Shown in pieces: positions 1-41,852 of a stretch of DNA of 41,852 nt. Source of the DNA: an uncultured Spirochaeta sp. (GTDB taxonomy: Bacteria; Spirochaetota; Spirochaetia; DTKZ01); assembly GCA_937140905.1 (NCBI GenBank), contig CAKZQO010000178.1, positions 1 to 41,852 on the forward strand, written 5' to 3'. A program made the position numbers and the translations under genes. The notes under the pieces were generated by a model that was not told the origin of the DNA, ran no database searches, and saw only the letters and a list, made by a program, of their open reading frames with translations. How positions within the stretch are numbered: the first letter of the stretch is position 1; the number at the start of each line of letters is the position of its first letter.

Positions 1-1
1 C

Positions 2-643
2 GGCGATATCCGGAAACAGGTTCGTGACATTCTCCCTGAGTTCTTAAAATCCCTTAAAGAGAGGAGGATGGAAGAATCCATACAAATAATAAGAGGATTG
101 TTTCCTTCCCAACTTCGAGATATGGGTAAGTATGGAAGGGATATCCTAACGATCTTAGTACAAGAATTGCATTTGTCTGGATCGATTCCTTCCTCCTGCC
201 TGGAAGCACTGCTTTCTGATATTCGGACTTCGAGCGAACTTCTCCATTCCGCCTGTGATCTTGAATTATTCCTACAGATTATAACTAGTACGCTCGCAGA
301 TTCCATTATGAAGAACCAACGTTCTACAATTCCACCGATGATCCAGATGGTTGTAGAGCATGTATATGAGCGATACAGAACTGCAATTACCGTTCAAAGC
401 ATTGCCAAATGGATCGGCTTAAATCCTGATTATTTCAGCCATGTATTCAAAAGCTGTATGGGTGTGAACTTCATTGAGTTCGTTAATCGATATCGTATCG
501 ACCGGGCTGAAGAACTGCTCCAACAGACCCATTCTAAAGTCTATGAAGTAGCCGAACAGGTGGGTTTTCAGGACTATAAGTATTTCGCCAAACTGTTCCA
601 TCAGTGGAAAGGGTATCGACCTACCGATGTACGAAGATCTTGA
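2..643 (+). CDS. AraC/YesN-type transcriptional regulator, C-terminal part (5' truncated by window edge)
   Basis: The reading frame is open back to the window edge. The ATG at 68 has a purine-rich AGGAGG directly abutting it, too close to act as a ribosome site, so the gene most likely begins upstream of the window. The last ~100 residues form a two-helix-turn-helix AraC domain, with the first HTH around ITVQSIAKWIGLNPDYFSHV and the second around VYEVAEQVGFQDYKYFAKLF. The preceding ~100 residues match no domain I recognise. They would suit the linker of a YesN-like response regulator whose receiver domain lies off the edge. The gene reads into the sugar-transport operon that starts 129 bases downstream and probably controls it. 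A two-component partner kinase further upstream is an inference. Confidence is high for the DNA-binding domain and moderate for the response-regulator assignment. Confidence 0.85.
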   Translation, partial: GDIRKQVRDILPEFLKSLKERRMEESIQIIRGLFPSQLRDMGKYGRDILTILVQELHLSGSIPSSCLEALLSDIRTSSELLHSACDLELFLQIITSTLADSIMKNQRSTIPPMIQMVVEHVYERYRTAITVQSIAKWIGLNPDYFSHVFKSCMGVNFIEFVNRYRIDRAEELLQQTHSKVYEVAEQVGFQDYKYFAKLFHQWKGYRPTDVRRS

Positions 644-679
644 GCCCCAAGGAAATCAGAGACTATACATCCAAGAAAA

Positions 680-709
680 CTAAGATTTGACGATAAGAAT
701 CTAAGAATT
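680..709 (+). promoter_or_regulatory. Direct-repeat candidate operator upstream of the sugar ABC operon
   Basis: CTAAGATTT (680-688) and CTAAGAATT (701-709) match at 8 of 9 bases, and their starts are 21 bases apart, about two helical turns. A further TAAGAAT sits at 694-700. Direct repeats spaced by two turns are typical half-sites of AraC-family activators, and such a regulator is encoded just upstream. Only weak core-promoter elements are visible between the repeats and the gene at 773 (AT-rich GATATATCAT near 734-743), as expected for an activator-dependent promoter. Binding by this regulator is inferred. Confidence 0.4.
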
Positions 710-772
710 GTGGATGTACCTACACTGTTCTGAGATATATCATCTATCAAAATTCAAGCACAGGAGAGCAGT

Positions 773-2077
773 ATGGAGAGAAAATTTTGGTTTTGGCTGA
801 CTTTCGGGATGCTCTGCCTTACCTCCTTAGTATTTGGAGGGGGGACTTCCGAGTCGGCAAGTAAGAAGGATGCTGGGAAGGTGAAATTTTCCCTTTGGCA
901 CTCCTATGTAGGGACGGATCAGCGTGCACCCTTCATGGAAGAACGAATGGCCCAATTCCGAGCTCAAAACCCAAACTATGAGATCGAAGAACAGAAGATT
1001 GCAAGGGATCAGTACCAGACAAAATTGAAAACAGCTGCAGCCGCAGGGCAACTTCCGGATGGGTTTCAATGCTGGCCTAACGCTATGGTACGAGAGTTTG
1101 CCACCGCAGGATTGCTATCGGAAATAAACGATCTCCTAGAGTCAAATCCTGAATGGGCCAAGAGTTTCGTAAAACGAGCATTTGACGAGTTTACCGTAGG
1201 AGGGAAAGTTTATTCTGCAGGATTGGGAATTTCTGTGTGTTCGATCATTTATTACAATAACGCTCTCTTTCAGAAGTATAACCTGAGCTTTCCTAAAACT
1301 TATGATGAACTCAAGCACGTAATTTCTGTGTTCAAACAGAACAACATCATTCCGATTGCTATGGGGAACAAACCAAAATGGCCCATGCAATCTACGTTGT
1401 TCAGTATCGTGGCGAATCGCTCTACGGGCACTGAATGGTTGGAGAATGTTCTCGCAAAGAAAGGAGCGAAGTTCACCGATCCTGAATTCGTCCGAGCGTT
1501 ACAAATTATTATTGAACTCACGAAAATGGGAGCATTCAATTCGGATGTAATCACCATCGACAATGTTCAGATGCGGGATTACTTCTATAGAGGGGAAGCG
1601 GCGATGGCTATCGAAGGATCCTGGATGCTTCCCGATATCATCAAGCGAGCTCCGGATTCTCTCAAGCAGAATTTGGAAATGGAGATATTCCCTCCGATAC
1701 CCGGTGGAAAGGGTGATCCGAATGTCATGTCTGGGGTCAGTGGTACGGGAATCGTGATCAATCGAAAGGCAACTTCAGAGCAGAAAGAAGCGATCAAGAA
1801 ATTGATTCTACATGTTTCGAATACGGATGCTCAGTTGCTGTTCGCCAAGTACGGCATACCTGTTTCTTCCAAAAATGTTTCCATAGATCCCAAAACAGTC
1901 GATCCCGTTTACCTGAAGATTGTTGCCCTAATTGCGAAGCATCCTCTAGTAACCGTATATGATTCCGCACTGAACTCGGAACAAACGGAGATCATCAATA
2001 ATGGGTTACAGGCTATCATGGTTGGGGCAAAGACACCCGAACAGGTTGCTATAGAACTTCAGGGAGCTGTGAAATAG
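773..2077 (+). CDS. Sugar ABC transporter substrate-binding protein (family 1 SBP)
   Basis: This 434-residue periplasmic binding protein captures a sugar or oligosaccharide for the two permeases that follow. A signal peptide (about residues 1-22, hydrophobic core then VFGGG) precedes the mature protein. No clear lipobox is present. The body shows the usual family-1 features: KFSLWHSYVG at the start of the first lobe, a LPDGFQCWPN segment, and GEAAMAIEGSWMLPDI in the second lobe. The start is supported by AGGAG about 8 bases before the ATG. It is the first gene of a run with permeases and two glycosidases, so the ligand is probably a manno- or gluco-oligosaccharide, but specificity cannot be read from the sequence. 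A hairpin terminator follows the stop codon and should make this message more abundant than the permease messages. Confidence 0.9.
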   Translation: MERKFWFWLTFGMLCLTSLVFGGGTSESASKKDAGKVKFSLWHSYVGTDQRAPFMEERMAQFRAQNPNYEIEEQKIARDQYQTKLKTAAAAGQLPDGFQCWPNAMVREFATAGLLSEINDLLESNPEWAKSFVKRAFDEFTVGGKVYSAGLGISVCSIIYYNNALFQKYNLSFPKTYDELKHVISVFKQNNIIPIAMGNKPKWPMQSTLFSIVANRSTGTEWLENVLAKKGAKFTDPEFVRALQIIIELTKMGAFNSDVITIDNVQMRDYFYRGEAAMAIEGSWMLPDIIKRAPDSLKQNLEMEIFPPIPGGKGDPNVMSGVSGTGIVINRKATSEQKEAIKKLILHVSNTDAQLLFAKYGIPVSSKNVSIDPKTVDPVYLKIVALIAKHPLVTVYDSALNSEQTEIINNGLQAIMVGAKTPEQVAIELQGAVK

Positions 2078-2135
2078 AAATTGATTCATCCTAGGATGAC
2101 TGATTCGGTACACGATTATATGTGTAGATCATTGG

Positions 2136-2164
2136 AAAGGGGCGTGCAGAATCGCCCCTTTTTT
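2136..2164 (+). terminator. Intercistronic hairpin with T-run after the binding-protein gene
   Basis: AAAGGGGCG (2136-2144) pairs with CGCCCCTTT (2153-2161) across an 8-base loop and is followed by further T residues. It has the form of an intrinsic terminator but lies between the binding-protein gene and its permease. It probably acts as a partial terminator or 3' stabiliser that raises the ratio of binding protein to permease. Confidence 0.75.
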
Positions 2165-2187
2165 CGGTTCTAGAGGGTAGAAGTGAA

Positions 2188-3069
2188 ATGGACTTATTTC
2201 GTAAAAACAGAATGTTCCTCTTTTTCGGATCTCTACCGGCAATACTAACGTATGTTATATTCGTGATTTACCCAATCTTTCGATCATTTGGATACGGATT
2301 CTATGAGTGGAATGGATTGAGTGATCCTAAGTATATAGGATTACGTAACTTCCTGGAGATTCTGCAGGATCCGGTCTTTTGGAAATCCTTTAGGAACAAT
2401 ATCCTGGTAGTGCTGGTATCTGTTTTCGGACAACTTCCCATTGGCCTTGTACTAGCTGTTCTATTACATCGTTCTTTCAAGGGGAGCGGAGCATATCGGT
2501 CGATTTTCTTCATTCCTATGATCCTGTCTACGGTCGTAGTGGCTTTACTCTGGTCTTCTTTATTGAATCCCCAGGTTGGGGTAGTGAATCATTTTCTGAA
2601 ACGCGTTGGGATGGGATTTTTAGCATTGAACTGGTTAGGAGACATGAGAACGGCCATGCCAATAGTGTGTGGGGTGATTATCTGGCAGTTTACTGGATTG
2701 TACATGGTGATCTTTCTATCAGCACTACAGAATATTCCAAAGGAAATCCATGAGGCCTGTAGCCTCGATGGTGTATCGGAACGATCAAAACTGATCCATG
2801 TGACACTCCCACTCTTGTGGCCGACCGTAATGGCTTCCGTAGTTCTTTGTATTGCAGGAAGTATGCGCTCTTTCGATCTCGTGTTTGTGATGACCGAAGG
2901 AGGGCCGGCCCATGCGACTGAGCTAATGGCCACGTACATGTACAGTAAGACCTTCGCAGTCTACAAGTATGGGTATGGTAGTGCTATCTCTATGGTGATC
3001 TTTCTTTTAAGTTTCGGGATGATTCTTGCAGGGCAAGCCTTGATGAAAAGAAAGCAGGATGTGTTATGA
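2188..3069 (+). CDS. Sugar ABC transporter permease (MalF/UgpA-like)
   Basis: This 293-residue inner-membrane protein has about six hydrophobic segments. The first spans roughly residues 9-32. The cytoplasmic loop carries the EAA motif (EACSLDGVS followed by TLPLLWPTV near residues 187-215), which contacts the ATPase. It is the first permease subunit and pairs with the next gene, whose ATG overlaps its stop codon as ATGA. A Shine-Dalgarno-like purine stretch (GAGGGTAGAAG) precedes the ATG. No ATP-binding subunit is encoded nearby, so the transporter probably uses a shared MsmK/MalK-type ATPase encoded elsewhere. Confidence 0.92.
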   Translation: MDLFRKNRMFLFFGSLPAILTYVIFVIYPIFRSFGYGFYEWNGLSDPKYIGLRNFLEILQDPVFWKSFRNNILVVLVSVFGQLPIGLVLAVLLHRSFKGSGAYRSIFFIPMILSTVVVALLWSSLLNPQVGVVNHFLKRVGMGFLALNWLGDMRTAMPIVCGVIIWQFTGLYMVIFLSALQNIPKEIHEACSLDGVSERSKLIHVTLPLLWPTVMASVVLCIAGSMRSFDLVFVMTEGGPAHATELMATYMYSKTFAVYKYGYGSAISMVIFLLSFGMILAGQALMKRKQDVL

Positions 3070-3890
3070 AACGATGGGTACGTGTAGGAATACGACATCT
3101 ATTCTTATTTCCCTTTGCTACTCTCTATGTGTTTCCGTTATTCTGGATGGTGATGACTTCTATAAAAACCAACCAGGAAATTCTGTTTGGTTCTTTTGCA
3201 TTTCCAAAACAGATCCATTGGCAAAATTATCTGGAAGCATGGGAAACCGCAAACATGCGGGTCTACTTCTTGAATAGCATCGTCGTAACAGCAGTGTCTA
3301 TTCTTCTCACCGTATTGGTCAGTTCTCTGATGAGTTTCATCTTAGCGAAATTTAGATTTCGCCTTAGAAACGCACTGTACTCTTTGTTTATCATTGGAAT
3401 GCTAGTACCCCTTCAATCCATCCTTGTTCCCCTCTTTCTACAAATGCGGGCTTTGCATCTATTGGACTCACGCTGGTCTTTGATCCTCTCATACACGGCT
3501 TTTGGCCTTCCAGTTGCTATTTTTATCCTGGAAAGTTTCGTCCGAGTGTTTCCGGATGAAATCCTCGAAGCTGGGATTCTAGATGGCTGTTCTCCCCTTC
3601 GAATTTTCTTACAGATCATCCTTCCCATGTCCCGACCCGCTGTTGCTTCTGTAATCATTCTGAGTTTCCTGAACAATTGGAAAGAGTTTGCCTTCGCATT
3701 GATCTTCATATCCGAAGAAACGAAAAAGACCTTACCTCTTGGATTGTACAATTTCCTAGGAACAGAAACGAACAATTATGCAGGTTTGATGGCAGCGCTT
3801 GTGATTGCCACGGTACCGGTGTTCATCATGTATGTGTTCCTTCAGGAACAGGTGATCAAAGGTATGACTGCGGGCGCAGTGAAAGGATAA
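3066..3890 (+). CDS. Sugar ABC transporter permease (MalG/UgpE-like)
   Basis: This 274-residue second permease subunit has about six membrane segments. Its EAA loop reads EAGILDGCSPLRIFLQIILP, and the C-terminus (IKGMTAGAVKG) is typical of MalG-type subunits. The start overlaps the previous stop in an ATGA arrangement, implying translational coupling and equal amounts of the two permeases. The glycosidase gene follows after three bases, tying transport to intracellular hydrolysis of the imported sugar. Confidence 0.93.
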   Translation: MKRWVRVGIRHLFLFPFATLYVFPLFWMVMTSIKTNQEILFGSFAFPKQIHWQNYLEAWETANMRVYFLNSIVVTAVSILLTVLVSSLMSFILAKFRFRLRNALYSLFIIGMLVPLQSILVPLFLQMRALHLLDSRWSLILSYTAFGLPVAIFILESFVRVFPDEILEAGILDGCSPLRIFLQIILPMSRPAVASVIILSFLNNWKEFAFALIFISEETKKTLPLGLYNFLGTETNNYAGLMAALVIATVPVFIMYVFLQEQVIKGMTAGAVKG

Positions 3891-3893
3891 AGC

Positions 3894-6350
3894 ATGATTC
3901 GTCAATACCTCTCGAAAGGTTGGATGCTGAAAAGAGCCGATCGATCTGAATGGATTCCTGCTCAGGTACCAGGCTCTGTATTTTCAGCCCTGATAGAGGC
4001 TGGAATATTACCAGAACCCTACTATCGTGAAAACGAAAGGGTTGTGAAAGTTGCTTCTTATTTTGATTATGAGTATAGGGTGCAATTCTCTGTACCTAAA
4101 ACTATTCTCAAAGAAGAGAAGGTAGAATTGGGTTTCGAAGGGATTGATACGCTAGGAGAAATATTCTTGAACGGTTTGCCAGTAGGGCATACATCTAACA
4201 TGCACCATTCTTATATGTTCGACATCAAAAGGATACTGTCGTTAGGAGAGAACCAGCTTTCTATTCTGTTACGATCTCCCTCTCGGTTTGCGGAACAGCA
4301 ACATGCCCGTCTACCCCTCCGCTCACCCCATGGATCTATGGTTGGATCCGCGTACCTTCGAAAAGCCCATTACATGTTCGGTTGGGACTGGGGGCCGCAG
4401 CTTCCGGACATGGGCATCTGGAAGCCTGTGTACCTGCGTGCGTATAGCCATCCCTTAATTTCGGAAGTGAGGTTCCGTCAAGAGCATGAGAAATCAAGAG
4501 TTCTTTTGGGAATTACGGTATGGATCGAAGGTGTTTCAAAGAATGAGAACGTAGTGGAGGTGGAACTGGAAGAACCAACCGGGGATCGGATGATTATGCA
4601 GGAACAAGTCTCGAACCAAAAAGTAGACTTTCAAATTGTCCTCTCAAAACCCGCGCTCTGGTATCCTAATGGATTCGGAAAACAACCCTTATACAGGATT
4701 TTCGTACGGTTACGGAAACAGCGGGAAGTATTGGATGAAAAAGTGTATCGAATAGGTCTTCGAAGGATCGTTCTGGATCGTTCGCTGGATAGAAACGGAC
4801 GTTCCTTTCGGTTCCTCGTGAATGGAATACCAATCTTTATCAAAGGTTCGGATTTTATTCCTATGGATAACATCCTGTCCCGTCAGACCCCAGAACGTAT
4901 CCACACGCTTGTAGAAGATTGTGCGCAGGCACACTTCAATATGATTCGAATCTGGGGAGGAGGAACCTATCCAGAGGAGGCTTTATTGGATGCGTGTGAT
5001 GAGCAGGGGATTCTCGTATGGCAGGACCTTATGTTCGCCTGCATGTTGTATGAGTTGAATCCTGAGTTCCTAGAAAGCATTCGACAGGAAGTAACAGAAC
5101 AGGTAAAGAGGATCCGACATCGAGCTTGCCTAGCTCTTTGGTGTGGGAACAATGAAATCGAATGGATGATGCAGGAAGGTAGATTCAATGCTTTTCTCAA
5201 CCCAAAACTGAAAGCAGACTACTATCGATTATTTGAGTGCGTTCTCCCTGATCTGGTACGTTCTCTGGATCCGGTTACACCCTACTGGGGTTCTTCCCCT
5301 TCTTCCGGATATGATTCGGATGACCCGAACGATGCACGATGCGGGGATATGCACTATTGGGAAGTCTGGCATGCCCTCAAACCTTTTTCGGCCTATCGAA
5401 CGGTACTCCCAAGATTTATGTCCGAATTTGGGATTCAATCCTTTCCGACTCTTCCAACGATTGAATCGTTTACTGAACCCGGAGATCGGAACATTTTTTC
5501 TCCTGTCATGGAAAGCCATCAAAAGAATACGGGGGCCAATGGGCGAATTTTTCACTATATTGGGGAAACCTTCCGCTTTCCCAAGGATTTTCGTTCCCTC
5601 GTATATCTTTCACAGTTGGTACAGGCGGAAGGGATACGCTGCGGGGTGGAGCATTGGCGAAGACATAGGGATGTATGCGGAGGAACCCTTTACTGGCAGT
5701 TGAATGATTGCTGGCCAGGAGCTTCCTGGTCTAGCATCGATTATTATGGTCGATGGAAGGCTCTTCATTATTCTGCTAGAAGGTTCTTTGCCCCGATTCT
5801 GATGTCTTTGGTGGAAGATGGATTCCGTATATCCTTCCATGTAACAAATGACACGACAGAGATCTTCGAGGGGACCTGCCGCTGGAAGCTCTGTCTAAAT
5901 ACAGGGGAGTGTTTAAAGGAAGATACCTTCTCTATAACCATTTTTCCATTTACCTCTTGTAAATTCGAGGAATTGGATATATCGAAGGCGCTTTCGGATA
6001 AAATATCTGTTGATTGGGAACGTCGAATATTTCTTCGGTATGTCTTTGAGGACAAAGTTGGGAATGTTTTACAACAGGATTCTATCCTATTCGTGAAACC
6101 AAAGTATTTCGAATGGACTCCAGTTCACATTAGATGGGAACTGAACGAGGATAGTTCCATCATGATCCTGAAAAGTAGCGGATACACAAAGTTTGTAGAA
6201 CTCTCTACCCGTAAGAGGGAGATACGGTTTCAAGACAACTTCTTCGATCTCTATCCAGAGGAAGAGAGAACGATTCGGATCCTAGGAAGAGGGACGGAGC
6301 TAAAAAGAGAAGACATATTAATATTTTCTATTTTTGATTCTTTCGTTTGA
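3894..6350 (+). CDS. Glycoside hydrolase family 2, beta-mannosidase-like
   Basis: This 818-residue enzyme is close to the usual length of family-2 beta-mannosidases. The N-terminal sugar-binding domain begins with VPGSVFSALIEAGI and a PYYRENE segment typical of beta-mannosidases. The barrel contains RIWGGGTYPEEALLDACDE. The general acid/base is predicted in WCGNNEIEW (Glu421) and the nucleophile in FMSEFGIQSF (Glu511). It probably removes terminal beta-mannosyl residues from imported oligosaccharides. There is no signal peptide, so it should act in the cytoplasm. It lies three bases after the permease gene, with its ribosome site (AAAGGA) inside that gene's end. Beta-mannosidase is the best call, but other GH2 activities cannot be excluded from sequence alone. 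Confidence 0.88.
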   Translation: MIRQYLSKGWMLKRADRSEWIPAQVPGSVFSALIEAGILPEPYYRENERVVKVASYFDYEYRVQFSVPKTILKEEKVELGFEGIDTLGEIFLNGLPVGHTSNMHHSYMFDIKRILSLGENQLSILLRSPSRFAEQQHARLPLRSPHGSMVGSAYLRKAHYMFGWDWGPQLPDMGIWKPVYLRAYSHPLISEVRFRQEHEKSRVLLGITVWIEGVSKNENVVEVELEEPTGDRMIMQEQVSNQKVDFQIVLSKPALWYPNGFGKQPLYRIFVRLRKQREVLDEKVYRIGLRRIVLDRSLDRNGRSFRFLVNGIPIFIKGSDFIPMDNILSRQTPERIHTLVEDCAQAHFNMIRIWGGGTYPEEALLDACDEQGILVWQDLMFACMLYELNPEFLESIRQEVTEQVKRIRHRACLALWCGNNEIEWMMQEGRFNAFLNPKLKADYYRLFECVLPDLVRSLDPVTPYWGSSPSSGYDSDDPNDARCGDMHYWEVWHALKPFSAYRTVLPRFMSEFGIQSFPTLPTIESFTEPGDRNIFSPVMESHQKNTGANGRIFHYIGETFRFPKDFRSLVYLSQLVQAEGIRCGVEHWRRHRDVCGGTLYWQLNDCWPGASWSSIDYYGRWKALHYSARRFFAPILMSLVEDGFRISFHVTNDTTEIFEGTCRWKLCLNTGECLKEDTFSITIFPFTSCKFEELDISKALSDKISVDWERRIFLRYVFEDKVGNVLQQDSILFVKPKYFEWTPVHIRWELNEDSSIMILKSSGYTKFVELSTRKREIRFQDNFFDLYPEEERTIRILGRGTELKREDILIFSIFDSFV

Positions 6351-6365
6351 GAAGTAGGAGGTTGC

Positions 6366-8474
6366 ATGAAGGATTTTTCAAAGCATAAGGCAGAACTTCT
6401 TAAGGATCTTACCTTGGAAGAAAAGAGTGCCCTCTGTAGGGGCGTAACTTTATTTGAAACAGGAGGGTGTCCACGATTTGGGATTCCGCCCCTAAGGATG
6501 AGCGATGGGCCCCATGGAGTGAGGGAAGAATTGCAGAAGGATCGATTCGTGTCCGCAGGAAGAACAGATGATGCTTCTACGTATTTCTGTACTCTCCTAG
6601 CTTTAGCTTCAACTTGGAACCCCAATTTAGCCTACCGAATGGGACAATGTCTAGGCCAAGAAGCTAGAGCTAGGGGTAAAGACATTCTGCTTGGCCCTGG
6701 CGTGAACATCATTCGGACTCCTCTCTGTGGCAGGAATTTCGAATACTTTAGCGAAGATCCTTTCCTAACCTCATCCTTTGTTGTTCCTTACATTATCGGA
6801 GTGCAGGAACAGGGGGTAGGCGCCTGTGTCAAACATTTCGCATTGAATAATCAGGAACTGAATCGAAAACGGGTAAACGTTGAAGTATCGGAACGGGCCT
6901 TAAGGGAAATCTATTTGCCAGCTTTCGAAGCCGCTGTGAGGGAGGCAGGAGTAATTGGAGTGATGGGAGCCTACAACCGATTCAGAGGCGATTACTGCTG
7001 TCATAATTCTTATCTGTTACGCAAGATCCTTCGTGAAGAATGGGGGTTCCGAGGAGTGGTTATTTCCGATTGGGACGGGGTACATGATGCAGAGGGAGCT
7101 ATATTAGCAGGTTTGGATATTGAAATGGGAACAGGCTGCGATGAAGGGTTATCGTTTAGTGAGTATTACTATGCTAAGCATCTTAGGCACGCAGTAGAGC
7201 AAGGCAAGTTACCCATTAGTTGCATGGATGAAAAGGTACAGAATGTCCTTTCTGTTTATGAAAGAATTGGGATCTTCGAACCAAATCGTCCGAAAGGGAG
7301 GATGAATGCCGCCAAGCATAGGCAAGTCGCTCGCGAAATTGCAAGAGAAGCTATCGTATTATTGAAGAACGAACGATCGGTGCTTCCGTTGCGGAAAGAT
7401 CGTCTGAAACGGCTCTTGATAATCGGAGACAACGCGATTCGCAGACATGCGAATGGAGGTGGAAGTTCCCGGCTGAAAACACCCTACGAAGTTACTCCAT
7501 TAGAAGGAATCCTGTCTTTCCTCGGGGCAGACGTTGAAGTAGAGTGGATTCCGGGCTATGTGGCAACACCAGAGCCTACTGGTACAACGACTTCTATACC
7601 GCTGGGCCGGACCCTTTCGCCTGTAGAGTCACTAGCTCAAGCCTTAGAAAAAGCCAAGTTTGCCGATGGAGTGATTTACATTGGAGGGTTGAACCATGAC
7701 TTCGATAGAGAAGGCTCGGATAGAACTGACATGAATCTGCCATATGACCAGGATCTATTACTCAGCGAACTTCTCCGTGTGCGCCCTGACATGGTAGTGG
7801 TGCTTATAGCTGGATCTCCTGTAGATCTCTCTGCTTGGATCGACTCGTGTTCGACCTTACTCTGGACGTGTTATGGAGGAATGGAAGGTGGTCATGCCTT
7901 AACCGAGGTATTATTTGGTGTAGTGAACCCTTGTGGAAAGTTGCCCCTTACATTTCCACGAAAACTATCGGATTCTCCGGCGCATGCTCTGGGCGAATAC
8001 CCAGGAAAGGAAACAGTTCACTATAGAGAAGGGATCCTGGTCGGGTATAGGTATTTTGATCGAGCGGGTGTTGTACCCTCGTTTCCCTTTGGACATGGAC
8101 TGAGCTATTCCACCTTTTCTTATTCTTCTCCCAAAGTCTATTGGGAGGCTGGGAAAACCGGAATTACTCTCTACGTGAACTGTACGGTGACGAATACGGG
8201 AAACTATAATGGAGCAGAGACCATTCAGGTTTATCTATCAGACAAAAATGGGAAAGTCTTTAAGCCGGAGAAGGAGTTGAAAGGTTTTTTCAAAATGTTT
8301 CTAAAGGCAGGCGAGAGCAAGCAGGTATCGATAGGAATTCCATATAGGGAATTCCGATATTATGACGAGGATAGGGAATGCTGGAATATTCAATCCGGGA
8401 GTTATGAGCTTCTCATTGGGAGTTCCTCTCGAGATATACGTCTCACCATACCCTTCGATATTCCTCCTAGATAG
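6366..8474 (+). CDS. Glycoside hydrolase family 3, beta-glucosidase-like
   Basis: This 702-residue protein has the three usual GH3 parts. The (beta/alpha)8 domain carries KHFALNNQE and the nucleophile motif VVISDWDG (Asp235). The alpha/beta sandwich domain includes AREAIVLLKNE and ending features such as FPFGHGLSYSTF. A C-terminal fibronectin-III-like domain runs from about residue 590 to the end. The start has a good ribosome site (AGGAGG, four bases before ATG). There is no signal peptide, so a cytoplasmic beta-glycosidase is expected. It follows the beta-mannosidase by 15 bases in the same operon, so the two enzymes may complete hydrolysis of a mixed beta-glucosyl/beta-mannosyl oligosaccharide. 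GH3 members vary (glucosidase, xylosidase, others), so the exact substrate is open. Confidence 0.9.
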   Translation: MKDFSKHKAELLKDLTLEEKSALCRGVTLFETGGCPRFGIPPLRMSDGPHGVREELQKDRFVSAGRTDDASTYFCTLLALASTWNPNLAYRMGQCLGQEARARGKDILLGPGVNIIRTPLCGRNFEYFSEDPFLTSSFVVPYIIGVQEQGVGACVKHFALNNQELNRKRVNVEVSERALREIYLPAFEAAVREAGVIGVMGAYNRFRGDYCCHNSYLLRKILREEWGFRGVVISDWDGVHDAEGAILAGLDIEMGTGCDEGLSFSEYYYAKHLRHAVEQGKLPISCMDEKVQNVLSVYERIGIFEPNRPKGRMNAAKHRQVAREIAREAIVLLKNERSVLPLRKDRLKRLLIIGDNAIRRHANGGGSSRLKTPYEVTPLEGILSFLGADVEVEWIPGYVATPEPTGTTTSIPLGRTLSPVESLAQALEKAKFADGVIYIGGLNHDFDREGSDRTDMNLPYDQDLLLSELLRVRPDMVVVLIAGSPVDLSAWIDSCSTLLWTCYGGMEGGHALTEVLFGVVNPCGKLPLTFPRKLSDSPAHALGEYPGKETVHYREGILVGYRYFDRAGVVPSFPFGHGLSYSTFSYSSPKVYWEAGKTGITLYVNCTVTNTGNYNGAETIQVYLSDKNGKVFKPEKELKGFFKMFLKAGESKQVSIGIPYREFRYYDEDRECWNIQSGSYELLIGSSSRDIRLTIPFDIPPR

Positions 8475-8489
8475 ACTCTAATTCCCTTA

Positions 8490-8519
8490 TTGTCCAGGTA
8501 AAGGGGACATAGGTATATT
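8490..8519 (+). promoter_or_regulatory. Promoter of the MsrB gene, likely leaderless
   Basis: TTGTCC (8490-8495), an 18-base spacer and TATATT (8514-8519). The -10 box ends six bases before the ATG at 8526, so transcription would begin at or next to the start codon. A small inverted repeat, TGTCC...GGACA (8491-8509), spans the spacer. No properly placed Shine-Dalgarno is visible. Confidence 0.55.
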
Positions 8520-8525
8520 TATTAC

Positions 8526-9164
8526 ATGAACACTCATGTATATTTCTGGATCCTACCTATCTTAGTCATTGGAAGTTTTGATGCCTTGGCGGCTCCCAAG
8601 CGGGAACAGAAGTTGAAGACACAGGAGGAAGTTCCTATGGAGATCCTTATCATGAAGGCGGTAAAAGAAGGGCGAGACTCGGTAGAAGTGGGCAAAGAAA
8701 AGAAGATCCGATTCCAGTTATTGACAGATTCCTATCGATTTCCCATAGAGATGTCCGAAGAAGAATGGAAGAAACGGCTTACACCTGAACAGTACTACAT
8801 CCTCCGGCAGCGGGGAACGGAACGGGCTTTCACCGGTGCCCTATACAAGAACCAGCAGAAGGGTTCCTACTTTTCCGCTGCTACAGGACAGCCCCTGTTC
8901 AGTTCCAGCACAAAGTACGATTCTGGGAGTGGTTGGCCAAGCTTCTGGGAACCCATTGATCCGGATGCGGTACGGTACCGGGTGGATTTTGATCTGGGGT
9001 ATCCAAGGGTAGAGGTGGTAGATAGCCTTAGCGGAAGCCATTTAGGGCATGTGTTCGGGGATGGGCCTTCCCCAACGGGCTTGCGATACTGCATCAATTC
9101 GGCGGCCCTAATCTTCGTTCCCGAGGGGGGGGCTCCCCCTACACAACTAAAACATGGTAAGTAG
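8526..9164 (+). CDS. msrB: Peptide-methionine (R)-S-oxide reductase MsrB, exported and zinc-free type
   Basis: It reduces methionine-R-sulfoxide in oxidised proteins. The 212-residue protein starts with a hydrophobic signal sequence (residues ~5-22, ending ALAAPKR), so it likely acts outside the cytoplasm. After a linker, the MsrB domain runs from about residue 76 to 198. It carries FTGALY, the GSGWPSFW signature, [11 protein letters not shown], and the catalytic Cys189 in RYCINSAAL. The two CxxC zinc motifs common in MsrB are absent: YFSAATG replaces the first and SLSGSHLGH the second. No MsrA domain is fused. It stands alone between the glycosidase operon and a convergent gene, with its own promoter. 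The family assignment is firm; the extracytoplasmic location is inferred from the signal sequence. Confidence 0.92.
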
Positions 9165-9190
9165 GACTAATTATTTGGAGCCGCGTTTTT

Positions 9191-10297
9191 TCAGGGCAAC
9201 AAAATTATCTTAAACAGAAACGGTAGAACCGTGAGGATACTGAGAAGCCGGGCAGTGTGGAGGACGCTTACCACCAAGGGATCCGCTCCGACCTCCTCCG
9301 CGATGATACTCATCTGGGTAATACCCGCGGGGGAGGATGCGAGTAGACAGGTCCCGGTATCCCAGCCCGTAATTCGTTGAAGGATCCTACTTAAAAGAAT
9401 CCCCGAGGCAACCATGAGGAGTCCTAAAAGACTAATGGGGAGGATCAAAGTGGAAAGCATTTTGAGGGTCTCTGGAGTCAACTGTTGAGCCATGGCAATT
9501 CCTATGGCTATTCGCGCGTAATTCCTTAGTAGGGGAGGTACGGGAGGCAGATCTCCGAAGAGGGTGTTGGCGGTTCCGACTCCGAACATAGCGCCCAACA
9601 TGTCCCCCGCAGGGATCCCAAGATGGATCCCGATGAAGCCTCCAACCAGGGTTGATAGAAGAAGTAGAAGGATTGAGGGAAAGGATCGGTTCTTTAGGTT
9701 TGGATTTTTAAAGGAAAGGGCTTTGGAATCCTGCGGTGGAGGGGTAGCTACTAGAGCCCTTTTGTGGGAAGCCTCTGTAGGGCCGCTCGATATCCGACCC
9801 ACCTTCCATCGAGCCACCAGAGGCATAGCAATCAGAAATAAGAGGACTCTGAACAGCTGTAGGATCGTGATGGTTACTGTGTCCGCATGGAAGGCGAGTC
9901 CGAGAATGGCCATTTCCGCGATTCCCCCTGCGGTGGAACCCAGAAAAGCGGTTTCGATAGAGAGATGAGAAACCTTATAAAGGATGTACCCGGAAATGAG
10001 GGAAAGGGCCAGCATCCAAGAAGATACAATCCCTGCCGGAAGGACCACCTTTTTCAACTGCTGGAGAGTGGAACGATCTACCATCAATCCTAGGTAACAA
10101 CCTAGAATCAGTTTGCTCACTAATGTAATTGGAGTAGAGGGAAAAGGGAGTTCATGTCCAAGGATCGCAAGGATCGACGCCACAAAGAGAGCCCCTAACA
10201 TATCGGGGGCAGGCACATGGAACCTAGCAAAGAGTTTCCATCCTCCTGTACCTAGAAGGAACAATAAGAGGGTCCCATATAACCATCCAGTATTCAT
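9191..10297 (-). CDS. AbrB-family (PF05145-type) membrane protein with internal duplication
   Basis: This 368-residue, very hydrophobic protein has about ten membrane segments arranged as two similar halves. Each half carries the family's proline/glycine signature: VPAPDMLGALF near residue 28, and IPAGDMLGAMFGVGTANTL in the second half. The paired segments STAGGIAEMAILG and SSPAGITQMSIIAEEVGADP are also characteristic. Family members are sometimes labelled putative ammonia monooxygenase, which is not credible as an activity here. Transport or membrane regulation is more likely but unproven. It lies 26 bases after the methyltransferase gene on the same strand. It has no visible Shine-Dalgarno but has a TATAGT box 11 bases upstream, so it may be transcribed separately as a nearly leaderless message. 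Confidence 0.8.
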   Translation of the reverse strand: MNTGWLYGTLLLFLLGTGGWKLFARFHVPAPDMLGALFVASILAILGHELPFPSTPITLVSKLILGCYLGLMVDRSTLQQLKKVVLPAGIVSSWMLALSLISGYILYKVSHLSIETAFLGSTAGGIAEMAILGLAFHADTVTITILQLFRVLLFLIAMPLVARWKVGRISSGPTEASHKRALVATPPPQDSKALSFKNPNLKNRSFPSILLLLLSTLVGGFIGIHLGIPAGDMLGAMFGVGTANTLFGDLPPVPPLLRNYARIAIGIAMAQQLTPETLKMLSTLILPISLLGLLMVASGILLSRILQRITGWDTGTCLLASSPAGITQMSIIAEEVGADPLVVSVLHTARLLSILTVLPFLFKIILLP

Positions 10298-10308
10298 AGT
10301 GAGTTTGT

Positions 10309-10337
10309 ACTATAGCGAAAATATCATCGATTGGAAA
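10309..10337 (-). promoter_or_regulatory. Candidate promoter of the AbrB-family gene
   Basis: Reading the minus strand: TTTCCA (10337-10332), a 17-base spacer and TATAGT (10314-10309). The -10 box ends 11 bases before the ATG at 10297, predicting a leader of only a few bases. It overlaps the 3' end of the upstream gene. Confidence 0.35.
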
Positions 10338-11259
10338 GCCGAAACCGATCTTTCATGGCTGCTTCCCACGCGAGGATCGCTTTCTTTCGTAACGGTCCTT
10401 CCCCATAATTCCCAAACTCGCCATTCTTCCGTAGAACCCGATGGCAGGGAATGAGAAAGGGAATCAGATTTTCGCCAACAGCACTCCCCACCGCCCTCGA
10501 GGCGTTTACGTTTCCCACCTTTTTAGCGAGCCCTTCGTAGCTTACCGCTTCCCCTAGAGGAACACGAATCAAGGCCTCCCATACTTTTATCTGGAAATTG
10601 GTTCCCTGGACGTACAGGTGCAGGGGGCCTGGGGGGATATATTTTATTTCCCGGCTTTCCCAAGGGCTTACTCCGTTGGAATCTGCCCAGTTCCAGAGGG
10701 GATAGGGGAAAATCCGGTCTATAAGCTGCTCACCGGGCCTTGGATCGTGCAGTATGTTAGCTTTCGGCCATTTTTCCATCAGATCCCGAACCAGGGTATC
10801 CTCCGTCATCCCCTGTTGCAGGAAACGCAGGGCGCAAACCCCTTTTTCCGTAACACCGATGAGGCATTTCCCAAAGGGCGATGGATGGAATCCATACCGG
10901 ATCTCTAATCCCTTCCCCCGGGAACGGATATCTCCGGGCCTTACGGCTTCCGTTGTAAGGAGTAGATCGTGCAGGCGAGAAGGACTGGACAACCCACTCT
11001 CATAGGTGGCATCCAGAACACTGGAGGATCTCAATAAGAGCTCCTTGGCATGCTCCTTCGTCAAGTATTGGCAGAACCGTTTGGGACTGATCCCTACCCA
11101 TCGACTGAAAAGTCGCTGGAATTGAAACACACTCAAACCTACAGCCTGGGATAGTTCTTCTAGAGAGGGCTGTAAACTGGGATTAGCTTCTAATACTCCG
11201 ATGACCCTCTCCACTAGTTGGTAGTCGGAAGATGCCGTATCCAATAAATTTTTATACAT
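10324..11259 (-). CDS. AraC-type regulator fused to O6-methylguanine-DNA methyltransferase (Ada-like, lacking the Ada N-terminal zinc domain)
   Basis: It repairs O6-alkylguanine by transferring the alkyl group to its own cysteine and probably also regulates transcription. Of 311 residues, about 15-110 form an AraC-type HTH domain (LEELSQAVGLSVFQFQRLFS and flanking helices). From about 125 a ribonuclease-like methyltransferase domain follows, ending with the active-site IPCHRVLRKNGEFGNYGEG. Unlike E. coli Ada, there is no N-terminal Cys-rich phosphotriester-sensing domain, so how it would be switched on is unclear. A GAGGT ribosome site precedes the ATG. It lies downstream of the XPB helicase pair on the same strand after a 70-base gap, forming a likely DNA-repair cluster, and has a possible promoter of its own. 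Confidence 0.88.
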   Translation of the reverse strand: MYKNLLDTASSDYQLVERVIGVLEANPSLQPSLEELSQAVGLSVFQFQRLFSRWVGISPKRFCQYLTKEHAKELLLRSSSVLDATYESGLSSPSRLHDLLLTTEAVRPGDIRSRGKGLEIRYGFHPSPFGKCLIGVTEKGVCALRFLQQGMTEDTLVRDLMEKWPKANILHDPRPGEQLIDRIFPYPLWNWADSNGVSPWESREIKYIPPGPLHLYVQGTNFQIKVWEALIRVPLGEAVSYEGLAKKVGNVNASRAVGSAVGENLIPFLIPCHRVLRKNGEFGNYGEGPLRKKAILAWEAAMKDRFRLSNR

Positions 11260-11277
11260 CGAGTTACCTCATTCAGT

Positions 11278-11307
11278 AGTGTATCGAAATGAGATACCTA
11301 TCCGCAA
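11278..11307 (-). promoter_or_regulatory. Candidate promoter/operator of the Ada-like gene
   Basis: Minus strand: TTGCGG (11307-11302), an 18-base spacer and TACACT (11283-11278). The inverted repeat GTATC-N7-GATAC (11281-11297) lies within the promoter and could be an operator, for example for autoregulation by the AraC-type domain. Both readings are inferences from pattern alone. Confidence 0.35.
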
Positions 11308-11329
11308 CCCGATTCTTGCAGAGAGTCCT

Positions 11330-13420
11330 CTATCCCACCAAGAACCCCTTTATCCTTCGAACTAGACTTATCTTTCGAACCGGGATCTCCACTCTCGTTC
11401 CCCCTGGCAGGGTAACCCCGCACACGATTAAATCGTTTCCTATTTTCTTAAGTTCCTCGGGACGAAGAATGTACCGCTCGGGGGATCCCTCCTGTCCTCG
11501 AACCAGAATTTCCAGGTAATCGGAGGGAGAAGAGATGGTTTGTTCGATTACTACCGCCTTCCCCGCATAGTCGAGGCCTTTGGCTTCTGTTCGTTCTCGC
11601 CGCTTTAGTTCCGGTCGAATTTGATCAGGATCTACCACGACCTTTGATAGAATCTTTTGTTCCCACTCCTTTCGCTGTTCCTCGGTTAGAGACAGGGACT
11701 CCAACCGTGCAAAGAGTTCGGTTTGAATCCCCAATAGGGAAACAGCAGGTTCTTTTTCTTGAGAGGAGGAAAGAGAGGGTTTGGACTTGGTAAGAGGGGT
11801 TTCGGTTGTTTTCTCAATAGACCCTAATATCTTTGAGGCTATCTGTGGCAAATTAGAAAGGTAGGGATAGTTCCAGGGAAGGAAGTATAAGTATCTAGAG
11901 GGTTTGGTGATTTCAGAACCTCCGTTTAAACGAAAGATCCCTCCTTCTGAGGGTGTGGGAGGTACCGAAATACCCATGTCCTGCAATAACCGTAGGAAAG
12001 GTTCGAACTTCTCTTTCCGAACCAGGTATACACCGGGGGCAAGGACTAGGTGTATATGCTCTTTGATTCGTTCGTGCTGTTCGATTGTTGCTCTTCTCTG
12101 TTCATCAACTTGAACCAAGACCCCTTCGACAAACGATATGCTCCGGTACTCGGATTCCCAACTCTTCAGTTGAACCGACACATTTTGGGGCACTCCATTC
12201 TGGGTGAGTCGTTGAAACAATTGTTCCACCCTTTCGGCCGAAAGACCTTCCGCGAGGCCTTGGAAATAGGAAGTTTTCGTCAGCTCGAAGATGGGGTATA
12301 TGTCGTACCGTCGGACAGTACAGAGAATCGCTAGGGGAAGGGCATCGGATAGCTCGATATGGGGAGTAAGGCTTAGTTCGAAGTTTGGTTGGAGGATAGC
12401 CTTCGGTTCTAAACCGGGTTGAGAGGAAGAGAAAAGGGTGGGATTCAATGCCCAGTGATCCGTTTCTTCCAATGGCACGAATACTCCGTAGGTGCAGAGT
12501 TCTTCGATCCAACTTTCTTCGATTGCAGGCTCGTCCTCCTCTTGAAAGGCTGCCAATAGGGCAAGCCGGTAGAGGACGATTCGGGTATAGGCCTTTTCTA
12601 AAGATAAGGTCTGCAAAAACCCTGAAAGCCAACGAGCTTCCCGAAAGACTTGTTCTCGTTCGGTGTGTTTGAACGCTCTCAGGATAATCAAGATTCGTTC
12701 CAGAGGGGTAAGAGCAGAGAACTCTTTCCACACGGTTAAATCGACGAAAAGAGTATGTTCTTTTTGGAATACGAGCCCCAACCTAAGAAGAGCCCTGATG
12801 ATCTGGTGTAACACCTCTTTCTCCTGACGGAACTGGGGAAAGACGTTTAGGAGTTTCGATTCCATCGGTTTCCGAAGTGTGCCATCCGTCTTCAGGTGTG
12901 ATTCTTGGTGGAGAAGAAAGGAAAGGATGGAAGCCCATAAAGTATCGTTCAACTTTGGAGGTTTGGAGTGTATCTGTGACAGGGGGATCGAATGGATAAG
13001 GAGGGAAAGTTGGATGATCCGTTCCCGAAAACTATCCTCGAACAGAGGATTCAAATAGAACACTTCCGCCCCCTCCACACGGTCTAAGTAGATCAAAAGT
13101 CGATCCTGGAGGTTGCGCAGTTTATTCATCAAAGGAAGGAACGAGTACTGATCCGCCAATAGCCGATGTAGTTTCTGGTGGGTAGGGTTTGGAGTGTAAA
13201 AAATGGCGGTGAGTATGAGGGCATCCTCCGGCTCGATCAACGCTAGAATACGCTCCCGGATAGACTTTTTGCGTAAAAAAGCTTCCAGCGATTCCAGGAT
13301 GGAGTGTTTGTGGTATGGGGTTTTCAATTCTCCCAAGTAGTTTCTCATCAGTTCGAAGAAGGCAGAGTCGGGAAGTTTGAGAAGGGCCGATTTCCAATGA
13401 GAAAGACGATCATCCTTCAT
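11330..13420 (-). CDS. XPB/Ssl2-like helicase-associated protein (Helicase_C_3-type domain), partner of XPB helicase
   Basis: This protein of 696 residues is not itself a helicase, as no Walker motifs are visible. The N-terminal third is helical. A central to C-terminal stretch (about residues 350-500) begins ILQPNFELSLTPHIE and contains FVEGVLVQVDEQ and VLAPGVYLVRKEKFEPFLRLL. This resembles the XPB/Ssl2-like domain (PF13625 type) found in helicase-associated proteins. The chosen ATG overlaps the stop of the XPB helicase gene as ATGA. An in-frame ATG 21 bases further upstream lies inside the helicase gene and has no better ribosome site. Translational coupling strongly suggests that the two proteins form a complex. 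Function beyond helicase partnership is unknown. A role similar to TFIIH p52 or archaeal Bax1 is speculation. Confidence 0.75.
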   Translation of the reverse strand: MKDDRLSHWKSALLKLPDSAFFELMRNYLGELKTPYHKHSILESLEAFLRKKSIRERILALIEPEDALILTAIFYTPNPTHQKLHRLLADQYSFLPLMNKLRNLQDRLLIYLDRVEGAEVFYLNPLFEDSFRERIIQLSLLIHSIPLSQIHSKPPKLNDTLWASILSFLLHQESHLKTDGTLRKPMESKLLNVFPQFRQEKEVLHQIIRALLRLGLVFQKEHTLFVDLTVWKEFSALTPLERILIILRAFKHTEREQVFREARWLSGFLQTLSLEKAYTRIVLYRLALLAAFQEEDEPAIEESWIEELCTYGVFVPLEETDHWALNPTLFSSSQPGLEPKAILQPNFELSLTPHIELSDALPLAILCTVRRYDIYPIFELTKTSYFQGLAEGLSAERVEQLFQRLTQNGVPQNVSVQLKSWESEYRSISFVEGVLVQVDEQRRATIEQHERIKEHIHLVLAPGVYLVRKEKFEPFLRLLQDMGISVPPTPSEGGIFRLNGGSEITKPSRYLYFLPWNYPYLSNLPQIASKILGSIEKTTETPLTKSKPSLSSSQEKEPAVSLLGIQTELFARLESLSLTEEQRKEWEQKILSKVVVDPDQIRPELKRRERTEAKGLDYAGKAVVIEQTISSPSDYLEILVRGQEGSPERYILRPEELKKIGNDLIVCGVTLPGGTRVEIPVRKISLVRRIKGFLVG

Positions 13421-15105
13421 ACCAGTTCTTTTGGATCCCATAATTCTATTCTATACTTGTATCCCTGCTCGGTAAGGAATTTTTGCCGATGGGCTCCAAA
13501 GGTTTCTTCGGTAGTATAGCGCGACAGGATGGAGTAGAAGTAGGAGTTTTTCTGTTTAGGCCGCAGGATCCGTCCCAATCGTTGGGCTTCCTCTTGTCTG
13601 GAACCGAAGGTTCCGGATACCTGGATGGCCACGGAAGCATCGGGTAGATCGATGGCAAAGTTTGCCACTTTCGATACGACGATTTTCCGGATGGCGCCTT
13701 GTTTGAATTCTCGATAGATTCGTTCCCGTTCTGGGTTGGGGGTTTTGCCCGTGATTAGAGGGGCCTTCAGTTCTTTCGCTAGTTCGGCCAGTTGGGAAAG
13801 GTACTGGCCAATGATCAGGACGGAATCTTCCGGATGATTCTTCAGGATCTCCTTACATACCAGGAGCTTATAGGGATTCTCGCTGGCAATGCGAAACTTG
13901 CGCCGCTTGTCTGCTAGGGCATAGGAAAGCTTTAGGTTGTCGGGGAGGTCTACCCGTATCTCGATACATTCCGCTTCCGCGATAAAGCCTTGGGTTTCCA
14001 ACTGTTTCCAGGGAACATCGTACCGCTTGGGCCCTACTAGGGAAAAGACATCCGCCTCCCTTCCATCCTCGCGTATAAGGGTGGCTGTCAATCCCAACCG
14101 GCGAATGCTCTGGATTTCGGCGGTGATGCGGAAGATGGGAGCAGGTAAAAGATGTACTTCGTCGTAGATAATGAGTCCCCATCTCTGTTCCCGAAACAAG
14201 CGAAAATGGGGGAACTCTTCTTCTTTGTTGGATCTCCAAACGAGGATCTGGTACGTGCATACGGTTACCGGTCGGATAGTTTTCAAAGAACCGGTATACT
14301 CGCCGATATCTTCCGGTGAAAGGGTGGTTTTATCGAGGAGTTCGTCTATCCACTGATGGACAGCGGCTACGTTGGTGGTGAGGATCAAAGTGTGGGTCTT
14401 CAGTGCAGCCATGATGGCCATTCCGATTACTGTTTTGCCCGCGCCACAGGGTAGCACGAGGGTTCCAAACCCAGTTCCTGGCTTTTTCCCTGCCAGGAAA
14501 GCTTGCGCGGCATCCTGCTGATAGTTCCGTAGGGAAAAGGGACGGCCAGTGGAAGTCTTTGACCGTAGTTCGATCTGCAGGTAATCCCCTTCCAACAGGG
14601 GAGCTTCATCCTGCACCGGGTAACCGAGATGGATCATCTCCTGTTTGAAGGACCCCCGGTGAATCAAGGGTACTAGGATCTGGTCGTCTCGCAGAAAGTA
14701 GTACTTTTCGAGTTTCTTAGTGTGAAGTATTTCTTCCCGGATGGCTGAATCTGTTACTTCTAGTTCTAATCGGTTTGGGTCGGGGGAAGGGTGCAGTTTT
14801 ACTTTCCCGTACCTGCCTATCGTTTCCCGGATACTCTCGACCACGTTCTTTGGAATTGGGTACCGAGAGTAGGCCTGTAGGATCTGCAGGATTCTATCAG
14901 CGGATAACCCTGTTGATGCGGCATTCCATAGTGAGAGAGGGGTGATTCGATACGTATGGATGTGCTCGGGAGATTTTTCTAGCTCTGCAAACAGGGCGAG
15001 CTCAGCCCGGGCCTCCTCGAATCCAGGGTCGTGCACATCAAGGAGGAGGGAACCATCGCTCTGCACAATCAGAGGTTTATAGGTCGAAGGAGCTTGGGAA
15101 TTCAT
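13417..15105 (-). CDS. XPB/Rad25-type DNA helicase (superfamily 2)
   Basis: This 562-residue ATP-dependent DNA helicase of the XPB/ERCC3 type is expected to act in DNA repair or transcription-linked unwinding. An N-terminal domain (residues ~8-110, beginning PLIVQSDGSLLLDV) resembles the XPB/Ssl2 N-terminal module. Motifs then run in order: Walker A GAGKT (221-225), DEVH (315-318), TATLIREDGRE containing the XPB-specific RED triplet (346-348), and QRLGRILRP near the C-terminus. Bacterial XPB homologues are known in some spirochaetes and actinobacteria. The ATG at 15105 gives the start of recognisable homology. The frame stays open far upstream but encodes Ser/Arg/Thr-rich sequence with no domain. 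A TATACA box lies eight bases before this ATG. Confidence 0.92.
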   Translation of the reverse strand: MNSQAPSTYKPLIVQSDGSLLLDVHDPGFEEARAELALFAELEKSPEHIHTYRITPLSLWNAASTGLSADRILQILQAYSRYPIPKNVVESIRETIGRYGKVKLHPSPDPNRLELEVTDSAIREEILHTKKLEKYYFLRDDQILVPLIHRGSFKQEMIHLGYPVQDEAPLLEGDYLQIELRSKTSTGRPFSLRNYQQDAAQAFLAGKKPGTGFGTLVLPCGAGKTVIGMAIMAALKTHTLILTTNVAAVHQWIDELLDKTTLSPEDIGEYTGSLKTIRPVTVCTYQILVWRSNKEEEFPHFRLFREQRWGLIIYDEVHLLPAPIFRITAEIQSIRRLGLTATLIREDGREADVFSLVGPKRYDVPWKQLETQGFIAEAECIEIRVDLPDNLKLSYALADKRRKFRIASENPYKLLVCKEILKNHPEDSVLIIGQYLSQLAELAKELKAPLITGKTPNPERERIYREFKQGAIRKIVVSKVANFAIDLPDASVAIQVSGTFGSRQEEAQRLGRILRPKQKNSYFYSILSRYTTEETFGAHRQKFLTEQGYKYRIELWDPKELV

Positions 15106-15113
15106 TCCGCCTC

Positions 15114-15143
15114 TGTATACCATGGAAGGCTTAGTTCTGGGAA
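15114..15143 (-). promoter_or_regulatory. Candidate promoter of the XPB operon, very short leader
   Basis: Minus strand: TTCCCA (15143-15138), an 18-base spacer and TATACA (15119-15114), with TGG immediately before the -10 as an extended element. The -10 box ends eight bases before the ATG at 15105, so the leader would be 1-3 bases. The GAGGCGG between them could otherwise serve as a weak ribosome site. Confidence 0.4.
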
Positions 15144-15205
15144 GGAAGATTGAGGAAACAGAACAACTAAACAATCCCGTGCATCTAAACGAAGTCGTTC
15201 TTGTG

Positions 15206-15235
15206 TTGACGGACGTCTTACGCCTATTGTATAGT
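15206..15235 (+). promoter_or_regulatory. Promoter of the SDR epimerase gene
   Basis: TTGACG (15206-15211), an 18-base spacer and TATAGT (15230-15235). Transcription would start near 15242, leaving a short leader that contains the GGAGGAGATAGG ribosome site before the ATG at 15260. Confidence 0.65.
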
Positions 15236-15259
15236 GGGCTTGTTCTGGAGGAGATAGGT

Positions 15260-16258
15260 ATGCGAGTTTTATTCGTTGGAGGTACAGGTAACATTTCCCG
15301 CGCGTGTACCGATGCGTGTATGGCGTTGGGTTGGGAGGTGTACCACCTGAATCGGGGGAAGCGAAAGGAGGAGGTTCGGGAAGGCGTAATTACCCTTACC
15401 TCCGATATCAACGATACGGGCCGGGTCAAAGAATTACTTAAAGACCTTAGATTCGATGCCATAGTAGATTGGATCGTGTTCAAAGAGGAGGATGCTAACA
15501 GGGACCTAGACCTATTCCTAGGGAAGACAGATCAGTATGTGTTCATCAGTACGGCTTCGGCATACGAGAAGCCGCCTCGATCTCTACCGATCACCGAATC
15601 TACCCCGCTCAAGAACCCCTTTTGGCAGTATTCACAGGATAAAATTGCATGCGAGGAGGTTTTCCTCGATGCCTTTAAACAGAAAGGGTTCCCCGTTACT
15701 ATCGTACGACCGAGTTATACCTACGGAAATGGATGGATCCCCTCCCAATTCGGTTCGGCCGAGTATACCATTGCCCAGAGGATCCTTTCCGGAAAACCCA
15801 TTGTCGTACCCGGGGATGGAACGAACTTTTGGACCCTAACCCACAATTCTGATTTTGCAAAGGGTCTACGAGGACTTTTAGGGAATTACCGAGCCATTGG
15901 GGAAGCTTTTCACATTACCAGTGACGAGGCCTACAGTTGGGATGAGATTTATCGTACCCTCGGCAGATCCCTGGGGGTAGAACCAAAGCTGATCCATATC
16001 CCTTCCGAGGTTATCGTGGATCGATACCCCGATTGGACAGGAAACCTGTTGGGAGATAAATCCTATACGGCCTTGTTCGACAATTCGAAGATCAAGCGAT
16101 TTGTCCCGGACTTTATCTGCACCACTCCTTTTTCCGTGGGGCTCCGTTCTTCTCTGGAATGGTTCGAAAGACATCCGGAAAAGAAAGTGGTGAACCCCGA
16201 AACAGATAAACGTCTGGATGCTCTTGTGGAAGAATTTGCCCATATCCGAGGACGATGA
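15260..16258 (+). CDS. NAD-dependent epimerase/dehydratase family protein (extended SDR)
   Basis: This 332-residue Rossmann-fold protein begins MRVLFVGGTGNISRACTD, an NAD(P)-binding glycine motif at the very N-terminus. The catalytic YxxxK reads YSQDK in FWQYSQDKIACEEVF, preceded by the VFISTASAYEKP strand. The ITSDEAYSWDEIY segment in the C-terminal half is common in atypical SDRs related to sugar-nucleotide epimerases and CSP41-like proteins. The chosen ATG follows a strong GGAGGAG site and begins the Rossmann strand. A further 46 in-frame codons upstream overlap the promoter and the divergent helicase gene, and are rejected. The substrate cannot be assigned. The gene is probably monocistronic, divergent from the XPB operon and convergent with acetate kinase. 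Confidence 0.85.
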   Translation: MRVLFVGGTGNISRACTDACMALGWEVYHLNRGKRKEEVREGVITLTSDINDTGRVKELLKDLRFDAIVDWIVFKEEDANRDLDLFLGKTDQYVFISTASAYEKPPRSLPITESTPLKNPFWQYSQDKIACEEVFLDAFKQKGFPVTIVRPSYTYGNGWIPSQFGSAEYTIAQRILSGKPIVVPGDGTNFWTLTHNSDFAKGLRGLLGNYRAIGEAFHITSDEAYSWDEIYRTLGRSLGVEPKLIHIPSEVIVDRYPDWTGNLLGDKSYTALFDNSKIKRFVPDFICTTPFSVGLRSSLEWFERHPEKKVVNPETDKRLDALVEEFAHIRGR

Positions 16259-16260
16259 AT

Positions 16261-16295
16261 CCGCTCCATCAGGGTACATGACCCCATTGGAGCGG
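16261..16295. terminator. Inverted repeat between convergent genes (possible bidirectional terminator)
   Basis: CCGCTCCA (16261-16268) pairs with TGGAGCGG (16288-16295), and GGGT/ACCC can form an inner stem. It lies just after the epimerase stop and about 20 bases before the acetate kinase stop. There is no strong T-run on either strand, so termination is likely but unproven. Confidence 0.5.
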
Positions 16296-16316
16296 TTACA
16301 TGGTCGTATAGGGGGG

Positions 16317-17528
16317 TTATTCTGTCTTTCCTGCTTCGAAGGCGATCTGGTACGTATCCCGCGCGATCTGCAGTTCCTCGTTGGTGGGGATTACGAGAAT
16401 CGCAATGGGGGAGTACTCGTGGGACACGATTCCTTCCCGGTTCCCTAGTTCCCGGTTCTTCTCATAATCCATGAAAATTCGAAGATTTTCCAGGTTGCGA
16501 CAGATCCGTTCCCGCATCCTCACGTTATTCTGCCCCACCCCACCGGTAAACACGATGGCGTCTACCTTTATGAGATTCGCAGCATAGGCTCCGATATATT
16601 TACGAACTCGGTACGCGTAGACTTCTAAAGCTTGCTGGGCGTGAATGTTTCCTTCTGCGGCTGCCTTTTCCACATCTCGCATGTCGTTGGAAATGCCGGA
16701 TAATCCGAGGATGCCGCTTTTCTTGTTGAGAATCGTGTCCAACTCCTGGGCAGTGTATCCCCGTTTCATCAGATAGAGGAGGACGGCAGGGTCCAAATCG
16801 CCGGACCGCGTGCCCATCACCAATCCTTCCAAAGGAGTAAAACCCATCGAGGTGTCGATCGATTTCCCGTGGTAGATGGCAGTTATGGAAGCGCCGTTTC
16901 CCAAATGACAGGTAATGAGGTTGGTGTTATCTTCCGAGCGTTTCAAGAGATGGAGAGCCCGTTCTGCTACGTACCGATGACTGGTTCCATGAAACCCATA
17001 CCGACGGATTTTGTACTTTTCATAGAACTCCCTTGGGATTCCGTAGAGATATGCGGCAGGCGGCAGGGTCTGGTGGAAGGCCGTGTCGAACACAGCAACC
17101 TGAGGTTTTCCTTTCAATAAGCGGAACGCTTCTCGGATACCCAGCAGGTTTGCAGGGTTATGGAGAGGGGCGAGTTCAGATACCTCCTCTACCGTACGAA
17201 TCACATTCTCGTCGATGAGAACGGAAGATGCATACGCTTCTCCCCCATGAACTACCCGATGCCCGGCAGCGGATATTTCACCGATGTCGCGAAGCATCCC
17301 AACCTTGGGATCTGTCATGGCCTTTCGTACCAGTTCCATCGCTTCTCCATGATGGGGAATTACCCGTTCTTCTTCGTATACTCCTCGGGTGGTTTCCTGC
17401 TTGATCTTTCCTTTCGGTTCACCGATCCGTTCTACCAGCCCTTTACCCAAACTGATCCCTTCGGGCATCTCGTATACTTCGTACTTGAGGGAAGAACTCC
17501 CACAGTTGATCACTAGAATCTTGTGCAT
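16317..17528 (-). CDS. ackA: Acetate kinase
   Basis: It catalyses acetyl phosphate + ADP to acetate + ATP, an ATP-yielding step of fermentation. The 403-residue length is normal for the family. Signatures include MHKILVINCGSSSLKYEVYE at the N-terminus, AGHRVVHGGE, FDTAFHQTLP, RRYGFHGTSHRYVAE, CHLGNGASI and FTGGVGQNN. The start at 17528 has a good ribosome site (GCAGGAG, five bases away). Nine extra in-frame codons upstream are not part of the conserved protein. No phosphotransacetylase gene is adjacent. The gene is divergent from the PhoH-like gene, and the two predicted promoters overlap. Confidence 0.97.
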   Translation of the reverse strand: MHKILVINCGSSSLKYEVYEMPEGISLGKGLVERIGEPKGKIKQETTRGVYEEERVIPHHGEAMELVRKAMTDPKVGMLRDIGEISAAGHRVVHGGEAYASSVLIDENVIRTVEEVSELAPLHNPANLLGIREAFRLLKGKPQVAVFDTAFHQTLPPAAYLYGIPREFYEKYKIRRYGFHGTSHRYVAERALHLLKRSEDNTNLITCHLGNGASITAIYHGKSIDTSMGFTPLEGLVMGTRSGDLDPAVLLYLMKRGYTAQELDTILNKKSGILGLSGISNDMRDVEKAAAEGNIHAQQALEVYAYRVRKYIGAYAANLIKVDAIVFTGGVGQNNVRMRERICRNLENLRIFMDYEKNRELGNREGIVSHEYSPIAILVIPTNEELQIARDTYQIAFEAGKTE

Positions 17529-17555
17529 AGCGTCTCCTGCAATATGGTTTTGCAT

Positions 17556-17584
17556 ATTTTACACCTGTTTCTTGGGTTTGAAAA
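17556..17584 (-). promoter_or_regulatory. Candidate promoter of acetate kinase gene
   Basis: Minus strand: TTTTCA (17584-17579), a 17-base spacer and TAAAAT (17561-17556), preceded by TG. The -35 hexamer overlaps the -35 of the divergent PhoH-like promoter on the opposite strand, so the two promoters may compete for polymerase. Confidence 0.45.
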
Positions 17585-17606
17585 CGACAATCGTGAATGG
17601 TACAAT
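17578..17606 (+). promoter_or_regulatory. Promoter of the PIN-PhoH gene, likely leaderless
   Basis: TTGAAA (17578-17583), a 17-base spacer and TACAAT (17601-17606), with TGG before the -10 as an extended element. The -10 ends six bases before the ATG at 17613, placing the expected transcription start on the start codon. No Shine-Dalgarno is visible. Confidence 0.65.
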
Positions 17607-17612
17607 ACGAGT

Positions 17613-18917
17613 ATGATTAACCCTTCCATAAAGACCTTCGTGATCGATACCAATGTGTTCATCCATAGGCCGGATGCCATCCTGAGTTTCAGGGACAATG
17701 AAATCGTCATCCCCCTCTGGGTACTGGAGGAATTGGACCACTTAAAGAGTTATAGCGATGAACGGGGAAGGAACGCTCGAAGGGCCATTCGACTGCTGGA
17801 TGAAATCAGTAGGAAGGGGAAGCTGTACGAAGGAGTAAAACTAGATAACGGGTCGGTTCTCTCTGTGGCTCTCCAGTATGCGAAGGATGCCCCCATCGAT
17901 TTCCCGGCAGATAAACCAGACAACAAGATCATCCTAACGGCCTATGAGCTCCAACGGAAGGGAAAGCAGGTCTTCTTCGTGTCCAAGGACATAAACGCAC
18001 GGGTAAAGGCTACGGCTTTGGGCATTCGGGCAGTAGACTATGAGAAGCAGAAGGTCAATATCGAAAAATTGTATTCTGGGTATACGGAATTGAACGTGTC
18101 TACGGAGGTATACCGCACGGTTCTCTCCGAAGGGGAGATCCCCTGGGGGGAAGAGTTCTTCCCTAACCAATTTGTGGTGATGAAATCGAAAGATGAACCA
18201 GGCCCCCTAGTGGCTCGATACCTTAAGGGAAAGGGGGTACTAAAACGGGTTGCGTTAGAGGCTGCGCCGGTCTGTGGAGTAAAGGCGTTGAACCTTCAAC
18301 AACGAATGGCCTTCGAATTATTACTGGATCCGGAAGTTTCCCTTGTTACGCTAGTAGGAAAGGCCGGTACCGGAAAGACTCTTTTAGCCATTGCCGCTGG
18401 ATTGAAAACCGCGATCGAAGAACAGACCTTCTCCCGAGTGCTGGTGAGTCGTCCCGTAATCCCTCTGGGAAAGGACATCGGGTATCTACCCGGGGCAAAG
18501 GAAGAGAAACTTTCCCACTGGATGCAGCCTCTCTTCGACAATCTGGACTATATCCTCAGCGTGTACAAGCGTCCTAACCTGAAAAATCTCGATCAACTTA
18601 TGGCTAGTAAATACATCGAAATAGAAGCGATCACCTATATCCGGGGACGTTCGTTACCGGGACAGTACATCATCATCGATGAGGCTCAGAATCTTTCCCC
18701 CCACGAAGTAAAAACCATTGTCAGTCGAGCTGGGCAGGGAACCAAGGTGGTGCTTACGGGGGATCCTTATCAGATCGATAGCCCTTACTTGGATGCCAAT
18801 TCCAATGGGTTGTCCTATTTAGTGGAAGTATTCAAGGGTCAGGAACTCTTTGGTCATGTTACGCTACAAAAATCCGAACGGAGTGTGCTGGCAGAGTTAG
18901 CGGCTGAATTGCTCTAG
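17613..18917 (+). CDS. PIN-domain/PhoH-family ATPase (PhoH2-like)
   Basis: This 434-residue fusion has an N-terminal PIN ribonuclease domain joined to a PhoH-type P-loop ATPase. The PIN domain starts TFVIDTNVFIHRPDAI (Asp12 as the first acidic metal ligand) and continues through VIPLWVLEELDHLK and DNKIILTA. The PhoH part carries Walker A GKAGTGKT (249-256), the segment SRPVIPLGKDIGYLPG, Walker B IIIDEAQN and LTGDPYQID. PhoH2-type proteins have reported RNA helicase/RNase activity, so an RNA-degradation role is likely. The chosen ATG begins the PIN domain and lies six bases after a good -10 box. An upstream in-frame extension would overlap the promoter. Its stop lies six bases from the convergent ATPase gene's stop. 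Confidence 0.93.
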   Translation: MINPSIKTFVIDTNVFIHRPDAILSFRDNEIVIPLWVLEELDHLKSYSDERGRNARRAIRLLDEISRKGKLYEGVKLDNGSVLSVALQYAKDAPIDFPADKPDNKIILTAYELQRKGKQVFFVSKDINARVKATALGIRAVDYEKQKVNIEKLYSGYTELNVSTEVYRTVLSEGEIPWGEEFFPNQFVVMKSKDEPGPLVARYLKGKGVLKRVALEAAPVCGVKALNLQQRMAFELLLDPEVSLVTLVGKAGTGKTLLAIAAGLKTAIEEQTFSRVLVSRPVIPLGKDIGYLPGAKEEKLSHWMQPLFDNLDYILSVYKRPNLKNLDQLMASKYIEIEAITYIRGRSLPGQYIIIDEAQNLSPHEVKTIVSRAGQGTKVVLTGDPYQIDSPYLDANSNGLSYLVEVFKGQELFGHVTLQKSERSVLAELAAELL

Positions 18918-18923
18918 GAAGGG

Positions 18924-20612
18924 CTATACCACCAGTTCCTTTTGCACGCTTCCTTTTCGGTTGAGCTCTGTCAGTAGGTTTCTAGCTCCCTGCTTGATCG
19001 CTTCTGAAGCGGTGTTGAATTTGAAACCAATGAATACTCCCAAGCCCGCGTGAATGGCATCGTGCACGAAACCGGTGAGTAATTTTAGGTACGCCGTACG
19101 GTTTGCGGCACCGGTACGATCCTTCAGGATCCAGGTCTCTAGAACAGGGTAGGTTCGAACCAGTACAGAAAGTTGAGTGAGCACCACAGGAAACAGTTTT
19201 TTAATAAGGAGAAAATACCGTTTGTGATACTCCAGGTCTTTTTCTACCAGGTAATGGATCTGCCGGTTCTTGTCTCGAACCCAAACTCCTTTGGAGTTCT
19301 TTCGTTTGGGAATGAAATCGAAGAATAATTGCTGCACCGAGGGGGATACGATGATTTTGGAAAGGGCAAAGTAGAAAAGGATCAATCCCAGCAGGTGCCG
19401 GTCGAAAGGTTCTAAGGCTCTTTCCTGCACCGCCTCGGAAAGGAGGGCCACCATCTTATCATGGATCCGTTTCGATTGGGATCGGGAAGGAGCCATAGCG
19501 AACAACCTACCAGCGTCTTTTAGGGATTCCAGGGATCCTTCCAAAAGGGGAATAACCTCCAGGAGTCGGTTCCGTAATCGATGACGCCGAATCTGTTCAA
19601 TGTACTGGTAGAGTTCTTTTCGCAAGGACTCTGAGAATTCTGCCAGCTTCTTCTTTGCTAGGAACTTGCCAATCGTTGGCGAGCTGGTACTCCGATAGAA
19701 GGCACCGTAGTAGTCCTCCACCTGTCGAACCGCTTCTTTGGAAGCAGGGAGTTTGCGCAAGGACCCGATATAATGCTTGATTAAGTTCTTTCCGTTTTCA
19801 TCGAGGGAAAGTTGTTCGGGGATTTCTGCCAGAAGTTTCTTCTGCAACACTTCGCAGGATTCGAGCAATTTAAGAAGGGTGCTTCCTTCGAGGGAAAGAT
19901 TATTCTGTAGGAGGTCCAGGGAAGGATCGTGAGGTATAAACGCAATATCTTTCACGGAATGGAGCCTAGCGCGGTCGATTTGTAATTCTTCTGGAACGTG
20001 TCGATTGTAGTTTTCGATCACCTGTCGTGGATTGAACCCATTCTCTTGTACGAGGGAATACTTGTTATGCCAGAAGTAGAGTTTTAGATGGGGGGCAACT
20101 TCTATCGCAGCCCGAATGTATCCACCTGCGGATACATGGGAAGTAGGTTCAGCGTTGGTGACGATCACTAGTTTGTCCACATACGCGAGAAGGGCAAGGT
20201 TTTCCTCCTGCCCAATCCCAGCTGGGAGATCGTAAATTAAAAGATCGTACCTCTGGTTCCATCGTTCTCCATCCTGTTGGAGGGCTTTCTGGAGGAGCTT
20301 ATAGGATTCTCCTCGATGGAGTTTCGATCGGGGAAAGAGTAAATCTAGATTGGCGAAAATTGGTTGAATGTAGGAAGGCATGGAAGACTCGGCTCGCTCG
20401 TTTCTTAGCGTATCTTCCAGTGATTCCAGATCCAGAATCGTGGCAATATCGGATAGGGGATCCATGTCAAGCAAGGCAACCCGAATTCCCATCTTGGCGT
20501 AGTAGATGGCCAGGTTCAGCGCAGTGGTAGATTTCCCCACGCCGCCTTTTCCAGATGCAATAGCGATGGACTTTTGCCTCAGGGTATCCAGGAGATCTTC
20601 CTTTATATCCAT
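18924..20612 (-). CDS. MinD/ParA-like P-loop ATPase with long uncharacterised C-terminal region
   Basis: This protein of 562 residues is about twice the size of ordinary MinD/ParA/FlhG ATPases. The N-terminal ~260 residues form the ATPase domain, with the deviant Walker A SGKGGVGKST (20-29), the switch segment LLDMDPLSDIATIL, and YDLLIYDLPAGIGQEE. Residues ~270-562 are mainly helical and charged, with no domain I recognise. They include FLAKKKLAEFSESLRKE, and near the end GLGVFIGFKFNTASEAIKQ. The ATG at 20612 has a GAGGAG ribosome site nine bases away. No ParB or parS-like partner is evident. It could position a cellular structure or act as a regulatory switch; I cannot say which. It is divergent from the acyl-CoA synthetase gene. 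Confidence 0.8.
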   Translation of the reverse strand: MDIKEDLLDTLRQKSIAIASGKGGVGKSTTALNLAIYYAKMGIRVALLDMDPLSDIATILDLESLEDTLRNERAESSMPSYIQPIFANLDLLFPRSKLHRGESYKLLQKALQQDGERWNQRYDLLIYDLPAGIGQEENLALLAYVDKLVIVTNAEPTSHVSAGGYIRAAIEVAPHLKLYFWHNKYSLVQENGFNPRQVIENYNRHVPEELQIDRARLHSVKDIAFIPHDPSLDLLQNNLSLEGSTLLKLLESCEVLQKKLLAEIPEQLSLDENGKNLIKHYIGSLRKLPASKEAVRQVEDYYGAFYRSTSSPTIGKFLAKKKLAEFSESLRKELYQYIEQIRRHRLRNRLLEVIPLLEGSLESLKDAGRLFAMAPSRSQSKRIHDKMVALLSEAVQERALEPFDRHLLGLILFYFALSKIIVSPSVQQLFFDFIPKRKNSKGVWVRDKNRQIHYLVEKDLEYHKRYFLLIKKLFPVVLTQLSVLVRTYPVLETWILKDRTGAANRTAYLKLLTGFVHDAIHAGLGVFIGFKFNTASEAIKQGARNLLTELNRKGSVQKELVV

Positions 20613-20639
20613 AACCCAAAGCTCCTCTATCGGGTAGTA

Positions 20640-20668
20640 TGGCACTCTAGATACTTTTCGGCTATAAT
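20640..20668 (+). promoter_or_regulatory. Promoter of the acyl-CoA synthetase gene, very short leader
   Basis: A perfect TATAAT (20663-20668) lies nine bases before the ATG at 20678. A weak -35-like TGGCAC (20640-20645) sits 17 bases upstream. The leader would be only about two or three bases, and no Shine-Dalgarno is present. Confidence 0.5.
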
Positions 20669-20677
20669 GTACCCGAT

Positions 20678-22603
20678 ATGAAGCGAACAATCACGGCTTG
20701 TCTGGCAAAGGCTGCGGAAGAGTTTCCAGACAGAGTGTACGTTGCCCGCAAGACGGATGCGGGATGGAAAACGTATGGATTCCGGGATGTGTACCAGCAA
20801 GCTTGTGCGCTGGCTACTTGGTTTCGAGCTCATGGAATCGAAAAGGGGGACCGGGTAGCGATCCTTGCGGAGGGAAGCCCCCAATGGGTTGTTACCGAGT
20901 TTGGTGCCCTGTTGGCCGGAGCCATTGCTGTACCCCTTTCGATCAAACTACTTCCGGAAGAAATTGCCTTTCGGTTGAACCATTCAGAGGCAAAGTTCGT
21001 TGCTGTATCCCATCTCACGTTGGAGAAATTTCTGGACGCTCTACCCGAAGTTGGCCACCCCTTACGAATCCTCTATCTAGATGAGACAGTTGAAGAGTTC
21101 TTTCGACAACTAGATCAAAGGGGAGTGGACCGGCAACGGGGATACCTGTTCTTCTCTTCGGTGGAAGAGGGGAGGTCAGGAGTTCTCCAGGCTAGCTCCT
21201 TCGAAGAAGCTATTTCAGAGGAGGATGTGGTAACTATCTCGTATACTTCGGGTACAACCGGTAATCCTAAGGGCATCATGCTTACTCATAAAAACTATTT
21301 CACCAATACTCAGGATTCGGTGGAAATCTTCCAGGTTCCTTACCTTCAGTATCAGACATTGCTGATCCTGCCCTGCGATCATTCCTTTGGTCATACGGTA
21401 GGCCTGTTCTGTGCTGTTTTACGGGGTATTTCCCTATATTTCGTGGATTCCAGGGGAGGAGGGGTAGGGATGGTACGAAACATTCCAATAAATTTGTTAG
21501 AGACCAATCCCGTATTCATCCTTACGGTACCTACGCTTTCGGGGAATTTCATGCGAAAGATTCAGCAGGGAGTTCAGGAAAGAGGGCCATTGGTGAAAGC
21601 CTTATTCAATTTAGGAATCCAGGCAGGTATTAAGTACTATGGGGATGGGTTCAACCGGCCTCCCTTTTCTATTCGGGCGAAATATTTCCTTCTTCATCGG
21701 TTAGCGGATCTTCTAATCTTTCGGAAAGTTCGAAGAATATTTGGGAACAAGATGCAGTTCTTCGTTGGAGGAGGAGCTCTCTTGGATATCCGGCAGCAGG
21801 AGTTCTTCAATGCTTTGGGGGTCCCCATCTATCAAGGGTATGGACTCACGGAAGCGGCCCCGGTGATTTCTTCCAATACTCCCTTCGTCCACAAGTTCGG
21901 AACTGCCGGCAAAGTTTGTCCTTCCGTCACCTGTAAGATCATTCGGGAAGACGGGAAACCCGCAGGGATCGGTGAATTGGGAGAGATCTGTGTCCAGGGC
22001 GAGAACGTCATGAAGGGGTACTACCGAAACGAGGAGGCTACCCGAGCCGCCCTTAGGGATGGATGGCTCCATACGGGAGATCTGGGATACATCGATGAGG
22101 ATGGTTTTTTGGTCGTAGTGGGAAGGGAAAAGGCTTTACTGATCTCTTCCGATGGGGAGAAATATTCTCCCGAAGAGATCGAAGAAGCGATACAGTCTCT
22201 TTCACCTTTCGTTTCTCAGATCATGCTCTACAACGATCATCGGAAGTACACTTCCGCTTTGGTGGTATTGGACGAGGGGGCGGTGCGCAACTTCGTGGCA
22301 CAGGAAAAGATCCAGTCCGAAATTTTCCTTTTGGACCGAATCACCGAATCCATCCTTTCCTTGAAGAGAGATCCCTACTATGGAAAGAGGTTTCCTTCCT
22401 ACTGGTTACCCGTTACCTTTGCTATCCTTCCAGAGCCATTTACCGAACAGAATCGGATGATCAATTCCACCCTCAAGATGGTCCGGTACCGCATTGTAGA
22501 GGCCTATCGGGATACCATAGAATACCTCTATACCGAGGAAGGATCTCGTCCCAAGAATCCACGGAACCTTGAAATCCTGAAGCGTTACCTCGATGGACGG
22601 TGA
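20678..22603 (+). CDS. Long-chain acyl-CoA synthetase / AMP-binding enzyme
   Basis: This 641-residue ANL-superfamily enzyme activates a fatty acid through an acyl-adenylate and transfers it to CoA. Motifs in order: the P-loop ISYTSGTTGNPKGIMLTHKN (near residue 190), IYQGYGLTEAAPVIS, GWLHTGDLGYIDEDGFL, and a C-terminal ISSDGEKYSPEEIEE lysine region. It has the length and shape of FadD15-like bacterial enzymes. Fatty acids from the environment would be activated for lipid synthesis, as spirochaetes often scavenge them, but this role is an inference. The start lies nine bases after TATAAT. The stop is one base from the convergent aspartate kinase stop. Confidence 0.93.
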   Translation: MKRTITACLAKAAEEFPDRVYVARKTDAGWKTYGFRDVYQQACALATWFRAHGIEKGDRVAILAEGSPQWVVTEFGALLAGAIAVPLSIKLLPEEIAFRLNHSEAKFVAVSHLTLEKFLDALPEVGHPLRILYLDETVEEFFRQLDQRGVDRQRGYLFFSSVEEGRSGVLQASSFEEAISEEDVVTISYTSGTTGNPKGIMLTHKNYFTNTQDSVEIFQVPYLQYQTLLILPCDHSFGHTVGLFCAVLRGISLYFVDSRGGGVGMVRNIPINLLETNPVFILTVPTLSGNFMRKIQQGVQERGPLVKALFNLGIQAGIKYYGDGFNRPPFSIRAKYFLLHRLADLLIFRKVRRIFGNKMQFFVGGGALLDIRQQEFFNALGVPIYQGYGLTEAAPVISSNTPFVHKFGTAGKVCPSVTCKIIREDGKPAGIGELGEICVQGENVMKGYYRNEEATRAALRDGWLHTGDLGYIDEDGFLVVVGREKALLISSDGEKYSPEEIEEAIQSLSPFVSQIMLYNDHRKYTSALVVLDEGAVRNFVAQEKIQSEIFLLDRITESILSLKRDPYYGKRFPSYWLPVTFAILPEPFTEQNRMINSTLKMVRYRIVEAYRDTIEYLYTEEGSRPKNPRNLEILKRYLDGR

Positions 22604-22604
22604 T

Positions 22605-23945
22605 TTATGTTTCGAAGAACTCCCGATGCAGGAGTCGAATGGCCTCCTCGCTGTTTTCTTCTTCCACCACTAGAGATAAATTAATGTGAGATCCACCGTA
22701 ACTGATCAATTTTACGGGGATGGTACGGAGAGCAGTAAATGCTCGGATGAACCATTCTCCATCGTCCCAGATGTTCTTGCCCACCAGGCATAGGATGGCA
22801 CGGTTTCGACGAACATCGACCTCGCCATATTGTTGAAGTTCATGGGTGATTTCCTTCAATCTACTGGTGTTGTCCACGCTCATGGTAACCGATACTTCCG
22901 AGGTGGCGATGAGGTCTACTGGAGTTCTGTGTTTTTCGAAGATGGAGAAGATTTTGCTCAAGAATCCATAGGCGTTCAACATCCGGGAAGAAACCACATT
23001 AATCAAGGTGATGGATTTCTTGGCCGCAATGGCTCGTAAACCCGATGACTCCACATCGGGGAGTATCACTGTACCCGGATGATCAGGGTTATGGGTATTC
23101 TTAACCCACACAGGAATTTTCTGCTCGATGGCTGGTTGTATGGAGGAAGGATGCACAACTTTCGCTCCGAAATACGCTAATTCGGCCGCTTCCTGGTAGC
23201 TGATTTCAGGGATGCTGCGGGCGCTAGGGATCACACGAGGGTCAGTAGTCATGATTCCGTTCACATCGGTCCAGATCTCCACAGAGGAAGCACCGATGGC
23301 TGCCCCAATCAGGGTGGCGGAGTAATCGGAGCCCCCTCTTCCAAGGGTAGTGGTGACTCCTTCTGCTGTAGAACCTATGAACCCTTGGCAAACGATGATT
23401 TTACCCGGAACAGGCTTCAAGTGTTTTTTCGCTAGCTTTCGGATTTCCCTCATCAGGGGGGTGGCATTGGAGAAAGAGTCGTCGGTTCGCATGAAGAGGC
23501 GAGAATCCACGAACTCGGCTGGGATGCCCCGCTCTTTTGCCCGATAAGCGATGAGGGTAGTGGACAACAGTTCTCCGAAAGCCAGGATCGTATCCAGGGT
23601 TCGCTTGGAACATTCTTTTAAGAGGGTCACTCCCTTCACGAGAGAGTACAGCTCTTGCTTATACGTATCCAGTCGCTTCGTGGCTTCCTCCAGGTTGGAA
23701 CCCGTGAGAAACTCCTTCGCTACATTCGTATGTCGTTTCATGATTTCTTCCAAAAGAACTTGAGCGGTTTCCCCATCCCCATCTGCGGCCGCCGCAGATA
23801 GTTTGATCAATGTGTCGGTGATCTTGGACATGGCCGAGGCTACTAGGATAGGGGCATCGTTGATGCGGTTATAGGTGATATCCAGGGCGCGATCCATCAT
23901 CGTGGCATTCTGAACCGAAGTGCCTCCGAACTTGAGAACGATCAT
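22605..23945 (-). CDS. lysC: Aspartate kinase
   Basis: It phosphorylates aspartate in the first committed step to lysine, threonine and methionine. The 446-residue monofunctional enzyme starts MIVLKFGGTSVQNATMMDR. It contains FGELLSTTLIAYRAKERGI, FVDSRLFMRTDD, TTLGRGGSDYSATLIGAAI and VEIWTDVNGIMTTDPRV. Two ACT-type regulatory repeats occupy the C-terminus (about 305-446; NVVSSRMLNAYGFLSKIFS and SYGGSHINLSLVVEEEN), implying feedback control by amino acids. There is no fused homoserine dehydrogenase. A good ribosome site (GGAGGA) precedes the start. It appears monocistronic. Confidence 0.95.
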   Translation of the reverse strand: MIVLKFGGTSVQNATMMDRALDITYNRINDAPILVASAMSKITDTLIKLSAAAADGDGETAQVLLEEIMKRHTNVAKEFLTGSNLEEATKRLDTYKQELYSLVKGVTLLKECSKRTLDTILAFGELLSTTLIAYRAKERGIPAEFVDSRLFMRTDDSFSNATPLMREIRKLAKKHLKPVPGKIIVCQGFIGSTAEGVTTTLGRGGSDYSATLIGAAIGASSVEIWTDVNGIMTTDPRVIPSARSIPEISYQEAAELAYFGAKVVHPSSIQPAIEQKIPVWVKNTHNPDHPGTVILPDVESSGLRAIAAKKSITLINVVSSRMLNAYGFLSKIFSIFEKHRTPVDLIATSEVSVTMSVDNTSRLKEITHELQQYGEVDVRRNRAILCLVGKNIWDDGEWFIRAFTALRTIPVKLISYGGSHINLSLVVEEENSEEAIRLLHREFFET

Positions 23946-23980
23946 CGTCTTCCTCCGATGGAATTTGTATATTTAGCAGG

Positions 23981-24009
23981 AGAATCGCATATTTATGCAG
24001 TAATGTCAA
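23981..24009 (-). promoter_or_regulatory. Candidate promoter of the aspartate kinase gene
   Basis: Minus strand: a consensus TTGACA (24009-24004), a 17-base spacer and a poor -10, GATTCT (23986-23981). A perfect palindromic GCATATTTATGC (23987-23998) lies in the spacer and could be an operator. The weak -10 keeps confidence low. Confidence 0.35.
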
Positions 24010-24022
24010 TGGTGAGCGTCCC

Positions 24023-24051
24023 TTGACCCCTCGGGAAGCTTCCTGTATGTA
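24023..24051 (+). promoter_or_regulatory. Promoter of the DinG-type helicase gene, likely leaderless
   Basis: TTGACC (24023-24028), a 17-base spacer and TATGTA (24046-24051), preceded by TG. The ATG at 24059 lies seven bases beyond the -10 box. No Shine-Dalgarno precedes it. If correct, the in-frame TTG at 24023 is part of the -35 box and not a start codon. Confidence 0.5.
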
Positions 24052-24058
24052 TAGCCCG

Positions 24059-26557
24059 ATGAAGGCGGGAAAAAGAGCCAAAATAGAGGAACGGTTTTAT
24101 CCGAATGTAGTGGCTCGTCTGCGCCAGGAAATCGAAGAAGCGGGAGGAAGAGAAGTCCTCTGTACTGGAAAAGTCGATTCTGAGGGAAGGGTAGTTTCTG
24201 TCCAAGCAGTAGCCCATGGAAACGAAACCGCTGTACCAGCCCTGTATCCCTACATGGAACGGGGAGACGTAGTGATTCATAACCATCCAGGCGGACGATT
24301 GTTTCCTAGTGATGCGGACATTGGAGTTGCCTCCCGATTGGGGAATGAAGGAATTGGATTCTTTATCATAGACAATGCCGTCCAACATCTGTATGTGGTT
24401 GCCGAACCCGTTCCAGTGGCAGAACGAGTCTTGTTGAACCTTGAAGAGCTTAAGAAAGTTCTTCAGCCTAACGGTGAACTGTCGAAAACCATCCCTTTCT
24501 ATGAACCTAGACCTGTACAGGAGAAAATGCTAGAAGCAGTGGGAAAGGCATTCAATGATGGAGGAATCTGCATCGTGGAAGCCGGCACAGGGGTAGGAAA
24601 GTCCCTTGCCTATCTACTTCCTGCAGTGGAATGGGTAACCCACAACGATGAACGGGTTGTGATTTCTACTGCTACTATAAATTTGCAGGAGCAACTATAC
24701 GAAAAGGATCTACCCTTAGTACTCAAGCTTCTCCATTCGGATGTACCGGTAGCTTTGGTGAAGGGACGGGGTAACTACCTATGCTGGACTCGGTTGGAAG
24801 AAATTCGGGAGGAAGCAACCCTGTTTGAGGAGGATCTTTCCCCTTGGGATACTCTACGGGCCTGGGCCGAGACCAGCCCGACAGGAGCTCGTTCGGATCT
24901 ACCCTTTCCAATAGAGGATTCCCTCTGGGGCCAGGTCTGTTCGGAGTCGGACATCTGCACTGGTCTTCGGTGTCCCAATCGGGAACGATGTTTTTTTTTA
25001 CGGGCTCGAAAGCAGGCAGCCTCTGCAAAGCTCCTCGTGGTGAACCACCATCTCCTATTCTCAGATCTTGCCTTTCGTATCCAGGGAATCGGATTCGAAA
25101 GCGCAGCTGTGCTTCCCCCCTTTCGAAAGGTCGTGTTCGATGAAGCTCATAATATCGAGCATAGTGCAACGAGTCTTTTTTCCGAGACCTTGAATCGGTT
25201 TCTCGTGTTTCGGGTATTGTATCGGTTACTGCGAACCAAAGGAGTACGGCGGTTTGGTCTAGCGGTAAAACTCTCCAATCGTGGAGCTTCGGGCACTCTC
25301 ATCGTTCGGATGAGCGAAGAGGTAATGCGGGTTAGGGATGCGTACCTTAGTCTTGAACAGGAGGCTCTTCAATTGATAGGAGAGGGAGGATCCTTTCGGA
25401 TCTCTTCAGATCTGGAAAGTGATTCGTCACTAAATATAGAAGAATTCTTTGAGAGTCTCGGAACTTTCCAACGAGCAGCTCTCTCCCTAGCCGAGACTCT
25501 AGAAGAGATCCTTCAGTCCCTTTCCGAGGAAGATGCGGAAACCCCTGAAGCGTACGAAGGAAGAATGATCCTCCACCGCCTAGAGCGGATGGCTAGCCTA
25601 TGTCAACAATTTCGTTCCTTTTCCGAAAATCGGGATCGGGTTCTCTGGGGGGAACGAAGACGCTTGGGCACCGGAGATTCGATTGTCGAGTTTCACTCAA
25701 CCCCCTTGGATATTACTCAGATCATGCAGGAAGCGGTGTATGAACCCTTCGATACGGTAGTGTTTACGAGCGCAACCCTTACGGTGAATCGAAGCTTTAC
25801 TTTTTGGAAAGGAAGGGTAGGATTAACCGAGAACTCAGCTCGTTCCCTCAACGAGTACCGGTTCGACTCCCCCTTCGATTATCGAAACCGTGTGTTGATT
25901 GGGGTTCCCACTGATGCTCCTTCTCCAGACTCCGAAGATTACATTACTTTTCTCCATGCCTTTATGGTAGAAGCCTGTCAATTGACCGAGGGCCGGGCTT
26001 TGGTGCTGTTTACTTCTTACGATACCCTCTCAAAGGTCTATGCACTGGTAAAACCACAGCTTGCCTTGAAGGGCATCAGTACCTACCGACAAGGGGATGA
26101 GGAGCGAAGCAGGCTTCTCAAGCGTTTCAATGAGGAGGTGAGCAGTGTGCTATTCGCTACCGATAGTTTTTGGGAAGGGATCGATGCGCCTGGAGAGACC
26201 CTAGAAATGGTGGTGCTCTGTCGTCTACCCTTCAAAGTCCCCACTGATCCCGTTCAGGTAGCCCGAATGGAAGCGATACAAGCCAAAGGAGGGAACCCCT
26301 TTTTAGAATTGTCCTTGCCTGAGGCAGTGATGAAGCTACGTCAAGGGTTTGGACGGTTGATGAGACGAACCACCGATCGGGGTATTGTCCTGATTCCTGA
26401 TGTGCGAGTGGTGAAAAAGAGTTATGGTAAACTCTTCCTTTCTTCCCTCCCGGAAACGTGCCGTTCGTTGAAAGCTACGAAGGATCTATTGATTGATCTA
26501 GAGAACTTCCTCGCCCGGCTGTCTATTCTAAAAAATCCGCCACTTCAATCACCTTAA
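24059..26557 (+). CDS. DinG-type iron-sulfur DNA helicase with N-terminal JAMM/RadC-like domain
   Basis: This 832-residue XPD/DinG-family 5'-3' helicase has an unusual front end. Residues ~10-120 form a JAMM/MPN-like domain with Glu32 (REVLCTG), His74 and His76 in VVIHNHPGG, then Ser84 and Asp87 (HxH-x7-S-x2-D), which is the complete metal-ligand signature. The helicase part has Walker A AGTGVGKS (175-182) and VVFDEAHNIEHSA (DEAH 361-364). Its Fe-S cysteines are Cys242, Cys300, Cys305 and Cys311, with the C-x4-C-x5-C spacing of E. coli DinG. Near the end are FATDSFWEGIDAPGE and QGFGRLMRR. In many Firmicutes DinG carries an exonuclease domain at this position instead. Two other in-frame start codons (24023 TTG, 24047 ATG) are possible. 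The partner or substrate of the JAMM domain is unknown. Confidence 0.9.
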   Translation: MKAGKRAKIEERFYPNVVARLRQEIEEAGGREVLCTGKVDSEGRVVSVQAVAHGNETAVPALYPYMERGDVVIHNHPGGRLFPSDADIGVASRLGNEGIGFFIIDNAVQHLYVVAEPVPVAERVLLNLEELKKVLQPNGELSKTIPFYEPRPVQEKMLEAVGKAFNDGGICIVEAGTGVGKSLAYLLPAVEWVTHNDERVVISTATINLQEQLYEKDLPLVLKLLHSDVPVALVKGRGNYLCWTRLEEIREEATLFEEDLSPWDTLRAWAETSPTGARSDLPFPIEDSLWGQVCSESDICTGLRCPNRERCFFLRARKQAASAKLLVVNHHLLFSDLAFRIQGIGFESAAVLPPFRKVVFDEAHNIEHSATSLFSETLNRFLVFRVLYRLLRTKGVRRFGLAVKLSNRGASGTLIVRMSEEVMRVRDAYLSLEQEALQLIGEGGSFRISSDLESDSSLNIEEFFESLGTFQRAALSLAETLEEILQSLSEEDAETPEAYEGRMILHRLERMASLCQQFRSFSENRDRVLWGERRRLGTGDSIVEFHSTPLDITQIMQEAVYEPFDTVVFTSATLTVNRSFTFWKGRVGLTENSARSLNEYRFDSPFDYRNRVLIGVPTDAPSPDSEDYITFLHAFMVEACQLTEGRALVLFTSYDTLSKVYALVKPQLALKGISTYRQGDEERSRLLKRFNEEVSSVLFATDSFWEGIDAPGETLEMVVLCRLPFKVPTDPVQVARMEAIQAKGGNPFLELSLPEAVMKLRQGFGRLMRRTTDRGIVLIPDVRVVKKSYGKLFLSSLPETCRSLKATKDLLIDLENFLARLSILKNPPLQSP

Positions 26558-26574
26558 CAATCAACACTGATGGA

Positions 26575-26602
26575 CAAAAAAACCGCTCCTCCTAGGAGCG
26601 GC
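26575..26602 (-). terminator. Intrinsic terminator of groES
   Basis: CCGCTCC and GGAGCGG (26583-26601 on the plus strand) form a tight stem. The adjoining A-run at 26575-26582 is a T-run on the minus strand, directly after the groES stop. A classic rho-independent terminator for the minus-strand message. Confidence 0.85.
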
Positions 26603-26622
26603 CTCACAGACGCTGATCTGTT

Positions 26623-26889
26623 CTATTGAATGATGGCCAGGATATCCTGCATCTTAACAATCAAATGGTCTTCCCCATCGATCTTTACCGAGGTTCCCGC
26701 ATACTTGTCATACATCACTCGATCGTTGGGCTTCACTTTGATGGCGTCCTTGTCGTCACCGACCGCAATAACTTTACCAATCTGAGTCTTTTCCTGAGCA
26801 GTCTGGGGAATGTAGAGTCCACTGGCCGTTTTCTGTTCCCCTTCCTCTACCTTGAGGAGCACACGATCACCAAGGGGTTGTAGTTTCAT
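26623..26889 (-). CDS. groES: Co-chaperonin GroES
   Basis: This 88-residue, ten-kilodalton chaperonin caps the GroEL cage during protein folding. It reads [16 protein letters not shown], with the mobile loop [17 protein letters not shown] and the end [14 protein letters not shown], all standard. A strong AGGAGG ribosome site lies before the ATG. The gene is solitary: groEL is not adjacent, which is seen in some spirochaetes. It has its own promoter and terminator. I looked for a CIRCE element (TTAGCACTC-N9-GAGTGCTAA) in the upstream region and found none, so HrcA control through CIRCE is not supported. Confidence 0.97.
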
Positions 26890-26950
26890 ACGTATTCCTC
26901 CTGTGCATTTAAATGTATTGAATAAAGGTTCTGTCTCTTAATTTGATAAA

Positions 26951-26979
26951 AATATAAAAATAGAATTGTCCAGGGTCAA
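26951..26979 (-). promoter_or_regulatory. Promoter of groES
   Basis: Minus strand: TTGACC (26979-26974), a 17-base spacer and TATATT (26956-26951), a good sigma-70 promoter. It gives a leader of roughly 55 bases containing the AGGAGG ribosome site. Confidence 0.65.
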
Positions 26980-26993
26980 GGGAATTCCATTTC

Positions 26994-27022
26994 TTGTCGA
27001 AGGACTCAGAAATTAGTACATT
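26994..27022 (+). promoter_or_regulatory. Candidate promoter of the SEC-C gene, very short leader
   Basis: TTGTCG (26994-26999), a 17-base spacer and TACATT (27017-27022). The -10 ends nine bases before the ATG at 27032, so the transcript would have a leader of about three bases and no Shine-Dalgarno. Confidence 0.5.
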
Positions 27023-27031
27023 TATTCGGGT

Positions 27032-27709
27032 ATGGAAAGGGGAAAAAAACACCTGTCCTGGAAAGTAAATCTACATAAGGGACTCGAACGACTCAGTAGT
27101 CACGATCCATCGGGAGCGTTGAAGTACCTCCAGATGGCTTTGGAAGCCTGTCCTGTATCTGAACGTAAAGAATTGGGAAGAATTCTCTATTTTACCGGAA
27201 TCACCTTACGAAAGATTGGCCTGTACGATAGCGCGGTAAAAAGTTGGAACGCTGCTAGACGGGTCTGCAAATCCCCCTTGTATATCGCCTATGTGAGACG
27301 CTTTTCCAATGATTATGGGATGGCCAAACAAGCGCATCCGGAACTGGACGACTGGAGAGCTTTTTATTCTATTCAGATTGGGAAATACCTGAAAACAAAG
27401 AAATCTCATTCCTTTGGAACTCTGGCAGAACAAGACATGATTCGGGATCTGATCTTCGATGCGTGGCAGGAACTGGTTCGATCGGGACGGTTGGTTGGAA
27501 AGACCCCAAGGGAAAAATTAAAATTGTTTAACAACCATGAAATCATTTTCCCCTATTTCTTAGTTCCTCAAACCCTATCCATGTCTTTAGGGGAGGTAGC
27601 GAAAGAAAGGCTTAAGGTGAGGCTCTGTCCCTGTGGAAGTGGCTTACCCTTTCACATGTGTTGTGGTCGCAGGCAGGGGGGATGGGGTGCCCTGACTGGG
27701 AAATTATGA
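27032..27709 (+). CDS. Small TPR-like protein with C-terminal SEC-C zinc motif
   Basis: In this 225-residue protein, the N-terminal half contains helix pairs resembling tetratricopeptide repeats (for example PSGALKYLQMALEACP and LYDSAVKSWNAARRV, residues ~25-80). The C-terminus carries a SEC-C motif, CPCGSGLPFHMCC (C-x-C-x8-C-C), which binds zinc and in SecA contacts SecB or ribosomes. The middle (about 110-190) has no domain I recognise. Function is unknown; a protein-interaction or ribosome-associated role is a guess from the motif. It is probably monocistronic, reading towards the sigma-factor gene. Confidence 0.8.
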   Translation: MERGKKHLSWKVNLHKGLERLSSHDPSGALKYLQMALEACPVSERKELGRILYFTGITLRKIGLYDSAVKSWNAARRVCKSPLYIAYVRRFSNDYGMAKQAHPELDDWRAFYSIQIGKYLKTKKSHSFGTLAEQDMIRDLIFDAWQELVRSGRLVGKTPREKLKLFNNHEIIFPYFLVPQTLSMSLGEVAKERLKVRLCPCGSGLPFHMCCGRRQGGWGALTGKL

Positions 27710-27735
27710 TCCAGTTTGTATGGTTTTTTATATAG

Positions 27736-27754
27736 TTGTGTAAAAATGACACAA
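27736..27754. promoter_or_regulatory. Inverted repeat upstream of the sigma-factor promoters (possible enhancer site)
   Basis: TTGTGT-N7-ACACAA is a perfect six-base dyad centred about 123 bases upstream of the transcription start predicted from the sigma-54 promoter. This is the usual distance for an enhancer-binding activator of RpoN. It is not followed by a T-run, so termination is less likely. Confidence 0.4.
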
Positions 27755-27781
27755 TTTCTGATTGATCTAATTTTCTCTATA

Positions 27782-27812
27782 TTGGGATTTCATTATTTAT
27801 ATATGGTATAAT
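27782..27812 (+). promoter_or_regulatory. Sigma-70-type promoter of the sigma-factor gene
   Basis: TGG followed by a perfect TATAAT (27807-27812) forms an extended -10. A TTGGGA (27782-27787) lies 19 bases upstream as a weak -35. Transcription would start near 27819 and pass through the downstream sigma-54 promoter. Confidence 0.55.
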
Positions 27813-27840
27813 CATTTAGCCTTCGATCAATTTAATTCGG

Positions 27841-27858
27841 TTGGCATGTCTTTTGCTA
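27841..27858 (+). promoter_or_regulatory. Sigma-54 (RpoN) -24/-12 promoter of the sigma-factor gene
   Basis: TTGGCATGTCTTTTGCTA matches the -24/-12 consensus (TGGCAC-N5-TTGCW) with only the sixth base of TGGCAC changed. The GG (27843-27844) and GC (27855-27856) are exactly 12 bases apart, as required. The predicted start near 27868 falls just before AGGAGG and 12 bases before the ATG at 27880. Confidence 0.7.
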
Positions 27859-27879
27859 ATTATACTGCAGGAGGCAGCC

Positions 27880-28770
27880 ATGACCAAGACAGCAAGAAAG
27901 AAACCCCAGAGAGTTCCTGTAGAGAAGAATACCAATTCCGATGAGAATATTCTTTCTCTCTATTTAAAAGAAATAAACAAGATTCCCCTCCTTACCCGCG
28001 AAGAAGAGGACCGATATGCTCGATTGGCGGCTCAGGGAGACAAAGAAGCGCGAGAGAAACTGTTGAAAGCTAACCTGCGATTCGTGGTCAATGTTGCGAA
28101 GAAGTATCAGAATCAGGGTTTGCCTCTTTCGGATCTCATTAGTGAAGGGAACATCGGGCTGCTCAATGCCATCGAACGGTATGACGTAAATAAAGGGTAC
28201 CATTTCATCTCTTATGCCGTATGGTGGATTCGCCAGGCGATTCTGAAAGCCATCTGTGAAAAATCGAGAATGATTCGGTTGCCCTTAAACCGGGCGAATG
28301 AGCTAGTGCAGATTGAAAAGGCCCGCAAACTAGTTCAGAACTCTTCCAAGAGCGAAGATGCGGAAATGAAGGAAATCGCCCGGCTTCTTAACATGGATGA
28401 AACCCATGTGGCGGAGTTGGTGAACATCAGTAGGGACTTGGTATCTCTAGAAACACCCGTATACGCAGAGAAAGATTCTTCCTCCTTAGGGGATTTTGTC
28501 GAGGACGTGGGATTCAAGCATCCGGAAGAGGTAGTGATCCAGGAATCCCTCAAGGAAGACATCAACAAGATTCTGAAAACTCTGTCGGAAAAGGAAGCGG
28601 AAATCATCCAATACCGATTCGGTTTGAATGGTAGGACCCCCCTTTCTCTCAAGGAAATAGGGGAGAAGTACAATCTTACCAAGGAACGGATTCGTCAGAT
28701 CGAGAAAAAAGCGTTGAAAAGGATGCAACATCCTTCCCGTAGCGAAATTCTCAAGGCTTACCTGCAGTAG
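27880..28770 (+). CDS. RNA polymerase sigma factor, sigma-70 family group 2 (RpoD/RpoS-like)
   Basis: This 296-residue sigma factor lacks region 1.1. Region 1.2 is NILSLYLKEINKIPLLTREE. Region 2 contains LLKANLRFVVNVAKKYQNQG and ISYAVWWIRQAILKAI, recognising the -10 element. Region 3 follows (VQIEKARKL, IARLLNMDETHVAELV). Region 4 ends with the HTH SLKEIGEKYNLTKERIRQIE, recognising the -35. The length and lack of region 1.1 suggest an alternative (group 2) factor and not the primary one. The ATG at 27880 has AGGAGG at ideal distance. The in-frame TTG at 27841 is part of the sigma-54 promoter and is rejected as a start. A strong terminator follows the gene. Confidence 0.93.
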   Translation: MTKTARKKPQRVPVEKNTNSDENILSLYLKEINKIPLLTREEEDRYARLAAQGDKEAREKLLKANLRFVVNVAKKYQNQGLPLSDLISEGNIGLLNAIERYDVNKGYHFISYAVWWIRQAILKAICEKSRMIRLPLNRANELVQIEKARKLVQNSSKSEDAEMKEIARLLNMDETHVAELVNISRDLVSLETPVYAEKDSSSLGDFVEDVGFKHPEEVVIQESLKEDINKILKTLSEKEAEIIQYRFGLNGRTPLSLKEIGEKYNLTKERIRQIEKKALKRMQHPSRSEILKAYLQ

Positions 28771-28833
28771 CAAATTGCGCTGAAGAGAAGTTTGATTAGT
28801 GTTTTCTGCTAATTTCCCGAATAAAAGTTCTGG

Positions 28834-28860
28834 CCGGCCGAGAAGGGGCCGGTTTTTTTT
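28834..28860 (+). terminator. Intrinsic terminator after the sigma-factor gene
   Basis: CCGGCC (28834-28839) pairs with GGCCGG (28847-28852) across a seven-base loop and is followed by a run of eight T residues. A canonical rho-independent terminator separating the sigma-factor gene from PPDK. Confidence 0.88.
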
Positions 28861-28863
28861 ATC

Positions 28864-28892
28864 TTGACGGATACCCCACATTCCGGTACGCT
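28864..28892 (+). promoter_or_regulatory. Candidate promoter of the PPDK gene
   Basis: TTGACG (28864-28869), a 17-base spacer and a weak -10, TACGCT (28887-28892). It directly follows the preceding terminator and would give a leader of about 50 bases with AAGGAGGA before the ATG. Confidence 0.4.
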
Positions 28893-28949
28893 AAGTCTCA
28901 TTATACGAAATTATTGGACATGCCACTAGGGCAAGGAGGAGAACGTAAA

Positions 28950-31613
28950 ATGGGAAAGTTAGTTTATTTTTTTGGGAATGGAGAAGCTGAGGGTGACGCT
29001 AAGCAACGGGACCTCTTAGGGGGGAAAGGAGCTAATCTAGCAGAGATGACCAACCTTGGGATACCCGTTCCACCAGGGTTCACCATAGCAACCGATGTAT
29101 GCGAAGCCTACTATGCAAATAATAAACAACACCCTGTAGGTCTGAAAGAGGAAGTAGAGGCAAACCTTGCCCGATTAGAACAGGTGATGGGAAAGAAATT
29201 GGGAGATCCGGAAGATCCGTTACTGGTTTCTGTCCGGTCTGGAGCAGCAGTATCCATGCCAGGCATGATGGAAACCGTCCTTAACCTGGGATTGAACGAT
29301 AAAGCAGTGGAAGGATTGGCGAAGAAATCGGGCAATCCCCGGTTTGCCTACGATGCGTACCGTAGGTTCATCCAGATGTTCGGAAACGTTGTGATGGGGG
29401 TTTCAGCCGAACATTTCGAGGAAGAATTGGACAAGCTGAAAAAGAAGCGGGGAGTGAAAGAGGATACCGACCTGACCGCGGAGGACCTAAAAGGGCTGGT
29501 AAAGACTTTCAAGGGAGTATATTCAAAGTACACAAAAAAACCCTTCCCGCAGGAACCCAAGGAACAGCTGTGGGCAGCCATCGACGCGGTACTGGAATCG
29601 TGGAATAGCCCCAAAGCGGTAAAATACCGCAGCATCCATGGCATCCGGGGTTTGAAAGGAACAGCTGTCAACGTTCAAGCGATGGTGTTCGGGAACTATG
29701 GAAACGATTCGGGCACAGGAGTTTGCTTCTCCCGAGATCCTTCGACCGGAGAGAACAAGTTCTATGGGGAATACCTGATCAATGCCCAGGGCGAGGATGT
29801 GGTGGCAGGGATCCGGACACCAGAAAAAATTTCTCAGCTGGAAAAAAAGAATCCCGAAGTATACCGACAGCTCCTCGAAATCAAGAATCGGCTGGAATCT
29901 CACTTTAAAGACATGCAGGATATCGAGTTCACTATCCAACAAGGGAAGTTGTACATCCTTCAGACCCGAACGGGAAAGCGCACAGGCCCCGCAGCAGTGA
30001 AGATGGCTGTCGACATGGTAAAAGAAGGACTCATCACGAAGGAACAAGCGGTGAAACGGATCGATCCTGAACAGTTGAACCAGTTGTTCCATCCTCAGGT
30101 AGATTCCAAGGCAAAAAAAAGCGCCACCCTACTTGCCAAAGGGCTCAATGCGTCACCGGGCGCGGCTAGCGGCCAGATCGTATTCACGGCGGAAGATGCC
30201 GAAGCATGGGCGGCCGCAAAGAAGAGCGTGATTTTGGTTCGTAAGGAAACTTCCCCTGAAGACATTGGCGGGATGCATGCAGCGAAAGGGATATTGACTG
30301 CTACGGGAGGAATGACGAGTCATGCAGCGGTAGTGGCCCGGGGCATGGGACGTCCCTGTGTGGCAGGTTGTAAGGACATTACTGTCTCCGGAAAGACGAT
30401 GAAGGTAAAGGGGAAAACCTTCAAAGAGGGGGACTACATAACCATCGATGGGAACACGGGAGAGGTGTTCGAAGGATCCCTAAAACTGATCCAACCGAAG
30501 CTTTCCGAAGAGTATCATACCCTCATGTCGTGGGTGGACGAGATCCGGTTGGGAGCTACCCGAGAGGGAGTGATGGAGAAGGGATTCCGGGTTCGAACCA
30601 ACGCGGATACCCCCCATGACGCGAAGGTAGCCCGGGAGTTTGGAGCGGAGGGGATCGGCCTCTGCAGAACGGAGCACATGTTCTTCGAGGAAGGAAAGCT
30701 AGTGATCTTCCAGGAAATGATCGTCGCGGAGGATAGCGAAGCTAGGAGAAAAGCGTTACGGAAGCTTTTGCCCCTTCAGAAGAAAGATTTCGTGGGAATT
30801 TTCAAGGAAATGCATGGTCTTCCCGTGACCATTCGGTTACTGGATCCACCCCTTCACGAGTTTGTGCCGAAAACGAAAGCAGAGATTCGGGAACTTGCCC
30901 AGACACTTGGGGTTTCTCCTGCAAAATTAGAGGAGAAGGTGCATTCCCTCCACGAGTTCAACCCCATGCTAGGACACAGGGGATGCCGGTTGGGAATTAC
31001 CTATCCGGAGATCTACGATATGCAGGTGGAAGCTATCATTACCGCAGCCTGTGAGGTGGCAACGAAGGGAGTACAGGTAATCCCCGAGATCATGTTCCCC
31101 CTCGTGGGTACCGTGAAGGAAATGGCCCTTCTGAAAGAACGCGCTGAACGAATTATCCAAGAAATCTTCCAGAAGAAAAAAATTCGGGTGGACTATAAAA
31201 TTGGATCAATGATCGAACTTCCTAGGGCAGCCATTATTGCAGACAAGTTGACTCCTTTGGTGGATTTCTTCTCCTTTGGTACCAACGATCTCACTCAATG
31301 CGTGTATGGGTATTCCCGAGACGATGTGGGCACTTTCCTTCCCGTGTATCTAGAGCAGAACATTCTGGAGGAGGATCCCTTCAAGAGCTTGGACCAGGAA
31401 GGGGTAGGCACGTTAGTGAAAATGGCCGCTGAATCCAGTAAAAAGGTAAAACCAGAGATTAAGCTGGGGATCTGTGGTGAACATGGGGGCGATCCCAAAT
31501 CGATCGATTTCTGTTACCGTGTAGGGATGAACTATGTGTCCTGCTCACCTTACCGGGTTCCTGTAGCCCGATTGGCCGCTGCGCAGGCAGTTCTAAAGAA
31601 TGGGAAAAAGTGA
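28950..31613 (+). CDS. ppdK: Pyruvate, phosphate dikinase
   Basis: It interconverts pyruvate + ATP + Pi with phosphoenolpyruvate + AMP + PPi and in anaerobes often serves glycolysis in the ATP-forming direction. The 887-residue length fits the family. The N-terminal nucleotide-binding domain has LLGGKGANLAEMTNLGIPVP and VSVRSGAAVSMPGMMETVLN. The swivelling domain carries the phospho-histidine motif GGMTSHAAVVARGMG. The C-terminal barrel has IGLCRTEHMF, FSFGTNDLTQ and GICGEHGGDPKSI. The chosen ATG follows AAGGAGGA at ideal distance. A preceding 12-codon in-frame extension contains the ribosome site itself and is rejected. It has its own transcription unit after a strong terminator. Confidence 0.97.
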   Translation: MGKLVYFFGNGEAEGDAKQRDLLGGKGANLAEMTNLGIPVPPGFTIATDVCEAYYANNKQHPVGLKEEVEANLARLEQVMGKKLGDPEDPLLVSVRSGAAVSMPGMMETVLNLGLNDKAVEGLAKKSGNPRFAYDAYRRFIQMFGNVVMGVSAEHFEEELDKLKKKRGVKEDTDLTAEDLKGLVKTFKGVYSKYTKKPFPQEPKEQLWAAIDAVLESWNSPKAVKYRSIHGIRGLKGTAVNVQAMVFGNYGNDSGTGVCFSRDPSTGENKFYGEYLINAQGEDVVAGIRTPEKISQLEKKNPEVYRQLLEIKNRLESHFKDMQDIEFTIQQGKLYILQTRTGKRTGPAAVKMAVDMVKEGLITKEQAVKRIDPEQLNQLFHPQVDSKAKKSATLLAKGLNASPGAASGQIVFTAEDAEAWAAAKKSVILVRKETSPEDIGGMHAAKGILTATGGMTSHAAVVARGMGRPCVAGCKDITVSGKTMKVKGKTFKEGDYITIDGNTGEVFEGSLKLIQPKLSEEYHTLMSWVDEIRLGATREGVMEKGFRVRTNADTPHDAKVAREFGAEGIGLCRTEHMFFEEGKLVIFQEMIVAEDSEARRKALRKLLPLQKKDFVGIFKEMHGLPVTIRLLDPPLHEFVPKTKAEIRELAQTLGVSPAKLEEKVHSLHEFNPMLGHRGCRLGITYPEIYDMQVEAIITAACEVATKGVQVIPEIMFPLVGTVKEMALLKERAERIIQEIFQKKKIRVDYKIGSMIELPRAAIIADKLTPLVDFFSFGTNDLTQCVYGYSRDDVGTFLPVYLEQNILEEDPFKSLDQEGVGTLVKMAAESSKKVKPEIKLGICGEHGGDPKSIDFCYRVGMNYVSCSPYRVPVARLAAAQAVLKNGKK

Positions 31614-31701
31614 AGGTGGTAAAGGGTCGTAAAAAAACCTATATCCATCTATAAGGGAGATGGGGGTGAGGTGCCGATTTTGATACCATGAGAGGTGAAC
31701 A

Positions 31702-32739
31702 ATGAAACTAACAAGGTCTATCTTTGGAAAAACCTCCCATGGGCAAGATGTGGAGTTGTTTTCCTTGAAATCCGAAGGAGGGCTTGGGGCAGAGATTATC
31801 TCCTATGGGGCTGCCCTAAAGTCCTTCCGTATGCCTGACAGAACGGGAAAGGTAGAAGAAATCACCCTAGGGTTCGACACCTTAGCGGAATATGAAGCAA
31901 ACCGTAGGTTCTTCGGAGCCACGATCGGTAGGGTAGCCAATCGAATTGCCGGTGGTAGATTCTTCCTCTATGGGAAGGAATACCGACTAGCGGTAAATAA
32001 TGGACCAAACCATCTTCATGGAGGGGTAAAAGGATTCGATCGGGTGGTATGGAAGGGAGAAACCTTCCTGCAGCCCGACAGAGCAAGCATCGTATTCACC
32101 TATACCAGCCCTGACGGTGAGGAAGGGTATCCAGGGGAGCTAAAGGTGGTGGTTACCTATACGCTCACGGATGAAGGGGAGTTATCCATCACCTATGAGG
32201 CTGAAACGAACGAGCCTACTCCCGTGAATTTAACAAACCATACTTTCTGGAACCTGCGGGGGGTAGGAACGACCATTGAGCCGATGGAATTAGAACTCCG
32301 TTGCCCCTTCTATCTACCCGTGGATGAAACGCTGATTCCTACGGGAGAGATCCTCTCCGTCCGGGGGACACCGATGGATTTTCTAACGCCCAAACCCATT
32401 GGGAAGGATATCGATCAGGTGAAACCAAATGGGTATGATCATTGCTTCGTGATCGAAGGATCTTCGGAGCCGGTTAGGACGGCAGCGATCCTTCGGGATC
32501 CTGAAAGCGGTCGTGTCATGGAAGTGCTAACAGATCTACCGGGGATTCAGTTCTACTCGGGTAACATGATCCAGGATATACGAGGAGCCGGTGGGAAATG
32601 GTTCAAGAAGAGGTGCGCTCTATGTCTGGAAACAGAACTATTCCCTGATTCGGTGAATCGGCCCCATTTCCCCTCTACTATTCTACAGCCTGGTGTAACA
32701 TTTCGCACCACAACGGTGCATCGGTTTAAAGTAGAGTAA
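31702..32739 (+). CDS. galM: Aldose 1-epimerase (galactose mutarotase)
   Basis: It interconverts alpha and beta anomers of hexoses such as glucose and galactose. This 345-residue protein has FGATIGRVANRIAGGRF, the substrate-binding NNGPNHLHGG, the catalytic histidine segment VNLTNHTFWNL, and the catalytic glutamate region CLETELFPDSVNRPHFPS. A GAGAGGTG ribosome site precedes the ATG. There is no signal peptide, so it is cytoplasmic. Other galactose-pathway genes are not adjacent. It probably serves general sugar metabolism in an organism with at least two sugar ABC systems in this window. Confidence 0.95.
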   Translation: MKLTRSIFGKTSHGQDVELFSLKSEGGLGAEIISYGAALKSFRMPDRTGKVEEITLGFDTLAEYEANRRFFGATIGRVANRIAGGRFFLYGKEYRLAVNNGPNHLHGGVKGFDRVVWKGETFLQPDRASIVFTYTSPDGEEGYPGELKVVVTYTLTDEGELSITYEAETNEPTPVNLTNHTFWNLRGVGTTIEPMELELRCPFYLPVDETLIPTGEILSVRGTPMDFLTPKPIGKDIDQVKPNGYDHCFVIEGSSEPVRTAAILRDPESGRVMEVLTDLPGIQFYSGNMIQDIRGAGGKWFKKRCALCLETELFPDSVNRPHFPSTILQPGVTFRTTTVHRFKVE

Positions 32740-32876
32740 TTGATCCTTAGCCCTACCCCCTCTCCCCATACTAGCGCACATTCCCCTAACCGAGTCTAAG
32801 CTGGTAGGAAAACTACTTGCCTTGAAATCCCTTTTTCACACATACTCGCGTAAAATAGAATATGGGAGGAAAAGAA

Positions 32877-33218
32877 ATGAACAAGGTGTTTTTCAACGTG
32901 GTTGACGGTCCATGGGAAGATCTCGGTAAAGGGCAAAAACGAAAGATACTCCACATGAACAACCTTTCCATTATGCTCTTGCGATTCCCTAAAGGCACGG
33001 TTACAGAGGCTACCCATAAACATCCACAGGAACAGGCAGCGGTAATACTAAGTGGCAGGGCACGGATGTACGTAGGCGATGCAGTGAAGGAACTGGGGCC
33101 TGGAGACGGCTACAGGGTCCCTTCCAATGTTCCTCATCATATCGAGATCCTGGAAGATGCGGTTTTGGCAGATTTTTTTAGCCCAAAGCGGGATGATTTA
33201 AAGGCTACAGAGGCATAA
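32877..33218 (+). CDS. Small cupin-domain protein
   Basis: This 113-residue single-domain cupin has a first motif containing THKHPQEQAAVILSG (His-His-Glu type metal ligands) and a second around GDGYRVPSNVPHHIEIL. Such proteins may bind sugars or metals, or act as isomerases. The specific function is unknown. The start chosen is the second in-frame ATG, because GGGAGGA lies six bases before it. The ATG 15 bases upstream (32862) overlaps that ribosome site. The gene lies between galM and a GntR-family regulator, but belongs clearly to neither operon. Confidence 0.82.
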   Translation: MNKVFFNVVDGPWEDLGKGQKRKILHMNNLSIMLLRFPKGTVTEATHKHPQEQAAVILSGRARMYVGDAVKELGPGDGYRVPSNVPHHIEILEDAVLADFFSPKRDDLKATEA

Positions 33219-33275
33219 CACAGAACCTTAGACTGGATTGGTACGGCAACGTAAGGAATCACACGGGAATTTCCA

Positions 33276-33304
33276 TTGACAGATCCTCCATTCCGTTACA
33301 TACT
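33276..33304 (+). promoter_or_regulatory. Promoter of the GntR-transketolase-ABC operon
   Basis: A consensus TTGACA (33276-33281), a 17-base spacer and CATACT (33299-33304). Transcription would start near 33311, directly upstream of a pair of palindromes, and leave a leader of about 140 bases before the regulator gene. Confidence 0.55.
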
Positions 33305-33318
33305 TTTTATAGAAAATC

Positions 33319-33342
33319 TGGTAAACCAAGGGTGGTTAACCA
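33319..33342. promoter_or_regulatory. Twin palindromic operator for a GntR/FadR-family regulator
   Basis: TGGTAAACCA (33319-33328) and TGGTTAACCA (33333-33342) are two ten-base palindromes whose starts are 14 bases apart. TGGT...ACCA is the typical half-site pattern of FadR-subfamily GntR operators. They sit just downstream of the predicted transcription start and 109 bases before the regulator gene, so repression by roadblock and autoregulation are likely. Confidence 0.6.
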
Positions 33343-33450
33343 GTGAGTAGGGTTAAGCCTAAGAATGAGAAGAGGCTTTCTATAAAGCTGGAATCTAGGA
33401 TGCACAGACAAAGAGCTGAATAATCAAGGAATGGATGAGGAGGATCCTCC

Positions 33451-34176
33451 ATGCCAGATAGTGCCCTAGACCTCTTTAAAGAGATTCAAGTTCGTAAGCC
33501 CACGGATCTCATCATCGAGCAGATCCGTAACCTTATTGCGAATGGGACGTTAAAACCGGGAATGAAGCTTCCTCCGGAACGCGCTCTGGCGGAAAAATTT
33601 CGGGTAGGAAGGGGATACATCCGGGAAGCCATAAAAAAACTCGAGTTCTACGGAATCCTAAAAACCATACCTAAGAAGGGAACCTACGTTTCTAGTCTCG
33701 GAGTAAAAGCTCTAGAGGGCCTTATTTCCAATATTCTTGGGATGGAAGAACGGAACATCGAGAAGTTATTGGAAACCCGGGCCGTTCTCGAAATCCACAC
33801 TGCTAGGATGGCAGCCCGAAGGGGAACAGAGGAAGATTTTTTCCAGATTCAGAAGAGTCATGATGAGTTCAAGAGAAAAGTGACAATGGGTCTACCCACG
33901 CTGGAGGAAGATCATGTGTTCCATCTGGCCATCGGATATGCAGCCCACAATAGCATTTCCAACTCATTGATCGGTCTCATCATACCCGATGTGATTATCA
34001 TGAACAGAGACTACCAGGATCCAGGTTCGGACCGAGTACAGACCATAGCGGAACATGAAGCAGTGATCCAGGCTATTTTAAAGAGGGATTCCGAAGGGGC
34101 TGCTATCGCAATGCGGTACCATATGATCATGGCTTACAGAAGGAGGTTCCCGGGGAAAGAGCCTGAATGGGTGTAG
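33451..34176 (+). CDS. GntR-family transcriptional regulator, FadR subfamily (FCD domain)
   Basis: This 241-residue ligand-responsive repressor or activator has an N-terminal winged helix (residues ~14-84) that reads GMKLPPERALAEKFRVGRGY and ends KTIPKKGTYVSS. The C-terminal all-helical FCD domain shows the metal-ligand set Asp154 and His158 (EEDHVFHLA), His202 (IAEHEA) and His224 (RYHMIM), so it likely binds a metal and a carboxylate or phosphosugar ligand. An AGGAGGATCC ribosome site precedes the ATG. It heads the split transketolase and ABC transporter genes and most likely controls them through the twin palindrome upstream. The inducer is unknown. Confidence 0.92.
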   Translation: MPDSALDLFKEIQVRKPTDLIIEQIRNLIANGTLKPGMKLPPERALAEKFRVGRGYIREAIKKLEFYGILKTIPKKGTYVSSLGVKALEGLISNILGMEERNIEKLLETRAVLEIHTARMAARRGTEEDFFQIQKSHDEFKRKVTMGLPTLEEDHVFHLAIGYAAHNSISNSLIGLIIPDVIIMNRDYQDPGSDRVQTIAEHEAVIQAILKRDSEGAAIAMRYHMIMAYRRRFPGKEPEWV

Positions 34177-34258
34177 AGAGGTGAGTTTGGAAATAACACC
34201 TAGGGGGCGTAAGAAAGACATTCAATTAAAGATTTAAAGAAAAAGGGGGAGGAAGCTA

Positions 34259-35179
34259 GTGCAAACAACGGGAACGCAAGGAATAGACATTGATCATATC
34301 AAAGACATGGCTACCCAAATTCGTAGGGATGTGATTCGAATGATCGTGGGAGTAGGCTCTGGACATCCAGGGGGTGCTTTGGGGGCTGCGGAAATTTTCG
34401 CTGTACTTTATGGAGGAGTATTACGGGTAAATCCCCTGAATCTGAAGGATCCACACCGAGATCGGTTTGTGTTGAGCAACGGTCATATCTGCGCGGCTTT
34501 CTATTCAGCCTTAAGCCTTGCGGGATTTTTACCTCGGGAAGAGCTGAATACTTTTCGAAGGCTCGATAGCCGTCTCCAGGGTCATCCTGCGAGAGTGAAA
34601 CTACCGGACCTAGTTGAAACCAGCTCAGGTCCTCTCGGGCAAGGGTTTTCCGTAGCCAATGGGATTGCCTTAGCGCTGAAACTCGATGGAAGTCGAGGCC
34701 GTGTTTTATGCTTGGTAGGAGATGGGGAGATGCAGGAAGGGCAGGTCTGGGAGGCGATCATGACGGCGGCCCAGCACAAATTGGGGAACCTTACCCTTAT
34801 CATTAGTTACAATGGTCTCCAGATCGATGGAGAAGTACGAAAGGTGAAGGATTTGATGCCCTTGAAAGCCAAGTTCGAAAGTTTTGGATGGGAATGCGCC
34901 GAAGCTGATGGACACGATGTGGTTTCCCTTCAACGAGCCTTTATGGCATCGCCTATGGTGGATCCGACAGGCCAGGAGAAACCGCGGGCTGTAATTGCCT
35001 ATACCGTGATGGGAAAAGGAGTTCCGTTTATGGAAAATAAGGCGATGTGGCATGGAAGTTGCCCTACACCTACCCAAGCAGAGGAGGCCCTATTAGCGAT
35101 TGGAAAGGCAAAAGGGTTCGAAGATTATCCGGTCTTGTCGAATCGGACCATGTCAAAGAAGAAAGGAGGGCGCAAATGA
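34259..35179 (+). CDS. Transketolase, N-terminal (thiamine diphosphate-binding) subunit
   Basis: This 306-residue subunit corresponds to the first half of transketolase. It carries GVGSGHPGGALGAAE, RFVLSNGHICAAFYSAL, TSSGPLGQGFSVANGIALA and the ThDP signature LVGDGEMQEGQVWEA. It starts at GTG, preceded by GGGGAGGAAG at suitable distance; no ATG is near. Its stop overlaps the start of the C-terminal subunit as ATGA, so the two are translated in equal amounts. Together they transfer two-carbon ketol units between sugar phosphates. Split transketolases are used both in general pentose metabolism and in dedicated sugar-degradation pathways. The adjacent regulator and transporter suggest a dedicated role, but the substrate is unknown. 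Confidence 0.93.
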   Translation: MQTTGTQGIDIDHIKDMATQIRRDVIRMIVGVGSGHPGGALGAAEIFAVLYGGVLRVNPLNLKDPHRDRFVLSNGHICAAFYSALSLAGFLPREELNTFRRLDSRLQGHPARVKLPDLVETSSGPLGQGFSVANGIALALKLDGSRGRVLCLVGDGEMQEGQVWEAIMTAAQHKLGNLTLIISYNGLQIDGEVRKVKDLMPLKAKFESFGWECAEADGHDVVSLQRAFMASPMVDPTGQEKPRAVIAYTVMGKGVPFMENKAMWHGSCPTPTQAEEALLAIGKAKGFEDYPVLSNRTMSKKKGGRK

Positions 35180-36138
35180 TCTTCGAAAAGCCCACACCCA
35201 TCCGAGACGGATTTGGAAAGGCCCTCCTTGAGTTGGGCGAGAAGAATCCCCGAGTGGTAGTCCTTACGGCAGATCTATCCGAAGCGATACGGGTACACTG
35301 GTTCGCTGAAAAGTACCCCAAGCGGTTCTTTCAAATGGGGATTGCGGAATCGGACATGATGGGGACAGCCGCAGGGTTGGCGGTGGCGGGAAAAATCCCC
35401 TTCGTTACCACCTTCGCCGCCTTTGCCACCAGTTTAGCCCACACTCCGGTACGTGTGTCGGTAGCCTACAATCAGGCTAACGTGAAAATCGCCACTAGCC
35501 ATGGAGGGGTCTGTGTGGGAGGGGATGGAGCGACCCACCAAAGCATCGAAGACATTGCGTTGATGCGAGTTCTCCCAGGCATGACGATCGTGGTTCCCTG
35601 CGATGCGAACGAGGCATATAAGGCAACGTTGGTTGCTGCAGAGTATCCGGGTCCTCTGTATTTAAGATTGGGGAGAGTCGCCACGCCTATATTTACCAAC
35701 GGAAATACCTCCTTCCAAATAGGGAAAGCACAGGTGTTGGAACAAGGAACGGACCTGGCCATCATAGCCTGCGGGGCAATGGTGGGCGTCGCTCTTGAAG
35801 CATCTAACCGATTGCGCCAGAAAGGGATCCACGCTCGGGTTATCAACATGCACACGATAAAACCGATAGACCAGTTGGCAGTTGTGAAGGCCGCTCGGGA
35901 ATGCGGAGCCATCGTGACAATAGAGGAGCATTCCATCATTGGAGGTCTTGGGTCTGCTGTGACTGAACTGGTATCGGAAAAGTGCCCTGTTCCAGTCGAA
36001 CGGGTGGGCGTACGGGATGTGTTCGGCGAGTCAGGGGAGCCCGACGAGATCCTTTCAAAATATGGGCTCACCGCCCAAAATTTAGTAGGGGCATGCAGGC
36101 GAGTATTAAACCGATTGGGGAGGGGAAGGGATGTGTAA
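35176..36138 (+). CDS. Transketolase, C-terminal subunit
   Basis: This 320-residue protein contains the pyrimidine-binding and C-terminal domains of transketolase. Visible motifs are VVVLTADLSEAI, RFFQMGIAESDMMGTAAGLA, the segment TSHGGVCVGGDGATHQS, and MHTIKPIDQLAVVKAA in the C-terminal domain. The ATG overlaps the N-terminal subunit's stop and has AAAGGAGG seven bases upstream. A longer in-frame reading would start inside the preceding gene and is rejected. Glu in GIAESDM is expected to activate thiamine diphosphate. Confidence 0.93.
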   Translation: MIFEKPTPIRDGFGKALLELGEKNPRVVVLTADLSEAIRVHWFAEKYPKRFFQMGIAESDMMGTAAGLAVAGKIPFVTTFAAFATSLAHTPVRVSVAYNQANVKIATSHGGVCVGGDGATHQSIEDIALMRVLPGMTIVVPCDANEAYKATLVAAEYPGPLYLRLGRVATPIFTNGNTSFQIGKAQVLEQGTDLAIIACGAMVGVALEASNRLRQKGIHARVINMHTIKPIDQLAVVKAARECGAIVTIEEHSIIGGLGSAVTELVSEKCPVPVERVGVRDVFGESGEPDEILSKYGLTAQNLVGACRRVLNRLGRGRDV

Positions 36139-36160
36139 CCATTAGTGGAGTAACCATCGG

Positions 36161-36175
36161 CCCCTCGTGGAGGGG
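36161..36175 (+). other. Short GC-rich hairpin upstream of the second binding-protein gene
   Basis: CCCCTC-GTG-GAGGGG is a perfect six-pair stem with a three-base loop, about 30 bases before the binding-protein ATG and 22 bases after the transketolase stop. No T-run follows, so it is more likely an mRNA-processing or stability element than a terminator. Confidence 0.45.
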
Positions 36176-36204
36176 TAAAGGAAACCTTGAAAAAGGAGAT
36201 GAGT

Positions 36205-37458
36205 ATGAAGAAATGGATGATCGTTCTCTTCATGGGGCTGGTGCTACCGGGTCTGATCTTTTCTGGTGGCGCCAAGGAACAGAAGGCGGAGGTGAAAACT
36301 GTTCGGTTCTGGTATCACTTTGATAATCCCGAGACGTCCGTGAAACCCTTGATCGAGAAGTTCGAACGGGAGAACCCGGGAATCAAGATCCAGGCCGAAA
36401 TGGTGGCATGGGACGCGTACTTCCAGAAACTAATGACTTCCATTGCGGGAGGGAATCCTCCTGATGTATCCCAGATCAAACTCTGGTGGCAACCCCAGCT
36501 GGTGGAAATGAAAGCCCTAGCCCCTCTGGATGACTATATTGCCAAATGGCCGGGCAGGACGGACGTGTACGAGAAGATTTGGGAACTCACCCGGCATACG
36601 GACGGAAAACAGTACCTGATGCCCCTCCAGATGGTGATCCTCTACCTCTACTATCGAGCGGATATGTTGAAGGAGCTGGGATTGAAGGTCCCAACCACTC
36701 GGGAAGAGTTCCTCGATGTAGCAAAGAAATTAACCCGGGATACCAATGGGGATGGCCAGATCGACGTGTATGGTTTTGGGATCCGAGGAGGCCGTGGTGG
36801 GCATGACTATTGGGCAACCTTCGTGCTTTCCTCTGGAGCAGAGATCATAACCAAGGAAGGAAAATCTGGTTTGACCACTCCTGAAGCTATTGCAGCCAAC
36901 CAGTGGTACATCGATCTCTTCCGGGTACATAAGGTGAGCCCGCCTACAACTCCCACGGATGGGTTCAATGAAGTGATTGCCAACATGAAGTCGGGCAAGA
37001 CGGCCATGACGATTCACCATCTAGGAAGTGCCAAAGGTTTGGTGGAGGTCCTAGGAGATAGGATTTCTGCTGCTCCTGTACCGCGCGGAACCAAGGGCGC
37101 TTGGACTAGTTTCGGCGACGAGGAGAATGGGGTACTAGCTGCATCGAAGGTAAAAGATGAGGCGTTCAAGTGGTGCGCCTTCCTAGCAACGGCGGAGAAT
37201 AACGCCCTATGGCAGAAATCCAGTGGCCAAATTTCCATTAACAAGTCCAACGGTCAAACGAAGGAAGCCCAGGAAAACCGCTTCATGAAAGCTTCGGTGG
37301 AATCTACTCCTTTTGCGGGAGTCTTGCCTGCCCACCCCAAGGTGGCGGAATTCGTGGAAAGCGTATGGCCTGCCACCATGCAGAGGGCCTTCCTAGGACA
37401 GATTACCAGTGAACAGATGATGAAGATCTTCGAGGAGCACTTCTTCGGCAAGAAGTAG
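36205..37458 (+). CDS. Sugar ABC transporter substrate-binding protein (family 1 SBP)
   Basis: This 417-residue binding protein has a signal sequence (MKKWMIVLFMGLVLPGLIFS) followed by GGAKEQK, the same GG-type mature start as the first binding protein. The body has VRFWYHFDNPET, LIEKFERENPGIKIQAEM and GNPPDVSQIKLWW. The chosen ATG has AAGGAG six bases upstream; the earlier TTG and ATG lie on or next to that ribosome site. It sits between the transketolase subunits and two permeases, so its ligand is probably a sugar processed through a transketolase reaction. Specificity is not readable from the sequence. Confidence 0.92.
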   Translation: MKKWMIVLFMGLVLPGLIFSGGAKEQKAEVKTVRFWYHFDNPETSVKPLIEKFERENPGIKIQAEMVAWDAYFQKLMTSIAGGNPPDVSQIKLWWQPQLVEMKALAPLDDYIAKWPGRTDVYEKIWELTRHTDGKQYLMPLQMVILYLYYRADMLKELGLKVPTTREEFLDVAKKLTRDTNGDGQIDVYGFGIRGGRGGHDYWATFVLSSGAEIITKEGKSGLTTPEAIAANQWYIDLFRVHKVSPPTTPTDGFNEVIANMKSGKTAMTIHHLGSAKGLVEVLGDRISAAPVPRGTKGAWTSFGDEENGVLAASKVKDEAFKWCAFLATAENNALWQKSSGQISINKSNGQTKEAQENRFMKASVESTPFAGVLPAHPKVAEFVESVWPATMQRAFLGQITSEQMMKIFEEHFFGKK

Positions 37459-37466
37459 GGATTGGT

Positions 37467-37484
37467 AGGGGCCGAAAGGCCCCT
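37467..37484 (+). terminator. Intercistronic hairpin after the second binding-protein gene
   Basis: AGGGGCC-GAAA-GGCCCCT is a perfect seven-pair stem closed by a GNRA-type tetraloop, eight bases after the stop codon. Only a short pyrimidine stretch follows. As in the first sugar operon, it lies between binding protein and permease and probably tunes relative expression by partial termination or 3'-end protection. Confidence 0.6.
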
Positions 37485-37586
37485 CTTCGGAATCGGGGAA
37501 AAAACGGGAAAATAGAGGGGTGACCCCTTAACTTCGAAGGGTGTTCCTTTAGAGTCATTACTGGTATTGAGGAGAGGGTGATCGGT

Positions 37587-38486
37587 ATGGTTCAAGCACC
37601 CAGGAAGCGCGTAGATTTGTTCCCTTACTTACTCCTTTCACCTGCCTTGCTAATCACTATTCTCGTGATCTTCTACCCCATTGTCCGTACGTTCACCTAT
37701 AGCTTCATGCAGTACATCCTGTGGAAACCCACGGAAATAAAGTTTATCGGGTTCGACAACTATTTGAAAGCTTTTGAAGATCCGGTGTTCTGGATTTCTT
37801 TTCAGAATACCCTCATCTGGATTGGGGGGGTGATTTCCCTCCAACTCCTTCTTGGATTTTGTACCGCGCTCCTCCTAAATCAGAATTTCTTCTGGAGGGG
37901 AATTGCCCGGACTCTCGTGCTGATTCCCTGGGTTACCCCTAGCGTGATTACCGCCCTCATGTGGCGCTGGATGTACGACGGTAACCGGGGAGTCATCAAC
38001 GATCTATTAGTGCGGGTAGGGATCCTTTCTTCCTATTTTCCTTGGTTGGCCAACGATACGACAGCTCTTTATGCTATTATCCTTGCCCTTATGTGGCAAG
38101 GGTTCCCTTTCTTCGCCATCATGATCCTGGCAGGACTCCAAGCCATTCCCGATACCTTGTATGAAGCGGCGGAAGTAGATGGCGCTTCCGCGTTGCAAAA
38201 GTTCACCCGGATTACTCTCCCTATGTTGGTGCCTGTTCTGTTCACCTCTCTCATGTTGCGGATCATCTGGGTGGCCAATTCATTAGATATTATCTACATA
38301 ATGACTGGTGGCGGTCCAGGATATTCTACCCACACCCTCCCAGTGTATTCCTACATTCGAGCCTACAAGGGGATGGACTTCGGGTACGCTTCGACCATCG
38401 CCGTGGTACTCACTCTCCTCGTTACCCTCTTTGTGTCGATCTACGTTCGCAAGGTTCTCCGCATGGAAGACCGGGGGGCCGTATGA
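37587..38486 (+). CDS. Sugar ABC transporter permease (MalF/UgpA-like)
   Basis: This 299-residue protein has about six membrane segments. The first is LFPYLLLSPALLITILVIFY. The EAA loop reads LYEAAEVDGASALQKF with TLPMLVPVL after it. The ATG at 37587 is preferred over a GTG nine bases upstream because it is better spaced from GGAGAGG. It forms the transmembrane channel with the next gene product. As in the first transporter, no ATPase gene is present here. Confidence 0.92.
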   Translation: MVQAPRKRVDLFPYLLLSPALLITILVIFYPIVRTFTYSFMQYILWKPTEIKFIGFDNYLKAFEDPVFWISFQNTLIWIGGVISLQLLLGFCTALLLNQNFFWRGIARTLVLIPWVTPSVITALMWRWMYDGNRGVINDLLVRVGILSSYFPWLANDTTALYAIILALMWQGFPFFAIMILAGLQAIPDTLYEAAEVDGASALQKFTRITLPMLVPVLFTSLMLRIIWVANSLDIIYIMTGGGPGYSTHTLPVYSYIRAYKGMDFGYASTIAVVLTLLVTLFVSIYVRKVLRMEDRGAV

Positions 38487-39343
38487 GGAAGGATAGCATG
38501 CGGAAAGGAAAACAGAGACACCGGTTTCTTCGGAGAGCCCTTACCCTCCATATCCCCCTGTTGATAATCGTGGGGTTTGCCCTCGCTCCCTATATTTGGA
38601 CCTTCCTTACTTCCCTGACCCCCGAAGAGGACCTGTACCTTTCCGAGTTTAGGTATTTTCCCGCTAATCCAACGGGAACGAACTACCTCAGGCTCTTTAG
38701 CAGGATCGATTACGGAAGGAACATCCGGGATAGTTTGATCGTAGCAACTTCTACCATGCTTTTAGGGCTCTGTATCACGGTACCCGCCAGCTATTCCTTT
38801 TCCCGATACCGCTTCAAAGGAAGGACAGCGTTGTTGGCCCAGTTTCTGGTGATAAATATGTTCCCTGTGGTCCTTCTTCTAGTTCCTCTCTTCATCCTCA
38901 TGCGGGTCTTAGGCTTGATGGATACCTATCTGTCGTTGATCATTGCTTACTCTACCTTCACGATACCTTTTTCCACCTGGATGCTCACCGGATTCTTCAA
39001 CGCCATTCCGAAGGAGTTAGACGAGGCAGCTCAAATCGATGGGTGCAACCGTTTTACCACTCTTTTGCGAGTAGTGTTCCCCGTGGCACTACCCGGGATT
39101 TCCGCAACAGGGATCTACATCTTCATTACCGCGTGGAACGAGTTCATCTACGCAGCTATTCTCACGGGTTCCAACGTGCGAACTATCCCGATCGCTCTTC
39201 AGAATATGATCGGAGAGTTCAAGATCGCCTGGGGACTCCTCACAGCCGGTGGAGTGGTAAGTGCAGTCCCGGTGATCGTGTTGTTCTTCTTCATCCAGAA
39301 ACAGTTGATCCATGGAATGACCGCGGGGGCAGTGAAGGGGTGA
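38483..39343 (+). CDS. Sugar ABC transporter permease (MalG/UgpE-like)
   Basis: This 286-residue second permease has about six membrane segments. The EAA loop is ELDEAAQIDGCNRFTTLLRV, and the C-terminus LIHGMTAGAVKG matches the first operon's MalG-like subunit. Its ATG overlaps the previous stop as ATGA, coupling translation of the pair. It is the last gene of the second sugar locus; 53 bases separate it from nfnA, with no obvious terminator. Confidence 0.93.
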   Translation: MRKDSMRKGKQRHRFLRRALTLHIPLLIIVGFALAPYIWTFLTSLTPEEDLYLSEFRYFPANPTGTNYLRLFSRIDYGRNIRDSLIVATSTMLLGLCITVPASYSFSRYRFKGRTALLAQFLVINMFPVVLLLVPLFILMRVLGLMDTYLSLIIAYSTFTIPFSTWMLTGFFNAIPKELDEAAQIDGCNRFTTLLRVVFPVALPGISATGIYIFITAWNEFIYAAILTGSNVRTIPIALQNMIGEFKIAWGLLTAGGVVSAVPVIVLFFFIQKQLIHGMTAGAVKG

Positions 39344-39396
39344 CTGATATTCCAGATTGAATAAATCCCTCTTTTCTGATATGGTTTTACACATCT

Positions 39397-40269
39397 ATGC
39401 ATAGGATTGTGTCAAAAAAGCAGTTATCGGAAGAAGTCTTCCGGATAACGGTGGAAGCCCCCTTCATTGCAGAAGCAAGAAAACCAGGGCAGTTTGTGAT
39501 CGTCCAACGGAACTCTGATTACGCAGAACGGATTCCTCTTACCATAGCAGATGCGGACCCAAGTCGGGGAACCATTACCCTGATTTTCCAGACGGTAGGA
39601 AAATCTACTCACAAGTTGGCCGAATTGGAAGAAGGCGACTATATCCAGAACATCCTAGGTCCCCTAGGTAGACCTACCCATATCGAAAAGTTCGGCAGAG
39701 TGGTATGCGTGGGAGGAGGTATTGGGGCGGCTCCTATGTATCCTATCGCGCAAGGGATGAAGCAAGCGGGGAATTACCTCATCGTGATCTTAGGTGCCCG
39801 CACGAAAGAACTCATCATTATGGAGGAGGAAATGCGGGCGTTGGCGGACGAATTGATCGTGGTGACGGACGATGGCTCCTATGGAAGGAAGGCCCTCGTT
39901 ACGGAACCCTTGAAGGAACTCTGCCAAGCCTCCCCCAGGCCAGATTGCGTGGTCGCCATTGGTCCTCCCATCATGATGAAGTTTTGTGCCGAAACCACCC
40001 GACCCTTTGGAATTAAGACGATCGTCTCCCTCAACACTATTATGATTGATGGAACCGGAATGTGCGGGGGTTGCCGGGTTACTGTGGGTGGAGAGACGAA
40101 GTTCGTCTGTGTGGATGGACCAGAGTTCGATGGGCATTTGGTGGACTTCAACAACATGATGCTTCGGCTCAGTGCGTACAAGGAAATCGAGCAGAAGGCC
40201 CATGAGGAATGTCACCTGGAAATGCAACTGAAAGAAATGAAATCTACCAAAGGAAAGGGAAATCCATGA
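39397..40269 (+). CDS. nfnA: NfnA: FAD/NAD and [2Fe-2S] subunit of NADH-dependent ferredoxin:NADP+ oxidoreductase
   Basis: This 290-residue member of the ferredoxin-NADP reductase/PyrK-like family starts MHRIVSKKQLSEEVFRITVE with the flavin-binding barrel. The nucleotide-binding domain has VCVGGGIGAAPMYPIAQ (residues ~103-119). The iron-sulfur region has Asp218, Cys223, Cys226 and Cys238 (IDGTGMCGGCRV and FVCVD). This is the one-Asp, three-Cys pattern described for NfnA [2Fe-2S] clusters. With NfnB it forms the electron-bifurcating transhydrogenase that balances NADH, NADPH and ferredoxin in fermenters. The start codon has no visible ribosome site. The stop overlaps the nfnB start as ATGA. 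Confidence 0.9.
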   Translation: MHRIVSKKQLSEEVFRITVEAPFIAEARKPGQFVIVQRNSDYAERIPLTIADADPSRGTITLIFQTVGKSTHKLAELEEGDYIQNILGPLGRPTHIEKFGRVVCVGGGIGAAPMYPIAQGMKQAGNYLIVILGARTKELIIMEEEMRALADELIVVTDDGSYGRKALVTEPLKELCQASPRPDCVVAIGPPIMMKFCAETTRPFGIKTIVSLNTIMIDGTGMCGGCRVTVGGETKFVCVDGPEFDGHLVDFNNMMLRLSAYKEIEQKAHEECHLEMQLKEMKSTKGKGNP

Positions 40270-41705
40270 TCGATACCACGAAGAAACTTACACCAAAGGA
40301 GCGGTTGGCCATTCCTCCCCAGGAGATGCCCGCTCAGGACCCGATAGTCCGTCGTCGAAACATGGAGGAAGTGGCTCTGGGATACACGGAAGAGCAGGCC
40401 CATTTAGAGGCATTACGGTGCCTTCAGTGCAAGAATGCTCCCTGCATTGCTTCCTGTCCGGTGCGGATCGATATTCCAGGGTTCATAGCCCAGATAGCGG
40501 AGGGGAACTATAAAGAGTCTTTGTCGATCCTTAGGGAAAGTAACCTGTTTCCCGCCATCTGTGGCAGAGTTTGCCCGCAGGAGGTCCAATGCCAATCTAC
40601 CTGTACAGTAGGACGATCCTTGAAGGACATTGACAAGGCAGTTTCCATTGGTAGGTTGGAACGATTCGCTGCGGATTGGGAGCGCCTCCATGGAGAATTG
40701 GAAGTCCCCTCTGTAAAACCTCCCACAGGCAAGCGGGTTGCCATCATCGGAAGCGGTCCGGCTGGGCTAGCAGCGGCGGCGGATCTTGCGAAAGAGGGAC
40801 ATGAGGTAACTATCTTCGAGGCTTTTCATAAACCGGGTGGAGTGATGATCTATGGAATCCCCGAGTTCCGGTTGCCAAAGGCAATCGTTCAGCGGGAAAT
40901 AGAGATTTTGGGAAGGATGGGCGTAAAGATCATCACAAACTTTCTTGTAGGTCGTACTCGATCCCTAAAGGATCTGCTCGAAAAGGATGGATTCGATGCT
41001 ATCTTCATCGGGAGCGGAGCAGGTTTACCAAAGTTCATGGGAATCCCGGGTGAAAATTTGGTAGGGGTCTTTTCAGCCAACGAGTACTTAACCAGGGCAA
41101 ACCTCATGAAGGCTTATGAAAAAGGAAAGGCGGATACCCCCATCTACCCTGCCAAACGGGTAGCGGTGCTAGGAGGGGGTAACGTCGCAATGGATGCTGC
41201 GAGGATGGCGGTACGGTTAGGGGCAGAAGAAGTGTTCGTGATTTATCGCCGCACGGAGAAAGAGATGCCTGCCCGGGTGGAAGAAGTAGCTCACGCGAAA
41301 GAAGAAGGGATTATTTTCAGATTCCTTGAAAATGCCAAACGGATCCTAGGGGACGAGAAGAGTCGGGTGATTGGGATCGAATGTCTGTCTTACCAGTTGG
41401 GAGAACCCGACGCTTCTGGTAGAAGACGACCGGTCGAGATCCCCGGTAGCGAACACGTGATCGAAGTGGATTCTGTAATCGTGGCCATTGGGAACGAGTC
41501 TCATCCTCTCCTCCTTCAGACGAACCCCGAAATAGCGGTAGATAAACATGGACACATCATTACCGATGAAACGGGTAAAACATCGATGGATAGAGTGTAT
41601 GCGGGAGGCGATATTGTGCTTGGTAGCGCTACCGTGATTCTTGCCATGGGGCAGGGCAGAAGGGCTGCCGCTTCGATTCATGCGTTTCTGATGGGTAACG
41701 GTTAG
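40266..41705 (+). CDS. nfnB: NfnB: [4Fe-4S]/FAD/NADPH subunit, glutamate-synthase-small-chain-like
   Basis: This 479-residue protein is homologous to the small chain of glutamate synthase. Its N-terminal ferredoxin-like part holds two cysteine sets, Cys52/55/60/64 (CLQCKNAPCIASC) and Cys99/103/109/113, for [4Fe-4S] clusters. A FAD-binding motif (IIGSGPAGLAAAADLAKEG) follows near residue 158, and an NADPH motif (AVLGGGNVAMDAARMA) near 300. Near the end is the second FAD contact VYAGGDIVLGSATVILAMG. No glutamate synthase large chain is adjacent, and the gene is coupled to nfnA, so the NfnAB complex is the better call. The start is the ATG overlapping the nfnA stop; a longer frame inside nfnA is rejected. 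Confidence 0.9.
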   Translation: MIDTTKKLTPKERLAIPPQEMPAQDPIVRRRNMEEVALGYTEEQAHLEALRCLQCKNAPCIASCPVRIDIPGFIAQIAEGNYKESLSILRESNLFPAICGRVCPQEVQCQSTCTVGRSLKDIDKAVSIGRLERFAADWERLHGELEVPSVKPPTGKRVAIIGSGPAGLAAAADLAKEGHEVTIFEAFHKPGGVMIYGIPEFRLPKAIVQREIEILGRMGVKIITNFLVGRTRSLKDLLEKDGFDAIFIGSGAGLPKFMGIPGENLVGVFSANEYLTRANLMKAYEKGKADTPIYPAKRVAVLGGGNVAMDAARMAVRLGAEEVFVIYRRTEKEMPARVEEVAHAKEEGIIFRFLENAKRILGDEKSRVIGIECLSYQLGEPDASGRRRPVEIPGSEHVIEVDSVIVAIGNESHPLLLQTNPEIAVDKHGHIITDETGKTSMDRVYAGGDIVLGSATVILAMGQGRRAAASIHAFLMGNG

Positions 41706-41720
41706 TCTAAAAAATAATCC

Positions 41721-41749
41721 TTGAAAAAACTCGATCCCCGACGTATTTT
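41721..41749 (+). promoter_or_regulatory. Promoter of the DHOD-like gene
   Basis: TTGAAA (41721-41726), a 17-base spacer and TATTTT (41744-41749). It gives a leader of about 33 bases containing the TAGGAG ribosome site before the ATG at 41790. Confidence 0.55.
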
Positions 41750-41789
41750 GTAAGTAATCGAGTACAAACTTCGACACTAGGAGTATCGT

Positions 41790-41852
41790 ATGGCCAAATT
41801 AACGACAAAGTACATGGGAATCGAGTTAAAGAACCCCTTAATCGTTGGCGCG
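41790..41852 (+). CDS. Dihydroorotate dehydrogenase-like protein (3' truncated by window edge)
   Basis: Only the first 21 codons are present: MAKLTTKYMGIELKNPLIVG and one more residue. The TKYMGIELKNPLIVG segment is the N-terminal strand of dihydroorotate dehydrogenase-type TIM barrels, which include PreA-like oxidoreductases. TAGGAG seven bases before the ATG supports the start. It has its own promoter after nfnB. Whether it is a true pyrimidine enzyme cannot be judged from this fragment. Confidence 0.7.
   Translation, partial: MAKLTTKYMGIELKNPLIVGA

Follow-up and report, generated by a model that had tools for sequence, protein, structure and literature searches.

In the genome of an uncultured Spirochaeta sp., the gene of an XPB helicase overlaps the gene of a second protein that is likely, judging from its sequence profile and predicted fold, a remote homologue of p52 and that probably works like it; in human TFIIH, p52 is the subunit that anchors XPB and activates it. 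The best explanation of the evidence as a whole, which we consider quite probable, is a two-subunit XPB module in which the p52-like partner would clamp and regulate XPB and carry a WYL-like domain that is perhaps tuned by nucleic acids.

According to a published statement no bacterial p52 is known, and a full-text literature search (titles and abstract openings, with most subscription journals and bioRxiv preprints outside its coverage) returned no report of a bacterial p52-like partner of XPB. The bacterial pair may represent a small ancestor, or a small cousin, of one section of the machinery that serves repair and transcription in humans. If a p52-like subunit does follow XPB between genomes, the poorly understood bacterial XPB would acquire a concrete partner together with tests of it, the p52-XPB switch would become accessible in a system of two proteins, and the pair would bear on the origin of the TFIIH core.

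The three genes of the locus

The window, i.e., the whole stretch of 41,852 nucleotides that was analysed (contig CAKZQO010000178.1), encodes on its minus strand XPB, the partner and an AraC-alkyltransferase in this order, and the arrangement given in the initial annotation was confirmed by coordinates and sequence. XPB (13417-15105, minus strand; 562 aa) reaches 856 bits against the NCBIfam family of the DNA repair helicase XPB (NF045503, cut-off 610) and is of the type with an N-terminal clutch-partner domain; the phmmer alignment to the human XPB chain 6nmi_A covers its residues 7-553. The N-terminal domain, which in TFIIH is the part pairing with the p52 clutch, corresponds to residues 12-135 (14701-15072, minus strand; Pfam Helicase_C_3, PF13625, 117.5 bits). 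The ATPase core occupies residues 190-553 (13447-14538, minus strand), as indicated by Pfam ResIII and ERCC3_RAD25_C and by a motif scan, in which GAGKT was located at residue 221, DEVH at 315, TAT at 340, RED at 345, and QRLGR at 508.

The stop codon of XPB (TGA) and the start codon of the partner (ATG) share the tetranucleotide ATGA (13417-13420, minus strand). The partner gene (11330-13420, minus strand; 696 aa), recognized by a profile match to p52 in the PDB and by Foldseek, has an alternative in-frame ATG upstream, at 13441, which would add seven residues. In the partner the motif scan detected no Walker A, DExH, RED, or QRxGR, and PADLOC gave helicase matches for XPB only and none for the partner. 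Helicase_C_3 matches the partner with 26.8 bits, below the cut-off of 34.2, and is matched in 27 of 29 partner relatives with a best E of 4e-13; the initial description of a protein with an XPB/Ssl2-like domain and devoid of helicase motifs is thus upheld.

The third gene (10324-11259, minus strand; 311 aa) codes for an AraC-type DNA-binding domain fused to an O6-alkylguanine alkyltransferase, with the Pfam domains HTH_18, Methyltransf_1N, and DNA_binding_1 and a PCHR motif at residue 271 (10438-10449, minus strand). It differs from Ada, which has an N-terminal zinc domain, since no such domain is among its Pfam matches, and its 144 bits against NF011964 fall short of the cut-off of 345 for Ada membership. 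An alkylation-repair operon, in which XPB, partner and alkyltransferase would act jointly on alkyl lesions under the control of the AraC domain, would agree with the three same-strand genes, with the 70-base gap between the partner stop and the alkyltransferase start, in which the promoter and terminator scan (with a score not above that of shuffles) listed no terminator-like site, and with a similar alkyltransferase adjoining the pair in two congeneric species. This operon is nevertheless very improbable, as those two species and the window are the only 3 of 30 loci of relatives with such a neighbour, and none was found in the best 80 of 593 XPB loci, many of which have short flanks. The alkyltransferase is a lineage-specific neighbour and not part of a conserved module, and the tie to alkylation damage proposed at first is not supported.

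Association of XPB and partner between genomes

The pairing of the two genes was followed in 60 related genomes, the genome of the window included, with XPB assigned by its cut-off and the partner at E <= 0.001. XPB was found in 53 and the partner in 51 of them; 50 genomes have both, 3 XPB alone, and 1 the partner alone. XPB directly precedes the partner on the same strand in 42 of the 50 genomes with both; one more pair is separated by a 1.9 kb gap, and the genes of the remaining 7 pairs are apart, in 5 cases on different contigs of draft genomes. The pairing exceeds chance, and the conservation of the gene pair, for which the initial annotation had asked, is borne out, the two genes not being commonly apart.

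The same association was found in two further phyla. In the one containing the Thorarchaeota record (119 genomes; XPB of the type with N-terminal domain at E <= 1e-100, partner at E <= 1e-5) XPB is present in 26 genomes and the partner in the same 26, and 17 of these pairs are located on one contig and strand, with 2.8-5.5 kb from the XPB match to the partner match. In the phylum of the Desulfosporosinus record (Bacillota, 149 genomes; XPB at E <= 1e-150, partner at E <= 1e-5), 10 genomes have XPB and the same 10 have the partner, with 8 pairs on one contig and strand. The partner profile also weakly matches the XPB domain; the best partner match lay outside XPB in all 36 genomes. Fisher tests of co-occurrence in the 60, 119, and 149 genomes gave 1e-5, 8e-27, and 9e-16, respectively, values that are overstated because relatedness is ignored.

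A scan of genome contigs with the XPB profile gave 593 loci, and in the best 80, mostly from spirochaetes, the partner is beside XPB in 56 and elsewhere in the locus in 2. Among the others, 5 end within 600 bases and 17 are without a partner above 40 bits, the count being restricted to ORFs above this score, so that weak ones in L106 and L108 are omitted. In 10 genomes behind XPB loci, the partner is present somewhere in 9; of the 7 with none in the locus, 6 have it in the genome; in Methanolliviera, an archaeal genome with an XPB locus, no partner was found genome-wide. No natural fusion of XPB and partner was found.

Other neighbours of XPB were also observed. In two loci of Hydrogenedentes (L097, 3319-6510; L098, 8644-11805), XPB is followed by an overlapping frame of ~1055 aa, which has nuclease domains of the AddB-like and PDDEXK_1 types, and the partner is therefore not adjacent to every XPB; the genome of L098 encodes its p52-like partner elsewhere than at the XPB locus. 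A plasmid of Gloeocapsopsis has a Helicase_C_3 gene directly upstream of XPB (L121, 4101-5975), in reversed order with respect to the window. In a Thorarchaeota record (L096, 3237-4460), an AAA gene similar to the replication factor C large subunit separates XPB from the p52-like gene, on the opposite strand.

Sequence and predicted fold of the partner

As a single sequence, the partner gave only weak matches in the PDB, to designed repeats and by chance; this search was uninformative and a profile was therefore needed. The profile was built from 29 partners, with the partial partner of L016 excluded from the alignment (A1), and its top match among all PDB sequences is human TFIIH p52 (E 3.2e-6), followed by the p52 of Chaetomium (0.016) and yeast (0.07) and by XPB (0.078). 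The alignment to human p52 comprises profile positions 263-476, being wider than the clutch and including the stretch before it. The identity between partner and p52 is 12-16%, and P411, W421, and G433, invariant in all 29 partners, are also present in the aligned yeast and human p52 stretches. Mutagenesis of the Tfb2 clutch, as reported in PMC9557730, indicates that the change of yeast E447 to K slows growth and that R380 is the contact of E447; the partner position of E447 is acidic in 22 of the 29 sequences, that of R380 is basic in 25, and both features occur together in 21. The same work describes the charged pair E310/R314 of human p52 as important for the binding of XPB; the aligned residues of the partner are Q344/E348, so this XPB contact is not kept.

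The Pfam family Tfb2 (PF03849) does not match the partner of the window (P0002) and matches 1 of the 29 members (E 6.8e-5); in the 60 relatives, 13 genomes have a match at E <= 1 and none reaches the cut-off. These 13 places are scattered, with 4 inside the partner gene, 2 inside XPB, and the rest elsewhere, and consequently the Tfb2 test does not carry the p52 claim. Since the Tfb2 cut-off is not reached and no Tfb5 (p8) or Tfb4 (p34) match at E <= 1 was found in the genome of the window, the bacterial pair is not a TFIIH and the partner is p52-like but is not filed as p52.

The AF2 model of the partner (pLDDT 81.4, pTM 0.70) can be divided into consecutive regions. Residues 1-335 (12416-13420, minus strand) form a helical and winged-helix part with pLDDT mostly of 75-95, on which the alignment starts from p52 residue 43. 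Residues 336-433 (12122-12415, minus strand) correspond to a clutch (HubA)-like domain, as deduced from the VIA fold match and the invariant residues, and residues 434-485 (11966-12121, minus strand) show in the model a strand-helix-strand-strand-helix succession and match the p52 C-terminal region, on the p8 side in TFIIH. In Foldseek, ranks 1-20 are all p52/Tfb2 chains (best E 2.0e-11), with alignments of 486-520 columns in 17 of the 20, and XPB chains come next (9e-4). The p52 fold alignments extend to partner residue 481-485 and p52 residue 458-461; in VIA, 354 partner residues (57-483) are placed on p52 43-459 with Z 13.3.

VIA gives Z near 13 alike for the partner against XPB N-terminal domains and against the best p52 chains. 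The former comparison concerns one domain, at 1.6-2.6 Å over 90-94 residues, the clutch giving Z 13.6 and 1.6 Å over 90 residues with the human domain and also being within the p52 alignments; the comparison with whole p52 extends over 178-362 residues at 13-24 Å, and that with 7nvv, the XPB-bound part of p52, over 250 residues at 8.0 Å. The whole-chain rmsd to p52 is mostly near 20 Å, and TM is 0.16-0.25 (by query) or 0.25-0.41 (by target), values that point to domains turned against each other. The model thus predicts a single chain in which, as in p52, winged-helix domains precede the clutch, in a different domain arrangement, and together with the p52 clutch sequence alignment it indicates a clutch/HubA fold homologous to the XPB N-terminal domain.

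The Thorarchaeal partners provide a second family, represented by 20 of 26 ORFs (alignment A3; L140, L144, L145, L147, L151, and L153 were excluded as truncated or of uncertain start). They align with the spirochaete partners over 31-489 with an hhalign probability of 98.9%, leaving the WYL part outside. One model (pLDDT 71.5), independent of the spirochaete one, has p52 in Foldseek ranks 1-19 (best 3e-11), and four others are poorer (pLDDT 47-61). Weak matches to Pfam Tfb2 occur in 16 of the 20. At the C-terminus, where spirochaetes have the WYL-like domain, these proteins (L131, 436-2151, and 19 relatives) show a conserved C-x2-C-P-A-x3-C motif, which is a possible metal site.

The partner might instead carry only a duplicated XPB N-terminal domain, with the rest unrelated and no whole-protein kinship to p52. 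Helicase_C_3 is in fact found in both XPB and partner, whose profiles can be aligned solely over positions 341-490 (E 6.4e-8), and the Thorarchaeal profile matches XPB (0.0015) and not p52 (1.8) among PDB sequences. Sharing a domain with XPB is, however, a property of p52 itself: the clutch of p52 has the fold of the XPB N-terminal domain, and the two make up a pseudo-symmetric dimer within TFIIH (PMC6422496). Moreover, p52 ranks above XPB with the spirochaete profile, the alignment of which reaches beyond the clutch, and both the spirochaete and the Thorarchaeal model match p52 over ~500 columns and XPB over ~160, which makes the duplicated domain an unlikely account of the protein.

Residues 616-696 (11333-11575, minus strand) form a WYL-like domain, identified by its VIA fold match to PafBC (Z 11.1, 1.9 Å over 80 residues); BrxR, DriD, and CapW also match. 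Pfam WYL did not match any of the 29 partner C-terminal domains, and the sole PDB sequence match, to residues 436-508 of 8BNV, is not significant (E 0.29). 8BNV is the Deferribacter Pif1 helicase DdPif1, which has a C-terminal WYL domain (PMC9964779). The WYL domains of PafBC are reported to bind single-stranded DNA via arginines (PMC11804915); in the partners, positions 621, 682, 683, and 688 are basic in at least 25 of the 29, a pattern that could fit such binding, with a tentative register to PafB R211/R214. PafBC, BrxR, and DriD, all fold matches of the partner, typically contain WYL and winged-helix domains, which together with the overlap of the two genes would suit a stand-alone transcription regulator, whose winged helices bind DNA and whose WYL-like domain senses a ligand, controlling the XPB operon or a damage response. 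This regulator is rather improbable: the clutch is a feature matched in 27 of 29 members, the region 31-489 over which the Thorarchaeal partners align does not include the WYL part, and co-occurrence holds where the genes are apart, as would be expected of a subunit more than of an operon regulator.

Proposed mechanism and comparison with known systems

In the two-subunit module, the partner clutch would pair with the XPB N-terminal domain via beta-sheets, as p52 does in TFIIH, and the partner would thereby hold XPB and set its ATPase/translocase activity. The WYL-like domain may, more tentatively, bind single-stranded DNA or another nucleic acid, and this binding could switch XPB on or place it where damage or unwinding exposes a strand. 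A broader proposal, which we put at somewhat below an even chance, is that XPB and the p52-like subunit represent an old two-protein translocase, working without TFIIH in bacteria and Thorarchaeal archaea, around which TFIIH was later built; the spirochaete WYL-like domain would add single-strand sensing, so that the partner would clamp XPB and at the same time direct it to open DNA.

The initial annotation had likened the partner to both p52 and Bax1. The former analogy stands as regards the p52-like profile and fold and the co-occurrence in three groups; the latter is not supported, no nuclease domain having been seen in the partner. Bax1 is a known XPB partner in archaea (PMC7293015), and the archaeal pair resembles the present one in that XPB has a dedicated partner. 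A Bax1-like helicase-nuclease pair is nonetheless extremely improbable, as the Pfam listing for the 29 members includes no nuclease family; there is also no Bax1 chain among the fold matches listed, which alone excludes nothing.

The same Helicase_C_3 domain as in the partner is present in the "helicase-associated domain-containing protein" of Actinomycetota, Deinococcota, and Bacillota, which adjoins or is near XPB in Tsukamurella, Actinomyces, Deinococcus, and Paenibacillus; it is annotated by this domain alone, and the records give neither a function nor a relation to p52. The neighbour of XPB in mycobacteria is presumably Rv0862c.

The C-terminal WYL-like fold is common to the partner, PafBC, DriD, BrxR, and the WYL-bearing Pif1, with no sequence-level WYL match in the partner; the conserved R682, K683, and R688 match the arginines of the ligand groove only loosely. 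In the WYL-bearing Pif1 the domain is part of a helicase. p52 (GTF2H4/Tfb2) has the order winged helices, clutch/HubA, C-terminal region that is predicted for the partner, and both are companions of XPB; p52 lacks the WYL-like end that the partner has. With respect to p52-XPB of TFIIH, the system described here is a bacterial two-gene unit with an extra WYL-like domain in the partner, low identity, and one contact pair not kept.
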